From an uncultured bacterium (GTDB taxonomy: Bacteria; Cyanobacteriota; Vampirovibrionia; Gastranaerophilales; Gastranaerophilaceae): DNA of 64,000 bases. Positions within the stretch are counted from its first letter, which is position 1, and each line of letters opens with the position of its first letter. The notes below the pieces were generated by a model. It was not told the DNA's origin. It saw nothing but the letters and a program-made list of their open reading frames with translations, and ran no database searches. The stretch spans positions 1 through 64,000 of the forward strand of contig CACYVN010000001.1 of the NCBI GenBank assembly GCA_902777855.1. Direction: 5' to 3'. This document shows positions 1 to 64,000 of the stretch, in pieces. The translations under genes and the position numbers were made by a program.

Positions 1-35
1 TAGCGAACGAAGTGCAGGTCGGGGAGTTTCTTTGC

Positions 36-67
36 GCCCCGTTTCTTTGCGGTCAAAGAAATGGGGC
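36..67. repeat. Stem-loop in G+C-richer intergenic repeat
   Basis: Two 14-base arms (36-49 and 54-67, starting gcccc and ending ggggc) pair with one G-T wobble around a 4-base loop. The segment gtttctttgcg also occurs twice directly (27-37 and 41-51). The composition is richer in G+C than the surrounding DNA, as in other intergenic repeats of this window. It lies outside any gene and its role is unknown. Confidence 0.5.
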
Positions 68-85
68 ATATTTATTTTGAATATT

Positions 86-118
86 AAACAATATTATCTG
101 ATACCGATAATATTGTTT
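86..118 (-). terminator. A+T-rich hairpin after the five-gene operon
   Basis: A perfect 13-bp stem (aaacaatattatc with gataatattgttt) with a 7-base loop lies 30 bases beyond the stop of the TPR glycosyltransferase. The stem is weak in G+C and only a loose T-rich stretch follows on the minus strand, so termination is plausible but not certain. Confidence 0.45.
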
Positions 119-148
119 ATGTAAATAATTATGCAGTTACAAACTTCA

Positions 149-1615
149 TTACAATAATTTGAGCAATTCTTTTTCGACTTGGTCAAATACACTTTCCCAA
201 TCACCGTTTTGGGGTTGCCTGAAAAGTTTTAAACTGTCATACCAATCGGATTTTGAAAGGTCATTATGCCAGCGCCAATTATAAACATGTGGTAGCAACA
301 CCCAGCATTGCTTACACATTGCACCCGCAAGATGCGCTAAAGATGTGTCGTTACAAATTATCAAATCCAAATTTTCAACCGCACCCGCAGTCCAAGAAAA
401 ATCTTTAAATGTTGGCGCAAGGTCAATTACATTATATTTATCTTTAATCTTTTCAAATTTTTCAGAGCCCTCAAAAGTCTGACAGGAATAAAATTGAGTG
501 TTTGGGAGTTCAAAAAGTCGAAAAAAATCCTCGACACACAAAATTCTTTCTTTATCATAATATGAATTTCCCTGCCATTTAATCCCGATTTTAAACTTAT
601 CGTTATTAAAATAATTATCCCTGTAAAACTTCACCTTATCAGAATTAGCCTTGATATACCCGTCATCATGATGAATAAACATATCATCTCCTGATTTACC
701 CAAAACATAAGGCAAACTCAAAAACGGCAGGTGATAATCAAAATTCATCTCTTTTTCGTTTATAAACATTCCCATAATCTCTGCGCCGTAAGAATTTTCC
801 TCAAACAACGGTTTTAATTCCTCCTGAGGTTTGAAAATTACTCTTTTGCATTTTGAAATAAGTTCCGGCATAAAACGGTAAATCATAATATTATCGCCAA
901 ATCCTGCTTCATAATAGGTATAAAGAGTTTTATCAGACAAATCTTCTTTACCTGTCCAAATTGGCTTTTGTTTCATCAAATTCGGGTAAGTTTTTTCCTG
1001 TGAAACAATTGCACTCTGTTTACAAAGTCTTTGTTCAAAGCATTTTAAACCGTCTTTGTAATTTTTATCCTGCATATATGCAAGCGAAAGAAAATATGTT
1101 GTTTCCCAGTCGTCCGGATTAATTTCCAAAACCTTTTTATAACACTCTATTGCACCATTTGTATCATTCTCGTTAAAGCAAAGATATGCAAGATTAAAAT
1201 ATGATTCCGTACTTTTGGGGTTGAGTTCTATCGCCTTATAATAAGTTTCTTTAGCCTTGTCATACTGCGCATTATTTTTATAAGCCATGGCAAGATTAAA
1301 GGTATTTTCATAATTGTTTGAATTATTTTTTACTAAAATTTCATAAAGTTCCACGGCATTTTCATAATCTTCTTTCTTGAAATACATTTTTGCAAGATTC
1401 TCTATATAAAACGGTAACGGTTTTATATCAATCGCCTTTTGCAAACATTCAAGGGCTTTATCGTACTGCCCGACCTGAGTATAGAGAATACCAAGTAAAT
1501 CCCAGGTTTCATGATTTTGAGGCTCGTCTTTTATAACCTGCTCATATAAATCTCTTGCCAAAGTAAGCTTTCCCTGATTATGATATTCAAATGCCTGATT
1601 AAATTTACTTTTCAT
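149..1615 (-). CDS. TPR protein with C-terminal glycosyltransferase-like domain
   Basis: 488 residues. The first 190 or so residues are tandem tetratricopeptide repeats with the usual pattern (NPDDWETTYFLSLAYMQ and similar). The C-terminal half (about 210-488) ends with an ICNDTSLAHLAGAM segment near residue 420, which resembles the nucleotide-sugar binding part of GT9/GT41-like glycosyltransferases. Such fusions usually modify proteins or surface glycans; the acceptor here is unknown. It is the last gene of a minus-strand operon, 50 bases after the permease gene, and a hairpin follows it. The fold assignment is from family knowledge and the function is inference. Confidence 0.7.
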   Translation of the reverse strand: MKSKFNQAFEYHNQGKLTLARDLYEQVIKDEPQNHETWDLLGILYTQVGQYDKALECLQKAIDIKPLPFYIENLAKMYFKKEDYENAVELYEILVKNNSNNYENTFNLAMAYKNNAQYDKAKETYYKAIELNPKSTESYFNLAYLCFNENDTNGAIECYKKVLEINPDDWETTYFLSLAYMQDKNYKDGLKCFEQRLCKQSAIVSQEKTYPNLMKQKPIWTGKEDLSDKTLYTYYEAGFGDNIMIYRFMPELISKCKRVIFKPQEELKPLFEENSYGAEIMGMFINEKEMNFDYHLPFLSLPYVLGKSGDDMFIHHDDGYIKANSDKVKFYRDNYFNNDKFKIGIKWQGNSYYDKERILCVEDFFRLFELPNTQFYSCQTFEGSEKFEKIKDKYNVIDLAPTFKDFSWTAGAVENLDLIICNDTSLAHLAGAMCKQCWVLLPHVYNWRWHNDLSKSDWYDSLKLFRQPQNGDWESVFDQVEKELLKLL

Positions 1616-1665
1616 AGACTCACCTGCCCATCGGGCACCATCCCCACAGATTGTGAGGGGAATAA

Positions 1666-2646
1666 TTATATTTTGATACCGAGTAATTCAAAAATTACGT
1701 TTATATTAAACACATTATATTGAAACATTAAACCAAGTATTGTACCGACTAAAACAAGCAGACCAAGAATTATAAAAGTATCTTTTTTATCACCGTTTTT
1801 ACGAAGTAAAACCAAAATACCAAGTCCGCCTGATGTGCATAATCCTGCCACAAGCGAGCCAAAGCTTATTGTATTTTTAACAAATAACATTGTAAGCATA
1901 ACTGATATTGCACAATTCGGAATCAAGCCGACAAGTGACACCAACAAAGGCTGAAGCGGAGAATTCATAAGGCAATATTTTGCAATAACATCCTCAGAAC
2001 CTGCTCTTGAAAGAACAAACGCAAGAACAACTGATATTAAAAATATAAATACAAAAATATTTAATGTATGCTTCAACGGATGTAACCAAAAATCTCTTTT
2101 TCGTGTTGCATGAATAAGATGATGATGGCAGCAACCTTCAATTTCATCTTCATGAACTTTTTCAATTACAGGCTCTTTAGCGTTGTATGTAACAAGCCAA
2201 TCAACTATATATCCGACAACTATCGCAACAGCAATCTTTATCGCAATAATTGGCAGAATTAACGGTGCTTTCTGCGGATAAGTCAATAAAACAGGAATTG
2301 CCTCATCTGAGGTCGCCAGATAAACCGCAACTAATGTACCTCTTGATAAAAGTCTGCGGGTATAAATTGTACTTGCAATGACAGAAAAACCGCATTGAGG
2401 TAAAGATGCAAATAAACAGCCAAACAAAGGCCCTACCTTTTTAATCCAAAAAACAAACAAATGACGCTTTTTGGCGTAATAACGTTCAATAAACTCAATT
2501 AGCAAAAAGATTAAGAACAAAAACGGAATTAAATTCAAACTGTCAATCAAGGCATCTTTTAAAAAATCCGGCAAAAAACTAATCGGTTCAATCAATTCCT
2601 CCGGCATATTCCATATAAAATTCCAAACTTCAGCTAATAAACTCAT
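1666..2646 (-). CDS. Heavy-metal exporter-like permease (ArsP_2 / putative manganese transporter family)
   Basis: 326 residues with about eight hydrophobic segments. The two halves carry matching motifs, LPQCGFSVIAS near residue 80 and IPNCAISVM in the second half, a P-x-C repeat typical of inverted-repeat permeases of the ArsP_2 type. The central cytoplasmic loop holds a CCHHH cluster at about residues 171-176 followed by further histidines, a likely metal-binding site. The gene starts 11 bases after the zinc-ribbon ATPase gene and so is part of the same operon. The substrate (manganese, another metal, or an anion) cannot be read from the sequence. Confidence 0.65.
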   Translation of the reverse strand: MSLLAEVWNFIWNMPEELIEPISFLPDFLKDALIDSLNLIPFLFLIFLLIEFIERYYAKKRHLFVFWIKKVGPLFGCLFASLPQCGFSVIASTIYTRRLLSRGTLVAVYLATSDEAIPVLLTYPQKAPLILPIIAIKIAVAIVVGYIVDWLVTYNAKEPVIEKVHEDEIEGCCHHHLIHATRKRDFWLHPLKHTLNIFVFIFLISVVLAFVLSRAGSEDVIAKYCLMNSPLQPLLVSLVGLIPNCAISVMLTMLFVKNTISFGSLVAGLCTSGGLGILVLLRKNGDKKDTFIILGLLVLVGTILGLMFQYNVFNINVIFELLGIKI

Positions 2647-2657
2647 CCGTAGTTCCT

Positions 2658-5609
2658 TTACAATCTTACACCTTTTTCGGCGCAGAAATCATTTAATTTT
2701 TCTTTTTCAAAATTTATACAGTTTTTAATATACTGGTTTTTCGTTTCCTTAACCACAAATTCCATCGCTTTTTCATACATTACCGCTGAACCACGCAAAT
2801 ATTCTACCTGTTCCTGAGTCGCAATTTTTCCTATATCATAATAATATTTACCGTATAAAAGATATAATCTTGAAAGCAAATCATACATTTTACAATGTTT
2901 TGCAAGTTTTAAACCTTCTTCAATATTTATTTTCGCACTTGTATAATCCGCTATATTCATATATGCAGTTGCAAGCACAAATCTTAAACTTCCGGCAAAG
3001 AAATAGTTATCAATATTAGGATTAATCGAAATTTCTAAAGCCTGAGAAGCAATATCTATCGCACTTTTTGAGTTCTCCGTAACAATTGTGGCATCTGCAA
3101 TAAGGAACCACGACAGCAGAGCTCCGAGAGCCATTTTTTCTTTGGCGAAATATGAAACCTGCTCATTGTATATTTCAAGAGCCTGCTGAGCTTTATTTTC
3201 ATCTTTTAACAATTTCCCCAAAAGCGTTTTAATAATATTTTTGGTGAAATTATCTCCGGAATTATTAGCAAAAGTAACCGTTTCAAATAAATCCTCTCTC
3301 AACCCCTCGTAATCTTTAGTGAAGAATTTATTTATTATATAAACAAGATTTAACCTTGAAACAGAAACTTCATCCATAAAGTTTTCACGATAGCGATTAT
3401 CAACGTCATGTAAAATCTTCATTGATGCATCAATATCACCTTTCATTGTATAAGCATAAGCCTGAACTGTTTTTGCCCTTGCAAGAAGCTGTTTATCATT
3501 GATTTTATGTTTTTCAATAATTTCAAAAAGATTTTTCAGAACATCAAAACTTCGTTCATTACCCTGCAATGCAAGAGCTGTTGCAAGCACAAGATAAACT
3601 TTTAACCATGTATCAAAAAGCAACCCGAGAGGAAACAATTTACTTAATCTTGGTTTTGCAAGATATTTATTCAATATCGGTAAAACATCATTATCAGCAA
3701 GTGAAATCACTTCTCCGCAATTACCTATATCAAGCAATGCAGAAAGTTTTGAGCTGATAATCATTGCTCTTTCAAGCTCCTGTCCGTCTTTAAGTTTTCT
3801 TAAAACATTATCGACACACTCAACATTTCCAAAATAATTACCCGTTTTTGAACAACAAAGCGCAAGATAGCCAAGAAGCTCAATTTCTTTAATTTCGTTA
3901 TTGTGTGCTCTTGCATCCGCTATGGCATCCGGTAAAAATTCAAGAGCTTCCTGAGGATCATATTCGGATAAAAGTTTCCCTAATTTTTCATTTATACTGT
4001 AGCGAATTTTTAATGTTTCGCTTTCATTAAATTCATTCAGCAAAGCAAGACACTGTTTTTGGGCAACTACATAAAGATTTATATCTCCGATATATGAAGC
4101 AAGACGGGTGGTTTTTGTCCAGATATCAAAAGCCATTCTTGTTTCACGCAGATTATGTGCAATCATAGCCATTGTTGCATTTGTATTGAGATTAAACATA
4201 CTGATTGCCCTGCCAATTTTGACATTTATATCATCAAATTCAGAATCTTTTGTTATATTTTTCAGCACGGTTTCCCATAACAAAAGATTATTAAATTCAT
4301 AGTAAATTTCATCAAACTTTCTGACGAAATCAGACATTTCAAGATAATTTAAAATATCTGCAAATTCATGTTCCTCAAATCCAAAGATTTGCCTTACAAG
4401 AGTAACATTAATTTTGTCTCCGAGGATAGCTGAAGCGCAAAGAACTTTATGTGCAATTTTATTTGTTTTCTTTAAGGTTGCAAGTCTTTCTTTTATCAGA
4501 AGCGTAAAATCATCCGGGAGGACAAATGCTTTGTCATTTATCTGACAATCAAATACATAACTGTATGCCTGTTGAATAAATGCAAGATTGCCATGAGCTT
4601 TTTCCAGAATAACTTCTTTTTCTCTTTCGGATACATAACCATTCGAATCACTTTTTAATACAACTTCCGTTGCAAATTCTTCATCTGTCACAGGACGTAA
4701 ATTTATATCGGAAAAAGAATTTAAATTTTTATTTTCTAATCCAAAGAATCCACATATTGGTTTTGGCTCATTATAAACTGCGATAAATTTCAAATTATTC
4801 CAGTTTTTTTCTTTCCTAATCAGATTAGTAAAAAACTCAACACTAAATCCGTCGATAAAATCAAAATTATCAATTATAAAAACAAATTTACCGCTTGAAA
4901 TAAAAGCTTCAAAAACTTTACCCAAAATTGAATATGTGCGCTTTTTATTGATGATTATATCTTCATAATTACCATCATTAAAACTGTATATAAAATTAAT
5001 TAAATCAGATATTTCCGGCGGCTGAAGGAATTTAAATTCCTTGGAGAAAAACGCATTCGCATTTTTTTTAAGTTCAGGATTATCAATACCAAAATTGGGC
5101 AAGCTGAAAATATTAATCAGCATATCCTGCACAACACCCCCGGGAGTTAATTGGGTAAGAGGGGTACACTTTCCTAAACAAATATTTTTATCCTGAATTT
5201 GTTTTAATGCAGAATATAAAACAGATGTTTTCCCAGAACCTTTCTCTCCTGTTATTGAAATCATTTTTTTATTTTTGTCAGAAAGAGCTTTAATTAGAAG
5301 TTCTATTCCCTCTTTAAACGAATAAAGTTCCGGACTATAAACCAGTGTTTCCTTAACGGCTTTAGACTTTTTCTTTTCAGGTTCCCCAAAAGGAGCACCG
5401 CATTTTCTGCACTTAATTGCCGTAGGAAAATTAACCCCGTTACATTTCTTACAGATTTTGAGCAATTCCTGACCGCAATTAGAGCACTTCAACTGACCCA
5501 CCGGATTAACCTGTTTACAACTGGAGCACAGCAACCCCGTTCTTGTTTTACAATACGGGCATTTTAGTGCATCATGCGCTATACTTTTTTTACAGACAGG
5601 ACATTTCAT
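2658..5609 (-). CDS. Triple zinc-ribbon STAND-like ATPase with TPR-like C-terminus
   Basis: 983 residues. Three zinc ribbons sit at the N-terminus at an exact 25-residue period: cysteines 3/6/17/20, 28/31/42/45 and 53/56/67/70, each C-x2-C-x10-C-x2-C. A P-loop ATPase follows, with Walker A GEKGSGKT at 121-128 and Walker B FVFIIDNFD at 242-250, as in AAA_16/STAND-type regulators. The remaining 500 or so residues are helical and look like divergent TPRs. There is no catalytic or DNA-binding domain at the C-terminus. It lies 8 bases after the sigma-factor gene. A signalling or scaffold role in that operon is inference. Confidence 0.7.
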   Translation of the reverse strand: MKCPVCKKSIAHDALKCPYCKTRTGLLCSSCKQVNPVGQLKCSNCGQELLKICKKCNGVNFPTAIKCRKCGAPFGEPEKKKSKAVKETLVYSPELYSFKEGIELLIKALSDKNKKMISITGEKGSGKTSVLYSALKQIQDKNICLGKCTPLTQLTPGGVVQDMLINIFSLPNFGIDNPELKKNANAFFSKEFKFLQPPEISDLINFIYSFNDGNYEDIIINKKRTYSILGKVFEAFISSGKFVFIIDNFDFIDGFSVEFFTNLIRKEKNWNNLKFIAVYNEPKPICGFFGLENKNLNSFSDINLRPVTDEEFATEVVLKSDSNGYVSEREKEVILEKAHGNLAFIQQAYSYVFDCQINDKAFVLPDDFTLLIKERLATLKKTNKIAHKVLCASAILGDKINVTLVRQIFGFEEHEFADILNYLEMSDFVRKFDEIYYEFNNLLLWETVLKNITKDSEFDDINVKIGRAISMFNLNTNATMAMIAHNLRETRMAFDIWTKTTRLASYIGDINLYVVAQKQCLALLNEFNESETLKIRYSINEKLGKLLSEYDPQEALEFLPDAIADARAHNNEIKEIELLGYLALCCSKTGNYFGNVECVDNVLRKLKDGQELERAMIISSKLSALLDIGNCGEVISLADNDVLPILNKYLAKPRLSKLFPLGLLFDTWLKVYLVLATALALQGNERSFDVLKNLFEIIEKHKINDKQLLARAKTVQAYAYTMKGDIDASMKILHDVDNRYRENFMDEVSVSRLNLVYIINKFFTKDYEGLREDLFETVTFANNSGDNFTKNIIKTLLGKLLKDENKAQQALEIYNEQVSYFAKEKMALGALLSWFLIADATIVTENSKSAIDIASQALEISINPNIDNYFFAGSLRFVLATAYMNIADYTSAKINIEEGLKLAKHCKMYDLLSRLYLLYGKYYYDIGKIATQEQVEYLRGSAVMYEKAMEFVVKETKNQYIKNCINFEKEKLNDFCAEKGVRL

Positions 5610-5617
5610 AATAACAC

Positions 5618-6235
5618 TTACTGTTCATCAAGAACATTTTTTACTCTCTCAATCAAACCATAAATCCTTTTTGACACCTCAGACTGAGAAATACCAAGTT
5701 CTTCAGCCATTTGTTTTTGAGTCAGGCATTTATCATAACGAAGAATAAATATATCCATAAATCTTTTATCAGGTTCCGCTTCATTAATTTTTTCAAGAGT
5801 ATCTGCAATAAAATTAACAACTTCGTTATGAATTGCATTATCTTCAGGATCCAAAGGAATTTTAACACTTTCATAGCCCGGGGCAAAAGAAGAATAATCA
5901 AACAACGAAAAAGGTTCTTCAGTTGGTGCAGGTGTTAAATTTTCCGTAGGAACAACAGACTCGATAGGAACTTCTGTTGTTGTCATATATCCGGATTTTG
6001 ACCGCCTTAAGCGACCGGAATCTTTTAATACGCTTATAATTGAAGTCGTTACGACTTTCCTCAAATATGCTTCTAATGTCGCAGGATTTTCGATTGAACC
6101 GATAATTGCAGCAGAACGACGACATGTTTCATTCAAAAAATCATCAAATAAATCTTCATTATTTGAAAATTTTTTGTCATTCTTAATAATTTTCGATATT
6201 AAATCTATCTTCTCCTGTGTAATTTCCACAAACAT
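5618..6235 (-). CDS. Sigma-70-like RNA polymerase sigma factor
   Basis: 205 residues. The N-terminal 75 residues resemble a short region 2 (helical, with LRKVVTTSIISVLK). A low-complexity proline/glutamate linker follows, and then a clear region 4 helix-turn-helix at about 155-205 with FILRYDKCLTQKQMAEELGISQ and SEVSKRIYGLIERV. The length suits a group 4/ECF-like factor. The region 2 match is weak, so a plain HTH regulator is the alternative. It lies between the DUF1822-like membrane protein (29 bases upstream) and the zinc-ribbon ATPase (8 bases downstream), which suggests these three work together. Confidence 0.65.
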   Translation of the reverse strand: MFVEITQEKIDLISKIIKNDKKFSNNEDLFDDFLNETCRRSAAIIGSIENPATLEAYLRKVVTTSIISVLKDSGRLRRSKSGYMTTTEVPIESVVPTENLTPAPTEEPFSLFDYSSFAPGYESVKIPLDPEDNAIHNEVVNFIADTLEKINEAEPDKRFMDIFILRYDKCLTQKQMAEELGISQSEVSKRIYGLIERVKNVLDEQ

Positions 6236-6264
6236 ATCCCTTCGTCATGGAAATTATAGCATAT

Positions 6265-9200
6265 TTACAAATAAATTTTAAGTATTACGGTTGTGCTTTG
6301 GTCATTACCCAGACTATTTGGGGCTTTTAGCACTTTAAGAGTTTGGTTAACAGATTGTAACACAATATTATCTACCTGAGCTGAGCCGCTTGATAATAAT
6401 ATTTTTGCTCTCTGGAAAGATCCGTCATTCCCGTACAAAATACTAACTCGTATTTGATCGGAATAAGTATAATCCGTAGCAAGCAATAAATCACTTGACA
6501 ATGCGGCTTTCAAACTTTTACCTGCAGATTGGAAGTACTGTTTGAAACTAATATCAGTTGATATATAATCAGGAACCTCCCAACTTAGCTTTCTTACAGA
6601 CAAGAATGAAGTTGCAGGAATAGGTTTTGATGCCGGAGTTACAGAACCTTGTGACGGCACAGGATTTACCTGACCGCTGTTCACGCCTTGTAAATTATTA
6701 TTTTGGGCACTCTGCTGAGGGACCGAACCCTGAGTTTGATTATTATTCATTACTACTCCGCTGTTATTATCAGGATTCATATTCGGAACATCATCTCCAA
6801 GATTATTATTATTTTGGAGGGTATTATCAGCTACCAGCGGTTCTGCTTCGTTGTTAGACGGATTCATAAATTTTGATACCGACAACATAATTATACCTGC
6901 AATAATTAATACAAATGCAACCCCGCCTATACCTAAAACAACAGGAATAAGTTTACCCTTTTCATTTGACGTCCCTGCACTGCTATTCAAAACACTTTCT
7001 TCGGAAATTATATTGTTATTATTACTATAGAGTTCTTCCAAATGTTCATTTGTATCTGAAATATCAACTCTTGAAGGATCTTTATTTATATCAATAAATA
7101 TTTCACCCGGTGTATGATTTTTATCACTTATGACAAAAGAATTTTCCTTTACAGCATTCGCATTTAGCAAATCATCCATTTCATAACTGTCACTAAAATA
7201 ATCAATCTCACTGTTGTCATCTACCGGCGCAATTGTTTCGAAATTGGCAAAATCTTCTATATCTGCGAAGCTTACCTCCGCATTATATGGGGCAGCTGTA
7301 GGAGAATCCGTTAAATCAGAGAAATTAACGAGTTCATAGTCTCCCGCATCGGGCTGCTGTTCGACATGTTCTGTAGGAAGTTCTTCAAAATCATGAGTAT
7401 TCTCAGAATTAATATCCTGAGAGTCATTTTCAGGCGGCACAAATACCGGAAGCTCCATGCCCGTATCCGCAACTGCAATATCATCCAATACACTTTCCGA
7501 CTCAGCATTTATTAATTCTGATGAATCAGTTTTATCTTTTGCAAAAATCAAATCATCATCCCCGCCATCAATATCACTTTCGGAAGGAACGGAAAATTCG
7601 CCATCCCAAGAATTATTGTCAAGATCAAATGTATTACTGTTATTTGTTTCGGAAAAATCTTCCAAAGCCTCAGAGTTGCTCGAAAGACCTGAGTCTGATT
7701 GCTCATCATTTATAACACTCAAATCTTCCAAATCGGCATCAGGTAAAACATCTTCATTATCTGAATCGTTACCTTCATTAACTGCATCATTTTCAATTGA
7801 TAAGTCATCAGAAACAAGTGTATTCTCAGACTCAATTTTAATTTCCTGTTCCTGTTCATTTTCGACCGGTTCTTCTGTTATTACAAAATCTTCCGTATCT
7901 TCGGAGGAAGATAAATCATCTGAATCCCCGAAATCAAAATCCCCTGCAGAATTATCATCAAAAATATCCGATAATTCCTCATTGGTTGCATCAAAAGATT
8001 CTCCTATATCCAAAGAATCAGAAAATTCAGCATTACTGCTTTCCTCATCATTTGAAACCTGCTCTGAAGGAGAATCAGATTCCTCAAAATTAAATTCTTC
8101 TGTTTCTTCCTGGGCGATATCGAAATTCGCATCATCTTGTTCCGGCTGTAGATCTTTTGGCTCATCATTATCAGCCTCCGTCAGAGATATATCTTCCAAA
8201 TCTTCAAGATTTAAATCATCCTCATGAGACAAATCAATACTCAAATTTTCATCATTGACAGATAAAGTATCCTCATTTACCGATTCTTCTGCAATTCCCT
8301 GGGTCTCATTCAGCTCAGAATCCCCTCCGGTATAATTATCCGTATCTTTGGCTTCTTCTGTTTCCGTCGATTCTTCAGTTAATAAGTTGTCAAAATCATC
8401 AATATTAATTTCATTCTCAAAATCTCCGAAATCTAACTCTTCTTCTTTTAATTCAAAATTAGTTTCTTCATCAATAGAATCTACCGTTTCGGCTGTCTCA
8501 TCCTGAGCATTTTCTTCATTTTGGGATTCCTCATCTGCAGGCTCGGGGTCCGAACAGGTTTCTGTTTCTGTTTCCTGCTCTTTTATTTCATCTTCTGAAG
8601 ATTCTTCAACAACATCTTCATTGTCTTCTGCAAAAATTTCCGTCTCATTGCCATCCTGTGTCTCAGGGATATCAATATTTTCAAACTCTTCTTCCACGGC
8701 AAGACTACCTTCTGACAGGTCTATTTGAGGGAAATCTTGTAAATCTTCATCAAAAACATCCGGTTCATTATCGTCTGATATAATTTCATCTGCCACATTT
8801 TCTTCATTTTCGATTTCTTCGTCCTGTAAAATTTCATCTGAAGAATCATCTGTATCAATTTTTATTTCTGCTTCAATTTCATTTTCATCGTTATTTTTAT
8901 CCGAGTTATTTACATCCACAATTTCAGAAGCTTCATCTTCGGTGTTATCCTCAGATATTTCGGATTCAATACTGTCGGTTGTATCATTAAAATATTCTTC
9001 TGTTCCTGAGGATAAATCTTCTTTTTCTGAATCAGCTAAATCGCTTTCCGATGTTGAGACCTTTTGCGCAGAAGAATCTGTTATATTTTCTATTCCGTTT
9101 TCAAATAATTCTTCGGTTTCATCTGATACAATTTCACCTGCTACAGCAGCCAAATCCATAGCTTCCTGTGATACAGCCTGAGCGCCTGCTATATTGGCGG

Positions 9201-10137
9201 CGCCAATAGCTCCGGCTACTCCGGCAGCTGCACCTGCGACTCCCGGAGCAATATTTTGTACCCCGTCAACCATATCATCTAACAAATCATCTCCGTTTAA
9301 ATCCTGAACTTCATTCTGAGTGATATCAGAAGACTCAAGTTCTGCCTCTGAATCCTCCGCTGTTTGCTCGGCAGAATCAGACATATTAATAAAATCATCA
9401 AAATCAACTACTTCATTTTCTGATTGATTCTTTGACTTAGAAACTTTCAATGCCATTGCAACCTTTGAAGCAAGAGTTTCAAAATTGTCATACTCAAGAA
9501 CAGAATTTCTCAAAGCACTACTCTTTGACAGGAGATTAACAAACTCATTAAATTCTTCATCAGTAACATCATGATCCGCAACAGAAACAGAAAGTTCTCT
9601 GCCTTTTAAAATCTGTGCATCACTCAAATTCCCGTCAGTTTTACCTTTGAAATTGCATATAAAATCAAACATATCAAAAGGAGAATGCAATTTTTCTGGA
9701 TCCATAAAATAATATTCCGAATTTGAACTGTTCAGATCAAGTTCTGAAGGTTCGAAATATCCTATGAAAATTATTCGCTGAAAACTTTTATCAAACTTTA
9801 AGACCGCATAAATATCAGGTACAATCCCCATTGCATAGTGAGATTTAGGTACAAATATTTCATTTTCGTTAAATACGACTCTTACATCAATATGGATATT
9901 GTCCAAAATAATATCTGCAATATCAACTTTTTCAACAATTCGCTTGATTGAGTGGATACTTGAAATTCCTTCCACATCAAGACCTAACTTACCCAAATAT
10001 GATATTACGGCCTCAGAGCCTATAACATTGAAAAATACCCTGTTTTGCACTGACACATTTATAAAATTTGAAGACATAAACTGTGCTTCAGATAAATTAT
10101 CACTTGTAATTTCTAATAATTCGGTTTCAAAACTCAT
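6265..10137 (-). CDS. Giant acidic single-pass membrane protein with DUF1822-like head
   Basis: 1290 residues. Residues 1-235 form a folded domain whose EIFVPKSHY, DIYAVLKF, IIFIGYFEPSEL and YYFMDPEKL run in the same order as in cyanobacterial DUF1822 proteins. Residues 240-1050 are extremely rich in Asp, Glu, Ser and Asn, with a Gly/Ala-rich hydrophobic patch near 300. One transmembrane helix lies at about 1062-1088 (PVVLGIGGVAFVLIIAGIIM). An Asn/Gln/Pro linker leads to a C-terminal domain of about 110 residues resembling TonB C-terminal/energy-transducer folds. First gene of the operon. The likely topology is acidic region inside and the C-terminal domain in the periplasm. Function unknown. 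Confidence 0.65.
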   Translation of the reverse strand: MSFETELLEITSDNLSEAQFMSSNFINVSVQNRVFFNVIGSEAVISYLGKLGLDVEGISSIHSIKRIVEKVDIADIILDNIHIDVRVVFNENEIFVPKSHYAMGIVPDIYAVLKFDKSFQRIIFIGYFEPSELDLNSSNSEYYFMDPEKLHSPFDMFDFICNFKGKTDGNLSDAQILKGRELSVSVADHDVTDEEFNEFVNLLSKSSALRNSVLEYDNFETLASKVAMALKVSKSKNQSENEVVDFDDFINMSDSAEQTAEDSEAELESSDITQNEVQDLNGDDLLDDMVDGVQNIAPGVAGAAAGVAGAIGAANIAGAQAVSQEAMDLAAVAGEIVSDETEELFENGIENITDSSAQKVSTSESDLADSEKEDLSSGTEEYFNDTTDSIESEISEDNTEDEASEIVDVNNSDKNNDENEIEAEIKIDTDDSSDEILQDEEIENEENVADEIISDDNEPDVFDEDLQDFPQIDLSEGSLAVEEEFENIDIPETQDGNETEIFAEDNEDVVEESSEDEIKEQETETETCSDPEPADEESQNEENAQDETAETVDSIDEETNFELKEEELDFGDFENEINIDDFDNLLTEESTETEEAKDTDNYTGGDSELNETQGIAEESVNEDTLSVNDENLSIDLSHEDDLNLEDLEDISLTEADNDEPKDLQPEQDDANFDIAQEETEEFNFEESDSPSEQVSNDEESSNAEFSDSLDIGESFDATNEELSDIFDDNSAGDFDFGDSDDLSSSEDTEDFVITEEPVENEQEQEIKIESENTLVSDDLSIENDAVNEGNDSDNEDVLPDADLEDLSVINDEQSDSGLSSNSEALEDFSETNNSNTFDLDNNSWDGEFSVPSESDIDGGDDDLIFAKDKTDSSELINAESESVLDDIAVADTGMELPVFVPPENDSQDINSENTHDFEELPTEHVEQQPDAGDYELVNFSDLTDSPTAAPYNAEVSFADIEDFANFETIAPVDDNSEIDYFSDSYEMDDLLNANAVKENSFVISDKNHTPGEIFIDINKDPSRVDISDTNEHLEELYSNNNNIISEESVLNSSAGTSNEKGKLIPVVLGIGGVAFVLIIAGIIMLSVSKFMNPSNNEAEPLVADNTLQNNNNLGDDVPNMNPDNNSGVVMNNNQTQGSVPQQSAQNNNLQGVNSGQVNPVPSQGSVTPASKPIPATSFLSVRKLSWEVPDYISTDISFKQYFQSAGKSLKAALSSDLLLATDYTYSDQIRVSILYGNDGSFQRAKILLSSGSAQVDNIVLQSVNQTLKVLKAPNSLGNDQSTTVILKIYL

Positions 10138-10305
10138 GCTTTCTCTCCCCCTCTACATACATAGATGACACTTATAAAAAAAATATTCCAAATATTTTGT
10201 AAATTTTTGTAAAGATATTAGTAAAAGATTAAATATTTTGTCAAAATTGACTTGTTAATTGTTTTTATATTTCTGTGAAGTAAATGTGTTTAAGGAGGTT
10301 TTCTC

Positions 10306-10722
10306 ATGTCTTTATCTGTAGGTCCCGTATCAAATTTAAGCTTTCGTGCCCAAGAAGCTACACCTCAAAATGTAGAAGATATATTAAGCCGCCCCGGTGC
10401 TTTTGCAAAGCCTGAGGTCCCGGTAACTCAACCGGTAAAGAAAAATAATCATACATTTTTAAAAGTATTGGCAGGAACATTAATTGCCGCTGGTATAATT
10501 GCAGGCGGATTGCACTACTTACCTAAAAAATTTCCTGATGTATTTAAAATAACTGAAAATATAGGTCAGATTAAAGATTTTATGCCAAAACTTAAAGCCT
10601 ATGTTACAACAGGAATAGCAAAAGGCGGAGAATATGTTGATGCCGGTGCCGGCGCAATTGCCGAATATGCAACAAAAGGATGGGAAGCCTTAAAAGGTCT
10701 TTTTAAAAGCAAAAATGCATAA
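10306..10722 (+). CDS. Small single-pass membrane protein, unknown function
   Basis: 138 residues with an excellent ribosome site (aaggagg, 8 bases before ATG). The N-terminus is short and polar with the motif SNLSFRAQE (residues 9-17). One hydrophobic helix lies at about 50-68 (FLKVLAGTLIAAGIIAGGLHY) and an amphipathic Gly/Ala-rich tail follows. I recognise no family. The N-terminal SFR motif resembles the ISFG of the small protein at 13379. It is divergent from the acidic-protein operon, and a clear terminator follows, so it is monocistronic. Confidence 0.6.
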   Translation: MSLSVGPVSNLSFRAQEATPQNVEDILSRPGAFAKPEVPVTQPVKKNNHTFLKVLAGTLIAAGIIAGGLHYLPKKFPDVFKITENIGQIKDFMPKLKAYVTTGIAKGGEYVDAGAGAIAEYATKGWEALKGLFKSKNA

Positions 10723-10736
10723 CAAAATAAAGATAT

Positions 10737-10768
10737 AATAAAAGACTCCTAAACAGGAGCCTTTTATT
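10737..10768 (+). terminator. Rho-independent terminator
   Basis: 14-base arms aataaaagactcct and aggagccttttatt (one internal mismatch) around the loop aaac, with the T-rich 3' arm merging into cttttatt. It lies 15 bases after the stop of the 138-residue membrane protein. Confidence 0.85.
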
Positions 10769-10860
10769 ATTGGAGATTAAGCATATTGTATGATATAATA
10801 TAAATATACTTTATTTGAAACGTTTATAATCACTTATAAGGTTCTGATAGAAAGGACTTT

Positions 10861-12648
10861 ATGAGTTATACGGTACCCTATTCATTTGTACCTGGGACAA
10901 AAGCCCGGGCTCAGGAAGTAAATGCAAACTTTGCAGCAATAAATGATTCTTTTGAACTGATTGACGAAAATAAAGTTAATCTTGACTTATCCAACATTAC
11001 TTCCGCAGGGTTGGACGTTATTAAAAATAATTCATCCGTAAGAAATATCGGAGAACTTATTTTTTCCCCGATTCCGCTTACGGATTGCAATTTACATCTC
11101 CTTGACGGGAGCTTAATTCCGGGGAACGGGATATATCACGATTTTGTCAATTATATAAAAAACATATATAATACAAATTCGAGATATAATTCTGATGTTT
11201 TTGCAGTAACCGGAAATCCGATAATTAGTAATGACGGAGTTGCGAGCGATTTCAGTTTAAGCAATTATTTAACAATATCTCCAAATATTGACTTATCGGA
11301 TTTTTCTATTACTTGGGTATTTGACCTGAATGCATTACCGAATACGGGAGACAATCTGACAATTGCGCAATTTACAGGTTCAGGTTCAGAATACAGAAAC
11401 AGGCTCACATATTATCGCGACAGTCTGAGTATTGGATTTTCTTTACTGTTACAGGACGGAACAAGTACATCAACCGCTTTGGTTGTTCCGGTATCAGGGC
11501 TTGGAAAATACGAAGCAAACCTTAGTTTTAACGGCTCAAAATACATATTTACTCTTATTGCTCCGGACAATTCCGCTCAAACAACAGAATTTAACAGCAA
11601 TTCACAATTAGATGTGACATCAACAAATCTGTACTTAGGGAGGGGAATTGCAAGTCAAGGTTATTTTAGTAACGGCTCTATTGACCTTAAAGAACTTTTG
11701 ATAAAGAAAGGGCAGGTAACAATATTCAGCGGTAAGAATATCTGCAATTACTTTACTAACGAAAATACCTGGCAAAGTACAGTCTCCGCATACGGAGAAT
11801 GTGGCAAATTCGTATACAATTCAAGCGCAAATTCGGTAAGACTTCCTAAAATAAACGGTCTGATAGAATTCAGCACAAATATTACAGAAACCGGAAATAT
11901 AACGGAAGCAGGTCTGCCTAATATTACCGGATGGCAAAATTCTGTCAGACGAGACGGAGATACAAATTCTTCCGGAGCATTACGTTCTTATTGGACAAGA
12001 ACTGGTGTTTCAAGCGGTACAGGGGGCGGGCAGGCTGCAAATATTGAATTCAACGCAAGCTGGTCTGACGAAATTTACGGCAAGTCAAATACAGTTCAAC
12101 CGCAAACGGTAAAATATCTTATTTATATTGTAGTTTCAAGCACGCCTAAAACTAATATACAAATAGATATAGATAATATTGTAAGCGATTTAAACGGAAA
12201 ACTTAATGCTGATTTTACAAATATTCAGGGTTCAAATATTAAAAACTTTGATGGGCAGTGGGTATATTCAAATACCGAAATTCTGTCAAATGTAACAGCA
12301 AGCGGAGCAACAGGTTATCAATACGATTTAGGCTCATACTTACCGCATGACGGAAACAAATATGAAGTTATTTTTTCGTTATGGGGACAGACCGGTTCTT
12401 CATCAGGAAACGGTTTCTACGTTTGGGCAGGTACGGATATAATCGGTCCCGGTACGAGCAGTGATAACGGAAAAATTCAGGTAGCAAGAACAAGAACAGT
12501 AAGTTCAATGTCACAATATGGCGGAGGTAGTTTTACGCTTCCGGTAGGAACCGGGAGGAAATTATATCTTTACTTTACGAATTCGGATTCAACAAGCGGA
12601 ATTTATCTGAAAGCACTGTGTTACAGACGTATAGGAACAAACAGTTAA
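10861..12648 (+). CDS. Phage-type tail fibre with LamG-like domain
   Basis: 595 residues. The N-terminus VPGTKARAQEVNANFAAI is the standard start of phage tail fibres and collar proteins. Residues 115-290 look like a concanavalin/LamG beta-sandwich (IDLSDFSITWVF ... LYLGRGI). About 320-435 resembles a tail-collar region ending IYGKSNTVQPQTVKYLIYIVV, a common tail-fibre tip sequence. The last 110 residues (YDLGSYLPHDG ... YRRIGTNS) form a beta-rich receptor-binding-like end. It is followed by its presumed assembly partner 9 bases downstream. No head, baseplate or lysis genes are near, so this is either a prophage remnant or a domesticated module. Confidence 0.8.
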   Translation: MSYTVPYSFVPGTKARAQEVNANFAAINDSFELIDENKVNLDLSNITSAGLDVIKNNSSVRNIGELIFSPIPLTDCNLHLLDGSLIPGNGIYHDFVNYIKNIYNTNSRYNSDVFAVTGNPIISNDGVASDFSLSNYLTISPNIDLSDFSITWVFDLNALPNTGDNLTIAQFTGSGSEYRNRLTYYRDSLSIGFSLLLQDGTSTSTALVVPVSGLGKYEANLSFNGSKYIFTLIAPDNSAQTTEFNSNSQLDVTSTNLYLGRGIASQGYFSNGSIDLKELLIKKGQVTIFSGKNICNYFTNENTWQSTVSAYGECGKFVYNSSANSVRLPKINGLIEFSTNITETGNITEAGLPNITGWQNSVRRDGDTNSSGALRSYWTRTGVSSGTGGGQAANIEFNASWSDEIYGKSNTVQPQTVKYLIYIVVSSTPKTNIQIDIDNIVSDLNGKLNADFTNIQGSNIKNFDGQWVYSNTEILSNVTASGATGYQYDLGSYLPHDGNKYEVIFSLWGQTGSSSGNGFYVWAGTDIIGPGTSSDNGKIQVARTRTVSSMSQYGGGSFTLPVGTGRKLYLYFTNSDSTSGIYLKALCYRRIGTNS

Positions 12649-12657
12649 GGAGGCATT

Positions 12658-13170
12658 ATGTATTATACATTTATTCAAGATGACAAAATAATCGGATGCG
12701 GGCAATGCGAATGTTTAAATGAAGAAATTGGAAATATAGAAATTTCAGAAGAAATTTACAATAATATCGACAGATACATTTATTCTGACGGCGAAATTAT
12801 ACTTGATCCCGATTATGAAGAAAAACAAATCCAAAAAGAAAAAGCACGTATAAATTCATTATCAATGACACGCTCTGACTTTTTCGACGGAACAATAAAG
12901 GCATTCGGGGCAGATTCCGATGAACTTCTGATTGTAATTGAAAATATGCTTGATTTTTTAGAAATCGAACCGATTGAAAAGAAAGTCGCAATAAATAATT
13001 ACAGAAATGCGCTGAATTTTTATCGCAAGCACGCATTATTCACACTTTTAAGCAGTGTTCCGATAAAAATTCGTGATAATTTTACAGTTACAATAACAGA
13101 AGACCAATGGGATAATTTCTTTGACCAAACTGACAAGAAAAATCCTGAAGCTTATAAAGAACTTTTATAG
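12658..13170 (+). CDS. Tail-fibre assembly/chaperone-like protein
   Basis: 170 residues, ribosome site aaggagg 5 bases before ATG. The first 60 residues are a small beta domain (YYTFIQDDKIIGCGQCE, YIYSDGEIILDPDYEEKQ), typical of proteins encoded directly after tail fibres. The rest is helical (SMTRSDFFDGTIKAF, DNFFDQTDKKNPE). Family and position suggest it helps fold or attach the fibre encoded just upstream. A strong terminator follows, closing a two-gene unit. The exact Pfam family is not certain from reading alone. Confidence 0.6.
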   Translation: MYYTFIQDDKIIGCGQCECLNEEIGNIEISEEIYNNIDRYIYSDGEIILDPDYEEKQIQKEKARINSLSMTRSDFFDGTIKAFGADSDELLIVIENMLDFLEIEPIEKKVAINNYRNALNFYRKHALFTLLSSVPIKIRDNFTVTITEDQWDNFFDQTDKKNPEAYKELL

Positions 13171-13185
13171 AGAGTTACATGAATT

Positions 13186-13214
13186 GACCATCTGAAAAAC
13201 AGATGGTCTTTTTT
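13186..13214 (+). terminator. Rho-independent terminator of tail-fibre unit
   Basis: Perfect 9-bp stem gaccatctg / cagatggtc with an aaaaa loop, followed by a run of seven to eight T residues. It begins 16 bases after the assembly-protein stop. Confidence 0.92.
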
Positions 13215-13313
13215 TACAAATCTTAATATACAAATAAGTGTTTAATATACGCTTGTACTGAGGATTTACAAAGATAAATAAAGGTAAATAATTTGAATAT
13301 TTCTTCAAAGCGT

Positions 13314-13342
13314 TTGACAAAAAATAAAAAAAATAATATTAT
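13314..13342 (+). promoter_or_regulatory. Sigma-70 promoter for the 58-codon gene
   Basis: A consensus -35 ttgaca (13314-13319), 17-base spacer and -10 tattat (13337-13342) put the transcript start near 13349, about 30 bases before the ATG at 13379. A small palindrome (tactacataagtagta) covers the predicted start region. Confidence 0.7.
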
Positions 13343-13378
13343 TACTACATAAGTAGTAGGAATTTGAAAGAGTAATTT

Positions 13379-13555
13379 ATGAGAGTAGGAAATATTAATA
13401 ACAGTATAAGTTTCGGTAAAGGTATGACAATGGCAATACCGACTGACATCGGTAAAATGATAAAGACAGCGAACTCAGCAGCTTGTGTACCGGTATTTGG
13501 AATAAAACCAATTGCTATTCCTGTCTCAGATACATTTGTACATGTATTAAAATAG
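13379..13555 (+). CDS. 58-residue small protein with N-terminal ISFG motif
   Basis: Open frame of 58 codons beginning MRVGNINNSISFGKG and ending VSDTFVHVLK. Support comes from a consensus promoter 37 bases upstream, a purine-rich aaagag ribosome site and a terminator 42 bases after the stop, so it is a complete transcription unit. There is no signal peptide or clear transmembrane helix. The product is not recognised. Its N-terminal NSISFGK resembles SNLSFRA in the 138-residue protein at 10306. Confidence 0.55.
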   Translation: MRVGNINNSISFGKGMTMAIPTDIGKMIKTANSAACVPVFGIKPIAIPVSDTFVHVLK

Positions 13556-13596
13556 AGATTCATATATAATATCCTTCTTATAACTACTATATGCAC

Positions 13597-13622
13597 AAGG
13601 CCTCTTCCCAATTTGAGGTCTT
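13597..13622 (+). terminator. Rho-independent terminator
   Basis: 8-bp stem aaggcctc / gaggtctt with one G-T pair and a 10-base loop, followed by a T-rich tail (ttattttg). It closes the 58-codon gene and lies just before the tRNA promoter. Confidence 0.75.
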
Positions 13623-13638
13623 TTATTTTGGATAATTC

Positions 13639-13667
13639 TTGATTTTAGAAAGTTATTGTGCTAATAT
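13639..13667 (+). promoter_or_regulatory. Promoter of tRNA-Gly
   Basis: -35 ttgatt (13639-13644), 17-base spacer and -10 taatat (13662-13667) lie 12 bases upstream of the mature 5' end of the tRNA. Confidence 0.7.
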
Positions 13668-13679
13668 GGGGGAGCAGAT

Positions 13680-13751
13680 GCGGAAGTAACTCAGTGGTAG
13701 AGTTCCTGCCTTCCAAGCAGGCTGTCGCGAGTTCGAGTCTCGTCTTCCGCT
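13680..13751 (+). tRNA. tRNA-Gly (anticodon UCC)
   Basis: 72 nt. The acceptor stem gcggaag pairs with cttccgc and the discriminator is U. The anticodon stem cctgc/gcagg holds the loop cttccaa (anticodon TCC), and the T loop is gttcgagtc. CCA is not encoded. It has its own promoter and terminator. tRNA genes are common phage integration sites, and a tail-fibre remnant lies 500 bases upstream, but no second copy of the tRNA 3' end was seen in the window. Confidence 0.97.
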
Positions 13752-13789
13752 AATTAAAACAGATGGACTTTTGTTCATCTGTTTTAATT
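13752..13789 (+). terminator. Terminator of tRNA-Gly
   Basis: Perfect 14-bp stem aattaaaacagatg / catctgttttaatt with a 10-base loop, starting directly after the tRNA. The T-rich 3' arm gives a terminator-like end. Confidence 0.8.
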
Positions 13790-13825
13790 TGTTGAATGAC
13801 AGAGGGAAGAACTCTTTTTGAGTTA

Positions 13826-14327
13826 CCTTTTAACAGGACATTTGGTCGGAAGGGTTTTATGTCATTGCGAGGGCGAATGCCCGAAGCAATCCAGCTTTTG
13901 TCGATTTTGCAAGGTCGGAAATTGCATGATTAAAAAAGTCCGATATGTCCGTTTTTGGTAACAAAAATGTCCTCGAATTTGCACTTTTTGTCCAAATATT
14001 TACACTCAAAAGTAGGGTTGACTTTAGTCAACCTATTCAAGATATTTGGTAAACTGAAGTCTACCCTAACAACTCTACCTTTTTACAGGACATTTGGTCG
14101 GAAGGGTTTTATGTCATTGCGAGGACGAATGCCCGAAGCAATCCAGCTTTTGTCGATTTTGCAAGGTCGGAAATTGGTTAAGTACAAAAGTACGAAATGT
14201 CCGATTTCGGTAACAAAAATATCCGCTTATTTGCACTTTTTGTCCTAATAATTGCACTCAAAAGTAGGGTTGACTTTAGTCAACCAAAATATGTCGGTAG
14301 ACTGAAGTCTACCCTACCAACTCTTTG
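13826..14327. repeat. Two head-to-tail copies of a 250-bp intergenic repeat
   Basis: Copy A (13826-14077) and copy B (14078-14327) share most of their sequence: ccttttWacaggacatttgg, a gtcattgcgagg...gaagcaat hairpin, a variable centre, gcactttttgtcc, and a pair of palindromes at the end. The 5' hairpin resembles the gtcattgcgagg-type intergenic repeats found in many bacteria. No convincing protein is encoded; a 97-codon frame across it is repeat-derived. This explains the gene-free stretch 13790-14338. It may be a MITE- or REP-like element. Confidence 0.85.
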
Positions 14328-14338
14328 AATTTGCATTT

Positions 14339-14725
14339 TTATTTACTTTCTGTAATTTCTTTTGCGTTGTATTTATCCAATAATTTTTTATCAAATTTAT
14401 TTAAAACTAATGTTGCTCCGGCTAAATATGCAAAACCAAATGCACATGCTGCCGCTATACCCGCTCCGAATTTTGCTAATTTAGAAGGTGCTTTTGAAAT
14501 TTTAGATACTAATTTACTTCCGCCAATTGCAGAAAAGCCACATACTAAAATCAAACTTCCTGATGTAATTGCTTGATTTATTGCGTGAGCTTTAGGGTAT
14601 TTTGATACAAATTCATCTTTTTTATCATTTGGCACAATGAAAGTTCTATTTTGCTGATTATTATAATTAACAGAATACTTTGTATTATTCCCCTGTACTT
14701 CAATTTGTTGTATTTTTATTGACAT
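14339..14725 (-). CDS. Small two-helix membrane protein, unknown
   Basis: 128 residues. The N-terminal 45 residues are soluble and beta-like (MSIKIQQIEVQ, RTFIVPNDKKDEF). Two hydrophobic segments follow, at about 52-70 (AITSGSLILVCGFSAIGG) and 85-108 (FGAGIAAACAFGFAYLAGA), with a charged tail. No family is recognised. It resembles other short membrane proteins of this window in layout. The upstream sequence shares a promoter-like block with the next gene to the right. Its stop lies just beyond repeat copy B. Confidence 0.55.
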   Translation of the reverse strand: MSIKIQQIEVQGNNTKYSVNYNNQQNRTFIVPNDKKDEFVSKYPKAHAINQAITSGSLILVCGFSAIGGSKLVSKISKAPSKLAKFGAGIAAACAFGFAYLAGATLVLNKFDKKLLDKYNAKEITESK

Positions 14726-14752
14726 TTTACCCTCTTTACTTTCGCATGCTAT

Positions 14753-14788
14753 ATCATATTATAAAACCCGTAAAAATAAAATTTGCTA
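14753..14788 (-). promoter_or_regulatory. Promoter-like block, first copy
   Basis: On the minus strand this reads tagcaaattttatttttacgg then gttttataatatg, containing the -10-like tataat. A near-identical block lies at 15537-15572 upstream of the neighbouring gene, so the two genes seem to have duplicated promoter regions. The -35 element is unclear. Confidence 0.4.
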
Positions 14789-14808
14789 TCTGCCATATAA
14801 CTTGCTGA

Positions 14809-15513
14809 CTACTTGCAAATCAAATTTGATTCATACCTGACACCTGATTCATGCCCGAGTTTTTTAAAAGTTTCAGCTACTCGTCTTGCTAAAGACGGTG
14901 CACATTTTTTATTAAACATTTTAATCCATTCTTCTGATGGGACATCATTATTAGTATTTTTAATACCTATTAGTCTTTTTGCAAAATTCTTTATAGCTAA
15001 CGGCATTAATTTAAATTTTACTTCAAGTGCTGATAAAAGTTCGACTTTTTCCAGTTCTTTATATGTTCTTACACATTTTATTTGAGTAGATTTATGTGTC
15101 ATATTTTCTCTTGGCAATCTTACGATTCTTGAATATCTCCCACTTGGGCATAATGCAATTTCTTCCTTACCGTTCCTAAACATCATACTTGCGTAATCCA
15201 CAGGTGATATTGGACCTTCAAGCAAGTGTCCATGCATATCTGAACATTCGTTTGGTAATTTTTGGGGAAATTTAACACCTTGAAAATCCCCATGAGCAAC
15301 GGCTAATATTCTATTGTTTTTCCATGCAACACCGACTTCATGAGGTTCTTTTGCATAAAAACCTTTTTTAACCATATTTTTTGCGTATTCTAATACTGCA
15401 TCTCTTGACGCAAATTGAATAGTACCGTCTTTTAAAACATACCCCAATTTTGCAGGATTTATTTTCCTAAGTTGTTCTGCGGTTAAAGGTTTTTGCATAA
15501 GAAGATTAATCAT
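14809..15513 (-). CDS. Hypothetical protein with JAMM/JAB-like HxH...SxxD motif
   Basis: About 234 residues from the ATG at 15513, preferred because ggag lies 9 bases before it; the longer frame from 15528 has no ribosome site. In the longer numbering, HGHLLEGPISPVD (residues 99-111) resembles the JAB/JAMM metalloprotease signature HxH-x7-SxxD, but with six residues between His and Ser. A glutamate upstream (KEPHEVGVAW) could be the usual acid. The family call is tentative. It may be a deubiquitinase-like peptidase or simply a hypothetical protein. It is flanked by related promoter blocks and lies in an accessory stretch. Confidence 0.5.
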   Translation of the reverse strand: MINLLMQKPLTAEQLRKINPAKLGYVLKDGTIQFASRDAVLEYAKNMVKKGFYAKEPHEVGVAWKNNRILAVAHGDFQGVKFPQKLPNECSDMHGHLLEGPISPVDYASMMFRNGKEEIALCPSGRYSRIVRLPRENMTHKSTQIKCVRTYKELEKVELLSALEVKFKLMPLAIKNFAKRLIGIKNTNNDVPSEEWIKMFNKKCAPSLARRVAETFKKLGHESGVRYESNLICK

Positions 15514-15536
15514 TATATATGACTCCATACATTTAC

Positions 15537-15572
15537 TTATAATAAAACCCGTAATAATAAAATTTGCTAAGG
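15537..15572 (-). promoter_or_regulatory. Promoter-like block, second copy
   Basis: The minus strand reads tagcaaattttattattacgg then gttttattata, nearly the same as the block at 14753-14788. It lies directly upstream of the JAMM-like gene and back-to-back with the toxin-antitoxin promoter. Confidence 0.4.
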
Positions 15573-15573
15573 G

Positions 15574-15603
15574 TTGACATATTGTGGTCTTTAGACTACA
15601 ATA
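15574..15603 (+). promoter_or_regulatory. Toxin-antitoxin promoter with palindromic operator
   Basis: Consensus -35 ttgaca (15574-15579), a 17-base spacer and -10 tacaat (15597-15602). An inverted repeat, tattgtggtc / gactacaata (15580-15589 and 15594-15603, 9 of 10 matched), fills the spacer and covers the -10, as expected for an autorepressing antitoxin. The predicted start of transcription coincides with the toxin ATG at 15609. Confidence 0.8.
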
Positions 15604-15608
15604 TTAAT

Positions 15609-15929
15609 ATGAAAGAAATTTTGACTTATAAAACTGAAGATGGCAAATGTCCTTTTGATATTTGGATGAATAGTCTTGATAATTCAATGAAAGTTCGAGT
15701 GTCAAAAAGGATTGAAAGAGTCGAAGAAGGCAATTTTGGTGATTATAAAAAGTTAGATAACGATATATCAGAATTGCGTTTAAAATTTGGCTCAGGCTAT
15801 AGAATTTATTATACAGAAATCGATAATATCATAATAATTCTTTTGTGTGGTGGTGATAAATCAACCCAAGTAAAAGATATAGAAAAAGCAAAAGAATATT
15901 TACAAGATTTAAAAGAAAGGAATAAATAA
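15609..15929 (+). CDS. RelE/HigB-type toxin (addiction module killer family)
   Basis: 106 residues from ATG 15609 (MKEILTYKTEDGKCPFDIW). The CPFDIWMNSL start, the middle ELRLKFGSGYRIYYTE and the IILLCGGDKSTQVKDIEKA end are the hallmarks of the HigB/RelE-ParE 'addiction module killer' proteins, which act as mRNA interferases. The antitoxin gene follows by 1 base. No ribosome site is visible, and the promoter places the transcript start on the ATG, so the mRNA may be leaderless. The longer frame from 15564 would overlap the promoter and is unlikely. Confidence 0.88.
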   Translation: MKEILTYKTEDGKCPFDIWMNSLDNSMKVRVSKRIERVEEGNFGDYKKLDNDISELRLKFGSGYRIYYTEIDNIIIILLCGGDKSTQVKDIEKAKEYLQDLKERNK

Positions 15930-15930
15930 A

Positions 15931-16245
15931 ATGAATATAGATAAATTAAGGGAAAATACAATTCCTTATAATGAACTTGAAAAGAAATATATGGAAGATT
16001 ATGAATATCAAAAAGAATATTTAAATCTTTCACTGGAAGAATATATTACAGACGGTGATTTCAATAAGTTTTATAAATCATTAGAAAAAGTAATTAAATC
16101 AAGGGAAAGTATTTCATCATTTGCAAAAAAAGTTAATATTGACCGCTCAAATCTTTATACTTTGTTTAATGGAGAAAAAGTTCCAAGGTTGGATACTATT
16201 GCAAAAATTTTAAAAGAATTAGGTTATACAATTAAAGTTGCATAA
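15931..16245 (+). CDS. HTH antitoxin of the HigA-like addiction module
   Basis: 104 residues. The N-terminal 60 residues bind the toxin in this family (LSLEEYITDGDFNKFYKSLEKVI). The C-terminal 45 residues are a Cro/C1-type helix-turn-helix (SISSFAKKVNIDRSNLYTLF then GEKVPRLDTIAKILKELG). It is downstream of its toxin, the order usual for this subfamily. It probably represses the pair through the palindrome at 15580-15603. Confidence 0.88.
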   Translation: MNIDKLRENTIPYNELEKKYMEDYEYQKEYLNLSLEEYITDGDFNKFYKSLEKVIKSRESISSFAKKVNIDRSNLYTLFNGEKVPRLDTIAKILKELGYTIKVA

Positions 16246-16616
16246 AGATTTATGGGTTCGGATTTCACAAGGTCAAAATGTGTGTTCTTTCTTCTTAAGC
16301 TGACTGTTATTTTACAACAACTTTACCCCCAAAAACCGATTTACTCATATTTACTCATTATTTACTAACACCGGTCGGCTAACTTCCAATAATAGTTATT
16401 TAAAATTTGATGCAAAAATTTGAACCCTACAAACTCAAAAGTAGGGTTGACTTTAGCCAACCAAAATATGTCGGTAGACTGAGGTCTACCCTACTGGCTG
16501 AAACATATGCATATCACATATCATTACAAAACTTTAAAAATAAAATAAATACCGCATATTTATGTTAATATGTAGGTAGGATTAGCGGATATTATATAAA
16601 TTATTAAGGAGTTGAA
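16246..16616. other. Gene-free stretch with one solo palindrome pair
   Basis: 371 bases with no convincing gene. It contains the partial repeat at 16434-16494 and an A+T-rich region upstream of kdsD with a possible -10 taatat at 16566. Nothing else is recognised. Confidence 0.6.
16434..16494. repeat. Solo third copy of the palindrome-pair element
   Basis: It contains gtagggttgactttagccaa plus cc (16441-16462) and ggtagactgaggtctaccct plus ac (16473-16494), separated by aaaatatgtc. The spacer matches copy B at 14264-14317. Only this 3' module of the 250-bp repeat is present. Confidence 0.85.
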
Positions 16617-17606
16617 ATGACTGTGACTTTAGAAAAAACAGACTCGGTAAAATTGATAAAAGACAAAGATTGTGCAATCCGTACGGTTAATATGGAAATT
16701 GATACCTTAGAAAAACTTAAAAACGGATTGGATGAAACTCTTACTACTGCGTTGGATGTTATGCAGGCTGCCAAAGGAAGAATTATCATAACAGGTATGG
16801 GTAAATCCGGGCATATCGGAAAAAAAATTGCGGCATCATTAGCATCAACAGGTACACCGTCATTTTTCGTTCACCCTGCAGAAGCAAGTCATGGCGATTT
16901 GGGGATGATAACAGAAGACGATGTTGTTCTTGCAATATCAAACAGCGGAGAATCAAAAGAACTGGTTGATATCCTTAATTATTGTAAACGATTTGGAATA
17001 AAACTTATTTCAATAACAAAAAATCCGCAAAGTTCATTGGGCAAAGCAGGCGATATTGTTTTAACCTTACCAAATAACGGAGAAGCTTGCCCTTTAGGAC
17101 TTGCTCCGACAAGTTCTACAACTGCAACTCTTGTATTAGGCGACATTCTTACAACCTGCTTAATCGAAAGAAAAGGATTTACAAAAGAAGATTTTAATAA
17201 CAGGCACCCGGGTGGAAAATTGGGCTCTATTTTACAGAAAGTTTCAGACCTTATGCACACAGGAGAAGAAATGCCGATACTTAACGAGAAATCAGGTATG
17301 CGGGAAGCGTTGTTAGAAATGACCACAAAACGTCTCGGATGTGTCGGATTTATTAATGGAAACGGAGAATTAACAGGAATGCTCACCGATGGAGACCTCC
17401 GCCGTTGCCTGACTCCGCAGGTACTTGATAAATGTGCGGGAGAACTTATGACAAAAAATCCAAAAACCATTTCTAAAGATGCAATGGCTTCATCGGCTAT
17501 GAAAATAATGCACGATAAAAAAATTACAAATTTATTTGTGCTTGAAGACAAAAAACCTGTCGGAATTATACATATTCACGACTTATTAAATAACGGAATA
17601 GTTTAA
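16617..17606 (+). CDS. kdsD: Arabinose-5-phosphate isomerase (KpsF/GutQ/KdsD family)
   Basis: 329 residues, the family length. The N-terminal SIS domain (about 40-175) has GMGKSGHIGKKIAASL, HPAEASHGDLGM and SNSGESKELVDIL. Two CBS domains follow (about 205-262 and 272-328). It converts ribulose-5-phosphate to arabinose-5-phosphate, the first committed step of Kdo synthesis for LPS. Ribosome site aaggag precedes ATG. It is followed by the msbA-like gene 26 bases downstream, which fits joint work on the outer membrane. Confidence 0.93.
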   Translation: MTVTLEKTDSVKLIKDKDCAIRTVNMEIDTLEKLKNGLDETLTTALDVMQAAKGRIIITGMGKSGHIGKKIAASLASTGTPSFFVHPAEASHGDLGMITEDDVVLAISNSGESKELVDILNYCKRFGIKLISITKNPQSSLGKAGDIVLTLPNNGEACPLGLAPTSSTTATLVLGDILTTCLIERKGFTKEDFNNRHPGGKLGSILQKVSDLMHTGEEMPILNEKSGMREALLEMTTKRLGCVGFINGNGELTGMLTDGDLRRCLTPQVLDKCAGELMTKNPKTISKDAMASSAMKIMHDKKITNLFVLEDKKPVGIIHIHDLLNNGIV

Positions 17607-17632
17607 CACGGAAACAAAAGGGATAGGAATAT

Positions 17633-19474
17633 ATGAAATTAGAATCTACAACAGCAAAAAACTCATTTAAATACGGCTGGTTACTGTCAAGAATATGGCC
17701 TTATATAAAACCATACTGGTTCAGAATACTTTTGGGATTTATGGTAGCAGTACCGTTAGGACTTTTGGACGGTGTAACTGCATTTGCCTTAAAGCCCTAT
17801 ATGGATTACGTTATAGGCGGTCAGGACTTAAAATTTTCAATTTTCGGACAGGCATGTTTAATTACGAGTATTCAAATGGCATATATTCTACCATTTGCAG
17901 TTGTTGTATTTGCCGGAGTACAGGGGTTATTGAGATACCTTAACGGATACTTGTCGACCTGGACATCTCAAAGAATTACAAACGATGTAAAATTTGATTT
18001 ATTCGGAAGACTTATCCATATGCATCCGCAATTTTATGATGAAAATTCTTCGGGTGTAATCATTCAGAGATACATGAACGACCCTCAAACAGCATCTTCA
18101 GGAATTATTGATCAAATTAAAAGCATAACAACAAGTTTGTTCGGAGCTCTGGGTTTAATAGCCGTTATGTTGTACAGTTCCTGGAAACTCGCAATTATCG
18201 GGGTTGTAGTTTTGTGTGCGGCATTTATTCCTGTTGCACTTATAAGAAAAAGAATTAAAAATGCCTCAAATAAAAACATGGTAATCGGGGGAAACATTAC
18301 TACAAATATTAATGAAACTTATTCCGGTAATAAAGTTATGGCCGCATATCAGTTACAGGACAGGCAAAACAAATATTTCAGAGAACAAACCTGGAACTCA
18401 TTTAACGTCAATATGTCACTTTATAAAAGAGCCGGCTGGATGTCACCTATTATGTATTTGATTGCATCATTTGGGATTGCAACAGTTTTGGGTTTTGGTA
18501 CATATTTAATAAATTCAGGGCAAATGACAGCAGGAAGCTTTGCATCTTTTGTGACTTCATTACTTTTACTCTATAAACCTGTAAAAACATTAGGAAACAC
18601 ACTTACAAGTATACAAAATCTTTTTGTCGCATTAGGACGTGTATTTGAGCTGTTTGATTTGAAACCGCAAATAACGGATTGTCCAAATGCGAGAGAACTC
18701 AAAGGGCTTAATAATTCTATAAAATTTGAGCATGTAAATTTTGAATACATACCAAACGAACCAGTCTTAAAAGATTTCAATCTGATTGTTCCAAAGAATG
18801 AAACGCTCGCAATTGTAGGAAATTCAGGAGGCGGTAAATCCACACTGGTAAATCTGATTCCTCGTTTTTATGACATCAAATCAGGTTCTATAAAGATTGA
18901 TGATACCGATATCAGGGAATATACGCTAAATTCATTAAGAAAAAATATTTCTATGGTATTTCAGGATAATTTCTTATATTCCGGAACCATAAGAGAAAAT
19001 ATTATGATGGGCAATTTTGATGCATCAGAAGAAGAACTCAGACAGGCAATAACATCTGCACATCTTCAAGAAATGGTTGCAGATTTATCAGACGGGCTTG
19101 ATACAATGCTTGGAGAAAGAGGTTTAACACTTTCAGGCGGTCAAAGACAGAGAGTCGCAATTGCGAGGGCAATGCTCAGGAATGCTCCTATTGTAATTCT
19201 TGACGAAGCAACATCTGCACTTGATAATGAATCGGAAGCAATAGTCCAAAAGGCAATGGATAACCTTATGAAAGACAGAACTGTATTTATTATTGCCCAC
19301 AGACTTTCGACAATTAAAAATGCTGACAGAATTGCTGTAATTAATGAAGGGGAACTTGTTGAACTCGGGACCCATGAAGAATTAATGAGTATCGAAAACG
19401 GTCATTACAAGGCACTTTATGAAATGCAGTTTAAAAAACAAGAGAGTGAAAATTTAGAACAGGCAGTATGCTAA
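17633..19474 (+). CDS. msbA: MsbA-like lipid A / lipid flippase ABC transporter
   Basis: 613 residues, a full half-transporter. Six membrane helices occupy residues 1-330 and the nucleotide-binding domain about 350-600: Walker A GNSGGGKST at 398-406, signature LSGGQRQRVAIARAML near 500, and Walker B VILDEATSALD. These exporters flip lipid A-core across the inner membrane as homodimers. The kdsD gene upstream and the LPS genes elsewhere in the window support that substrate, but related exporters of other lipids look the same. Confidence 0.85.
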   Translation: MKLESTTAKNSFKYGWLLSRIWPYIKPYWFRILLGFMVAVPLGLLDGVTAFALKPYMDYVIGGQDLKFSIFGQACLITSIQMAYILPFAVVVFAGVQGLLRYLNGYLSTWTSQRITNDVKFDLFGRLIHMHPQFYDENSSGVIIQRYMNDPQTASSGIIDQIKSITTSLFGALGLIAVMLYSSWKLAIIGVVVLCAAFIPVALIRKRIKNASNKNMVIGGNITTNINETYSGNKVMAAYQLQDRQNKYFREQTWNSFNVNMSLYKRAGWMSPIMYLIASFGIATVLGFGTYLINSGQMTAGSFASFVTSLLLLYKPVKTLGNTLTSIQNLFVALGRVFELFDLKPQITDCPNARELKGLNNSIKFEHVNFEYIPNEPVLKDFNLIVPKNETLAIVGNSGGGKSTLVNLIPRFYDIKSGSIKIDDTDIREYTLNSLRKNISMVFQDNFLYSGTIRENIMMGNFDASEEELRQAITSAHLQEMVADLSDGLDTMLGERGLTLSGGQRQRVAIARAMLRNAPIVILDEATSALDNESEAIVQKAMDNLMKDRTVFIIAHRLSTIKNADRIAVINEGELVELGTHEELMSIENGHYKALYEMQFKKQESENLEQAVC

Positions 19475-19483
19475 ACAGCACAA

Positions 19484-19514
19484 ATGTTAAGAAAAGTCTC
19501 ATTTTTCTTAACAT
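19484..19514 (+). terminator. Hairpin between msbA and HU gene
   Basis: Perfect 12-bp stem atgttaagaaaa / ttttcttaacat with a 7-base loop, 10 bases after the msbA stop. No T run follows, and the 3' arm ends just before the -35 of the HU promoter, so it could also be a control site for that promoter. Confidence 0.6.
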
Positions 19515-19515
19515 C

Positions 19516-19543
19516 TTGCATGTTTTCAAATTCCATATATAAT
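19516..19543 (+). promoter_or_regulatory. Promoter of the HU gene
   Basis: -35 ttgcat (19516-19521), 16-base spacer and consensus -10 tataat (19538-19543). The start is predicted near 19550, about 25 bases before the ATG, with an aaaggag ribosome site between. Confidence 0.8.
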
Positions 19544-19574
19544 AATCATGTTTAGTTAAGAAAGGAGATTTGTT

Positions 19575-19847
19575 ATGAACAAAGAAGAATTAGTTGCTGA
19601 AATCGCTAAAGGCGCAAAAGTTTCTAAAAAAGATGCTGCATCTGTATTGGCTGCAACAATTGAAACAATTGAAAAAGCAGTAAAAAAAGGTGACAAAGTT
19701 ACATTAGTAGGCTTTGGTACTTTTGAAGCTCGCAAAAGAGCTGCAAGAACTGGCAGAAACCCACAAACAGGTAAAGAAATTAAAATCGCTGCAAAAACAG
19801 TTCCTGCTTTCTCAGCTGGTAAAAAATTCAAAGAATTAGTAAAATAA
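19575..19847 (+). CDS. hup: HU-family DNA-binding protein
   Basis: 90 residues, the standard HU length. VGFGTFEARKRAARTGRNPQ contains the beta-arm signature, and the N-terminus MNKEELVAEIAKGAKVSKKD is typical. HU dimers bend and wrap DNA across the nucleoid. Strong promoter, strong ribosome site and favourable codons (repeated gct, gca and aaa) point to high expression. It has its own bidirectional terminator. Confidence 0.96.
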   Translation: MNKEELVAEIAKGAKVSKKDAASVLAATIETIEKAVKKGDKVTLVGFGTFEARKRAARTGRNPQTGKEIKIAAKTVPAFSAGKKFKELVK

Positions 19848-19863
19848 TTCTTTTTTGAAATTT

Positions 19864-19900
19864 AAAAATACCGTCGAACGCATTGTTCGGCGGTATTTTT
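19864..19900. terminator. Bidirectional terminator between HU and permease genes
   Basis: Arms aaaaataccgtcgaac and gttcggcggtattttt pair over 16 bases with one G-T pair around a 5-base loop. A-rich and T-rich flanks serve both converging genes. Confidence 0.9.
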
Positions 19901-19920
19901 ATGTACATAAATATAATTAC

Positions 19921-21450
19921 TTATCCTCTCTTTTGTTCGCCTATACGTTTTTGACGGTAACCATACAATGCATAGATTAAGAATCCGACCGCAAGCCAGA
20001 TTATAAAGTAATTTGAAGATGTCTTTAAGGTATTCAGTGAAAAGAAAATAAGTACAAGACATATCAAAATACCGACTATCGGCAGAACAGGAGAAAATGG
20101 AACTTTAAACGGTCTGTGAGTATCAGGATTTGTCTTTCTCAAAATTAAAACTGCAATACAAATAATGACAAACGATGTAAATGTACCGTAATTACACAAA
20201 TCTGCAGAAATTTTCAAATCCATAAATAATCCGCAAACTATTACCACAATACCTGAAATCCATGTCATAACATGCGGAGTTTTAAATTTCTTATGAATCA
20301 TTCTCCACGAACGCGGCAGAAATCTGTCACGGCTTATTGCATACAAAATTCTTGTTGTACCAAGCTGATATACAAGTAAAACTGTTGTCAGTGCACAAAG
20401 TGCACCTATTGAAATCAGCCCAGCAAACCAGTCTTTCCCGACAAACTTCATAGCATGCGCAATAGGAGCAAGTGCATCAATTTGATGTACAGGAACAATT
20501 CCGGTTAAAACAAGTGCGACACATACATATAAAACCGTACAAATAATAAGCGTACCTATGATTGCAACAGGCAAATCTCTTTGTGGCTTTTCCGTCTCCT
20601 CTGCAGCCGTTGAAATTGCATCAAATCCAATATAAGCAAAGAATATTGTAAATGTTCCCATTAATATTCCGCTGACAGGATCTACAGGCAAAAACGGATG
20701 CCAGTTTTCAGGTTTAACGTAGTGCGAACCAATAATTATAAATGACAAAATCATAAACATATTAACGCCAACCATTATACTTGCAACCCTCGTAGATTCT
20801 TTTACACCTTTAATTAGCAAAAGCGTTAAAACTAAAACTATCACTACAGCGGGTAAGTTGACTGCAACAGGAATTTTGTCAAATATGAACGGAATTTTAT
20901 CGTGAATATCCCAGCCATATTTATCACACATAGAATACAGTGCTCTGTAATCGTATCTTAACCATATAGGAAAATTTAATACAAAATCAGGTAATAAATG
21001 TCTGAAGCCTTTTAAAAAGTGCATAAAATAACCGGACCAGGCACTTGCAACCGTAATATTACCGATTGCGTATTCAAGCATCAAAATCCAGCCAACCATC
21101 CATGCCATAAATTCACCCATTGTAGCATAGGTATACGTATAAGCACTTCCGGCTACAGGTATCATAGAGGCGATTTCGCTATAGCATAAAGCAGGAACTA
21201 TACAGGCAACCGCAGCCAAAACCATTGAAATAACAATAGCATGTCCGGCACCAGCGCTTTCTGAATTGCCTGTAATTGCAGCTCCGACAATTGCAAAAAT
21301 ACCCGTACCTACAACTGCTCCTATACCGATTACAATAAGGTCAAATACATTCAAAGTCTTTTTCAATTCAGTCTTTTTACTTGTCTGAATTAAATCATCA
21401 ATACTTCTTTTTTTGAATAAATTTCGGCAGATATTCTTTAACAATTCCAT
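19921..21450 (-). CDS. APC-family amino acid permease, second of tandem pair
   Basis: 509 residues with 12 predicted membrane helices. The first helix carries VIGIGAVVGTGIFAIVG, the unwound substrate-binding glycine motif of APC carriers. The loop with AAEETEKPQRDLPVAIIG is typical of the cationic amino acid transporter (CAT) branch. It imports an amino acid using a cation or by exchange. It follows its paralogue by 3 bases; the two are similar throughout and arose by tandem duplication. Exact substrate unknown. Confidence 0.88.
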   Translation of the reverse strand: MELLKNICRNLFKKRSIDDLIQTSKKTELKKTLNVFDLIVIGIGAVVGTGIFAIVGAAITGNSESAGAGHAIVISMVLAAVACIVPALCYSEIASMIPVAGSAYTYTYATMGEFMAWMVGWILMLEYAIGNITVASAWSGYFMHFLKGFRHLLPDFVLNFPIWLRYDYRALYSMCDKYGWDIHDKIPFIFDKIPVAVNLPAVVIVLVLTLLLIKGVKESTRVASIMVGVNMFMILSFIIIGSHYVKPENWHPFLPVDPVSGILMGTFTIFFAYIGFDAISTAAEETEKPQRDLPVAIIGTLIICTVLYVCVALVLTGIVPVHQIDALAPIAHAMKFVGKDWFAGLISIGALCALTTVLLVYQLGTTRILYAISRDRFLPRSWRMIHKKFKTPHVMTWISGIVVIVCGLFMDLKISADLCNYGTFTSFVIICIAVLILRKTNPDTHRPFKVPFSPVLPIVGILICLVLIFFSLNTLKTSSNYFIIWLAVGFLIYALYGYRQKRIGEQKRG

Positions 21451-21453
21451 TAG

Positions 21454-23043
21454 CTATTGTTCTTCACTTTCTTCTCTTAAAAACCCGTGAACGAGTTCTC
21501 TGTGAATTTTGTTTTCATTATCTCTGTTTCTGATAAAACCGTAAAGCAGGTAAATTATTGCCCCTACACCAAGCCAAACAGGGAACAATAACGCTGAACT
21601 GCCTGCTTCCATTGATTTATAAACCATCAATCCGCCGCAACACACTATGCCCAAAACCGGCAACAACGGCGACCAAGGAACTTTAAACGGTCTTGGTCTG
21701 TTTGGATCAGTGTGTCTTAAAATCAAAACCGCAAGACAAACGATTATGAATGATGTAAACGTTCCGTAGTTACAAAGTTCAGCCGCCACACTGAGATTGA
21801 GAGTTAAAATACCCAAAACAGCGAGTCCTCCGACAGTCCAGGTTAACAGTGCCGGAGTTTTGAATTTGGGATGAATTTTTTGGAATCTTTTTGAAATGAA
21901 ATGGTCACGGCTCATAGCATACAATATTCTTGTTGCCGCCATCTCTAAAACAAGCAGAACAGAAGTTAAGCCGGCAAGAGAACCTATTGAAATAAGCCCT
22001 GCCGCCCAGTTCTGTTTTGCAAGCATCATACAGTATGCCATTGGCGCTTTAAGAAAATCGGCACTGACAGGACTGCTTGTATCGACCATACCTGTCAAAA
22101 CGAGTGCTACAAGTACATAAACAATGGTTGTAACGATTAAAGAGCCGATAATACCAACTGGCAAATCTTTTTGCGGATTCTTACATTCTTCAGCTGCTGT
22201 TGCCAAAGCATCAAATCCTATATATGCAAAGAAAATTAAAAAAGCTCCTGCAAAAATACCCGCCGCGCCATTAGGGGCAAACGGGGTCCAATTCTCGGGT
22301 CTTACAAAGAATGCACCTGCAAGAACAAACAATGCAATAACCGCAAGTTTTATCACAACCATCAATCCTGCCATTTTAGCAGAATCTTTTGTACCCTTAA
22401 CAAGTATTGCCGTCATTAAAAGTACGATAAAAATTGCCGGAATATTTATACAAATCGGAACTCCGAGAATTGTCGGGACTGACAAATCCGGATTTTCAGC
22501 AATCATTTGAGAGACAGTAAATACGTCATTCGTAAGCCAAACAGGCGGATTAGAAATCCATTCTGGTAATCCGGGGAATCCCTGCAAAAACTGCATCAAA
22601 TGGTTTGACCACGCACAAGCAACCGCAATAAACCCAATTGCATATTCAAGCATCAATACCCAACCGACCATCCAAGCCGCAAATTCGCCCAATGTTGCAA
22701 ATGTATAGGTGTAAGCACCTCCCGCGACAGGAATCATAGTCGCAAACTCACTGTAGCACAACGCTGAAAATACACATGCAATTGCTGCAATAATCATTGA
22801 AACAACTAACCCCGGGCCGGCACCTAAAGAAGAGCCGTTGCCCGCTGCAGCAATACCCACTATTGCAAATATTCCCGAGCCGATAATTGCACCGACACCA
22901 AGGATAATCAAATCCCAAACGCCAAGTGTTTTTTCAAGATTACTTGATTTTGCGTCGGCAAGCATCTCGTCGGGGTTTTTAATTCTTGTAATATTTTTCA
23001 AAAAATTGCGAGTAAATGTCGCTCTGTTAAATTTTTCAGCCAT
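21454..23043 (-). CDS. APC-family amino acid permease, first of tandem pair
   Basis: 529 residues, 12 predicted membrane helices, with ILGVGAIIGSGIFAIVG in helix 1 and AAEECKNPQKDLPVGIIG in the long loop. Same CAT-like branch as the downstream paralogue, and slightly longer at the charged C-terminus. Two near-equal carriers side by side suggest use of amino acids as carbon or nitrogen source, in line with the serine dehydratase genes at 54136-55687. Substrate inferred only at family level. Confidence 0.88.
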   Translation of the reverse strand: MAEKFNRATFTRNFLKNITRIKNPDEMLADAKSSNLEKTLGVWDLIILGVGAIIGSGIFAIVGIAAAGNGSSLGAGPGLVVSMIIAAIACVFSALCYSEFATMIPVAGGAYTYTFATLGEFAAWMVGWVLMLEYAIGFIAVACAWSNHLMQFLQGFPGLPEWISNPPVWLTNDVFTVSQMIAENPDLSVPTILGVPICINIPAIFIVLLMTAILVKGTKDSAKMAGLMVVIKLAVIALFVLAGAFFVRPENWTPFAPNGAAGIFAGAFLIFFAYIGFDALATAAEECKNPQKDLPVGIIGSLIVTTIVYVLVALVLTGMVDTSSPVSADFLKAPMAYCMMLAKQNWAAGLISIGSLAGLTSVLLVLEMAATRILYAMSRDHFISKRFQKIHPKFKTPALLTWTVGGLAVLGILTLNLSVAAELCNYGTFTSFIIVCLAVLILRHTDPNRPRPFKVPWSPLLPVLGIVCCGGLMVYKSMEAGSSALLFPVWLGVGAIIYLLYGFIRNRDNENKIHRELVHGFLREESEEQ

Positions 23044-23116
23044 TTGTATTCCTTTACTTTATTTTTCCCGCCCTTTGGGGGAGAGGACAGAATGAGGGGC
23101 TGCCTCACATAAACAG

Positions 23117-23137
23117 ATTCTGAAACGAGTTCAGAAT
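23117..23137. repeat. Hairpin of a gtcattctga-type intergenic repeat
   Basis: Arms attctgaa and ttcagaat with loop acgag sit between glyQ and the first permease gene. On the minus strand the block reads gtcattctgaactcgtttca, resembling a short intergenic repeat seen in many bacteria. It is a lone, worn copy. Confidence 0.5.
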
Positions 23138-23145
23138 GACAAAAA

Positions 23146-24018
23146 TTACTTACAAAGAGGAAATCCCATTTCTTCTCTTTGTGCTACATAAAGTTTTGCA
23201 ACTGCAGAAGCCATTGTTCTGACTCTGCCGATAAAGTTATTACGTTCATCTTTACTTATAACCCCCCTTGCATCAAGAAGGTTGAATGTATGAGAACATT
23301 TTAAAACATAATCGTAGGCCGGCAAAACAAGTTTTGCATTCACGCAGTTATCAACTTCTTTTTGGTAAAGTTCAAAACTTTTGAATAGATCCTGTGCGTT
23401 TGAAACTTCAAAATTATATTTTGACTGCTCAACTTCATTTTGGTGATATATCTCGCCATAAGTAATTTCGTTATTCCATTTTATGTCAAAAACTGAAGAT
23501 TTATTTTGAAGATACATCGCTATTCGCTCTAAACCATAAGTTAATTCAAGCGCAACCGGTTTAATTTCAAGGCCCCCAACCTGTTGGAAATATGTAAACT
23601 GAGTAACTTCCATCCCGTCAAGCCATACTTCCCAGCCTACACCTGCCGCACCGAGAGTCGGAGATTCCCAGTTATCTTCAACAAAGCGGACATCGTGTTC
23701 TTTTAAATCAATCCCCATAGCTTCAAGACTGCGCAAATAAAGCTCCTGAGCATCATCAGGACAGGGTTTAAGAATTACCTGGAATTGAAAATAATGTCCA
23801 AGGCGGTTCGGGTTTTCCCCGTAACGTGCGTCTGTCGGGCGTCTGCATGGTTCAATCATAGCTGTTGACCAGGGTTCAGGTCCCAAAACTCTTAAAAAAG
23901 TAGCGGGGTTCATTGTTGATGCCCCTTTTTCAATATCATAAGGCTGTTCAATTATACATCCGTAATCAGCCCAGAATTTTTGTAAATTTAAAACTAAATC
24001 TTGAAAATTTAATGCCAT
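23146..24018 (-). CDS. glyQ: Glycyl-tRNA synthetase alpha subunit
   Basis: About 290 residues. The sequence [18 protein letters not shown], the [16 protein letters not shown] segment, [20 protein letters not shown] and NRLGHYFQ are diagnostic of the class II catalytic alpha chain of the bacterial alpha2-beta2 enzyme. The start at 24018 is preferred over 24030 because gga lies 8 bases before it. The beta subunit gene (glyS) is not adjacent and must lie outside the window. The cognate tRNA-Gly(UCC) is at 13680. Confidence 0.95.
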
Positions 24019-24114
24019 AACATATTCCAATATTGTAATGTGTACACTCGTTTAATCAGAGTATTACAAAAATAGTATTAATACAAGAAGTTATTAAAAA
24101 ATGATACAAAAAAA

Positions 24115-24133
24115 ATGGGAAATAATTTCCCAT
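24115..24133 (-). terminator. Terminator of the glycosyltransferase pair
   Basis: Perfect 9-bp stem atgggaaat / atttcccat with a 1-base centre, followed on the minus strand by eight T residues. It lies 36 bases beyond the GT8 stop. Confidence 0.88.
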
Positions 24134-24169
24134 AATAAAGTAAGTTAAGTTTTTTATAATTTATTTTTA

Positions 24170-25237
24170 TTATTTTGAAATTAAACCTATATTTTTAAAT
24201 CTCAAATGAATTTTATTAAATTTATCTATATAGTGTTTTTGCTTTTTCCCAGGCAAAGAAGAACGCATTTTATATTCGTAATATTTAAACCAATCAGGTT
24301 TTAAAATTTCTAAAATAGTTTTTCTGAATACGTTGAAAAGTAATTGTTCATAAAATGGAGTTTTTCTTGCATAGTGCCAAAAAATTTCCGCATACTCATC
24401 GTTAAAATAATCCCATGGCTTTCTCGGCCCTGAATAATGCACGATATAAGGATTTTTAGAGGCTTCAATATAATTTCTTTTATAATCTCCGGTAATGTTA
24501 GCTTTGAAAATAGAATATTCAAAACTATCCAACATAAAATTCCACTTATTATGCACAAGTTTGACACAACCATCAAAAATGATGTTCATAATATCTTGAT
24601 CTAAGAACCAAAAATCTTTTGTTTTAAAAGCTGATAATAACATTGATTTATATGAATCACAATTTATATTTTTCAGATTAAAAATAACAAATCCCGCATT
24701 AAAATAATTTTTTGGTTCTACTAATTTTAGGGTATTTACCATGTAATTTTTTCGTTCTGGTTGAACATCAAGTATTGAAGATACCGTATCAGTAACAGCA
24801 ATTAAGGCTTTATTTCCAAAATCAATATCAAACAATTCCTCAATGCTGTAATTTGTACACATATCCGTATCAAGATACATTACTTTTTCGTAGTCAGGCA
24901 TTATGAACGGTATAAACAAACGGTAAAATGTTGCTATACTCCAATAGCCTTTCGCCTTAAATTTGCATTCCGAGAAATTTTTACTTATATAATCGGTTAC
25001 GTCAATAAATCTCAAACTAAAATTATCAGGCAGCATATTTTTCAATAAAAATTTATTACGTTCACTGATATCATTTGCAAAAACGAGCAAATCATATTTA
25101 CGTTTAGGATTAGAATTATCAATAATAGACCGAAGTAAAACCCCAAAATATTTTGCATAATTATTATCAGGGCAAAATACAATATTAATTGAATCTTTAT
25201 CATTAAAAGCAGGTTCTACAACAAAATCTTCATTCAT
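24170..25237 (-). CDS. GT8-family glycosyltransferase
   Basis: About 355 residues from ATG 25237. INIVFCPDNNYAKYFGVLLRS and the DTD of KVMYLDTDMCTNYS (metal and nucleotide-sugar binding DxD) identify family GT8; a HYSGPRKPWDY segment near the end is the usual C-terminal motif. It probably adds galactose or glucose to LPS or another surface glycan. The 25273 start would be TTG and overlap the upstream gene, so 25237 is preferred (ggag 12 bases upstream). It is co-transcribed with the GT2 gene. Confidence 0.85.
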   Translation of the reverse strand: MNEDFVVEPAFNDKDSINIVFCPDNNYAKYFGVLLRSIIDNSNPKRKYDLLVFANDISERNKFLLKNMLPDNFSLRFIDVTDYISKNFSECKFKAKGYWSIATFYRLFIPFIMPDYEKVMYLDTDMCTNYSIEELFDIDFGNKALIAVTDTVSSILDVQPERKNYMVNTLKLVEPKNYFNAGFVIFNLKNINCDSYKSMLLSAFKTKDFWFLDQDIMNIIFDGCVKLVHNKWNFMLDSFEYSIFKANITGDYKRNYIEASKNPYIVHYSGPRKPWDYFNDEYAEIFWHYARKTPFYEQLLFNVFRKTILEILKPDWFKYYEYKMRSSLPGKKQKHYIDKFNKIHLRFKNIGLISK

Positions 25238-25245
25238 ATGCCCAA

Positions 25246-26109
25246 CTAACTCCTCTCTAAAACAGAATTCCAAGTTATCAGGTTAAATAAAATATTTTTA
25301 CGCTTATTATTCCTTGTAATTGTCTTAAACAATGTAAGTCCGAATAATTTATATTTCTTAGTGCATGCTTCAAGCATATTTATATCCACTCCTTTATCCA
25401 AGAAAAATTCAAGCATAGATGCTTCAGCTTTTTTAAAATCAAATCTTGCTTTTGTCGATTTCACAGTAATTAAACTTCCATGTAATTTACGATAGAAATA
25501 AACAACATCAGGGACACTAACTAATTTTGGCATATAATATAAATATTTGTGAGTGACACAAACATCTTCATATATCATTCCTTCGGGAAATTCTACACCG
25601 GAATCAAGCAAACTCTTTCGCTTGTACAATTTATTCCAAACATGATTCAAATCAGGCAACGCACATAAATTCAATTTTTTAACATAATCCGTTTCAACTT
25701 CTTCCTTTTCAATTTTCAAAATATATTTAGATTTTTTTTCATTACCTCTAATAATACTCGCTACCGCAATATCGGCATTATTTCTTTCACAAGCATCATA
25801 AAGTTTTTCAAAATAATCACTATTTATCAGATAATCATCAGAATCAACAAATGCAATGTAATCACCTTTTGATAAATCGACTCCTTTATTTCTTGATACT
25901 GAAGGACCACTATTTTGTTGATTTATAATTACAAATCTTTCATCCTTTGATGCATACTCTTTTAAAATATCCAAAGAATTATCCGTGGACCCATCATTTA
26001 TGCAAATTATTTCAATATCTTTTATTGTCTGATTTACAATACTGTCAAGACATGCTCTGAGATATTTTTCTACATTATATACAGGTATTATTATTGAAAT
26101 TTTCGGCAT
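25246..26109 (-). CDS. GT2-family glycosyltransferase
   Basis: 287 residues. ISIIIPVYNVEKYLRACLDS, ICINDGSTDNSLDIL and the DSDD of IAFVDSDDYL are the GT-A fold and metal-binding motifs of GT2. It makes a surface polysaccharide together with the GT8 gene, whose start lies 8 bases after its stop. The 5' region shares an operator-like palindrome region with the divergent XRE gene. Confidence 0.88.
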   Translation of the reverse strand: MPKISIIIPVYNVEKYLRACLDSIVNQTIKDIEIICINDGSTDNSLDILKEYASKDERFVIINQQNSGPSVSRNKGVDLSKGDYIAFVDSDDYLINSDYFEKLYDACERNNADIAVASIIRGNEKKSKYILKIEKEEVETDYVKKLNLCALPDLNHVWNKLYKRKSLLDSGVEFPEGMIYEDVCVTHKYLYYMPKLVSVPDVVYFYRKLHGSLITVKSTKARFDFKKAEASMLEFFLDKGVDINMLEACTKKYKLFGLTLFKTITRNNKRKNILFNLITWNSVLERS

Positions 26110-26118
26110 ATTTGTTCT

Positions 26119-26187
26119 CTTATTGACTACATTTTATTCAAGCACGAAAAAATTTAGTAGTCAATAAGACTACATAAAAAAGTAGAG
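26119..26187. promoter_or_regulatory. Inverted-repeat operator region between GT2 and XRE genes
   Basis: A perfect 12-bp inverted repeat cttattgactac (26119-26130) / gtagtcaataag (26157-26168) with a 26-base spacer. A further gactac (26168-26173) and agtag (26181-26185) extend the set. The half-site GACTAC recurs at least three times between the divergent genes, so binding by the XRE protein is plausible. Confidence 0.5.
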
Positions 26188-26208
26188 AAGTAATTTAATA
26201 TTTAAATT

Positions 26209-26427
26209 ATGAACAATCAGACTACAAAAATTTACTCCTTAGGGAGAAATATTTTTAATAAGAGGAGAGAATGCGGATATTCACAAAACAAGCTGGCAGA
26301 AATACTTGATATTTCAAGGGAACATCTTGCTAAAATTGAAACCGCAAAAAGAACGGTTAGTTTAGATTTACTCATAAACATTGCTGATACACTGAATGTT
26401 AAAGTTCGTGACTTAATTGATTTTTAA
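26209..26427 (+). CDS. XRE-family transcriptional regulator
   Basis: 72 residues, almost entirely a Cro/C1-type helix-turn-helix (RRECGYSQNKLAEILDISRE then HLAKIETAKRTVSLDLLI). It probably represses itself and perhaps the divergent glycosyltransferases through the GACTAC half-sites. No ribosome site is obvious near the ATG. The next gene starts 26 bases downstream from its own promoter. Confidence 0.8.
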   Translation: MNNQTTKIYSLGRNIFNKRRECGYSQNKLAEILDISREHLAKIETAKRTVSLDLLINIADTLNVKVRDLIDF

Positions 26428-26444
26428 ATTCAGTCCTATATAAT
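26417..26444 (+). promoter_or_regulatory. Promoter at the end of the XRE gene
   Basis: -35 ttgatt (26417-26422), 16-base spacer and -10 tataat (26439-26444). The predicted start is about 26451, only three or so bases before the ATG at 26454, so the message would be almost leaderless. Confidence 0.55.
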
Positions 26445-26453
26445 TAATACATT

Positions 26454-26975
26454 ATGGCAGATAAAATTATTATATTTTCAGGGAAACAGTATAGCGGGAA
26501 AGATACCGCAGCAAAGATTATGCTTGAACTTATGCCTGATTACAGGCGTTGTGCCATGGGTGATATTATAAAACTCACTTACGGAAAAGAAAAAGGGCTT
26601 ACATACGAGGAAATAGAGAAAAATAAACCGCTTTACAGGCAAGATTTAATTAACTTGGGTAACTGGGGCAGAGCTCAGCATCCTGATTACTGGCTGAAAA
26701 AAATTCTTGAACAGGACGGGAATATCATGGTAACAGATGTTCGTGTTCAGCACGAATACGATATGTTCAAAGCTGCCGGCGCCATTGCAATACGAGTTGA
26801 AGCATCAAGAGACACAAGATTAAACAGAGGCGGTTCTTTGACAGGCGAAAACGATGTCACGGAAATCGGTTTAGACCATATAAAAGGCTGGGATTATGTA
26901 ATTGATAACAACTCGGATTATGAAAATCTGAAAAAACAGGTAATTTGGATAGTTAAGGAGTTAAAAAACAAATAA
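26454..26975 (+). CDS. P-loop (deoxy)nucleotide monophosphate kinase-like protein
   Basis: 173 residues. Walker A GKQYSGKDTAA at residues 10-20 and a later VTDVRVQHEYDMFKAAGAI segment match the dNMP kinase / phosphomevalonate-kinase-like branch of P-loop kinases. SRDTRLNRGG may be the lid. The substrate is not certain. Its stop overlaps the helicase start (taatg), so the two are translationally coupled. Confidence 0.65.
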   Translation: MADKIIIFSGKQYSGKDTAAKIMLELMPDYRRCAMGDIIKLTYGKEKGLTYEEIEKNKPLYRQDLINLGNWGRAQHPDYWLKKILEQDGNIMVTDVRVQHEYDMFKAAGAIAIRVEASRDTRLNRGGSLTGENDVTEIGLDHIKGWDYVIDNNSDYENLKKQVIWIVKELKNK

Positions 26976-29269
26976 TGAGTGAGTTCCCGTTTGAACTTGA
27001 CGATTTTCAAAAGGACGCATGTGAGATAATTGACAACGGCGAAAGCGTTGTCGTCTGCGCTCCGACTGGTGCTGGAAAAACTGTTATCGCTCAGCACGCA
27101 ATAAATAATGCCTTAAAAGAAAATGTGCGCATATTTTACACCACACCATTGAAAGCCCTCTCAAACCAAAAATTCTATGATTTTTGCGAACAGTACGGGC
27201 AGGATAATGTCGGACTTTTGACAGGCGACACAACGATTAACCGTGGGGCACAAATTGTCATTATGACAACGGAAGTATTCCGCAATATGCTTTATGGCAC
27301 AAATTTCGGAGCAGTTGCGGATAACTTAAAAGATGTTAAATATGTTGTATTAGACGAAGTTCACTATATGAACGATGAGCAAAGGGGTACGGTTTGGGAA
27401 GAAAGTATAATCTATTGCCCCACTAATATTCAGCTAATTGCACTTTCGGCAACCGTTGCAAACGGTCAGGAACTTACCGACTGGATAAATACAGTTCATT
27501 CAAAAACGAAACTGGTTAATACCGATTTCCGCCCGGTGCCGCTAAGATATTATTATTTTTACAGTTCTCAGCCGTTAAAACTTTTACCGCTTTTGACACC
27601 ATCAGGGCAATTAAATACGAAAATTCGTCCCGAGAAACCGCAATGGGCAAAGGGCGGTCGGGACAAGCGCAAAAAATCTTACGTTAAACAAATCATTTCA
27701 AACCTTTATAATCAGGATATGCTACCTGCGATATTTTTCACTTTTTCACGCAAAAAGTGTGATGAACAGATGGAAAAATGTTCGGGTTTAGAGCTTAACA
27801 CAAAAGAAGAACAGCAAAAAATCAAAGAATTTATTGACGAATTTATCGCAGATAACCCGCACCTGTACGGCAATAAAAACATTGAATATTTAATACAGGG
27901 GGTTGCATCTCACCATGCCGGACTTTTGCCTGCTTGGAAAAATCTTGTTGAAAAACTTTTTCAGCAGGGTTTGATTAAAGTCGTATTTGCAACAGAAACT
28001 CTTGCTGCAGGGATAAACATGCCTGCACGCTCTACTGTTATAAGTTCAGTGAGCAAACGCACAGATTCGGGACATCGTATGCTTACGGCTAACGAATTTT
28101 TGCAGATGTCGGGCAGGGCAGGGCGCAGAGGAATGGATGAAGTCGGATATGTAACCGTTGTAGGAACATCATTTCAGTCGCCCGAAGAAGTTGCAAACCT
28201 CGTTCAAAGCGGTTCTAACCCCTTAGAGAGTAAATTTTCTCCAAGTTATTCGATGGTATTAAACCTGTTGCAGAGATTTGATTTGGACGAATCAAAAGAG
28301 TTAATTTTAAAAAGTTTCGGGTATTATTCATCAGATTACAGGCTCAAACCGATTCTTGCAATGCTGGACAGTTATGACAGAGAACTTGAAGAACGTGCTT
28401 TTGTTTGCCCTTACAAGCAAACTGATGAAGATTTGCAAAAATATGATCGCATAAGATTTTTATACGTTCAGAACAGACAGACTTATAAAAAAATTCTTGC
28501 GCAGGAAAAGAAAAGAAAACGTCAGCTCTCACCCGAGGTTATTGAATTTGGTCAGCGAAACAAAGACGAATTGAAACAAATGCAGTCTTTTGCATGCGAC
28601 AATTGTAAATTTTACAAAAAGCACTCGAAAAATATTGAGGTTATAAAGCGTATAGAATCAAAGAAAAACCAGCTTTTGCGTGAAATCGAAAAACAAAAAG
28701 ATATTTACTGGAACAAATTTCTTGCCCACCGCAAAGTTTTGGAAGAATACGGTTATTTGGTAAACGATTACCCCACGGATAAAGGCAAAACAACTTCTCA
28801 GATAAGAAGTGAAAACGAACTCTATCTTGCGGAAATTCTTTTCTCGGGACTTTTGGAAGAACTCACCCCGTCAGCGCTTGCAGGTGTGCTTTGTGCTATC
28901 ACAACAGAAGATTTGAGAATGGAAATTCCTTATGTTCCGTTTAGTGAAAATGTCAGAAAAACTTTGAATAAAATCAGAAATATTAAACGTAAATTGGAAA
29001 AAATACAAAATTATTACGACATTGAATCTCCGCTTTATATAAACCCGTATTTCAGTTCAATGATAGAACTCTGGGTTGAGGGCGCAGAGTGGGATACCAT
29101 AACCGGTTCAATGCGTGATGTCGGCGAAGGTGATATTGTAAGAGCCTTTAAACGCACGGTTGATGTTTTAAGACAATTAACAGTTATTGATAACATCCCT
29201 GAATCGCTTGTTTTCACCGCAAGGGAAGCCATTGAAAAAATCATGCGCGAACCGGTTAATGTGGATTAA
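26975..29269 (+). CDS. SKI2/MTR4-like DEVH RNA helicase
   Basis: 764 residues. Motif I APTGAGKT, motif Ia TTPLKALSNQKF, motif II DEVHYM, motif III SATVANG, and motif VI QMSGRAGRRG of superfamily 2 are all present. A DSH/Ski2 C-terminal region ends the protein. CDNCKFYKKH is a likely extra Cys site near residue 545. This class is common in cyanobacteria and actinobacteria and is thought to work in RNA turnover. Its stop overlaps the convergent GntR-like gene at ttaattaa. Confidence 0.88.
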   Translation: MSEFPFELDDFQKDACEIIDNGESVVVCAPTGAGKTVIAQHAINNALKENVRIFYTTPLKALSNQKFYDFCEQYGQDNVGLLTGDTTINRGAQIVIMTTEVFRNMLYGTNFGAVADNLKDVKYVVLDEVHYMNDEQRGTVWEESIIYCPTNIQLIALSATVANGQELTDWINTVHSKTKLVNTDFRPVPLRYYYFYSSQPLKLLPLLTPSGQLNTKIRPEKPQWAKGGRDKRKKSYVKQIISNLYNQDMLPAIFFTFSRKKCDEQMEKCSGLELNTKEEQQKIKEFIDEFIADNPHLYGNKNIEYLIQGVASHHAGLLPAWKNLVEKLFQQGLIKVVFATETLAAGINMPARSTVISSVSKRTDSGHRMLTANEFLQMSGRAGRRGMDEVGYVTVVGTSFQSPEEVANLVQSGSNPLESKFSPSYSMVLNLLQRFDLDESKELILKSFGYYSSDYRLKPILAMLDSYDRELEERAFVCPYKQTDEDLQKYDRIRFLYVQNRQTYKKILAQEKKRKRQLSPEVIEFGQRNKDELKQMQSFACDNCKFYKKHSKNIEVIKRIESKKNQLLREIEKQKDIYWNKFLAHRKVLEEYGYLVNDYPTDKGKTTSQIRSENELYLAEILFSGLLEELTPSALAGVLCAITTEDLRMEIPYVPFSENVRKTLNKIRNIKRKLEKIQNYYDIESPLYINPYFSSMIELWVEGAEWDTITGSMRDVGEGDIVRAFKRTVDVLRQLTVIDNIPESLVFTAREAIEKIMREPVNVD

Positions 29270-30426
29270 TTAACCCCTTGTTCTTCCATGACATACTGGG
29301 GGTTTACAGCAAGCCATTTGAAAGTCTGCTGTTCAATTTCGGGAATATCAATAATGAATGTTCCGCCGTAACGTCCTCTTGAAAAAACAAGATAACCTTC
29401 TTTTGCAAGGTTATGAAATGCTTTGCGGATGGTGTTCGGACTTAAATCGAGCATCCTTGACATCTCAATAATTGAGGGCAATTTTTCTCCGATATCATAT
29501 TCTTCCGCAATCATACGTTTAATTCTGTTTTGAGTTTTTTCATAATGATAAAATGCCGTATCCTTTGCAGGTGCAAATATTGACATCTCAGGTTTGGCAC
29601 TAACCGAATCATCATTAGGCAATTTTATAACCGTCGTACCGTACTTCCCTCGTCTCGGAAGCAGAATACCTCTGTCTGCCAAAATTTTCAGCGAATCGTG
29701 CACTGTTTTTATACTTGCCTTTAAAGACTGAGCTAATACAGAATGTGGCGGGATTTTATCACCTGTTTTAAGGTTGTTTGAAATATAATTTTCCAAATCT
29801 TTAACCACCATATCTACTAATGTCTTTGATTTTGAAGGAAATTCTTTTGCAATATCAAAATCGAGACTTTTTAATACCCAACCGTATTCGTTTGCATTTT
29901 TAAATTTGTGTTCCAAAATTCCCTGTGCGCATAAATAATCAAGCGCAAGACGAGTTGTATTTGAACTATATCCGATTATTGAGGCAATTGCTCTTGATGA
30001 AGGTAACGTCATTCCTATTTTATAGCCACCGTTTAAAATATTTCTTTTTATGATTTCAGATGCCATATCACGTTTTGAGGTGAGTTTCCTCATTGTTGTT
30101 ACAGGCTTCTTGTAATCACGAACCAATGTTCCGATACACTGTTTTGATTCAACATATCCCATATCTTCAATATAGCGGAAAGCATTTTGCATAGTGCCGA
30201 TACTAACCCCCAATTTATAGGCAAATTCAGCCTTTGAAGGCAATAAATTATTAATTTCTATTTTGTTATTTTTAAGACCAAGCTCTATGTATTTCATAAG
30301 CCATTTACCGATTACCACTGATTTTGACTCGCAAATATTCTTTAAATCCGGTAAATTTATATCAACCTGAGAGATATCAATAGCCTTAAAACCTGATTTT
30401 TTAGGGAAAATATATTCTTTATTCAT
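29266..30426 (-). CDS. Regulator with four tandem GntR-type winged helices
   Basis: 386 residues. Four copies of the GntR winged helix-turn-helix occur at about 38-104, 118-186, 202-268 and 296-360. Each has the LPS-x-LA...GVS-x-T...AL-x-L...G core: LLPSKAEFAYKLGVS, TLPSSRAIASIIGYS, KIPPHSVLAQSLKAS and KLPSIIEMSRMLDLS. No effector-binding domain (FadR, UTRA or aminotransferase) is present. Usual GntR proteins have one such domain. The repeats differ strongly from each other, so the duplication is old. A promoter with a tacactatgtgta palindrome in its spacer lies upstream, which suggests autoregulation. Confidence 0.85.
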   Translation of the reverse strand: MNKEYIFPKKSGFKAIDISQVDINLPDLKNICESKSVVIGKWLMKYIELGLKNNKIEINNLLPSKAEFAYKLGVSIGTMQNAFRYIEDMGYVESKQCIGTLVRDYKKPVTTMRKLTSKRDMASEIIKRNILNGGYKIGMTLPSSRAIASIIGYSSNTTRLALDYLCAQGILEHKFKNANEYGWVLKSLDFDIAKEFPSKSKTLVDMVVKDLENYISNNLKTGDKIPPHSVLAQSLKASIKTVHDSLKILADRGILLPRRGKYGTTVIKLPNDDSVSAKPEMSIFAPAKDTAFYHYEKTQNRIKRMIAEEYDIGEKLPSIIEMSRMLDLSPNTIRKAFHNLAKEGYLVFSRGRYGGTFIIDIPEIEQQTFKWLAVNPQYVMEEQGVN

Positions 30427-30450
30427 TACTTTCTGCCTCTTTTGATTTTA

Positions 30451-30479
30451 ATGATACACTATGTGTAAAAAAACATCAA
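30451..30479 (-). promoter_or_regulatory. Promoter and palindromic operator of the four-wing regulator
   Basis: On the minus strand -35 ttgatg (30474-30479), a 17-base spacer and -10 tatcat (30451-30456). The palindrome tacac-tat-gtgta (30455-30467) overlaps the -10 and the spacer. An operator at this place would block polymerase, as in autorepressors. Confidence 0.65.
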
Positions 30480-30573
30480 GATATTTTTTGCTATCTTATG
30501 TATAATTTTAAAAATTATTTACAAAATTTAAACCTGTGTTGACGGTTCAGGGAAAATATTCAATACTGTTTAT

Positions 30574-31746
30574 ATGGCAAAGCAGAAAGTTATAGCACTT
30601 GTAGATTGTGATTCGTTTTTTGTATCGTGTGAACAAAAACGCAACATCGCATTAAAAAACAAACCGGTTTGTGTGTTATCTAACCCTGACGGCTGTGTAA
30701 TATCCCGTTCAAAAGAGGCAAAACAGATGGGAGTACGGATGGGGGAACCATATTTTATGGCTAAAAAAGAACATGCCGGAGCTATTTATCCCGTTGCTGA
30801 TCACGAATACTATTCTCAAGTATCGAGTCAGGTTATGTCTGTTTTGCAGGATTTCAGCCCCAATGTACAGATTTATTCGGTTGACGAAGCATTTGTTGAT
30901 TTAACAGGATTAGAACGGCTTTATAAAAAAAAATACTACGAACTTGCACAGTTGTTAAGGAAAAGAGTACTTGATGAGGTTGATATACCGGTATCAATCG
31001 GGATAAGTTCGTCAAAAACACTTGCCAAACTTGCTTCGGATAAAGCTAAAAACATTGACTCGCATATCTATCATATCAATATGCATGACATATTACAAGA
31101 ACTTGAAAACACCAAAATTGAAGAAATTTGGGGAATCGGAAGACGATTAACAGACAGGATGAAGAAAAACGGAATAATTACTGCGCTTGAACTTGTCAAT
31201 AAATCTGATGAATGGCTTGATAAACAAATCGGAATCAACGGAATAGAATTGCGCCACGAACTTTTAGGAGAAATGACTTCACCTGTAATAAACGAAACTT
31301 CAACTCCGAAATCCATTCAGAATACAAGAGCCTTCGGAATTTTTACCTCAGATTTTAATTTCATAAAAAACGAACTTAATATGCATATACACACATCTTG
31401 CCGAAAATTACGACACTATGATACAAAGTGCCTGCAAGTTGGAGTAATGCTCAGGACAAAAGATTTTAGAGTGTTTTACACAAAAAAAGATATGGAAACT
31501 CCGACGGATTTTGAACTTGAAATTTCAAAAGTCGCAATAGAACTTTTGAAAGAAATTTACAACCCGAATATTTTATACAGGGCAACAGGTGTGATATTAG
31601 AAAAAATCGGCGAACAAGGAACGCACCAGCTTTCGCTTTATACTGATAGCGAACAAAGCGAAAAACAACGCAAATTAACCCAATGTTTTGATAAACTTGA
31701 ACAAAAAATGGGCAAAAATATCGTAAAAATCGGGTTTATTAAATAG
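30574..31746 (+). CDS. Y-family translesion DNA polymerase (UmuC/DinB-like)
   Basis: 390 residues. LVDCDSFFVSCEQ and YSVDEAFVDLTG hold the catalytic acids of Y-family polymerases; SIGISSSKTLAKLASDKAK and the helix-hairpin-helix IEEIWGIGRRLTDRMKKNGI follow. The length, without a long C-terminus, is nearer to UmuC than to DinB. No umuD-like gene is adjacent. A possible promoter (ttgacg, 17 bases, aatact) places the start on the ATG, and no ribosome site is visible. It copies damaged DNA with low fidelity. Confidence 0.88.
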   Translation: MAKQKVIALVDCDSFFVSCEQKRNIALKNKPVCVLSNPDGCVISRSKEAKQMGVRMGEPYFMAKKEHAGAIYPVADHEYYSQVSSQVMSVLQDFSPNVQIYSVDEAFVDLTGLERLYKKKYYELAQLLRKRVLDEVDIPVSIGISSSKTLAKLASDKAKNIDSHIYHINMHDILQELENTKIEEIWGIGRRLTDRMKKNGIITALELVNKSDEWLDKQIGINGIELRHELLGEMTSPVINETSTPKSIQNTRAFGIFTSDFNFIKNELNMHIHTSCRKLRHYDTKCLQVGVMLRTKDFRVFYTKKDMETPTDFELEISKVAIELLKEIYNPNILYRATGVILEKIGEQGTHQLSLYTDSEQSEKQRKLTQCFDKLEQKMGKNIVKIGFIK

Positions 31747-31760
31747 GTTTTGTAAAAAGT

Positions 31761-31790
31761 TTGACATGACTGCTATCTTCTTGGCATAAT
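31761..31790 (+). promoter_or_regulatory. Promoter of the smc operon
   Basis: Consensus -35 ttgaca (31761-31766), 18-base spacer and -10 cataat (31785-31790), putting the start near 31797, 22 bases before the smc ATG. Confidence 0.65.
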
Positions 31791-31818
31791 AGAGAGGATA
31801 TCATACTTGGGATAGTTT

Positions 31819-34800
31819 ATGTACATAAAAAAGTTGGAAATAGATAATTTCAAGTCTTTTGCCAATAAGACCGAAATACCCCTGCTTGAGGGTTTTACCT
31901 CAATAACAGGTCCTAACGGTTCTGGTAAAAGTAACATAATCGACAGCATAATGTTTGCATTAGGTCTGCGGACTGGCAGTGCTTTGCGTATTGAAAATTC
32001 TGCCGATTATATTACCGCCTTCAATAACCGTACGGAAGCGTTTGTAAAAGTAACGTTCGGGGGAGTAAAAGGTTATGACGAACTTACTGTCGCAAGACGA
32101 ATAAAAAAAGGTTCCCAAGGTTATGTAAGCACATATTACCTCAATGATAAAACCGAAACCCTGACAAATATTAAAGCTGTTTTGGAAGAATACAACGTTA
32201 CCCCCAACAGTTACAATGTTGTAATGCAATACGACATAAATTCAATTATCAGCACCACATCAAAAAACCGCCGAGCAATGATAGACGAAATCGCAGGAGT
32301 CGCGGATTTCGACCGTCGTATAGATCAGGCAAAAGGCGAACTTGAAAAAGTTGAACAAAGAGTACAGTCTGCAACTTTAATTTTATCTGAAGTAGCTTCA
32401 CAACTTGAACAATTAAAAGAAGAACGTGAAACAGCAATTAAGTATAAAAAATTACAAGATGAAAAACAGGGGCTTGAAGCTCAAATCGGTACGGTCAAAT
32501 TCTTTGATCTGAAACGTTGCCTTGAACTTGCGCACGAAAATATATTGCAGGCAAATAAAGAAAGGCAGAAAAAGGTAAGTTTGTCAAAGGACTTGGAAGA
32601 ACGAATAAAACTCATCACAGAGCAATACAACGAACTTGATAAAAAGCTCAAAGAGCAGGGACAAGATGAAAGGGATAAATTAAAAGCAGACGAGAGTAAT
32701 CTTTCTGCTCAAATTCAATCCAAAAAGAGTGCAATAGATTATTCCGAAACTCAAATTCAGAAAAATCTTCAGTCGATTGAAAATGCCAAAAACGGTATTA
32801 TGGAAGCAAATAAAAAAATTGAAGAACAAAAACTTAATATAAAAACATCAAAACAAAAACTTGGAATAAAAGAAACACAAATCAAAGAGAAAGAAGAAGA
32901 ACTTGCCCAAAAATTAAAAGACCTATCCGGTCTGAGTTCAACAGCTGATAAATACATTGCGGAAAGAAACGAAACTCAGAACACTTTAAATGAGCTTAGA
33001 GATAAAGATAACGAACTTTTAAAAACTTCTCTGCCTAAGGAAAACGAATTAACAAATCTCAAGGAAAACATTGCGCAGGCAAAAGAATTTATACAAAATG
33101 CTTTAAAAAGTAAAGAAGAATTTGCGGGCAAAAAATCAGATAAAGAACTTGAAGTCGAAAATCTGAAAAAAGATATGGAAGATTTAAAAAGTGCCCAAGA
33201 TTCAGCTATGAGAAAACTTGATAACATCAAAACCGAAATAGATGATTATGAGTACGATGTACGGGCTGCATACCGCAAATTTGACGAACTTGAAAACAGA
33301 AAAGCATCCGGTTCCGGCGGAAGCACAACAATTCCTATTTCAACAATTATGAATGCAAAATTAGAAGGTGTTCATGCCCCGATTATGCAGCTTGGCAAAG
33401 TGGACGATGAATATTTAACGGCATTAAATGTGGCGTTTGGCGCTCGTCTTGCTAATGTTGTCGTGGATGATACACATGCGGCAAATGTGGCTATAGAGGT
33501 TTTGAGAGCGAATCAGGCGGGGACGTTAACATTTATTCCGTTGAACAAAATCCGCAAAGCTCCGGCAAGACTTCAGCTACCGAAAGACAAAGGGGTTATC
33601 GATTTTGCAATAAATCTTGTTGATTTTGATGATATGTATATTGATGCGTTTTATCACGCTGTCGGAGAAACTATTATTGTTGAGGATTCGGATACCGCAG
33701 AAAAATTTATCGGGAAATTCAGAATGGTAACCTTAGACGGCAGATTATACGATAAATCATCCGCAATAACAGGAGGGTATATAAAACAAAATGCTCTCGG
33801 GTTTGGCAAAAATACCGATAAAGAACTTGAAAATGCAAAGAAAAAACTTGACGAACTTAAGAAAAAGTATAACGATGCCGTTGCAAAACGCAAAGAAATA
33901 GAAACCGGCATTGAAAAGATAAGGGAATCATATTCATCCGCACTGACCGAGTACACAAAAGCAAGAACCGAACTTAACAATATGGTCTCACAGTTTGATA
34001 ACAGTCAGGGACTTTTGGAGACAAAACAACAATTTGTTACGGACAACGAACCTAATATTGATAAACTAAACAAAGAACTTGATAAAATTGAAAGTAAAAG
34101 AGCAGAACTTGACAGAGAAATTCTCGCAACTCAGGACAGGCTAAAAGAACTTGATGACCTTTTGGGTGATAAAAATCTTAAAGAACTAAAAGAAAAAACG
34201 CAAGGTATAGAGGACGAAATCCGAAATCTTAAAGATACCCGCAGTCAGATTAATAACGAAATTAACGTATTTGAAACACAAATTAAGTTTAGTGAATCCA
34301 TCATAGAATCACGAAATGATGACATTGCAAACCATACTCAGACTAACAAAAATCTAAAAAATGATATCGAAGGCTACAACAAGGATATCATTCAATTAGA
34401 GGAACAATTAACTGCCCTGTCTGATAAAATTAAACTTATTGATAGTAAAATAGGGGCGTTAGTGGACAAAAAAGAAGAAATTAACAAAAATCTTATTCAG
34501 CTACAAACAGATAAAGCCGTCAATCTTAAAGATATTGAAAGTGTTGAAGAACAGATTGAGTCCTTTAAAACAAGACGTAAAGATCTTGAACCTCAGCTTG
34601 AACAAGCACGTCAAATTTTAACTGAAAGCGGAATTGATATTGAGAAATTAGAACCTGTTCAAATTTCAATTGACGAACTTAATGCAAAAATTCAGCGTCT
34701 TGAAAAACGTATGCAGGATTTGGGCGATGTCAATATGAGAGCAATCACAAGCTATGAAGAAAAAGAAGACAGAAAAGAAAAGCTTGATACACAGATTCAG

Positions 34801-35316
34801 ACTCTTTCAAATGAAAGAAGTACAATCTTAGAAAAAATGAACGGGTTTGAAAAAGAAAAAAGAGAAGCATTTATGACAACATACACCGCCATAAATGAGA
34901 ACTTTAAAGACATTTATCATCAGCTCTCTGAAGGGGAGGGTAAGCTCATTCTTGAGAATGAAAAAGACCCGCTCTCAGGCGGTATGACAATTGAAGCAAA
35001 GCCAAGAGATAAAGTTACAAACAACAAGCTCAGTGCTCTATCAGGAGGAGAAAAAGCTCTTACAGCTCTTGCGTTGGTATTTTCAATTCAAAAATATCTG
35101 CCGGCTCCATTCTACGCACTTGATGAGGTTGATGCAAGTTTAGATGCTATGAATGTTGAACGAATAGCAGATATGATTAAAAAACAATCAAATGATACTC
35201 AATTTTTGGTTGTAACCCACAAACCTTTGATGGTTGGAGCTGCCCACAGAGTGGTCGGTGTTACCCAAAAAGAAAAAGGAAAAACAAAAGTAACAGGTGT
35301 TCAAAACAATGGATAA
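31819..35316 (+). CDS. smc: Chromosome segregation protein SMC
   Basis: 1165 residues, full length. Walker A GPNGSGKSN at about 32-40, a first coiled coil to about 500, the hinge at about 510-650 (GVHAPIMQLGKVDDEYL), a second coiled coil to about 1010, and the C-terminal head with signature LSGGEKALTALALVFS near 1074 and Walker B FYALDEVDASLD. It forms an ATP-driven ring that organises and separates chromosomes. scpA and scpB follow in the same operon, giving the full condensin. Confidence 0.97.
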   Translation: MYIKKLEIDNFKSFANKTEIPLLEGFTSITGPNGSGKSNIIDSIMFALGLRTGSALRIENSADYITAFNNRTEAFVKVTFGGVKGYDELTVARRIKKGSQGYVSTYYLNDKTETLTNIKAVLEEYNVTPNSYNVVMQYDINSIISTTSKNRRAMIDEIAGVADFDRRIDQAKGELEKVEQRVQSATLILSEVASQLEQLKEERETAIKYKKLQDEKQGLEAQIGTVKFFDLKRCLELAHENILQANKERQKKVSLSKDLEERIKLITEQYNELDKKLKEQGQDERDKLKADESNLSAQIQSKKSAIDYSETQIQKNLQSIENAKNGIMEANKKIEEQKLNIKTSKQKLGIKETQIKEKEEELAQKLKDLSGLSSTADKYIAERNETQNTLNELRDKDNELLKTSLPKENELTNLKENIAQAKEFIQNALKSKEEFAGKKSDKELEVENLKKDMEDLKSAQDSAMRKLDNIKTEIDDYEYDVRAAYRKFDELENRKASGSGGSTTIPISTIMNAKLEGVHAPIMQLGKVDDEYLTALNVAFGARLANVVVDDTHAANVAIEVLRANQAGTLTFIPLNKIRKAPARLQLPKDKGVIDFAINLVDFDDMYIDAFYHAVGETIIVEDSDTAEKFIGKFRMVTLDGRLYDKSSAITGGYIKQNALGFGKNTDKELENAKKKLDELKKKYNDAVAKRKEIETGIEKIRESYSSALTEYTKARTELNNMVSQFDNSQGLLETKQQFVTDNEPNIDKLNKELDKIESKRAELDREILATQDRLKELDDLLGDKNLKELKEKTQGIEDEIRNLKDTRSQINNEINVFETQIKFSESIIESRNDDIANHTQTNKNLKNDIEGYNKDIIQLEEQLTALSDKIKLIDSKIGALVDKKEEINKNLIQLQTDKAVNLKDIESVEEQIESFKTRRKDLEPQLEQARQILTESGIDIEKLEPVQISIDELNAKIQRLEKRMQDLGDVNMRAITSYEEKEDRKEKLDTQIQTLSNERSTILEKMNGFEKEKREAFMTTYTAINENFKDIYHQLSEGEGKLILENEKDPLSGGMTIEAKPRDKVTNNKLSALSGGEKALTALALVFSIQKYLPAPFYALDEVDASLDAMNVERIADMIKKQSNDTQFLVVTHKPLMVGAAHRVVGVTQKEKGKTKVTGVQNNG

Positions 35317-36121
35317 TGCAATAATAAACGGAGAAGATTTAGGAATATACGAAGGTTTAAGTTCCCGTGATAAAAATGACGGTATCGGCATACTTGTCGA
35401 AATGGCGAAATCCGGTAAGATAGACCCGTGGAATATTGATATTGTTGATGTTACAGAAAAGTATTTCCAGAAAATGATAGAAATGAAATCTTTAAATCTT
35501 AAAGTTGCAAGCCGTACATTTTTATTTGCTTCAATTTTAGTCAGATTACAGTCAAATGTCCTTAAAGATTTAACACTTGAAGAATTTCAGGACAATGACG
35601 AACCGGAAATGATTTTTGATGAAAACGGTTTGCCTGTTGAAGATTATTATGAAGAACAGGATTTCATTCCGACAAATAACATTGTAAGGTGGGATGAAGC
35701 TCTAAAACGCAGAACAAGCATCAGAATGAACCGTAGCAGAACAGTTACATTGAAAGACCTGATTAAACAGTTAGAATTTTACGAAAAAATTGAAGCAAGA
35801 GCGAATTTAAAAGATGCCCAAAGACGTGCGAGAAGACGAGTCAGTGATATGTCAAGAATGACAACACATGACATTATTACAAATATGTCAAATGATGTAT
35901 TTATAGAAGAAGCCGTATTGAAACTGAAAGATAACATTGAACAAATATTTCAGAATAAAGAAAAAGTAGAACTTTCTGATTTGTATATTTTGGGTATGGA
36001 CAGAGTTACATCATATATGGCTTTATTATTTTTAAGCAGGGACACTGATTACGATTTGGAACAAAAAGAATTTTATTCTGATTTATTTGTTGTAAAGGGA
36101 GGATGCCATGCAACAGCTTAA
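35309..36121 (+). CDS. scpA: Segregation and condensation protein A
   Basis: About 270 residues from ATG 35309, which overlaps the smc stop by 8 bases; the GTG at 35297 is less likely. The kleisin N-terminal segment (GILVEMAKSGKIDPWNIDIV) and the VTEKYFQKMIEM helix are typical, with a winged-helix C-terminus (LSDLYILGMDRVTSYMALL). It bridges the two SMC heads. Translational coupling to smc supports fixed stoichiometry. Confidence 0.95.
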   Translation: MDNAIINGEDLGIYEGLSSRDKNDGIGILVEMAKSGKIDPWNIDIVDVTEKYFQKMIEMKSLNLKVASRTFLFASILVRLQSNVLKDLTLEEFQDNDEPEMIFDENGLPVEDYYEEQDFIPTNNIVRWDEALKRRTSIRMNRSRTVTLKDLIKQLEFYEKIEARANLKDAQRRARRRVSDMSRMTTHDIITNMSNDVFIEEAVLKLKDNIEQIFQNKEKVELSDLYILGMDRVTSYMALLFLSRDTDYDLEQKEFYSDLFVVKGGCHATA

Positions 36122-36617
36122 ATCAAGAATTGAGGCTATTTTATTCGTAACGGCAAGAGCCCTGTCACTTGATGAAATTTGTGTTTTTGTTGATAAGGAA
36201 CCTGAAGAAGTTGAAGAAGCTCTTTTAGAACTCATTATGGATTATTCATCCAGAGAGGGAGCATTGGAAATTGATGACGAAGACGGCTATATTCTTCAGG
36301 TAAAAGAAGACTATTCGGATATTGTAGAGCGAATCTGCCCGATTGATTTATCAGCGGCAGTACTGAGAACTTTGTCAATTATTGCTTTAAAGAAAACAAT
36401 AAGGCAATCAGATCTTGTCAAATTGCGTTCGAACGCTTATGAACATATTGCTGAACTTGTTGAAAAAGGTCTCGTGTCGAAGCACAAAGATAAAAACGGA
36501 AGAAGTATTAACCTTAAAACAACAGCAAAATTTAAAGAATATTTTAAAATTACCGGAGATATTGAACAACTTGCTGCACAAATGGAGAGAGAAATAAATG
36601 ATAAAAAAGATAATTAA
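36108..36617 (+). CDS. scpB: Segregation and condensation protein B
   Basis: 169 residues, two winged helices: SRIEAILFVTARALSLDEIC at the start and SIIALKKTIRQSDLVKLRSN in the second. It binds the ScpA centre and completes the SMC complex. It overlaps scpA by 14 bases, with ribosome site gggagg inside scpA. It overlaps the next gene by 20 bases. Confidence 0.92.
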   Translation: MQQLKSRIEAILFVTARALSLDEICVFVDKEPEEVEEALLELIMDYSSREGALEIDDEDGYILQVKEDYSDIVERICPIDLSAAVLRTLSIIALKKTIRQSDLVKLRSNAYEHIAELVEKGLVSKHKDKNGRSINLKTTAKFKEYFKITGDIEQLAAQMEREINDKKDN

Positions 36618-37905
36618 CGCTGTAATCATTACGATTATACTCGTTGTTTTGGGCTCTTTTATATGGAATAACACCATGATTAGCAGTCCTTATTTTTTTA
36701 ACAAAGGTAAAACTTTATACAACTCCGGAATGTATGACGGTTCAATTAAGTTTTTTGAGCGTTCTTTACAAACAAATCCTAATAATACGGCAGCAAGATA
36801 TTTTCTGACTCTTGCATTAACTAAGGGAACTCCGACATATTCTCATCAGGAAGCACTTTACAATATGGCGAACTCAAAAACACACGATATGGCTCAGAGT
36901 TACGCAAAATCGCAAATTATTCCGTTAAAAGAAAGCCTGATTGGTGAAATGGATGATAATTATATATACAGTGCAGTACAAAATAAAGATATTTTAAGAT
37001 GGAATATAGAGTCCTTCCCGCTAAAGGTTTATTTTGAACAAACTAAACCAAGTTACAGGGAAAACATCAAAAAAGCCTTTGAACAGTGGGGTAAGGCAAG
37101 CGGTTTTCTCCAGTTCAAAGAGGTATACAAACCTGAAGAATGCGATATAGAAATAAAATTTACACCATATTCCGGACCAAAGTGTGAGAGTGCAAACTGT
37201 AATTATGCGGTCGCAACAACTACAAATACAACAGATAAATACCACAGATTGAACAGAATGATTATTACATTCTACAATTCAAATCCTTTTGGAGAAGAAT
37301 TTTCAAATTCTGAAATATACAATACCGCCCTGCACGAAATAGGACATGCATTAGGAATTTCAGGACACAGCAATAATCCTAATGATGTTATGTATGCAGG
37401 CAGTCACAGGGTATCAAGTGTATTTTCCCCTTATTCAAAAGATATTTTCTATCTCTCAAAAAGAGATTTAAATACTATGACTTTATTGTACAGGCTTGCC
37501 CCATCTATAACAAATTCAAAAGGATGGTTCTACGAAAACCTTTATTATCCGCCTTTGATTTTGGGCAATGACGAAGAAATATTAAAGAAAAAACTTGACG
37601 AATATCAAAAATACATTGATAAATACCCAAATTACAGCGGAGGTTATATCAATATTGCCACAGTATATTCAAGCATGGGCAATAACAAAAAAGCCCAGTA
37701 TGCTCTTGATAAAGCATCCGAATTTGCAACAAATGACAATGAAAAATACTTAATTAACTATAACAGAGCAGTTATGTACTATAACAATCAGGATTTTGAA
37801 AGTGCTTTAAATTGTGCAAAAGATGCCCTGAAAATCAAAAATGACGAAACAACGAACACTCTGATTAGAGATATAGAAGAAATGATAAGCAGTGCTAATC
37901 AATAG
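36598..37905 (+). CDS. Membrane-anchored TPR-matrixin metalloprotease
   Basis: 435 residues. One N-terminal membrane helix (about 5-24) anchors it. A TPR pair spans about 33-100. The matrixin domain (about 125-300) has HEIGHALGISGH at 246-257, a zinc site with one more residue than the usual HExxHxxGxxH, followed by DVMYAG, the Met-turn. Three TPRs fill the C-terminus (about 345-435). It is probably a periplasmic or surface protease. Its start lies inside scpB (20-base overlap), an odd partner for condensin genes; its stop overlaps a convergent gene by 11 bases. Confidence 0.8.
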   Translation: MIKKIINAVIITIILVVLGSFIWNNTMISSPYFFNKGKTLYNSGMYDGSIKFFERSLQTNPNNTAARYFLTLALTKGTPTYSHQEALYNMANSKTHDMAQSYAKSQIIPLKESLIGEMDDNYIYSAVQNKDILRWNIESFPLKVYFEQTKPSYRENIKKAFEQWGKASGFLQFKEVYKPEECDIEIKFTPYSGPKCESANCNYAVATTTNTTDKYHRLNRMIITFYNSNPFGEEFSNSEIYNTALHEIGHALGISGHSNNPNDVMYAGSHRVSSVFSPYSKDIFYLSKRDLNTMTLLYRLAPSITNSKGWFYENLYYPPLILGNDEEILKKKLDEYQKYIDKYPNYSGGYINIATVYSSMGNNKKAQYALDKASEFATNDNEKYLINYNRAVMYYNNQDFESALNCAKDALKIKNDETTNTLIRDIEEMISSANQ

Positions 37906-39160
37906 CCTTTTTGGATATTACAACCGCATTAGAAAGGGCAATTCCACCAGGTTGAGGAGGTTTGTTTACAATTTCACCGTTAACATACATAACGGTTGAC
38001 CCTCCGCCGTCTAAATTTATTGCATTAACACAGCCTAAAGATTTCATAAGAGAGGCAAGTTCATTTAAGGTAAGCCCGACAGAACTTCCCTCTCTTCCGT
38101 CAACGGCCACAATTATCAAATCATTATCTCTTGTATAACCAATTGCACTACGTGGATTTCTGCCTCCGATTGCAAGAAGTTTTTCTTCCGAAATATCAAC
38201 ATATACATCTCCGTTTTTTACAAGATACGGTCCCCCGCTTATTATATGTTTAACATTTTCCCATTTGGGTGACAAACCTAATTCCATTTCAATATAAGGA
38301 GCGCCAAACAATGCACTTAATTTTTCTTTCGGTCCTACAAGAACATAACCGTCATCAGGAATCGAAAGGGGATTGGCGGAAGCAGATAAAATTCTGTTGC
38401 CGGAAATTTGGAGCTGAACTCCGCCTTTAGGAGATACCGGAGCATATTTCCCCCAATCCCTTGTATAAGCAAGTACGTATGACGATAGCATTCTTGGCTG
38501 ATTTATATTATCAATTTTAATTTGAGTATTATTTCCTCTGATTACCCCGTCAAATTCAACTCTGCCAACATCATAACCATTCTCAAAAATACCGAGAGCA
38601 ACTCTGTTGTACACAGGTCCTGTATAAATTTTACCGTCTATCATTAATGTCCCGAGCGGTATTCCGGATTGCGGCTTGAAAAATCCGCCATTTATTGCTA
38701 CAACAGAATTTGTACGTCCTGCAATCGTTCTTAATGTAGTTTTATGATGAATTGTGTAATTTGAAGCCATAGCAGGCATAACTTCATAATCTGTTGCCAA
38801 CTCCCTATTCATTTCAACTACATTGATACGAACAGGACGACCACCATAATATTTTACCATTTTTACATGTTTTATTCCGTTTGAGACATCATTAACCTTT
38901 AAACCCGCATACTTTACACTCATCCTGTGATCAAAAAGCCGTTTTTGATAATCACTGTCAAACTCTGCCCGAAGTTTATCTCCGGTTTTGTAAATTGACG
39001 GATTTGAAATAACGGTATTAGCTATCAAATCATTTGCATAAATCGGAGAATGAAAAGCAAATTGAGACACAATAAGAGAAAATAAAATCCCCAATGCAAG
39101 AATCAGTTCACCCGTCTTGCTAAAACGCTCTATATGGCTGTCTAATCTAAGCGTATCCAT
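37895..39160 (-). CDS. Phosphodiester glycosidase family protein (NAGPA domain)
   Basis: 421 residues. An N-terminal membrane helix lies at about 17-34. The C-terminal 250 residues carry the NAGPA-type domain: AINGGFFKPQSGIPLGTLM, SAIGYTRDNDLIIVAVDGR, and AINLDGGGSTVMYVNG near the end. The family includes the mammalian uncovering enzyme and many bacterial exopolysaccharide-linked proteins; the natural substrate here is unknown, and an envelope role is likely. It has its own promoter and a structured leader of about 105 bases. Confidence 0.88.
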   Translation of the reverse strand: MDTLRLDSHIERFSKTGELILALGILFSLIVSQFAFHSPIYANDLIANTVISNPSIYKTGDKLRAEFDSDYQKRLFDHRMSVKYAGLKVNDVSNGIKHVKMVKYYGGRPVRINVVEMNRELATDYEVMPAMASNYTIHHKTTLRTIAGRTNSVVAINGGFFKPQSGIPLGTLMIDGKIYTGPVYNRVALGIFENGYDVGRVEFDGVIRGNNTQIKIDNINQPRMLSSYVLAYTRDWGKYAPVSPKGGVQLQISGNRILSASANPLSIPDDGYVLVGPKEKLSALFGAPYIEMELGLSPKWENVKHIISGGPYLVKNGDVYVDISEEKLLAIGGRNPRSAIGYTRDNDLIIVAVDGREGSSVGLTLNELASLMKSLGCVNAINLDGGGSTVMYVNGEIVNKPPQPGGIALSNAVVISKKAID

Positions 39161-39264
39161 AGTTGCACCTATAGTTTAAGAGTAACCGGATACCTTTTTT
39201 ATTAAAGAGTGGTGTGGGGTATAACACTCATCGAAGCCCTATTTGGGCATATAGGAATCTCCTA
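39161..39264 (-). other. Structured 5' leader of the phosphodiester glycosidase gene
   Basis: About 104 bases between the predicted start of transcription and the ATG. It contains gccc-aaata-gggc and gagtg...cactc hairpins. I recognise no riboswitch class. No other gene is present here. Confidence 0.4.
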
Positions 39265-39269
39265 CTACT

Positions 39270-39298
39270 ATTGTAACATATTTTAACAGTTATCTCAA
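39270..39298 (-). promoter_or_regulatory. Promoter of the phosphodiester glycosidase gene
   Basis: On the minus strand: -35 ttgaga (39293-39298), 17-base spacer, -10 tacaat (39270-39275). The start is predicted near 39264. Confidence 0.7.
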
Positions 39299-39428
39299 TA
39301 GTTCTCAAGCCTTTTATATCAATAATTTTACAAAACTAAATAGTGGCAAACGTACACTATATAAGTGTTGTAGTAATTACACTTTAAAAATTATCCGAAT
39401 TAACTATTAAAAAGAAATAAATTTATGT

Positions 39429-39434
39429 TATAAT
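39429..39434 (+). promoter_or_regulatory. -10 element of the SRP RNA gene
   Basis: Consensus tataat, 6 bases before the predicted RNA start at about 39441. No good -35 is seen at the usual spacing. Confidence 0.5.
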
Positions 39435-39440
39435 AAAATT

Positions 39441-39660
39441 ACCGTGCTCCATGGGGTGTTGCGAACTCTCGACCCGAAGCCGATGCGGGGTGCAGAGCCT
39501 GTTATGAGGGCTTTATGAGCACGCTGGAATTTGGTAGAATTGTTGATATTAACATCTATGATGGCGCAAAATTTCGAACCGTGTCAGGGGGGAAACTCAG
39601 CAGCACTAAGAAAAGCTTTACGGGTGTCATATTTGTTAAAGTAGAGGATACTAAAGGAAT
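39441..39660 (+). ncRNA. ffs: Signal recognition particle RNA (large/intermediate type)
   Basis: The segment cgaaccgtgtcagg, then ggg-gaaa-ctc, then agcagcactaag matches the conserved SRP domain IV: symmetric loop CAGG/AGCAG, a 3-bp stem and a GNRA tetraloop. Here the tetraloop is GAAA rather than the usual GGAA. The 5' end gtgctccatggggtgttgcg resembles the Alu-domain start of the long bacterial form. The arms atgatgg and tgtcat, and aaca and tgtt, extend helix 5/8. The RNA binds Ffh to target membrane proteins. The 3' end is approximate. Confidence 0.88.
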
Positions 39661-39700
39661 GTGTGTTTGTAAAATTCGATAGACAGTGGCACGGTTTTAA

Positions 39701-40027
39701 AAGCGCAAGCCGATGTGGAGAGCCGGTGTCGGCTTGCGGTAAGCAAGACGAGCAGGGCTCGGAACATGATATCACCGCCGTTGTGAACGGAACGAAAGTG
39801 AAGTGAACGAAGCAATCTTTGATTGCACAGGCGGAAAAAGCGCAAGCCGATGTGTAGCAACGGGTTGACCTGCGATGAGCAGGGCAAGCAGGTTGCGAAA
39901 CATAATACCACCGCCGTTGCGAACGGAACGAGAGTGCAGAGAGCGAAGCAATCTATGATTGCACAGGCGGAAAAAGCGCAAGCCGATGTGTAGAGTCGGT
40001 GTCGGCTTGAGTTTAGCATGATATTAA
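39701..40027. repeat. 136-bp tandem repeat, about 2.4 copies
   Basis: Units start at 39701, 39838 and 39974, each with aagcgcaagccgatgtg. Each full unit carries accgccgttg, gaacggaacga, and gcaatc...gattgc with caggcgg, forming hairpins inside a ccgcc/ggcgg stem. Units A and C have a caagccga/tcggcttg stem; unit B replaces it with cctgc/gcagg. Compositionally richer in G+C than flanks. Reading frames across it are repeat artefacts. Lies between the SRP RNA and desulfoferrodoxin and explains the gene-free stretch. Confidence 0.85.
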
Positions 40028-40052
40028 GGTCTATTTTTAAGGAGTTTACATT

Positions 40053-40433
40053 ATGACAAATCATTTAGAGTTTTACCGCTGTGAAATGTGCGGTAATATT
40101 GTTCAGGTTATGCACACAGGAGCAGGAGAACTTGTCTGTTGCGGAAAACCGATGACACTGTTGAAATCATACACAAAAGAATATGAAAAGCAGGAAAAAC
40201 ACGTTCCGGTTTTTATTGAAAACAAAATTCAGGTCGGATCAGTTCCACACCCTATGATTGAAGAACATCATATTGAATTTATACAGGTAATAAGCGAAGA
40301 TAAAAAAAACATTACGACAAAATTTTTAAATATAAATGAAACTCCCGAGATGATTACAAACAGCGATAATAATTACACTTGTGCATTTGAATACTGCAAC
40401 CTGCACGGGCTCTGGCAGGGATGTAAACAATAA
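40053..40433 (+). CDS. dfx: Desulfoferrodoxin (superoxide reductase)
   Basis: 126 residues, the full two-iron form. Centre I ligands are Cys10, Cys13, Cys29 and Cys30 (N-terminal desulforedoxin domain). Centre II has EKHVPV (His50), PHPM (His66), His72, Cys115 and His118 (EYCNLHGLW). It reduces superoxide to peroxide without making oxygen, using rubredoxin, as in strict anaerobes. Ribosome site taaggag precedes the ATG, and a terminator follows at once. Confidence 0.95.
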   Translation: MTNHLEFYRCEMCGNIVQVMHTGAGELVCCGKPMTLLKSYTKEYEKQEKHVPVFIENKIQVGSVPHPMIEEHHIEFIQVISEDKKNITTKFLNINETPEMITNSDNNYTCAFEYCNLHGLWQGCKQ

Positions 40434-40437
40434 AAGA

Positions 40438-40457
40438 AAAGGGGCTATTGCCCCTTT
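40438..40457 (+). terminator. Terminator of desulfoferrodoxin gene
   Basis: Perfect 8-bp stem aaaggggc / gcccctttg with loop tatt, 4 bases after the stop; the T run is short. Confidence 0.8.
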
Positions 40458-40496
40458 GTAATGTACAGTTGTGGTTAAATAATAAATAAGCTCTTT

Positions 40497-40516
40497 ATGT
40501 TAGGAGTGCCTAACAT
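40497..40516 (-). terminator. Possible terminator of the 328-residue protein gene
   Basis: Perfect 8-bp stem atgttagg / cctaacat with loop agtg, 19 bases beyond the stop of the convergent gene. The tail is A+T-rich but not a T run. Confidence 0.5.
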
Positions 40517-40535
40517 CAAAAATAAAAATTTTTCT

Positions 40536-41522
40536 TTATGATTTTTTTGAATCATCTCCCTTGTGATTGCGATAACCGATTCCTGCCCGGTATCCGGAAA
40601 CCGAATATAATAAAGGCAAAGACGGTTCAATCCACTTTAAACCGGACAGGAGCGAAATTGTGGCAATATCATCCGTATGCAGACTCAAATCCAACAATTC
40701 GGGAGTTCTTATATCATTTTTATCATCTTTCGACACAAGGGGATTTATAACCTTTTTACCAATATAATTTGCAATAACACTTCCCCCGATAACTCCGGTT
40801 GAAAGAATCCCGCCAAGCATACCAAGACACCTTGCCGTTTTGGATTTTATATCAAATTTTTCAAGTAGTCCAAGAGCCGCGCCTGCACCGATATTGCATA
40901 AAAATATATTTGCAAGATACTGATAAACACCCTCTTTTAATTTATTAGGAACTTTATCTTTCCATTTTGATTCGGTTAATTTATCTCCGATGATTCCGCC
41001 TGTAATACCGCCGGCAACAGGAATTGCACCGTAAGTAGACAACCATCCGATTTCTCTGAAAATATCTTTTGAAGTTATATTATCCGGCGGAGGAATGAGC
41101 TTATTCGCAATTTCAGAGTGCTTTTCATCACTAAACAACTCTTTTACTTCTTTTAATGATAATATATTATTTTTTGCCTTTTTAAGGATATTTTTCAGAC
41201 TCTCACCTACCTCATTATTTTTAATATATTCATCTACAATTTCAGTATTATATTTTTTTATTTGTGAAAGTGTTTTTGTTGCGGTTCTTCCCGTTATATA
41301 TGAGGCGATTTTTGGAGCCATGACAGCTGATACTGCGGTTGCCGTTAATGTTGCACCAATTTTCATGGCGTTTTTCTTACGTTCATCTTTGGGAGAATTT
41401 TTGACAGTATCAGCAAATACTGCCCCAGCTCCCAAGGTTAACATCGCGGGTACACTCTTATTTATTTTGGCAGTTAACAACGGTTGGTCTAAATACTTAC
41501 CTATCATTCTTATCGGGGACAT
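40536..41522 (-). CDS. Multi-pass membrane protein of unknown function, metal-regulator partner
   Basis: 328 residues with at least four hydrophobic, glycine-rich segments (SVPAMLTLGAGAVF near 25, ATLTATAVSAVMAPKIASYI, GAIPVAGGITGGIIG, and LGMLGGILSTGVIGGSVIANY). No family is recognised. It overlaps the DtxR-like regulator by 13 bases, so the two are translationally coupled, and both follow the promoter at 41967. A membrane role in metal homeostasis is inference from that context only. Confidence 0.55.
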   Translation of the reverse strand: MSPIRMIGKYLDQPLLTAKINKSVPAMLTLGAGAVFADTVKNSPKDERKKNAMKIGATLTATAVSAVMAPKIASYITGRTATKTLSQIKKYNTEIVDEYIKNNEVGESLKNILKKAKNNILSLKEVKELFSDEKHSEIANKLIPPPDNITSKDIFREIGWLSTYGAIPVAGGITGGIIGDKLTESKWKDKVPNKLKEGVYQYLANIFLCNIGAGAALGLLEKFDIKSKTARCLGMLGGILSTGVIGGSVIANYIGKKVINPLVSKDDKNDIRTPELLDLSLHTDDIATISLLSGLKWIEPSLPLLYSVSGYRAGIGYRNHKGDDSKKS

Positions 41523-41944
41523 GTTTTTTCGCTTTCTTCAATGTATATGTCTAAAATTTTTTTATGAACTGAGAAGAATTTTGAAAACCTATCCATTTTA
41601 TCGAGTATATTTCCTGAAATTATATGCTCAATTTTGCAGGCATTTTCACTTGCCTCAGCCTGAGGAACACCTAAAACATTTTCAAAAAAATCTTTCAATA
41701 TATGATGCTTCTCGTAAACTTTTTTTGCTTCAGACTTACCTAACCTTGTCAGATAAATATTTTTATATTCATCATATCTGACAAGTCCTTTTGATATAAG
41801 CCTTGCCAGGGCTTCAGATACGGAAGCTCGCGAGATTTTAAGTTTCCGGGCTAAATCCGCAGCCTTTAATACCTCTCGATTAACAAATGAAACATAAATC
41901 GTCTCAATATAGTCCTGCAATCCTGAAGATAAAGATTTTTCCAC
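41510..41944 (-). CDS. DtxR/MntR-family metal-dependent repressor
   Basis: 144 residues. The N-terminal winged helix has SGLQDYIETIYVS and ADLARKLKISRASVSEAL; the dimer and metal domain has HHILKDFFENVLG and ACKIEHIIS. Ligand-like residues Asp11, Glu14, His80, Cys103, Glu106 and His107 fit the family. Cys in the C-x-x-E-H set is as in DtxR/IdeR rather than MntR, which favours iron. No SH3 domain follows. It probably represses its own promoter, which contains a DtxR-like box. Confidence 0.88.
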   Translation of the reverse strand: MEKSLSSGLQDYIETIYVSFVNREVLKAADLARKLKISRASVSEALARLISKGLVRYDEYKNIYLTRLGKSEAKKVYEKHHILKDFFENVLGVPQAEASENACKIEHIISGNILDKMDRFSKFFSVHKKILDIYIEESEKTCPR

Positions 41945-41966
41945 GTTTTACAATCTCCTCAGGTAA

Positions 41967-41995
41967 ATTGTAAGGCAAACCTAACACAATGTCAA
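41967..41995 (-). promoter_or_regulatory. Promoter with DtxR-like box in its spacer
   Basis: On the minus strand: consensus -35 ttgaca (41990-41995), 17-base spacer, -10 tacaat (41967-41972). The stretch ttaggtttgccttacaat (41967-41984) matches the left half and centre of the DtxR/IdeR box TTAGGTTAGSCTAACCTAA and overlaps the -10, as an autoregulatory site should. Confidence 0.7.
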
Positions 41996-42020
41996 GATAA
42001 AATTTGTTAAATATTATGAC

Positions 42021-42731
42021 TTATGAAAGTTTGGCAATTTTAAGACTAAAGATATCTTCTATATTAAGTCTGTTAAGGATATCAGAAATCAAAGTCTGAG
42101 GGGATAAATGGTCAAAATTTTCATAATGAGGCAAGGTTCCTAAAATTTTTGCTCCCGTAAATTCTTTTATCAGATGAGGGTAATATTTCATTTCAACATT
42201 CTTAAAATTTTCTGAATAATCATTTACAACAACACCGGAAAGCGTAACATGATTAGAATGAATGTAATTAATTCCGCTTATTACTTCATCTAAACCATTA
42301 ATATTCGGATTTACGACCAAAATTACAGGAAGGCAAAAATGTTCAATAAGATTGATTTCCGTTTTCTTTTCATCAAACGGGGCACTAATTCCGTTGTTTC
42401 CCTCTACAATATGGCACTCTGTCATCATAATATTTTGCTTATAATCGTGCATAATTGTCATAATATCAATTTGCTTAATCCCGTCATTATATGCCCCGAT
42501 TAAAGGATGAGAAGGACTTTGAAGCTTATATGTCGATAAAGTTTTAACGTGTTTATCAATACGGTTTACAAATTCAGTATCATCATTTAAAAGATTAGTA
42601 CCGGTCTGAATGGGCTTATAATAACTAACACCATAATTCAGGCTCTGCATGGTTCCTGCGAGTCCTGCACTCAATAGGGTTTTACCCGTTCCTTTCTTTA
42701 ATCCGGCAATGTAAACACTTAACATACTCAA
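42021..42731 (-). CDS. bioD: Dethiobiotin synthase (BioD-like)
   Basis: 236 residues. The P-loop GLKKGTGKT, YYKPIQTG, and VEGNNGISAPF (for the usual VEGAGG-x-x-x-P) are in the BioD order, with LSGVVVNDY later. BioD makes dethiobiotin from diaminopelargonate, ATP and CO2. No other bio gene is near. The altered VEG motif leaves some doubt about activity. It follows the Xer gene by 6 bases in the same operon. Confidence 0.8.
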   Translation of the reverse strand: MSMLSVYIAGLKKGTGKTLLSAGLAGTMQSLNYGVSYYKPIQTGTNLLNDDTEFVNRIDKHVKTLSTYKLQSPSHPLIGAYNDGIKQIDIMTIMHDYKQNIMMTECHIVEGNNGISAPFDEKKTEINLIEHFCLPVILVVNPNINGLDEVISGINYIHSNHVTLSGVVVNDYSENFKNVEMKYYPHLIKEFTGAKILGTLPHYENFDHLSPQTLISDILNRLNIEDIFSLKIAKLS

Positions 42732-42737
42732 ATGATA

Positions 42738-43610
42738 TCACGACTTATTATTTATTGCAAAATAAACTTCTTTCAAGCGTTTTTTAGTTATATGAGTATA
42801 TAATTGGGTTGTCGAAACATCGCTGTGTCCCAAAAGTTCCTGAACAACTCTTAAATCCGCACCATTTTCAAGCAAATGTGTTGCAAAAGTATGCCTTAGA
42901 GTATGCGGAGATATGTGTTTGTGTATTTTTTCACCAAGTTTGCGAATAAAATTATATATATCCTGTCTGTTAATCAGACGCCCGCTGTTTGTAATAAAAA
43001 GTCTTTTGGTTTGTAAATTATATTTTGTAACAACATTTTCTCGTTCTTTTAAGTATTTGTTTATTGATTCTTTTGCCTTTTTGCCAAAGGGAATTAGTCG
43101 TTCTTTTGAACCTTTGCCGACGCACTGAATATATTTCGATTTTAAATCAATATCGTTGATTTTAAGGTTTACAAGTTCTGATACTCTTAACCCGCAATCG
43201 TATAAAAGTTCAACTACAAGATTTTCCTGATTATTCAAATCCGAATGAAAAATCTCTTTAATTTCCTGCAAACTCATAACTTTAGGCAGCCTTTTGGGTA
43301 ATTTGGGCTGCTCAAGCGTTGATGCCGGATTATTATTTATGTATTCATTTGCACTAAGCCATTTAAAAAATCCACGCAACGAAGCAATTTTACGAACCAC
43401 AGAACGAGGATTAAGATTATCGGAACGAAGTTTGATAATATAAGAGTTTAAGTGATTACGAGTTATATATTCAACTCCCATAATGCCTTTATCTATACAA
43501 AAATCAAGAAATCCGCTCAAATCTCTGCGATAGGCATTGACGGTATTGGAACTCAAGCCTTTTTCGATTTCAATAAATTCAAGATATTCACTTAAGTATT
43601 GTATGTCCAT
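42738..43610 (-). CDS. Tyrosine recombinase of the XerC/XerD type
   Basis: 290 residues, the Xer length. N-terminal SAM-like domain (LSEYLEFIEIEKGLSSNTVN) then the catalytic domain with Arg in YDCGLRVSELVNLK, Lys in GKGSKERLIPFG, HTLRHTFATHLLENGADLR and HSDVSTTQLYTH (R-K-H-R-H-Y). It resolves chromosome dimers at dif. Placement between dgt and bioD and the lack of phage genes make a housekeeping Xer more likely than an integrase. Confidence 0.9.
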   Translation of the reverse strand: MDIQYLSEYLEFIEIEKGLSSNTVNAYRRDLSGFLDFCIDKGIMGVEYITRNHLNSYIIKLRSDNLNPRSVVRKIASLRGFFKWLSANEYINNNPASTLEQPKLPKRLPKVMSLQEIKEIFHSDLNNQENLVVELLYDCGLRVSELVNLKINDIDLKSKYIQCVGKGSKERLIPFGKKAKESINKYLKERENVVTKYNLQTKRLFITNSGRLINRQDIYNFIRKLGEKIHKHISPHTLRHTFATHLLENGADLRVVQELLGHSDVSTTQLYTHITKKRLKEVYFAINNKS

Positions 43611-43612
43611 AG

Positions 43613-44638
43613 CTAAATTTTATCAGCCATATTGGCAAGTTTATACAAAAAATCATCTTTTGTACTGTTTTTAAAACCTTCGGGGATAAAATTACGTTTA
43701 AATCTTTCTATCGCATAGCGGTCAGTCATTCCGGATATGTAATCAACTACAACTCTTTGTGCTTTATCAGGAGGGCAAATATCTTTTACCATGTCCATAT
43801 AAAGGTAATAAAGTTCTCTTACAACGTGGCGAGCTTTACTCTCCTCGAGTTTTGCCGGAGATTCAATATAAACATTATCAAACATCCAGCTTCGGAGTTT
43901 TGTTGTATATTCCCATCCTTCTTCACTCATCGAGACATCATCTTTTCCGACGGAATTATAAACAATTTCGGTTATCATTTTACTCAATCTGTCACTCGGA
44001 TTAGAAGAAAAATACTTTATACAATCTTTTGGCAAATCACTTTCTGAAATAACACCTGCTCTTATTGAATCTTCTATATCGTGGTTTATGTATGCGATTT
44101 TATCCGCCAGCTGAACCGCTTTAGCCTCAAGTGTCAGCGGTTTAAAGCCCCAGCTGTGTGTTCTTATACCATCAATTGTTTCCTGACAAAGATTTAATTT
44201 TTCAAGAACTTCAACAACTCTTACACTTTGAAGATTATGAAAAAAACCACCTTCAACGAGTTCATTCAAAACACCTTCACCGCAATGACCAAACGGAGTA
44301 TGCCCTAAATCGTGCCCAAGCGCAATTGCCTCGGTTAAATCTTCATTTAAACTGAGAGAACGGGCAAGTGTTCTTGCGATTTGAGAAACTTCAAGAGTAT
44401 GCGTCAAACGTGTTCTAAAATGGTCATCAAATGGGGATAAAAATACCTGTGTTTTATGTTTCAATCGTCTGAAGGCTTTTGAATGAAGGATTCTATCCCT
44501 GTCTCGCTGAAAATCAGTACGCAGTTCATCTTTCTCTTCATAATCTTTACGTCCTTTTGATTCAGAAACCTTTGTTGCATAAGGACTTAAAATTTCATGT
44601 TCTCTCTTTTCCAATTGTTCTCTTATACATTCTGTCAT
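43613..44638 (-). CDS. dgt: Deoxyguanosinetriphosphate triphosphohydrolase-like HD protein
   Basis: About 341 residues from ATG 44638, chosen because gagg lies 6 bases before it (44650 is the longer option). HD motifs: His84 in RLTHTLEVSQ, His113-Asp114 in GHDLGHTPFGH, and QLADKIAYINHDIEDSI. It cleaves dNTPs to nucleoside and triphosphate, and helps control the dNTP pool. Two bases separate it from the Xer gene. Confidence 0.92.
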   Translation of the reverse strand: MTECIREQLEKREHEILSPYATKVSESKGRKDYEEKDELRTDFQRDRDRILHSKAFRRLKHKTQVFLSPFDDHFRTRLTHTLEVSQIARTLARSLSLNEDLTEAIALGHDLGHTPFGHCGEGVLNELVEGGFFHNLQSVRVVEVLEKLNLCQETIDGIRTHSWGFKPLTLEAKAVQLADKIAYINHDIEDSIRAGVISESDLPKDCIKYFSSNPSDRLSKMITEIVYNSVGKDDVSMSEEGWEYTTKLRSWMFDNVYIESPAKLEESKARHVVRELYYLYMDMVKDICPPDKAQRVVVDYISGMTDRYAIERFKRNFIPEGFKNSTKDDFLYKLANMADKI

Positions 44639-44713
44639 AGCAAACCTCATTTTACTACATATTAACGCAATATAGACAGGTTGTTATCGTTTTTTTAGTG
44701 TATTTTAAAGGTG

Positions 44714-45481
44714 CTAAATAATCCGAGGAAATATTAATTTTGCATTTTTAGTTGTCACATCTGCGACTTCTTCAACAGATATTCCTCTTAATGATGCGAT
44801 TTCTTGTGCAACATACTTGACATAAGACGGCTGATTCTCTTTCCCCCTAAACGGAACAGGTGTCAAATACGGGTCATCCGTTTCTAATAGCAAAGTCTCA
44901 AGAGGAATATTTTGAGCAACTTCTTTAACTTTAACAGCATTCTTAAATGTTACAACACCACCCAAAGAAATAAAAAAGCCTTCTTTTATGCATTCTTTTG
45001 CAAATTCAAGACTTCCGGAATAACAATGCATAATAACCTTTGAATTTTTGTTGTGCTCTTTCAGGATATTTAAAGTATCAAAATAAGCCTCTCTGCAATG
45101 AACATTAATAGGTAAATTCATTTGATTAGCAAAATCAATTTGCTTTATAAAAACTTCTTTTTGCAGATCAATGAAACTTTTATCCCAATAATAATCAAGC
45201 CCGATTTCCCCAATACCGATAATTCTGTCATTATTTTTAATTATCCGCTCCATATCAGAAAGCGTTTTATCACCAAAACATTTTACTTCTTCCGGAAAAA
45301 CTCCGACATAACCATAAATTTGCGGATATTTTTTAACTAAGGCATCAACCTCAAAAATACTCTTATCATCATAAGAGGGAACTATAACCGTAACATTTTC
45401 ATCGGTACAATTTTGCAAAGCCTCACCAATTGAGCGTTCTTTGAGCATATTTACATGTGAATGTGTATTTATTATTCTCAT
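44714..45481 (-). CDS. tatD: TatD-family metal-dependent DNase
   Basis: 255 residues. TIM-barrel metal ligands: NTHSHVNML at the start, GIGEIGLDYYWDKS, NVHCREAYFDT, MHCYSGSLEFAKE and LLETDDPYLTP. Members act as 3'-5' exonucleases or in D-aminoacyl-tRNA-like repair. It lies 4 bases after cysE, in the same direction, and 75 bases before dgt. Confidence 0.92.
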   Translation of the reverse strand: MRIINTHSHVNMLKERSIGEALQNCTDENVTVIVPSYDDKSIFEVDALVKKYPQIYGYVGVFPEEVKCFGDKTLSDMERIIKNNDRIIGIGEIGLDYYWDKSFIDLQKEVFIKQIDFANQMNLPINVHCREAYFDTLNILKEHNKNSKVIMHCYSGSLEFAKECIKEGFFISLGGVVTFKNAVKVKEVAQNIPLETLLLETDDPYLTPVPFRGKENQPSYVKYVAQEIASLRGISVEEVADVTTKNAKLIFPRII

Positions 45482-45485
45482 AAAA

Positions 45486-46127
45486 TTAACTATTCTGTTT
45501 TATTTGTTCAATCGCAGCTCTCAAATTATCGAGTTCGGCTTTTACAGGGTCGGGAATTTTGTTGTGCATAAGATTTCCGTCCTCATCAATAGTCGCTCGC
45601 TGGACAATTCTGCCTGGGATACCGACAACCGTCGAATGCGACGGAACATCCTCAATAACAACCGAACCCGCACCAATTCGTACATGATCTGCAATTATAA
45701 TATCGCCAAGAACCTTTGCCCCTGCACCGATAATAACGTGATTACCGATAGTCGGGTGTCGTTTGCCGTGGTCGTTGCCTGTCCCGCCTAATGTTACCTG
45801 CTGATACAATAAAACATCGTCCCCTATAATTGTTGTTTCACCGATTACAACCCCTTCTCCGTGGTCAATAAAAAATCGTCTGCCGATTTGCGCCGCCGGA
45901 TGAATTTCAATACCGGTAATAATTCTTGTCAGGTATGAAATCATTCGTGCAAAAAGTTTTAACCCCCATTTGTGGAATTTATGTGCAAGTCTGTAGGCAA
46001 TAATCGCGTGTAACCCCGGATAACAGAGAATAACTTCTGCAAGATTGCGCGCCGCAGGGTCATTGTCATAAATAACCTGAATATCCTCTTTAACTTTTGA
46101 AAATCCTCGTTTTATAGTTTCAAACAT
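45486..46127 (-). CDS. cysE: Serine O-acetyltransferase
   Basis: 213 residues. N-terminal helical part ([20 protein letters not shown]) then a left-handed beta-helix of hexapeptide repeats with [19 protein letters not shown] and [20 protein letters not shown]. It makes O-acetylserine for cysteine synthesis. Its start overlaps the tyrS stop by 1 base. Confidence 0.94.
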
Positions 46128-47353
46128 TAGTGTACCAATTTTGCGAATTTACGCTTTCCTGCCTGTAATACTACACTTTCACCAAAACTTAGGGTATAAG
46201 CCATATCGGCAATTTTTTCACCGTCAATTTTGACTCCCCCGCCCTGCATTAATCGTTTTGCCTCACCCTTGCTTGCGCAAAACCCGAGTTCAACAATTAA
46301 ATCCAAAATTCCTTTGCCGTTTTCAACCTTGACTTCAGTAATATCATCAGGAATACCTTTATTTGAAACAACATTGATAAAATCTTCCTGCGCTTTATCT
46401 GCGCCGTCTTTGCCGTGATATTCTTCGGTTATGGTGTGTGCTAACTGCATTTTCAGGTTACGGGGATTTATTGAACCATCCGAAATTTCTCTGTCATAGC
46501 GTTCCAAATCCTCTTTTGAAGTATCAGTAAGCAAACTAAAATAACGGGTAATCATATTATCAGGAATACTCATTAACTTGCCGAACATATCTTTTGCACT
46601 ATCGGTTAATGATATACAGTGTTCAGGATAGGTTTTTGACATCTTAACCACTCCGTCCGTACCCTCCAAAAGTGGCAAAAGAACGACAAGCTGCGGATAT
46701 TTTTTACCGTAAGCACTCTGAATGTCGCGTCCCAAAAGTGTATTAAACCTCTGGTCTGTTCCGCCTAATTCAATATCAGCATCAATTGCAACCGAGTCAT
46801 AAGCCTGCATTAAAGGATAATAAAATTCAACAATAGAAATCGGCTTACCTTCAGCATAGCGTTTTGCAAAATCATCTCTTGTCATCATTTGTGCAACTGT
46901 TACTTTGCCTGCAAGTGCAAGGAGTTCGGTAAAACTCATCGGATGAAGCCAGTCCGCGTTATTAACAACTTCAGCTTGAGAAACATCAAGAACTTTTGCC
47001 ATTTGTTCAAAATATGTTTTTGCATTTTCTTCGACTTGTTCTTTTGTAAGCGCAGGTCTTGTTTCAGATTTCCCTGACGGATCACCTATCATAGCAGTAG
47101 CACCGCCGACAAGCAGTACAATTTTATGCCCCAAAGCCTGAAACTCTTTGAGTTTCCTCATTACAACCGTGTGACCAAGATGCAAATCCGGGCGTGTGGG
47201 ATCCATACCGAGTTTAACTCTTAACGGGGTATTTGTATCACTCGCGTGCTGAAGTTTTGCTGCGAGCTCTTCCACTCCGCCCGGTAATACTTCTGCATTT
47301 CTTGCTATATACATAGCCTGTTCTATAAATTCCTGTCTTATTTCTGTTGTCAT
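46127..47353 (-). CDS. tyrS: Tyrosyl-tRNA synthetase
   Basis: 408 residues. HIGH-like [11 protein letters not shown], the KMSKT loop, and a C-terminal S4 RNA-binding domain ([20 protein letters not shown]). The Rossmann motif [14 protein letters not shown] is present. It charges tRNA-Tyr. Position after yajQ and before cysE in a housekeeping operon. Confidence 0.96.
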
Positions 47354-47394
47354 TATACTCTCCTAAAATGTCGGCATAGCAACGCCAACCTATA

Positions 47395-47895
47395 TTATCT
47401 GTAATTTGTAAACTGTAACGGGGTATTATAATTATCTTCATTTTGACGAATCATCTGAATTACAGCCTGCAAATCATCTCTGCTTTTGCCGGAAACTCTT
47501 ATTTGTTCGCCCTGAATTGAAGCCTGAACTTTGAGTTTTGTATTTTTAATGTCATTTGTTATTTTTTTTGCAAGTTCCTGAGTTAAGCCTTTTTTAAGAT
47601 TAACCACTTGACGAACATTCCCGCCAAGAGCGTTCTCAACTTTTTGAGGGTCTAATATTTTAAGGCTCAAATTCCTTTTTGAAAATTTTGACTGCAAAAT
47701 ATCATTGATATTGCGCAGTTTCATTTCATCTTCAGTTGTTATGGTAATAGCTTTTCCTTCTTCAAGTTCAACCGTTGATTTTGAATTTTTAAAATCAAAG
47801 CGTGAAGACAGTTCTTTTTTGACCTGTTCAACAGCATTAACAACTTCCTGTTTATCGTATTCCGATACTATATCGAAACTGCAATCTTTAGCCAT
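47395..47895 (-). CDS. yajQ: YajQ-family nucleotide-binding protein
   Basis: 166 residues, the family length, with DCSFDIVSEYDKQEVVNAVE and SRFDFKNSKSTVELE at the start and IQGEQIRVSGKSRDDLQAVI near the end. Members bind RNA or cyclic di-GMP; exact role varies. Ribosome site aaggagg is strong. It starts the tyrS-cysE-tatD run. Confidence 0.94.
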   Translation of the reverse strand: MAKDCSFDIVSEYDKQEVVNAVEQVKKELSSRFDFKNSKSTVELEEGKAITITTEDEMKLRNINDILQSKFSKRNLSLKILDPQKVENALGGNVRQVVNLKKGLTQELAKKITNDIKNTKLKVQASIQGEQIRVSGKSRDDLQAVIQMIRQNEDNYNTPLQFTNYR

Positions 47896-47943
47896 AGTAT
47901 TACCCTCCTTTGTTTAATAAAATATTACCATAAACAAAAAGAA

Positions 47944-47969
47944 AGGTAGAATTTTATTAAATCCTACCT
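47944..47969 (-). terminator. Terminator of the 157-residue protein gene
   Basis: Stem aggtag / ctacct extended by attt/aaat across one mismatch, with a T-rich tail on the minus strand (tttctttttg). It lies 28 bases beyond the stop. Confidence 0.7.
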
Positions 47970-47996
47970 GCTAAAATCACACTAACTATTTTTCTA

Positions 47997-48470
47997 TTAC
48001 GGGGAAATTTTGGTTTTAACTTTATTAAATAAACTTGAAACAACATTTTTACCTTTTGTAAATATGTTTTTGGCATTATTTTTCACATATACATAACCGT
48101 TCTTTACACCGCTCAATATGCTACCGGTTGAGGCTGCAACAGTCTTACTTCCGCTGCCCTTTGTAAATAAGTTTTTTACATATTTATAACCGTCTTTAAT
48201 CCCTTTTACACCTCTTTTGAGCCCCAAAAGGCCAAGAGCAACAATACTTAAACCAACAAGAACTTTTTTAATTGTTGAATATTCTTTGTCTCTTTTTGTC
48301 TGGAAAGTATCCGCATAAGGTTGTTCAAAATAAGCAGATTTATTTGTAACATTACCCGGAGTGTATCCCAATGGAGTAATCATTGTCGGATATTGTCTTT
48401 CAATCATACACATTCCGATATCGTCTGTCATAGCCGGATTTCTTAACCCGTAAATAATACTGTTGTCCAT
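47997..48470 (-). CDS. Small membrane protein with repeated GYxYVKN-FTKG motif
   Basis: 157 residues. One hydrophobic helix at about 67-85 (KKVLVGLSIVALGLLGL). Then a basic region with internal repeats, DGYKYVKNLFTKG and NGYVYVKNNAKNIFTKG. The N-terminal 60 residues are polar. No family is known to me. It is monocistronic and divergent from the duplicated-motif protein at 48589. Confidence 0.55.
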   Translation of the reverse strand: MDNSIIYGLRNPAMTDDIGMCMIERQYPTMITPLGYTPGNVTNKSAYFEQPYADTFQTKRDKEYSTIKKVLVGLSIVALGLLGLKRGVKGIKDGYKYVKNLFTKGSGSKTVAASTGSILSGVKNGYVYVKNNAKNIFTKGKNVVSSLFNKVKTKISP

Positions 48471-48588
48471 AAAATGATAACCTACTTATAACCTTTACAT
48501 TTATATAAAGTATTTTTGTGTAAAATAATTTACTTTTTTGAAAAAATTTGATTAAATAAACTTAACAATTAGTAAAGGGGTAATAATT

Positions 48589-48891
48589 ATGAACATGTTC
48601 AAACGCTGGTACGATGCTGATGCAGTTGTGAGTAAAACCATCAATGATATGGAAAAAATGAGCGAAGAAAATCAGGTAAAATGCGCAGAATACATTATTG
48701 ATGATTTATTGAAAGATGTTGAGTTGCCAAATATGAGCCTTGAAGATCAATATAACTACATCTTGCGCCGCTGGTACGATAAAAACATCAAAGTTTCGCA
48801 TGCTATTGAGTATTTAAGACTTTGCCCTGAAGACATCAGACGTGAAACCGCTCTGAAAGTTCAAAAATTTATGAAGAATCTTAACAAATAG
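48589..48891 (+). CDS. Hypothetical protein with internal duplication
   Basis: 100 residues made of two similar halves: FKRWYDADAVVSKTIN... (4-45) and LRRWYDKNIKVSHAIE... (59-100). Both have RWYD, a VS-x-x-I helix and an acidic E-rich helix ending in a basic segment. It looks all-helical and soluble. I recognise no family. A putative ribosome site aaagggg precedes ATG. Confidence 0.6.
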   Translation: MNMFKRWYDADAVVSKTINDMEKMSEENQVKCAEYIIDDLLKDVELPNMSLEDQYNYILRRWYDKNIKVSHAIEYLRLCPEDIRRETALKVQKFMKNLNK

Positions 48892-48935
48892 ACTTAAACA
48901 AAAATATATAGTTTAATATATTTGGAGGGATATTT

Positions 48936-49283
48936 GTGTCTGAAGAAATTAACAAAAAAGTTATAGATTTATTTTCAACTCACAATAAAAATAAATTACC
49001 TAAAGATGCTCAGAAACAGATAAAATATTATGCGGGTTTCAGTTATGTCAAAGTCAAAAAAGATTCAAACGGCAAAAAATTCCGCAAAGATTATTTACTG
49101 AAATATGCATCGGCCTGCCATTATATGGTCACTGTTATGCGTGAAATAGATGGCGAAGTGGTGCTTTATTCTTATGATGTGCCAAATGAAGACCTGTTTA
49201 AATTTATGAAATCTTTTGATGAAAATACCTTAGACGGAACAATAATAGAGATAAACAAATATTTCCCGAATGATATAGTCTGA
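48936..49283 (+). CDS. Hypothetical protein of unknown function
   Basis: 115 residues from a GTG start; ggaggga 5 bases before it decides this start. The sequence is soluble, Lys-rich, with YYAGFSYVKVKKDSNGKKF and YLLKYASACHYMVTVMREID suggesting an alpha/beta fold. No signal or membrane segment. It follows the duplicated protein by 44 bases and may share its transcript. Function unknown. Confidence 0.55.
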   Translation: MSEEINKKVIDLFSTHNKNKLPKDAQKQIKYYAGFSYVKVKKDSNGKKFRKDYLLKYASACHYMVTVMREIDGEVVLYSYDVPNEDLFKFMKSFDENTLDGTIIEINKYFPNDIV

Positions 49284-49332
49284 TATTTCCTCGTCCTTAT
49301 GGGGAGAGGGTAGGAGAGGGGTTTTATACCCA

Positions 49333-51861
49333 ATGTGTTTTTTTACGAAATATAATGAAAGTTTATATAAATGCTTTAAACCTTACCAGTATGTAGGAGG
49401 AGAGTTTTTATCGCACAATAAAGATTTTGACAACGCCAAAGTACGAGTTGCTATGGCATTCCCCGATAAATATGAAATAGGAATTTCAAATTTGGGAGTT
49501 CGTATTCTTTATGAACTTATAAACAAAGAACAAGAATATATGTGCGACAGAGTTTATGCTCCGGAAAAAGATTTTGCTCCGGAGCCGTTGTATGCACTCG
49601 AATCCAAACGACCGCTTAAAGATTTTGATGCAATAGGATTTTCACTGCAATATGAAATGGCTTATCCGACAGTACTAAAAATGCTTGCAATGGCAGATAT
49701 TCCGTATAAAAATGAGGATCGAACGGATGAAGATCCGATAATAATTGCCGGAGGCCCCTGTACATTTAACCCGCTGCCTATGTCGGAATTTATAGATGTT
49801 TTTACTATAGGTGACGGAGAAGACACCATTATAGAAATCTGCAAAATTTTGGAAGAAACAAAAGGTTTGCCAAGAAAAGAGCGAATTAAAAAGCTTTGTG
49901 AAGACCCCTCGAACGGCCGCTGGTCTGCCTTAACAGGAGGTAAAGTTGATAAAAGAATAGCCCAATTAAAGCGGGGAACAGCTTTAACATCTTATCCTAT
50001 ACCGTTTTCATCTTCTGTTCAGGATAGAGCCGTTGTAGAAATTCGCAGAGGTTGCGGAAGAATGTGCAGGTTTTGCCAGCCGGGACATGTAACTTTACCG
50101 ATTAGAGAACGCAGTGCACAAGACATCATTGATATTACAAAAGAACTTGTAAAAAACACGGGATATGAAGAATATTCGCTTTTATCACTGTCATCAAATG
50201 ATTACGCAAATATCAATGAAGTTATTAAAGAACTGAGCATTGATTTTAATGATAAAAAAGTATCTGTTACACTTCCAAGCCAAAGAATTGACGGTTTCAA
50301 TCTTGAACTTGCAAATCTTGTTCAGAGTGTTCGCAAATCAACAATGACACTTGCACCTGAAGCAGGCAGCCAAAGACTTCGTGATGTAATAAAGAAAAAT
50401 ATAACAAAAGAGCAAATAGAAAATGCCGTTCTGACTTTGTACGAGAACGGATGGAGCAGGGTAAAGCTTTATTTTATCTGCGGTCTGCCAACAGAAACCA
50501 TTGAAGATATGGATGAAATGGCAAACTTACTCTCAGGATTGCGTTATAAATCAAAACTGATTAAAAAGGAAAAGGGATTAAATCATACTCTTGAGTTGAC
50601 CTGCACTCTGTCAATTTTCGTACCAAAACCGTTTACACCGTTTCAATGGTGTCCACAAATGCCTTTAGATGAAATCAAAGCGCATATAGATTATTTAATG
50701 GAACGAATGAAGAAAGTTAAGTGCGTAAAAATAAATTACAGCGATAAATATTTATCTTTGCTTGAAGCGGTTATGACAAGAGGAGACAGTTCTTTGTGCA
50801 AATTTATAGAAGAACTCTATAAAAAAGGAGCATATCTTGCTTCCTGGGGTGAAAATTTCAGCTGGAAGGTGTGGAATGAAACGGCGCAGGAGTGCGGAAT
50901 TGATTTGGAAACCTTAGCTCAAAAACAATATGATTTAAATTTGCCGCTCCCATGGGATTTTATAAATGTCGGAATTGATAAGGAATGGCTTATTAATGAA
51001 TATAAAACCGCATACGCAATTACAGGGGATTGCGCGCATGTTGTTCCAACCTGTCAAACCCAATGTGTAAACTGCGGTGTGTGTAAAAACTTCAATACTC
51101 GCAAAGTTATGGCTGAACATTTTGTAGCATCGGAGCAAGCACAACTGCTTGCCAAAGCCGAAAAACGACACATTGAAGACATTGACCAAAAAGATATTAA
51201 GCCGGTTTTCAGATACCGAGTAAAACTGACAAAAACCGGAATTTTAAGATATTTCTCACACCTTGACTGGCAAAATACATTCTTAAAAGCAATGCAAAGA
51301 TCAAATCTAAAAGTGGCTTATTCATACGGTTATAATCCCAAAATGAAGATTTCAATGGGTATAGCCCTTCCTTTATTCTGCGAAAGTGAAACGGAACTTG
51401 TAGATATTTGTTTATGGGAAAATGCGAATGTTGATTATGTAAAAAAGGAAATAGAAGAAGTATTACCTTTAGGCTCAAAAATTATAGAGGTTAGACAAAT
51501 TGATTTAGGGACACCTGCGATAGAAGAAGAAGTATACTGGGCAGAATATCAGGTAAAGATTTTTGACGAAAGTGTTTACGATTTTGGTCAATTTGTGTAT
51601 AATACTCTCAGAGTTTTGGAGTCTGAAAATATATTAATAGACAAAAAAACTAAAAAAGGTTTAGACAAAACAATAGACTATAAGCATTCAATCGGTGAAT
51701 ACCGGTTTGAGAGCGGGAGTCTGTTTATAGTATTAAAGACAGGTAAGAGTACGACAGTACCTCCGTTGAGGGCAGATGCGCTTATGGGTGTCATAGCGCC
51801 TGATGTTATGTTTAATATAAAGCGTACGAAATTTTTAACGGAAAACCTGCACGAATTATAG
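49333..51861 (+). CDS. TIGR03960-family radical SAM protein fused to DUF2344
   Basis: 842 residues. N-terminal B12-binding-like part (AMAFPDKYEIGISNLGVRIL) and radical SAM core with RRGCGRMCRFCQPG, the C-x3-C-x2-C cluster. The later CxxC set (CVNCGVCKNF) may bind a second cluster. The C-terminal 220 residues (RYRVKLTKTGILRYFSHLDW) are DUF2344/TIGR03936. In many bacteria these genes precede RNase E/G, as here (16 bases). Role unproven; rRNA or tRNA modification is suspected from that neighbourhood. Confidence 0.9.
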   Translation: MCFFTKYNESLYKCFKPYQYVGGEFLSHNKDFDNAKVRVAMAFPDKYEIGISNLGVRILYELINKEQEYMCDRVYAPEKDFAPEPLYALESKRPLKDFDAIGFSLQYEMAYPTVLKMLAMADIPYKNEDRTDEDPIIIAGGPCTFNPLPMSEFIDVFTIGDGEDTIIEICKILEETKGLPRKERIKKLCEDPSNGRWSALTGGKVDKRIAQLKRGTALTSYPIPFSSSVQDRAVVEIRRGCGRMCRFCQPGHVTLPIRERSAQDIIDITKELVKNTGYEEYSLLSLSSNDYANINEVIKELSIDFNDKKVSVTLPSQRIDGFNLELANLVQSVRKSTMTLAPEAGSQRLRDVIKKNITKEQIENAVLTLYENGWSRVKLYFICGLPTETIEDMDEMANLLSGLRYKSKLIKKEKGLNHTLELTCTLSIFVPKPFTPFQWCPQMPLDEIKAHIDYLMERMKKVKCVKINYSDKYLSLLEAVMTRGDSSLCKFIEELYKKGAYLASWGENFSWKVWNETAQECGIDLETLAQKQYDLNLPLPWDFINVGIDKEWLINEYKTAYAITGDCAHVVPTCQTQCVNCGVCKNFNTRKVMAEHFVASEQAQLLAKAEKRHIEDIDQKDIKPVFRYRVKLTKTGILRYFSHLDWQNTFLKAMQRSNLKVAYSYGYNPKMKISMGIALPLFCESETELVDICLWENANVDYVKKEIEEVLPLGSKIIEVRQIDLGTPAIEEEVYWAEYQVKIFDESVYDFGQFVYNTLRVLESENILIDKKTKKGLDKTIDYKHSIGEYRFESGSLFIVLKTGKSTTVPPLRADALMGVIAPDVMFNIKRTKFLTENLHEL

Positions 51862-51877
51862 TAGAGGAAAGATTTTT

Positions 51878-53623
51878 ATGAACAACAGAAACAACAATCA
51901 AAAACAAAATCAAACAATTGACAAAAAGATTGTTATCGCAGAACGTGATAACATTGCAGCATTGTTAGAAAACAAAAAAGTTACGGATTTCTTTATTCAG
52001 AGAGGGGATGTATTACTCGGAGATGTTTATCTCGCAAGCGTAGATAACATTTTGCCAAGTATTGATGCGGCATTCGTTAATGTCGGAACTGACAAAATGG
52101 GATTTTTGCACGCAGAAGATGTTATGGGAAAAGGCTCATTAAAAGAGAAACTTTCACCTAAACAAAAGCTTGTAGTTCAGGTAGTAAAAGAACCTACAGG
52201 TCATAAAGGTCCGAGAGTAACGACAGAAATAAGCCTTCCGGGAAGATTTTTGGTCTTGATGCCTTATGAACCGGGAGTAAGTGTTTCTAAGAAAATTGAA
52301 AATTCAAAAGAAAGAGCAAGATTAAAAGCTATCGTTAATCTTATTAAACCTGTCGGAGTCGGTGTTATCATAAGAACAGAAGCTGAAGGTCAGTCTGAAG
52401 CAGACATTCAGGAAGATTTGGAAATCCTTTTGGAAAAATGGAATAACATTATTACATCATCAGAAACCCTTGATGCTCCGAGCTTAATTTATCGTGATCA
52501 GGATTTGTTATACAAGGTTATTAGAGAAGCATGTACCGAAGATGTATCTGAAATCGTTGTAGATACCCCGTTTGCGCTCAATCGTGTTCAAAATATTTTA
52601 CAAAACTGGCACATAAATAAAGGAGTAAAAGTTACTCTTTATAAAGGTAACGAACCACTTTTAATTGCTATGGACATTCACAAAGAAATTAAAGCGGCAC
52701 TCAATGTAAAAGTTAATATGCCGTCAGGCGGATATTTATTTATCCAGCAAACAGAAGCACTTACGGTCATTGATGTTAACAGCGGTAAATTTGTAAGTTC
52801 TTCTACACAAGATGAAACAATATTAAAAACAAATATTGAAGCCGTACATGAGATTGCAAGACAATTACGTTTAAGAAACATCGGCGGTATGGTAATAATT
52901 GACTTTATTGACATGACAAGCAGAGCCGATAAACTTGCAATGCTTGAAGAACTTGAAATAGCACTTGAAGCGGATAAGGCAAAACCACAAGTCGGACAAT
53001 TATCCGATTTGGGACTTGTAGAATTAACAAGACACAGACAAGGGCAGTCTTTAGCAGAAATATTTACTAAAAAATGCCCTCACTGTCAGGGTTCAGGCTG
53101 CTCGGTAATTGATTTTAACTTTGCAACACCTGTTGCAGAGGGAGAATACAGAGCAAAAGCGGCAAAAGTCAAACTCCCGTCAGGTGCATTTAAGAAAAAT
53201 AATAAATTTAACAAAAACAACAAACCGCAAAATGAAGAAACTACAGTCGAAGCAATTGAAGAAACAATTGAAAGACCAACATTTGAAACAGAACCGTCAG
53301 TAGTGGCATCACAAGAAGCAACGAAAAAAGAAAATAACAGACGCAACCGAAAGAATCGCATCAATAAAAATAACGAGAAACCCAAAGAACAAGAAACACC
53401 CGCTTCAGAAGTTGTAACAGAAGCTCCGACTGAAGCTTCACATGAGGAAAAGAAAAAGTCTGCAAAAGTCAGACGAACCTCTAAAAAAGCCAAAGAAACT
53501 GAAGTTCCTGTTGCACCAACACCTGAAAAAGCAGAACAAAAGGAAGAAAAACCTAAAAAGCGGCCTAACAGGGGAACTTCAAAAAAGAAAGCAGCCAAGA
53601 AAAAGGATGAAAATGAAGAATAA
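51878..53623 (+). CDS. rng: Ribonuclease E/G
   Basis: 581 residues. S1-like RNA-binding domain at about 38-125 (GDVYLASVDNILPSIDAAFV). The catalytic region has LTVIDVNSGKF and GGMVIIDFIDM with the metal-binding aspartates. The zinc-link CPHCQGSGC lies near 400. A 165-residue disordered basic/acidic tail ends it, possibly for protein partners. It cuts single-stranded RNA in mRNA decay and rRNA processing. The tail makes it longer than plain RNase G. Confidence 0.93.
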   Translation: MNNRNNNQKQNQTIDKKIVIAERDNIAALLENKKVTDFFIQRGDVLLGDVYLASVDNILPSIDAAFVNVGTDKMGFLHAEDVMGKGSLKEKLSPKQKLVVQVVKEPTGHKGPRVTTEISLPGRFLVLMPYEPGVSVSKKIENSKERARLKAIVNLIKPVGVGVIIRTEAEGQSEADIQEDLEILLEKWNNIITSSETLDAPSLIYRDQDLLYKVIREACTEDVSEIVVDTPFALNRVQNILQNWHINKGVKVTLYKGNEPLLIAMDIHKEIKAALNVKVNMPSGGYLFIQQTEALTVIDVNSGKFVSSSTQDETILKTNIEAVHEIARQLRLRNIGGMVIIDFIDMTSRADKLAMLEELEIALEADKAKPQVGQLSDLGLVELTRHRQGQSLAEIFTKKCPHCQGSGCSVIDFNFATPVAEGEYRAKAAKVKLPSGAFKKNNKFNKNNKPQNEETTVEAIEETIERPTFETEPSVVASQEATKKENNRRNRKNRINKNNEKPKEQETPASEVVTEAPTEASHEEKKKSAKVRRTSKKAKETEVPVAPTPEKAEQKEEKPKKRPNRGTSKKKAAKKKDENEE

Positions 53624-53909
53624 AATTTATAAACTATACATGGCAGTATCGGCGGTATTTTTTACCGCCCTGCCGTCTTTCGCTTCAAAAGTAACTCCCG
53701 AAATGAAAATTATTATGACGAAATTTGGTCTGGCAATGGGCGGAGTGGTTGCCTTTTCGTTAATTCTTTACATCGGTTTGTCTATATATAACCGCTTTTT
53801 TGTCGGAGAACAGATTAAGGATTTTAAATTAAGAAAAGACTCTTTAAGAACTCCTGCAGATAAAGATGAAGCAGTTATGATGTTTATTGCTAAAAATCAT
53901 CTGAGGTAA
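53613..53909 (+). CDS. Small membrane protein with signal-like N-terminus
   Basis: 98 residues from ATG 53613, with an aggatg ribosome site inside the rng 3' end; it overlaps rng by 11 bases. A signal-like segment (LYMAVSAVFFTALPSFAS) is followed by one membrane helix (GLAMGGVVAFSLILYIGLSIY). The C-terminus is basic and soluble. No family is known. Position between RNase E/G and a prepilin-like gene suggests an envelope or assembly role, by inference. Confidence 0.6.
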   Translation: MKNKIYKLYMAVSAVFFTALPSFASKVTPEMKIIMTKFGLAMGGVVAFSLILYIGLSIYNRFFVGEQIKDFKLRKDSLRTPADKDEAVMMFIAKNHLR

Positions 53910-53911
53910 TC

Positions 53912-54136
53912 ATGAAAACAGGGTTTTCAATTTTGGAATTACTCATAATAATCGTTATTTTATGTGTTATATCTTTGTTTATGCTCAGAGGGTACAATCC
54001 AGTAAAAAGAATTATTTACAGTAATAAAGAAATGAACACAAAACAAGAGATTATTAACAAACAGCTTGATGAAATACAAAATGCAAAAGATTTGAGAGAT
54101 AAGAGGCTAAAAAAGAACCTGGAGCAAAATTATTAA
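53912..54136 (+). CDS. Short type IV prepilin-like protein
   Basis: 74 residues. The N-terminus MKTGFSILELLIIIVILCV matches the class III signal: basic leader, Gly before the cut site, Phe at +1 and Glu at +5, then a hydrophobic helix. The remaining 50 residues are a charged helix with no pilin globular domain. It may be a minor pseudopilin or a regulatory mini-pilin. It starts 2 bases after the previous gene and overlaps sdaAB by 1 base. Confidence 0.6.
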   Translation: MKTGFSILELLIIIVILCVISLFMLRGYNPVKRIIYSNKEMNTKQEIINKQLDEIQNAKDLRDKRLKKNLEQNY

Positions 54137-54804
54137 TGAAAAAATCAACTCTTTTTGACATAATTTCACCCGTAATGGCAGGACCGTCGAGCTCCCACAC
54201 TGCAGGAGCAGTACGTTTGGGTTTGTTAGCAAGAAACATTTATAAATCTGTTCCGAAAAAAGTTACTTTCAAACTTTATAATTCATATGCTCACACCGGC
54301 AAAGGACATGGGACAGATAAAGGTTTACTGGCAGGAATTTTAGGTTTAAATGTTGATGACAGACGAATTAAAGATATTTTTAATAATGAAATAACAAAAA
54401 ATATTGAATATAAATTTGAATATTTTGACAATTTCCGTCGCCATCCTAATGCCGTAGATATAGAACTATATGGTGACTATAATATGAAAATTTCAGGTGA
54501 CAGCATTGGTGCCGGCGAAATTCTCATCACGAAAATAAATGATTTTAATGTGTCATTATCGGGGAACTACAATACACTGATTATTGTTTATAAAGATAAA
54601 CCGGGAATGATTTCGTTTGTAACATCGCAATTGCAGGATGCTAATATAAATATTGCATCTTTAAGCTGTGACAGAAGTGCAAAAGGGCAAGATGCATCAA
54701 TGATAATCTGCATTGACGGAAATCTTAAACCTGAAATTGCAGAACGTATTCAAAATACGGATTACATTTATTTTGTAACTTATGTAGAAAAACTGGAAAA
54801 TTAA
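54136..54804 (+). CDS. sdaAB: L-serine dehydratase, beta chain
   Basis: 222 residues. SSSHTAGAVRLGLLARNIY is the substrate and cluster site motif, and HTGKGHGTDKGLLAG follows. The C-terminal ACT domain (TLIIVYKDKPGMISFVTSQL) is regulatory. With the alpha chain it makes an oxygen-sensitive Fe-S enzyme converting serine to pyruvate and ammonia. The alpha gene follows by 1 base. Confidence 0.93.
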   Translation: MKKSTLFDIISPVMAGPSSSHTAGAVRLGLLARNIYKSVPKKVTFKLYNSYAHTGKGHGTDKGLLAGILGLNVDDRRIKDIFNNEITKNIEYKFEYFDNFRRHPNAVDIELYGDYNMKISGDSIGAGEILITKINDFNVSLSGNYNTLIIVYKDKPGMISFVTSQLQDANINIASLSCDRSAKGQDASMIICIDGNLKPEIAERIQNTDYIYFVTYVEKLEN

Positions 54805-54805
54805 A

Positions 54806-55687
54806 ATGGACATAAATATAAGCACATTTGAACAATTACATAATGTATGTATTTCAACCGATAAAAAGATTTATGAGATATCACAGGAAGTCATGGCAAC
54901 TTCTCAGGATATTACAGTTGAACAGGTAAGAGCATTTGCAAACAGAAGTCTCTTTGCAATGAAAGAGGCAATAAACTCCGGAATGAGCAGTTCCGAACCA
55001 TCTCTTAGCGAAATGTGCGGACAAGATTGTGCAAAATTAAAAAAAAGATTTGAAAAAGAACATTCAATGTTTGGCTCATTATTTGAAAAAATTGTTCAAT
55101 ATGCTCTTGCAACAAGTGAAGAAAACATCCGAATGGGAACAATCGTAGCTTGTCCTACAGCCGGTTCATGCGGAATCTTACCTGCAGCACTTATTGGAGT
55201 AAGCAGGGAATATAATTATCCTGAGTATGACCAGATTAATGCACTGATTACGGCAGGAGAAATCGGAAGAATTATATCCGTTAAAGTTGCTCTTGCCGGT
55301 GCGGTTGCAGGGTGTCAGGCAGAATGCGGGACTGCAAGCGCAATGGCTGCAGGAGCGGTGTGTCAGTTAAAGGGCGGAAATATAAGCCAAATTTTAAATG
55401 CATCAGCTTTAGCTTTGAAAAATCTTCTTGGACTTACCTGTGATCCGGTCGCGGGATTGGTTGAAGTTCCATGTGTAAAGCGTAATCCTTTTCTTGCGGT
55501 ACACTCAATTACTGCCGTTGAGCTTGCACTGTCGGGAGTCGAATCGAAAATCCCGCTTGATGAAGTTGTGGATGCAATGGCACAGACAGGAGCTTTAATG
55601 TCTCCGATGCTTAAAGAAAGTTCTCAGGCAGGACTTGCAACAACAAAAACAGGATTAAAAATTAAGCAACAAATTTTTGGAGGGTAA
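54806..55687 (+). CDS. sdaAA: L-serine dehydratase, alpha chain
   Basis: 293 residues, with VACPTAGSCGILPAALIG, GCQAECGTASAMAAGA and TCDPVAGLVEVPCVKRN carrying the conserved cysteines for the 4Fe-4S cluster. Full family length. Co-transcribed with sdaAB. Together with two amino-acid permeases this supports amino-acid use. Confidence 0.93.
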   Translation: MDINISTFEQLHNVCISTDKKIYEISQEVMATSQDITVEQVRAFANRSLFAMKEAINSGMSSSEPSLSEMCGQDCAKLKKRFEKEHSMFGSLFEKIVQYALATSEENIRMGTIVACPTAGSCGILPAALIGVSREYNYPEYDQINALITAGEIGRIISVKVALAGAVAGCQAECGTASAMAAGAVCQLKGGNISQILNASALALKNLLGLTCDPVAGLVEVPCVKRNPFLAVHSITAVELALSGVESKIPLDEVVDAMAQTGALMSPMLKESSQAGLATTKTGLKIKQQIFGG

Positions 55688-56539
55688 ATGAAACAAAATA
55701 TTGTAATAGTATTTTTAATTGCAATAATAATCATTCTTTTATACATGATTTTTCATCCGTCTGTTGTTACCCAAAGAAAGACATTTGAACCAAAATTAGC
55801 ACAGAAAACAGCTAATGAACTATTGTCCGAGCAGGAAAATTATACTCAATTACATAATCAAAAGAATATTCAATCCGAGCCGCTATCAAAATCCGAATTT
55901 AAGACACATGAGCCGTATTTTTGGAGTGAAACAAAAGCAGATACACAAACTCATATCAGACAAAATGAAACCCCAAAACGGCAAACCGATTATAATATTC
56001 AGGTCAGAAGCATTGATATACCGAAAGAACAAAATATAAGCTTAATTTCGCAAACACCTGTACCGGTGACAACACGGCGCAAGAGTTTAGGAAACAATCT
56101 TTCGGTCTGTGAACCTTATAAAGAAACATTAATCTCTGAATATATGGGAATGAAAATGAAGTATGATATAGAGATTGTCGGCTGGCTGAATAATAAATGT
56201 ATTCTCAATTTTCAGTCAAGTATGCTTGATGCAGGAGATGCGTTTGAAAAAACTTACGGATTTGAGCCCGGCACAGTTGATGTTGTAGGTTTTTCCCCAA
56301 AAGTCAGATGCGAATTTACCTCCAAACAACTGCTTTCGGTCAGTGACAGTTTTTTGCTTGAAGAACGAAATCCTGACAGAAAAATGTTAAAAGATCCAAA
56401 CAGGATTGAATTTCCGGAATTAAAAGATATGACATTTTCAGATATAAAATTATTAAAAATATTGCTAAGCGACAGAGCATGCAAAATCATCAATGCCAAT
56501 GACTTTGTCGAAATGTTCCAAAGTTTATTTATGTTTTAA
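55688..56539 (+). CDS. Membrane-anchored protein of unknown function
   Basis: 283 residues. One N-terminal membrane helix (IVIVFLIAIIIILLYMIF) then a polar linker to about 135, and a C-terminal folded domain of about 140 residues (CEPYKETLISEYMGMKM, WLNNKCILNFQSS). The linker is rich in Lys, Gln and Pro. It follows sdaAA by 0 bases. Not recognised; likely periplasmic. Confidence 0.55.
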   Translation: MKQNIVIVFLIAIIIILLYMIFHPSVVTQRKTFEPKLAQKTANELLSEQENYTQLHNQKNIQSEPLSKSEFKTHEPYFWSETKADTQTHIRQNETPKRQTDYNIQVRSIDIPKEQNISLISQTPVPVTTRRKSLGNNLSVCEPYKETLISEYMGMKMKYDIEIVGWLNNKCILNFQSSMLDAGDAFEKTYGFEPGTVDVVGFSPKVRCEFTSKQLLSVSDSFLLEERNPDRKMLKDPNRIEFPELKDMTFSDIKLLKILLSDRACKIINANDFVEMFQSLFMF

Positions 56540-56578
56540 ATTTATTCATATTTTGTAACTAAAAAATACTTAAATTTC

Positions 56579-56607
56579 TTGCACTATAGGTATTTTGATA
56601 GTAAAAT
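56579..56607 (+). promoter_or_regulatory. Promoter of the 36-residue gene and envelope run
   Basis: -35 ttgcac (56579-56584), 17-base spacer, -10 taaaat (56602-56607). The start is near 56613, 16 bases before the ATG. Confidence 0.6.
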
Positions 56608-56628
56608 ATTTTGTATAGGGGAGAAATT

Positions 56629-56739
56629 ATGGAATTTTTCAGAAAACACCAGAAAGCCTTTATAATAGTAATGGGAACTTGTTTCTTGTTGTGGAGTTTC
56701 GGTTCTATGATATTTATGGCTGTATCTTTAATGAAATAG
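56629..56739 (+). CDS. 36-residue small membrane protein
   Basis: MEFFRKHQKAFIIVMGTCFL begins it, and a single hydrophobic helix fills most of the chain. Ribosome site ggggag lies 6 bases before ATG, and a promoter lies 20 bases upstream. It precedes the M23 peptidase gene by 4 bases, suggesting shared transcription. No homologue recognised. Confidence 0.6.
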   Translation: MEFFRKHQKAFIIVMGTCFLLWSFGSMIFMAVSLMK

Positions 56740-56743
56740 AAGT

Positions 56744-57916
56744 ATGAAGATTAAAAATATAATAAAATATATATTTTTGTGCATAATAGCATTCGGAGTC
56801 ATCGGATTTACCTGTGAGCCTGTTTTTAGTGCGCCTGCACAATCTTCTGCCCAATTAAAACAAAAATTAAAACAAACCAATAATAAAAGAAATTACCTCC
56901 AACAACAAAAGAAAAAAGCAGATTTACGTTTACGCAGAGAACAGAATAAACTCAGCAACAATCAGCAAAAACTTGAAATTGCACACACAAGGCTGCAACA
57001 AAATACCATTCGGTATAACAACCTCGTTGCGAACCTTTCTTCCATGGAAGTTCAGTTAAATCAGGCTCTTGTAGAGTTTCAAAAACTTGATGCCGAAATG
57101 AAAGCAAGAATCCGACAGGTTTTTATGCACCAGAGAACGGGAATGTTTGAGTCAATTCTTTATGTCAGAGATGTAAATGCACTTTTAGATACATTCTATT
57201 TTGAGAAAATTATTATACTGGAAGATTACAAACGAATACAAGCACTAAAAGCAAAAGCTCAGCACATTGCAGCATTAAAAACTCAGGTTGAAAGACAAAA
57301 AAGAATGATAGAAAGTTCAATTAGGGATATAAACCATCAGCGTACGGCTATACAAAATTCTATTGCAGCAAACAAATCTATGATTGAAAGGCTGAAAAAA
57401 GATAAAGCTTATTATGAAAAAACGGAAAAAGAACTTGCTAATCAATCTGCAAATATCCAGAATATGATTGCAAAACTTTCCAAAAACAAAACAGGTTCTT
57501 CTCAGGTTGTAATATCTTCAACAGGATTTATAAGACCAATTTCAGGACCTATAACCTCTCCATTCGGTTACAGAATACACCCAATATTCAAAAGCAGAAT
57601 TTACCATTCAGGAATTGATATCGGCGGACCAAACGGAGGAGCGATAAAAGCATCTAATGACGGCAAAGTAATATATTCAGGATGGTACGGCGGTTATGGT
57701 AAGGTCGTAATTTTAGACCATGGTATAGTAAACGGTAAACCAATTACAACATTGTATGCGCACATGTCATCAATAGGAGTTTCGAACGGACAAATGGTTA
57801 AAAAAGGCCAGACTTTAGGCAGGGAAGGTTCAACGGGATACAGTACCGGTCCACATTGCCACTTTGAAGTTCGTGTAAACGGTAAACCTGTAAATCCGTT
57901 AAGTTACGTAAGATAA
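56744..57916 (+). CDS. EnvC-like M23 murein hydrolase or activator
   Basis: 390 residues. Signal segment at about 8-28 (IIAFGVIGFTCEPVFSA), a long coiled coil at about 30-245, and a C-terminal LytM/M23 domain with HSGIDIGGP at about 287 and HCHFEVRVNG near 370 (HxxxD and HxH, so all zinc ligands are present). It may cut or control cutting of peptidoglycan at division. The catalytic set is complete, unlike many EnvC activators. Confidence 0.88.
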   Translation: MKIKNIIKYIFLCIIAFGVIGFTCEPVFSAPAQSSAQLKQKLKQTNNKRNYLQQQKKKADLRLRREQNKLSNNQQKLEIAHTRLQQNTIRYNNLVANLSSMEVQLNQALVEFQKLDAEMKARIRQVFMHQRTGMFESILYVRDVNALLDTFYFEKIIILEDYKRIQALKAKAQHIAALKTQVERQKRMIESSIRDINHQRTAIQNSIAANKSMIERLKKDKAYYEKTEKELANQSANIQNMIAKLSKNKTGSSQVVISSTGFIRPISGPITSPFGYRIHPIFKSRIYHSGIDIGGPNGGAIKASNDGKVIYSGWYGGYGKVVILDHGIVNGKPITTLYAHMSSIGVSNGQMVKKGQTLGREGSTGYSTGPHCHFEVRVNGKPVNPLSYVR

Positions 57917-57927
57917 GGATCGGATAA

Positions 57928-60174
57928 TTGAAAAAATATTTAATTTTAATAATTTCATTTATGTTTTTAGGAATCACATCCGTCAGGGCAAATGACGGAA
58001 TCGATACATCTGTAAAAGAATTTGAAGATGTCATTTTCCAATCTTCAGTTTCTGAATTATCAAATATTGAAGAAAACAGAGACACTTTTGATTCTATACA
58101 CGCTGATTTCAGTGGAACCCCATACAATATTTCAGATACAGACCCGAATCGCATGCCGTTTTTTAAACAAATTAGATTGCGAAGTACTTATAAATACCGG
58201 GAAATTACTTCTAATGATAAAAAACAACCTTCAAATTCAAAATTTCTTTTCTGGAAAAAGAGTGGTTCTGACCTTATTCCTGTAACAGAAGAAACGGATT
58301 TGGAAAAACCTGACAGCGCATTATTAAATACTATTGATAATATTGCAAATATTGAGACCTCGGATGTTTCATTGGAAGCCGGAATTAACGAAGAAGAAGT
58401 TGAAAAGCAATTAATGCTTGATGCTGCTAACATAAACTATGACAATACTACAGGGCAAATGGTTGCAACAGGCAGACCGATATTATTTTTACCTCCTCAG
58501 GAAGTTAAAGTCATTGCAGATAAAATGACTTACGATGATCAGGGTAATATTTTAAATGCGGAAGGAAATGTTGTTGTAATAAAAGCAGGGAAAGAAACTC
58601 GCTGCGATTATCTTGTAGTAAATATGAACGAAGAAACAATTGATGCAGATAATATCTTTGCAGAATTTCCAAAACTGAATATTACAGCAGAACATGGAGT
58701 TCAGCAGGACGGACTTCTCATATTTAACAAAGGGACTATGTTTTCGGATAATGAAGCTATTTACCGCTTAAGAACTCAGATGGTCGGGCCGAAAATATCA
58801 GATATGATTATTGAGGAAGATGAACGTGCCCTTTTCTTTGGGAAACCCGAACATTCCGTTGATATTGCAGTTTCAAAGTTAGAAATAGATGCAAAGAAAA
58901 ATCATGATGTTATAAAAGCAAAAGGAATAAAAATTGGTTCAAATGGTAAATATTTCTTCAAATGGCCATCTCTGACAATGTATACAAATAAAGAACGAGA
59001 TTACTTTGAGGGTAATTATCCGGAATTTGGTTCACACAGAAAATTAGGTATGTTTATCGGTCCCGGACTTGCATTTAGCGGACCATTTGGTTCTGTTATG
59101 AAAGTTATACCGATGGCAACCTACAAAAACGGTTTTGGAATCGGCGGCATGGTTAAATATGTTAATAAATTTAACCGTACCGAATTTGGATATTCTACAA
59201 GAAAAAGTGCTTTTGTATTAAGAGGACGCCAACAATTAGACGATGACTTATATATACATTACGGCTACAACAATTATGTTGACGAATGGTTTTTAGGAGC
59301 CAGAATGCCTAAATATATCGCAGAAATCGTTTATAATAAGGGGTTCATGCACAAAGGTTTTCTTGGCGGAAACAGGGATATGACATTTTCTCACAGAGCA
59401 AGCTTTGGTTTTGCAAAGGATGACGACGAAAATACAAACGGTGAACATTATAAAAATAATTCAAACTTCTCCACAACCAGAACAAAATACATGGCTCAAA
59501 TCTATCAGACATTATACAGTTACTCCGATATTGATAAACGTTTGGCTGTAAGAGCAGGTCTTACAATGCAAGGTTCAGCCGCATTGTACGGGAACGGGGA
59601 TACTCAGTTTATAGGAAGAGCCGGTCCTAATGTACGTATTCAGTATAAAAACTGGATTCAGAATGCGACATATTTTATAGCAGGATACCAAGACGGCACA
59701 CCTATGCCTCACTTTGATGCATACAGATACGGTTCAAGCAGTTTCAGTTTATCTGAAGCATTAAGAATAAACAAATATATTACCGTGGCATGGCAAACAT
59801 ACATCAACTTGTCTCATGATTCTCCAAATAAAAAAACATTCCAGGAAAATGCATTCCTCGTTTCTCTCGGACCTGATGATTTTAAAATTGTATTAGGATA
59901 TGATTTTATAAGAGAAAGAACATATTTTGGGGTTGATATAGCATTCAATCCAAAAGGAACAACTATTAAATATGACAAAATGATAATAAAAAATCCGGAA
60001 AGACTCGGCAAAGATGCTCAGGACGAAAAAAACATTGCATATATCCAACCTAAAGAACAAGAGGATGATAATAAAGGATTTTTGAATTTCAAAAAGTCAA
60101 CTTCAGATAACAAAGTTTTGCAATATGCAGAAGTTATAGAATTGGAAGATCCTGATAAAGAAAGGATTGATTAG
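57928..60174 (+). CDS. lptD: LPS-assembly protein LptD / OstA-like
   Basis: 748 residues from a TTG start with aaggatcgg before it. Signal segment at about 3-21. An OstA/LptA-like beta region at about 170-250 (IADKMTYDDQGNILNAEGNV), then an outer-membrane barrel rich in alternating aromatic residues (FLGARMPKYIAEIVYNKGF). It inserts LPS in the outer membrane. The barrel is divergent, so LptD is the best but not certain call. Followed at once by lpx genes. Confidence 0.8.
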   Translation: MKKYLILIISFMFLGITSVRANDGIDTSVKEFEDVIFQSSVSELSNIEENRDTFDSIHADFSGTPYNISDTDPNRMPFFKQIRLRSTYKYREITSNDKKQPSNSKFLFWKKSGSDLIPVTEETDLEKPDSALLNTIDNIANIETSDVSLEAGINEEEVEKQLMLDAANINYDNTTGQMVATGRPILFLPPQEVKVIADKMTYDDQGNILNAEGNVVVIKAGKETRCDYLVVNMNEETIDADNIFAEFPKLNITAEHGVQQDGLLIFNKGTMFSDNEAIYRLRTQMVGPKISDMIIEEDERALFFGKPEHSVDIAVSKLEIDAKKNHDVIKAKGIKIGSNGKYFFKWPSLTMYTNKERDYFEGNYPEFGSHRKLGMFIGPGLAFSGPFGSVMKVIPMATYKNGFGIGGMVKYVNKFNRTEFGYSTRKSAFVLRGRQQLDDDLYIHYGYNNYVDEWFLGARMPKYIAEIVYNKGFMHKGFLGGNRDMTFSHRASFGFAKDDDENTNGEHYKNNSNFSTTRTKYMAQIYQTLYSYSDIDKRLAVRAGLTMQGSAALYGNGDTQFIGRAGPNVRIQYKNWIQNATYFIAGYQDGTPMPHFDAYRYGSSSFSLSEALRINKYITVAWQTYINLSHDSPNKKTFQENAFLVSLGPDDFKIVLGYDFIRERTYFGVDIAFNPKGTTIKYDKMIIKNPERLGKDAQDEKNIAYIQPKEQEDDNKGFLNFKKSTSDNKVLQYAEVIELEDPDKERID

Positions 60175-60794
60175 TGTTTGAATCCGTAAAAGATGAGATA
60201 ATTAAATTTGGGAAAATTGCAGGTGACAGAAACTTAACTCCAGGAATTTCAGGAAATATTTCTGTTCGATGCGGAGATAAAATCGTTATCACAACATCGG
60301 GTAGTGCAAGTTCATTTTTAGACTATGAGGATTTATGCGTCCTTGATTTTGACGGGAATCTTATTGAGGGAACAAAAAAGGCATCCAGCGAGAAATTCGT
60401 TCATATAGAATTTTATAAAAAGAGAGCTGATATTGGTGCAATTTGCCATTTTCACAGTCCGTATCTGACATCTTTTGCGGCATGCAATCAACCGCTGCAA
60501 GATAAAGTTTTACCTGAAATTGTTTTTATGTTTGGAGAAATTCCGGTTGCTCCTTATGCTATACCCGGCTCAAAATTGCTCGCAGACGAAACAGCAAAAT
60601 ATTTTGATAAATATACAGTAGTATTAATGCAAAATCATGGAGCTATAGCAGGAGGAAAAGATTTAAAAGAAGCCTACCTTAATATTGAATTGTGCGAAGC
60701 GTACGCTCAGACATTGGTACTTTCAAAAATTCTTGGAGGTGCTAAAATATTATCAGATAATCAGGTAAATGATATTTATGCACTAAAACATTAA
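60174..60794 (+). CDS. Class II aldolase/adducin family protein
   Basis: 206 residues from GTG. HFHSPYL and QNHGAI hold the zinc histidines, and FVHIEFYK the catalytic acid region. Members split or join sugar phosphates (fuculose-1-phosphate, ribulose-5-phosphate) or act in methionine salvage. It overlaps lptD by 1 base and precedes lpxI, so a role in sugar supply for the envelope is possible but unproven. Confidence 0.8.
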   Translation: MFESVKDEIIKFGKIAGDRNLTPGISGNISVRCGDKIVITTSGSASSFLDYEDLCVLDFDGNLIEGTKKASSEKFVHIEFYKKRADIGAICHFHSPYLTSFAACNQPLQDKVLPEIVFMFGEIPVAPYAIPGSKLLADETAKYFDKYTVVLMQNHGAIAGGKDLKEAYLNIELCEAYAQTLVLSKILGGAKILSDNQVNDIYALKH

Positions 60795-60819
60795 AATAAA
60801 TTATAAAGAGGAACAATAA

Positions 60820-61635
60820 GTGAGTATAACTTTAGAAAACAAGCAGGGATTAATAGCAGGTGACGGGATATTACCGATTAGAATGGCACAGCACGCAAAA
60901 GAAAACGGTTTTGATGTTATCTGTATTTCACTTGCTCAGGATAATTACAACGAATTAAAAAAATATTGTTCAAAAATATATTCCTGCCATCCCGGAGAAG
61001 TGGACAGAATAGAAAAACTTCTAAAAAATGAGGAGGTTAAACAATTAACATTTTTAGGTAAAGTTCATAAAAAAGTTCTTTTGCAATTAAACAAATTTGA
61101 TCAGAGAGCAATAGAATTTATCAAAGCCGCAGTCAGATTAAATGATGACCAGGTTATGCTTATGATAGTAGAAGAACTTCAGAAAATAGGAATAGAAGTT
61201 CTTGACCAGACAATTTTCATTAAAAATCTTATGATACCGGCAGGCGTTCTTGGAAAAGTTAAACCTACAAAAGAGCAAATGGACGATGTAAATTACGGAT
61301 TCTGGCTTGCAAAAGAAATGGGCAGACTTGATGTCGGGCAATCCGTTGTAATCAAAGACAAGATGATAATGGCAGTTGAAGCTTTGGAAGGAACAGATGC
61401 CTGTATAAAAAGAGGGGCAAAACTCGCAAAATCGGGGGCTGTTGTTGTTAAAGTTGCGAAGCCGAAACAGGACAAACGATTTGACATCCCGGCAATAGGT
61501 TTAAAAACTCTTAAAGGTATGCACAGGAAAAATGCTTCATTAATTGCAGTAGAAGCAAATGAGACAATTATTGTCGATCAGGAAAAAGTTATAGAGTACG
61601 CAGATAAGCACAATATTATAGTTATGGCGGTTTAA
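60820..61635 (+). CDS. lpxI: UDP-2,3-diacylglucosamine pyrophosphatase LpxI
   Basis: 271 residues from GTG with aaagagg before it. KQGLIAGDGILPIRMAQ at the start and VVKVAKPKQDKRFDIPAIG near 215 are LpxI motifs; EALEGTDACIKRGA is also typical. It makes lipid X in the lipid A pathway, in place of LpxH. The stop overlaps lpxB by 1 base. Confidence 0.93.
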   Translation: MSITLENKQGLIAGDGILPIRMAQHAKENGFDVICISLAQDNYNELKKYCSKIYSCHPGEVDRIEKLLKNEEVKQLTFLGKVHKKVLLQLNKFDQRAIEFIKAAVRLNDDQVMLMIVEELQKIGIEVLDQTIFIKNLMIPAGVLGKVKPTKEQMDDVNYGFWLAKEMGRLDVGQSVVIKDKMIMAVEALEGTDACIKRGAKLAKSGAVVVKVAKPKQDKRFDIPAIGLKTLKGMHRKNASLIAVEANETIIVDQEKVIEYADKHNIIVMAV

Positions 61636-62762
61636 TGAAAAAGAAAATTTTTATAATAACAGGTGAATACTCAGGCGAAATACACGCATCGAATGTAGTT
61701 AAAATGCTTCGTCAAATAAGTAAAGACTATATAATTGAAGGTATTGGCGGAGATAATTTACGCTCTCAGGGAGTAAAACTTTTTGAGCATATAAGGAATT
61801 TATCAGCCGTCGGGCTTTCACCTCAAATTATCTGGCATCATTATATTTTGGGTAAAAAACTTGTAAAATACCTTAAAGAAAGCTATAAACCAGATTTGGT
61901 ACTTCTTGTAGATTACGGAGGATTTAATCTCTCTATCGCAAAATATTTAAAAGAAGCAGGAATCAAGATTTTTTATTATATTCCTCCGCAGGTTTGGGCA
62001 AGCAGGCAATACAGAATCAAAAAAATTAAAAAATATATTGATAAGGTGCTTTGTATTTTCCCATTTGAAGAACCTTTATACAAAAGTTTCGGAATAGATG
62101 TTCACTATTGCGGGCATCCGCTCGTTTACGGACTAAACCCGCCGGCCTATAAAAAAGGATTTTATGAAAAATACAATCTTGATATGAACAAAAAACTTGT
62201 TTCGGTTTTTCCCGGGTCAAGAATTTTTGAACTTAAATATCTTATGAAAATATTTAAAAAATCAGTAGATATTTTACAAAAAAAACACCCCGATTTACAG
62301 TTTTGTATTTCTCAGGCTCCGAATATTTCGGATGCGGTGTTTGATAAATATTTGGGTGACAGTGATTTGAAAGTTATAAAAGGCGATAATCAGGCACTTT
62401 TAAGTGTTTCTGATGCGCTGATTTTAGCTTCCGGAACTGTTGCATTAGAAGCTTGCCTGTATAAAACCCCAATGGTTATTGCTTATAATGCCCCCAGATT
62501 TTTCTACTGGATTTATTTGCTTGTAAGATGTATTGATAAAGTTTCACTGCCAAATATTATTGCAAATAAGTTTATTTTACCCGAACTTATTGTAAAAGAT
62601 GCAAAACCTGAACTAATTGCACAAAAAATTGAAGATATCATGTATGACAGCACAAAAAGGCTGATTATGGTAAGCGAGTTAGCAAATGTCGGCAAATTAC
62701 TTTCCGACAAAAATTCAGCCTTAGAAGCTGCAAAAGTCATCGACAGAGAACTTTTACCTTAA
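61635..62762 (+). CDS. lpxB: Lipid-A-disaccharide synthase
   Basis: 375 residues. FIITGEYSGEIHASNVV, GIGGDNLRSQG, YYIPPQVWASRQ, HYCGHPL, VFPGSR and ASGTVALEACLYKTPMV are GT19 motifs in order. It joins lipid X to UDP-diacylglucosamine at the inner membrane. Translational coupling with lpxI, its supplier, is tight. A hairpin terminator follows. Confidence 0.95.
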   Translation: MKKKIFIITGEYSGEIHASNVVKMLRQISKDYIIEGIGGDNLRSQGVKLFEHIRNLSAVGLSPQIIWHHYILGKKLVKYLKESYKPDLVLLVDYGGFNLSIAKYLKEAGIKIFYYIPPQVWASRQYRIKKIKKYIDKVLCIFPFEEPLYKSFGIDVHYCGHPLVYGLNPPAYKKGFYEKYNLDMNKKLVSVFPGSRIFELKYLMKIFKKSVDILQKKHPDLQFCISQAPNISDAVFDKYLGDSDLKVIKGDNQALLSVSDALILASGTVALEACLYKTPMVIAYNAPRFFYWIYLLVRCIDKVSLPNIIANKFILPELIVKDAKPELIAQKIEDIMYDSTKRLIMVSELANVGKLLSDKNSALEAAKVIDRELLP

Positions 62763-62787
62763 TATAACTTCAATATTTTTTTGTTTT

Positions 62788-62807
62788 AAGCAAATAATTT
62801 ATTGCTT
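62788..62807 (+). terminator. Terminator after lpxB
   Basis: Stem aagcaa / ttgctt with an 8-base A+T loop and a tcgttttatt tail, 25 bases after lpxB. Confidence 0.6.
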
Positions 62808-62836
62808 TCGTTTTATTATAAATGAAGGCAAGTGTT

Positions 62837-64000
62837 ATGATAAACTCAATAAACGGTACAAATATACCAAAGATTAATCCCTTTGGTACAGTAACAGACC
62901 GCAATTCTATTGCGGATTACTGGCTTGGGGTGAATACGGAACCAAAATCCGCTAAACAAACAGATGCACTTGGCTCAATCTTGCCTGAAACAATTATTTT
63001 AAATCCGGAAGAAGCGAGAAAAACAAACAACCTTAAAATTATTGGTATATCTATTGCAAGTGCGACAATTCTTGCCGCAGCCGGAATATTCTTTGTTCTG
63101 CGGGGCGGCCCCAAAGGGATAGCAAAAGGTATTCAGACTCTGAGAGATTTTCTTGAAAGAAAAGTACAAAAATCCAAACTTTCCGGAGCAAAGGCCTCAG
63201 GATATGAATATTTACTTGGGAAAGCGGATTACTTACTTGTTAAAGCTCAGGCTGTAAACAATTTTACAACCATTAAAGATTTTGCCTTTAAAAAGCTAAT
63301 GTACGGCGGGACTTTAAACTGGAAATATACAAGAAAAATCCACAACGGTATAACAAATATGTTTGAAAAATTGGGTTTAAAAACAATTGCAAAATCATAT
63401 TCCAAAACTCTGACAAAATTCACTCAATTAAAAAACACTAACTCAAATATAATTTCGGAACTTGAAAAAAGTGGAGATTTATCAAAACAAATTACCATAA
63501 ACGGTACGACCTTGCCAAAACACGAATGGATAGCACTTGTCAAAAATAAGGGACTTGAAACTGACAATTTATTAAAAGAAAACTTCAGCGAAAGTGTAAG
63601 AAAATCGAGGTATTTGGAAATTAAAAAGTTTACCAAAGAACTTGAACAAAATTTTGAAGAAAAAGGTCCTTTATGGTTTTTATCCAAAGATACACTCAAA
63701 ATATTTGTTGCAGATGCAAAAATGCTTCCTAAGAAACTACACATTCAAAATCAAATTCAAAGCATAAAACAATCAATCTCATACACCTTAAAAGATTTGT
63801 ATACCGAAGCAGATTCGAAAATTATGAAAATTTCATCGGAACTCACTATCAGTGACAAATCTGCGCTGAAAAAATTAAACAAAGTAAGAGAAAATTTCAA
63901 ACAACTTGCTCAAAAAGGGGAATTAAACCGAAATGTAATGCTTGCTGATTTGTCAGGGTTAGAATCAGAAATCAGTCATACAGTTAAAACTAAATCAAAC
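62837..64000 (+). CDS. Large membrane-anchored protein of unknown function, truncated at window end
   Basis: 388 codons visible, no stop in the window. ATG 62837 has gaagg 10 bases before it. The N-terminal 75 residues are polar (MINSINGTNIPKINPFGTVT). One hydrophobic helix lies at about 77-96 (IIGISIASATILAAAGIFF). The rest is helical and Lys-rich. No family recognised. The start MINSINGTNI resembles the short N-terminal tags of other small proteins here. The C-terminus lies outside. Confidence 0.65.
   Translation, partial: MINSINGTNIPKINPFGTVTDRNSIADYWLGVNTEPKSAKQTDALGSILPETIILNPEEARKTNNLKIIGISIASATILAAAGIFFVLRGGPKGIAKGIQTLRDFLERKVQKSKLSGAKASGYEYLLGKADYLLVKAQAVNNFTTIKDFAFKKLMYGGTLNWKYTRKIHNGITNMFEKLGLKTIAKSYSKTLTKFTQLKNTNSNIISELEKSGDLSKQITINGTTLPKHEWIALVKNKGLETDNLLKENFSESVRKSRYLEIKKFTKELEQNFEEKGPLWFLSKDTLKIFVADAKMLPKKLHIQNQIQSIKQSISYTLKDLYTEADSKIMKISSELTISDKSALKKLNKVRENFKQLAQKGELNRNVMLADLSGLESEISHTVKTKSN

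Follow-up and report, generated by a model that had tools for sequence, protein, structure and literature searches.

Domain searches, structural modeling, promoter alignment and a survey of gene neighborhoods jointly suggest, with a probability that we put at about 0.75, that three adjacent genes in the window (the whole 64,000-nucleotide stretch of Gastranaerophilaceae DNA analyzed here, from a gut-dwelling bacterium related to cyanobacteria but not photosynthetic) form an autoregulated switch composed of an ECF sigma factor and a membrane-anchored anti-sigma factor. The genes lie on the minus strand in the order G1-G2-G3, with intergenic gaps of 29 and 8 bases: G1 (6265..10137) encodes a giant membrane-anchored putative anti-sigma factor of 1290 aa, G2 (5618..6235) an ECF-type sigma factor of 205 aa, and G3 (2658..5609) a zinc-ribbon putative P-loop NTPase of 983 aa with a probable helical-repeat C-terminus. 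An initial annotation of this DNA had proposed a three-gene unit with the same spacing, and the open reading frames are indeed located at the respective positions on one strand. Computation established the domains, the presence of the anti-sigma motif in orthologs, the structural match, and the conservation of both promoter and gene linkage. At the core of the proposal stands an ECF sigma factor, probably autoregulated, whose membrane anti-sigma factor is giant and unusually built; the adjacency of DUF1822 and sigma factor genes in cyanobacteria is partly known (PMC8195603).

The identification of G2 as a sigma-70-like factor, already made in the initial annotation, is confirmed by matches above the cut-off to TIGR02937, the sigma70-ECF model (64.2 bits, cut-off 42.9, E 1e-17), and to Pfam Sigma70_r4; the Pfam scan did not find sigma2. 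The G2 profile aligns with residues 39-175 of SigW from the SigW-RsiW complex, covering both domains (E 2.8e-4). The literature library searched contained no papers on sigma factors of Gastranaerophilales. The near relatives of the sigma gene come from rumen and other metagenome-assembled genomes, several of them labeled Candidatus Gastranaerophilales; the genome that contains the window comprises 1.94 Mb in 31 contigs.

The centerpiece of the proposed switch is a class I anti-sigma domain in G1 (residues 173-235; 9433..9621, minus strand) that is located directly behind the DUF1822 domain and is absent from the initial description of the protein. In 11 orthologs, all from other families of the order, an Hx3Cx2C motif occurs at one fixed place behind DUF1822 (an example of such a stretch is LFIPFIDGTITEDDSNYLLEHISGCPEC), and nine of the aligned members score with Pfam zf-HC2, down to E 3.6e-6. 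The motif columns correspond to residues 202, 206 and 209 of the window's protein, which an offset of 172 puts onto H30, C34 and C37 of RsiW; these residues are L, S and L in the window, and the zinc ligands are lost in its family. The Hx3Cx2C zinc motif is present in only ~56% of class I anti-sigma domains and missing from ~44% (PMC7406223), and thus is not a defining feature of the class; given that the ligands are gone in the window's family, the assignment of the domain there rests on orthology, fold and position. In VIA-align comparisons, 58 residues of segment 175-235 superimpose on SigW-bound RsiW with rmsd 1.9 and Z 7.0, and residues 174-227 on MucA (Z 6.9, with a further MucA score of 6.3), these two being top-ranked among the helical matches of the G1 model; Z scores of 7-8 can occur by chance, for helical bundles a score near 7 does not amount to proof on its own, and the input alignment of the model includes zinc-type orthologs. 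A profile search against all PDB sequences places RsiW first for the same segment, but with a weak E of 0.058, and also lists 3hug_B, which we take to be the anti-sigma factor RslA. Helix 4 of the class I domain was not identified in the head model, which ends at residue 235, and the domain sits behind another domain, unlike the usual N-terminal placement. The claim of an anti-sigma domain is carried by the fact that motif, profile, fold, position and gene linkage all point to it. Most likely, G1 serves as the membrane-bound class I anti-sigma factor cognate to G2, with binding and inhibition expected from the families involved, and the earlier proposal of sigma factor control by the membrane protein gains support from this predicted domain.

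The anti-sigma domain is preceded by a DUF1822 domain (residues 8-159; 9661..10116, minus strand) with a predicted PD-(D/E)XK-like fold. When the head of G1 was scanned alone, PF08852 matched residues 8-159 above the cut-off (E 2e-6, 27.6 bits, cut-off 25), although only over positions 1-159 of the 370 in the profile, so that the DUF1822-like head perceived in the initial annotation withstands the profile comparison suggested there. The domain is not listed for full-length G1 in Pfam and NCBIfam scans; the Pfam DUF1822 model recovered the G1 head above the cut-off in a search of its own genome, and DUF1822 was matched in 51 of 52 aligned heads (E up to 0.05). In the AlphaFold model of residues 1-235 (pLDDT 92.9), the top VIA-align matches of segment 26-165 are to PD-(D/E)XK-type proteins, with borderline Z scores of 8.3 for Hjc and 8.2 for SPARDA and further rows for D212, DpnI, NhoI, NaeI and EcoRV; plain Foldseek gave no match for the head with E <0.001. 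At these borderline scores, we infer that DUF1822 may adopt a PD-(D/E)XK-like nuclease fold. Residues D75, D/E84 and R86 hardly vary across the order and among most short cyanobacterial DUF1822 proteins; the catalytic (D/E)xK signature is absent, being represented by D...(D/E)xR with Lys replaced by Arg at R86 throughout, which makes a non-catalytic role likelier. Kaur et al. term DUF1822 a TPR protein (PMC8195603); TPRs are not visible in the models of the G1 head or of one cyanobacterial DUF1822 protein.

The dominance of nuclease-fold proteins among the matches to residues 26-165, along with the near invariance of these three positions, fits a different reading, under which G1 would control the sigma factor but act mainly as an effector or activator platform with an active or nucleic-acid-binding PD-(D/E)XK domain and a helical segment that is a mere spacer, and the unit would be a module for defense or DNA damage and not a switch for envelope stress; this fits also with the observation by Kaur et al. 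of ECF sigma factors and DUF1822 beside caspase-type (EACC2-caspase) conflict systems (PMC8195603). We regard this reading as unlikely, considering that the catalytic lysine is an arginine throughout, that the longer cyanobacterial proteins lack the D...(D/E)xR motif altogether, that the helical segment of the orthologs contains the zf-HC2 motif, and that the unit is core in 48/48 sampled genomes of the window's family, unlike accessory defense islands.

The remainder of G1 comprises an acidic linker (6952..9432), recognized by its composition and probably disordered, a single transmembrane helix (6877..6951), predicted from hydropathy and found at the same place in nearly all orthologs, and a predicted periplasmic TonB-C-like domain (6268..6597), all on the minus strand; the TonB-C-like domain behind the membrane helix is another feature missing from the initial description. 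Of 26 aligned ortholog tails, 21 contain a TonB_2 match, the best at E 6e-8, and the window's own tail matches the TonB C-terminal domain below the cut-off (E 0.0014). The same-genus orthologs have one predicted transmembrane helix ~200-230 residues before the C-terminus and an Asp+Glu content of 20-26%, in agreement with the original characterization of G1 as an acidic single-pass protein; one ortholog (L037) contains a second hydrophobic stretch. The protein would have an N-in topology.

Comparison of gene neighborhoods across the order covered the window's family (f1) and six other sampled families (f2-f7). The NTPase gene is found directly behind the sigma gene in each of the 48 sampled f1 genomes, and among the listed DUF1822 matches of this family, 38 of 40 are upstream of the sigma gene on the same strand, the other two being on another contig; the neighborhood survey proposed at the outset therefore found conserved linkage. 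The G1-sigma-NTPase order is kept in 20 same-genus loci in which the genes further downstream change or switch strand, with the NTPase truncated or fragmented in two (L039 and L046). In the window, G3 is followed after 11 bases by the gene of an ArsP_2-like permease resembling arsenic exporters (1666..2646, minus strand; NF037962, E 1.6e-70), which is probably co-transcribed with it; other species of the genus lack this gene or have it on the opposite strand, and it is outside the conserved unit, as is the TPR protein gene behind it (149..1615, minus strand). The G1-sigma pair recurs in five of the six other families (f2, f3, f4, f5 and f7); outside f1, the NTPase adjoins the pair only in f5 (L051) and in one f7 locus (L067), and it is missing behind the sigma gene in f2, f3 and f4, where the pair persists. 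The notion of a conserved three-gene unit thus holds for the window's family but not for the entire order, in which several families keep only the G1-sigma pair.

The sigma homologs of f6 (L056-L058), considered as further instances of the G1-sigma unit, were rejected, given that they lack G1 and are followed by other genes. Such sigma factors, and the fact that TonB-like domains often belong to energy-transducing machines, would agree with a scenario of mere co-transcription of genes with separate functions, whereby the sigma factor is unbound or under some other control, G1 spans the envelope as a structural protein of the TonB/TolA kind and G3 is an unrelated NTPase. This scenario appears highly improbable in view of the pairing of G1 with the sigma factor in five other families despite changing neighbors, the independent adjacency of DUF1822 and sigma genes in cyanobacteria and the anti-sigma motif in the G1 orthologs.

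The N-terminal zinc ribbons of G3 (5385..5609, minus strand) consist of six CxxC motifs, which recur in the orthologs, and DZR is above the cut-off. The AAA_16 and AAA_22 matches (E ~5e-5) are below the curated cut-offs, nSTAND_NTPase5 matches at 0.029, and the Pfam scan detects TPRs only marginally and finds no HTH. Of the initial portrayal of G3 as a zinc-ribbon STAND-like ATPase with TPRs, the zinc ribbons are supported above the cut-off, the ATPase and the TPRs below it.

Further support for the switch comes from the region upstream of G1, where an ECF-type promoter, GGAAT-N19-TCT (GGAATATTTTTTTTATAAGTGTCATCT; 10163..10189, minus strand), is conserved. The arrangement is that of an ECF promoter, to be compared with that of E. 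coli sigmaE. It recurs with unchanged spacing in 29 loci, which belong to four families (f1, f2, f4 and f5), with GGAATA and TCT invariant; all f3 and f7 loci and two f1 loci are without a match. The looser form (spacing 18-20) precedes 7 of 449 other open reading frames. The strict version was found in 14 of 97 same-family genomes, once in each, against 0 in the control, and in 10 of the 10 cases with known coordinates it precedes G1. A first reading of the promoter, GGAAT-N15-GTCATC, was replaced by the present one after the other families had been aligned. Given the conservation of an ECF-form promoter in front of its own operon, the operon is probably autoregulated by G2, and the form and position of the promoter suggest that G2 would recognize it. 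A wider regulon, considered possible at the outset, did not emerge: searches of the window's genome with GGAAT-N14-16-GTCATC (4 matches, control 0) and with GGAAT-N13-15-TGNNNTCT (9 matches, control 4) yielded no convincing intergenic promoter site beyond that of the operon itself. That no second target gene was found is odd for a stress regulator and counts against the switch.

Alignment of the f1 upstream regions revealed another conserved element just upstream of the -35 region, TTTACAAAAATTTACA (10198..10213, minus strand), a candidate UP element or regulator site that is not seen in the upstream regions of f2, f4 and f5. A consensus scan additionally indicates a candidate housekeeping promoter, TTGACA-N18-TAATAT (10215..10244, minus strand); such consensus sites are no more numerous than in shuffles, and the TTTTGAC part of this one is largely conserved in the alignment. 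The conservation of TTTACAAAAATTTACA in f1, where G3 follows the sigma gene in all 48 sampled genomes, as it does in single members of f5 and f7, would be compatible with G3 being the true regulator, a STAND NTPase acting directly, as an activator, on the sigma factor or on the promoter (e.g., at TTTACAAAAATTTACA), with G1 reduced to a membrane tether. We deem this distinctly unlikely: f2, f3 and f4 maintain the G1-sigma pair without G3, no HTH was found in G3, and TTTACAAAAATTTACA is not seen in f5 even though this family has G3.

Returning to the sigma/anti-sigma switch, the following mechanism can be envisaged. G1 would be a single-pass inner-membrane protein, the cytosolic head of which consists of DUF1822 and the class I anti-sigma domain; the latter would bind and inactivate G2, keeping the sigma factor at the membrane, and the long acidic linker would connect the head to the membrane helix and to the periplasmic TonB-C-like domain, which would sense the state of the envelope. 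As for the signal, we can only guess that it arrives from outside via the TonB-C-like domain or from inside via DUF1822 or G3, the latter conceivably acting as a cytosolic sensor or co-regulator; similarly, release of the sigma factor might occur by regulated proteolysis or by a conformational change. Once freed, the sigma factor would transcribe its own operon from the GGAAT-N19-TCT promoter, raising the level of the entire operon including its own inhibitor, so that the response would be self-limiting. This proposal provides the first testable role for DUF1822, an uncharacterized family frequently present in multiple copies in cyanobacteria, as well as for a giant protein that almost all genomes of the sampled gut-bacterial family retain, and the promoter is a ready reporter for finding the signal.

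A search with the profile of the order's G1 heads retrieves cyanobacterial DUF1822 proteins with E values as low as 4e-13. The sigma-70 model is matched by the 5' neighbors of at least 16 out of 31 cyanobacterial DUF1822 genes, and 15 of the 18 listed sigma-profile matches in oxygenic cyanobacteria adjoin DUF1822 (counted by eye); among 23 of the 3' neighbors, CHAT is present in 19 and CHASE2 in 12. The statement in the initial annotation that cyanobacterial DUF1822 genes often sit near sigma genes was therefore correct, and in part already published (PMC8195603). The cyanobacterial clusters share with the window the adjacency of DUF1822 and sigma-70 genes; however, their DUF1822 protein is soluble and has ~300-500 aa, and their third gene encodes CHAT, often with CHASE2, in place of the zinc-ribbon NTPase. 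No anti-sigma helices were found in the one modeled cyanobacterial DUF1822 protein, which has a C-terminal beta sandwich; the fold matches listed for this model are Ig-like and involve the sandwich (best Z 7.6). A rather doubtful but far-reaching extension of our proposal would be that DUF1822 is a phylum-wide sigma partner with a degenerate nuclease fold, that CHASE2-CHAT frees the ECF sigma factor in oxygenic cyanobacteria, in a CRISPR-free parallel to Csx29/Csx30/CASP-sigma, and that the pair was remodeled as a membrane anti-sigma factor in the gut relatives, with the NTPase replacing the protease. If true, this would imply that evolution has reshaped a single module of sigma control between the photosynthetic and the gut lineages, and it would provide the caspase-like CHAT proteins with a likely target.

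With respect to known systems, the closest resemblance is to SigW-RsiW of Bacillus subtilis and AlgU-MucA of Pseudomonas, in which an ECF sigma factor is likewise encoded beside a one-transmembrane-helix protein that combines a cytosolic anti-sigma domain with an extracytoplasmic part, and an ECF-type promoter precedes the operon of the sigma factor itself. RsiW and MucA also provide the closest helical fold matches, and the ortholog Hx3Cx2C occupies the ligand positions of RsiW. Unlike these proteins, G1 has DUF1822 before the anti-sigma domain and, behind it, several hundred residues of linker and a periplasmic domain of the TonB-C-like type; in the window's operon, the gene for the anti-sigma factor is the first and that for a zinc-ribbon NTPase the third, and the zinc ligands of RsiW are lost in the window's family. 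The FecR and PupR proteins are one-transmembrane-helix anti-sigma factors whose periplasmic domain is linked to TonB systems, and G1 would resemble them in combining this topology with a periplasmic TonB-related part; in contrast, that part of G1 would itself be TonB-C-like, and a search for a receptor gene beside the operon recognized none. In type III-E CRISPR systems, a CHAT protease frees a sigma factor from its inhibitor (PMC10028731). The window's operon differs from the Csx30/CASP-sigma/Csx29 system in having neither CRISPR genes nor a CHAT protease, and a PDB sequence search showed no match between DUF1822 and Csx30, which is not evidence against a relation. What the two would have in common is an ECF-like sigma factor held by a partner encoded next to it, as we propose here for G1 and G2, and a CHAT protein is found in the cyanobacterial relatives as well.

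Directly 5' of the operon's -35, most loci of the family conserve the element TTTACAAAAATTTACA (10198-10213, minus strand), which holds two TTACA units at a spacing of ten bases and is a candidate for either an UP element or the site of a second regulator. Divergent from the operon, and kept adjoining it in the genus, are plus-strand genes for a small one-TM protein (10306-10722) and a fibre-like protein (10861-12648); across the genus the latter combines a conserved N-terminus with strongly variable length and C-terminus, and its gene is followed next by one encoding 120-170 aa. Also on the plus strand, a putative HigB/RelE-type toxin gene (15564-15929) directly precedes a putative HigA-like HTH antitoxin gene (15931-16245), both assigned by eye.

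Downstream of the NTPase gene G3, the minus strand encodes an ArsP_2/arsenic-efflux-like permease (1666-2646) and a TPR protein (149-1615). The two genes often occur together; elsewhere in the genus, some species carry them behind G3, some have them on the opposite strand, and some lack them.

As for other families of the order, the sigma homologs of f6 (L056-L058) occur without an anti-sigma gene and are followed 3' by a metal-dependent-hydrolase-like gene and two more conserved genes. In f3 (L061-L069), a secreted protein of ~180-195 aa is encoded behind sigma in place of the NTPase, as is, at several loci, a radical-SAM-like protein (CNIQCNFCNRxYDC).

Between two domains of the cyanobacterial DUF1822 proteins (L101-L134) lies a nearly invariant segment, WLxxxxxxxWQxxExL, that is a candidate for binding sigma or CHAT.
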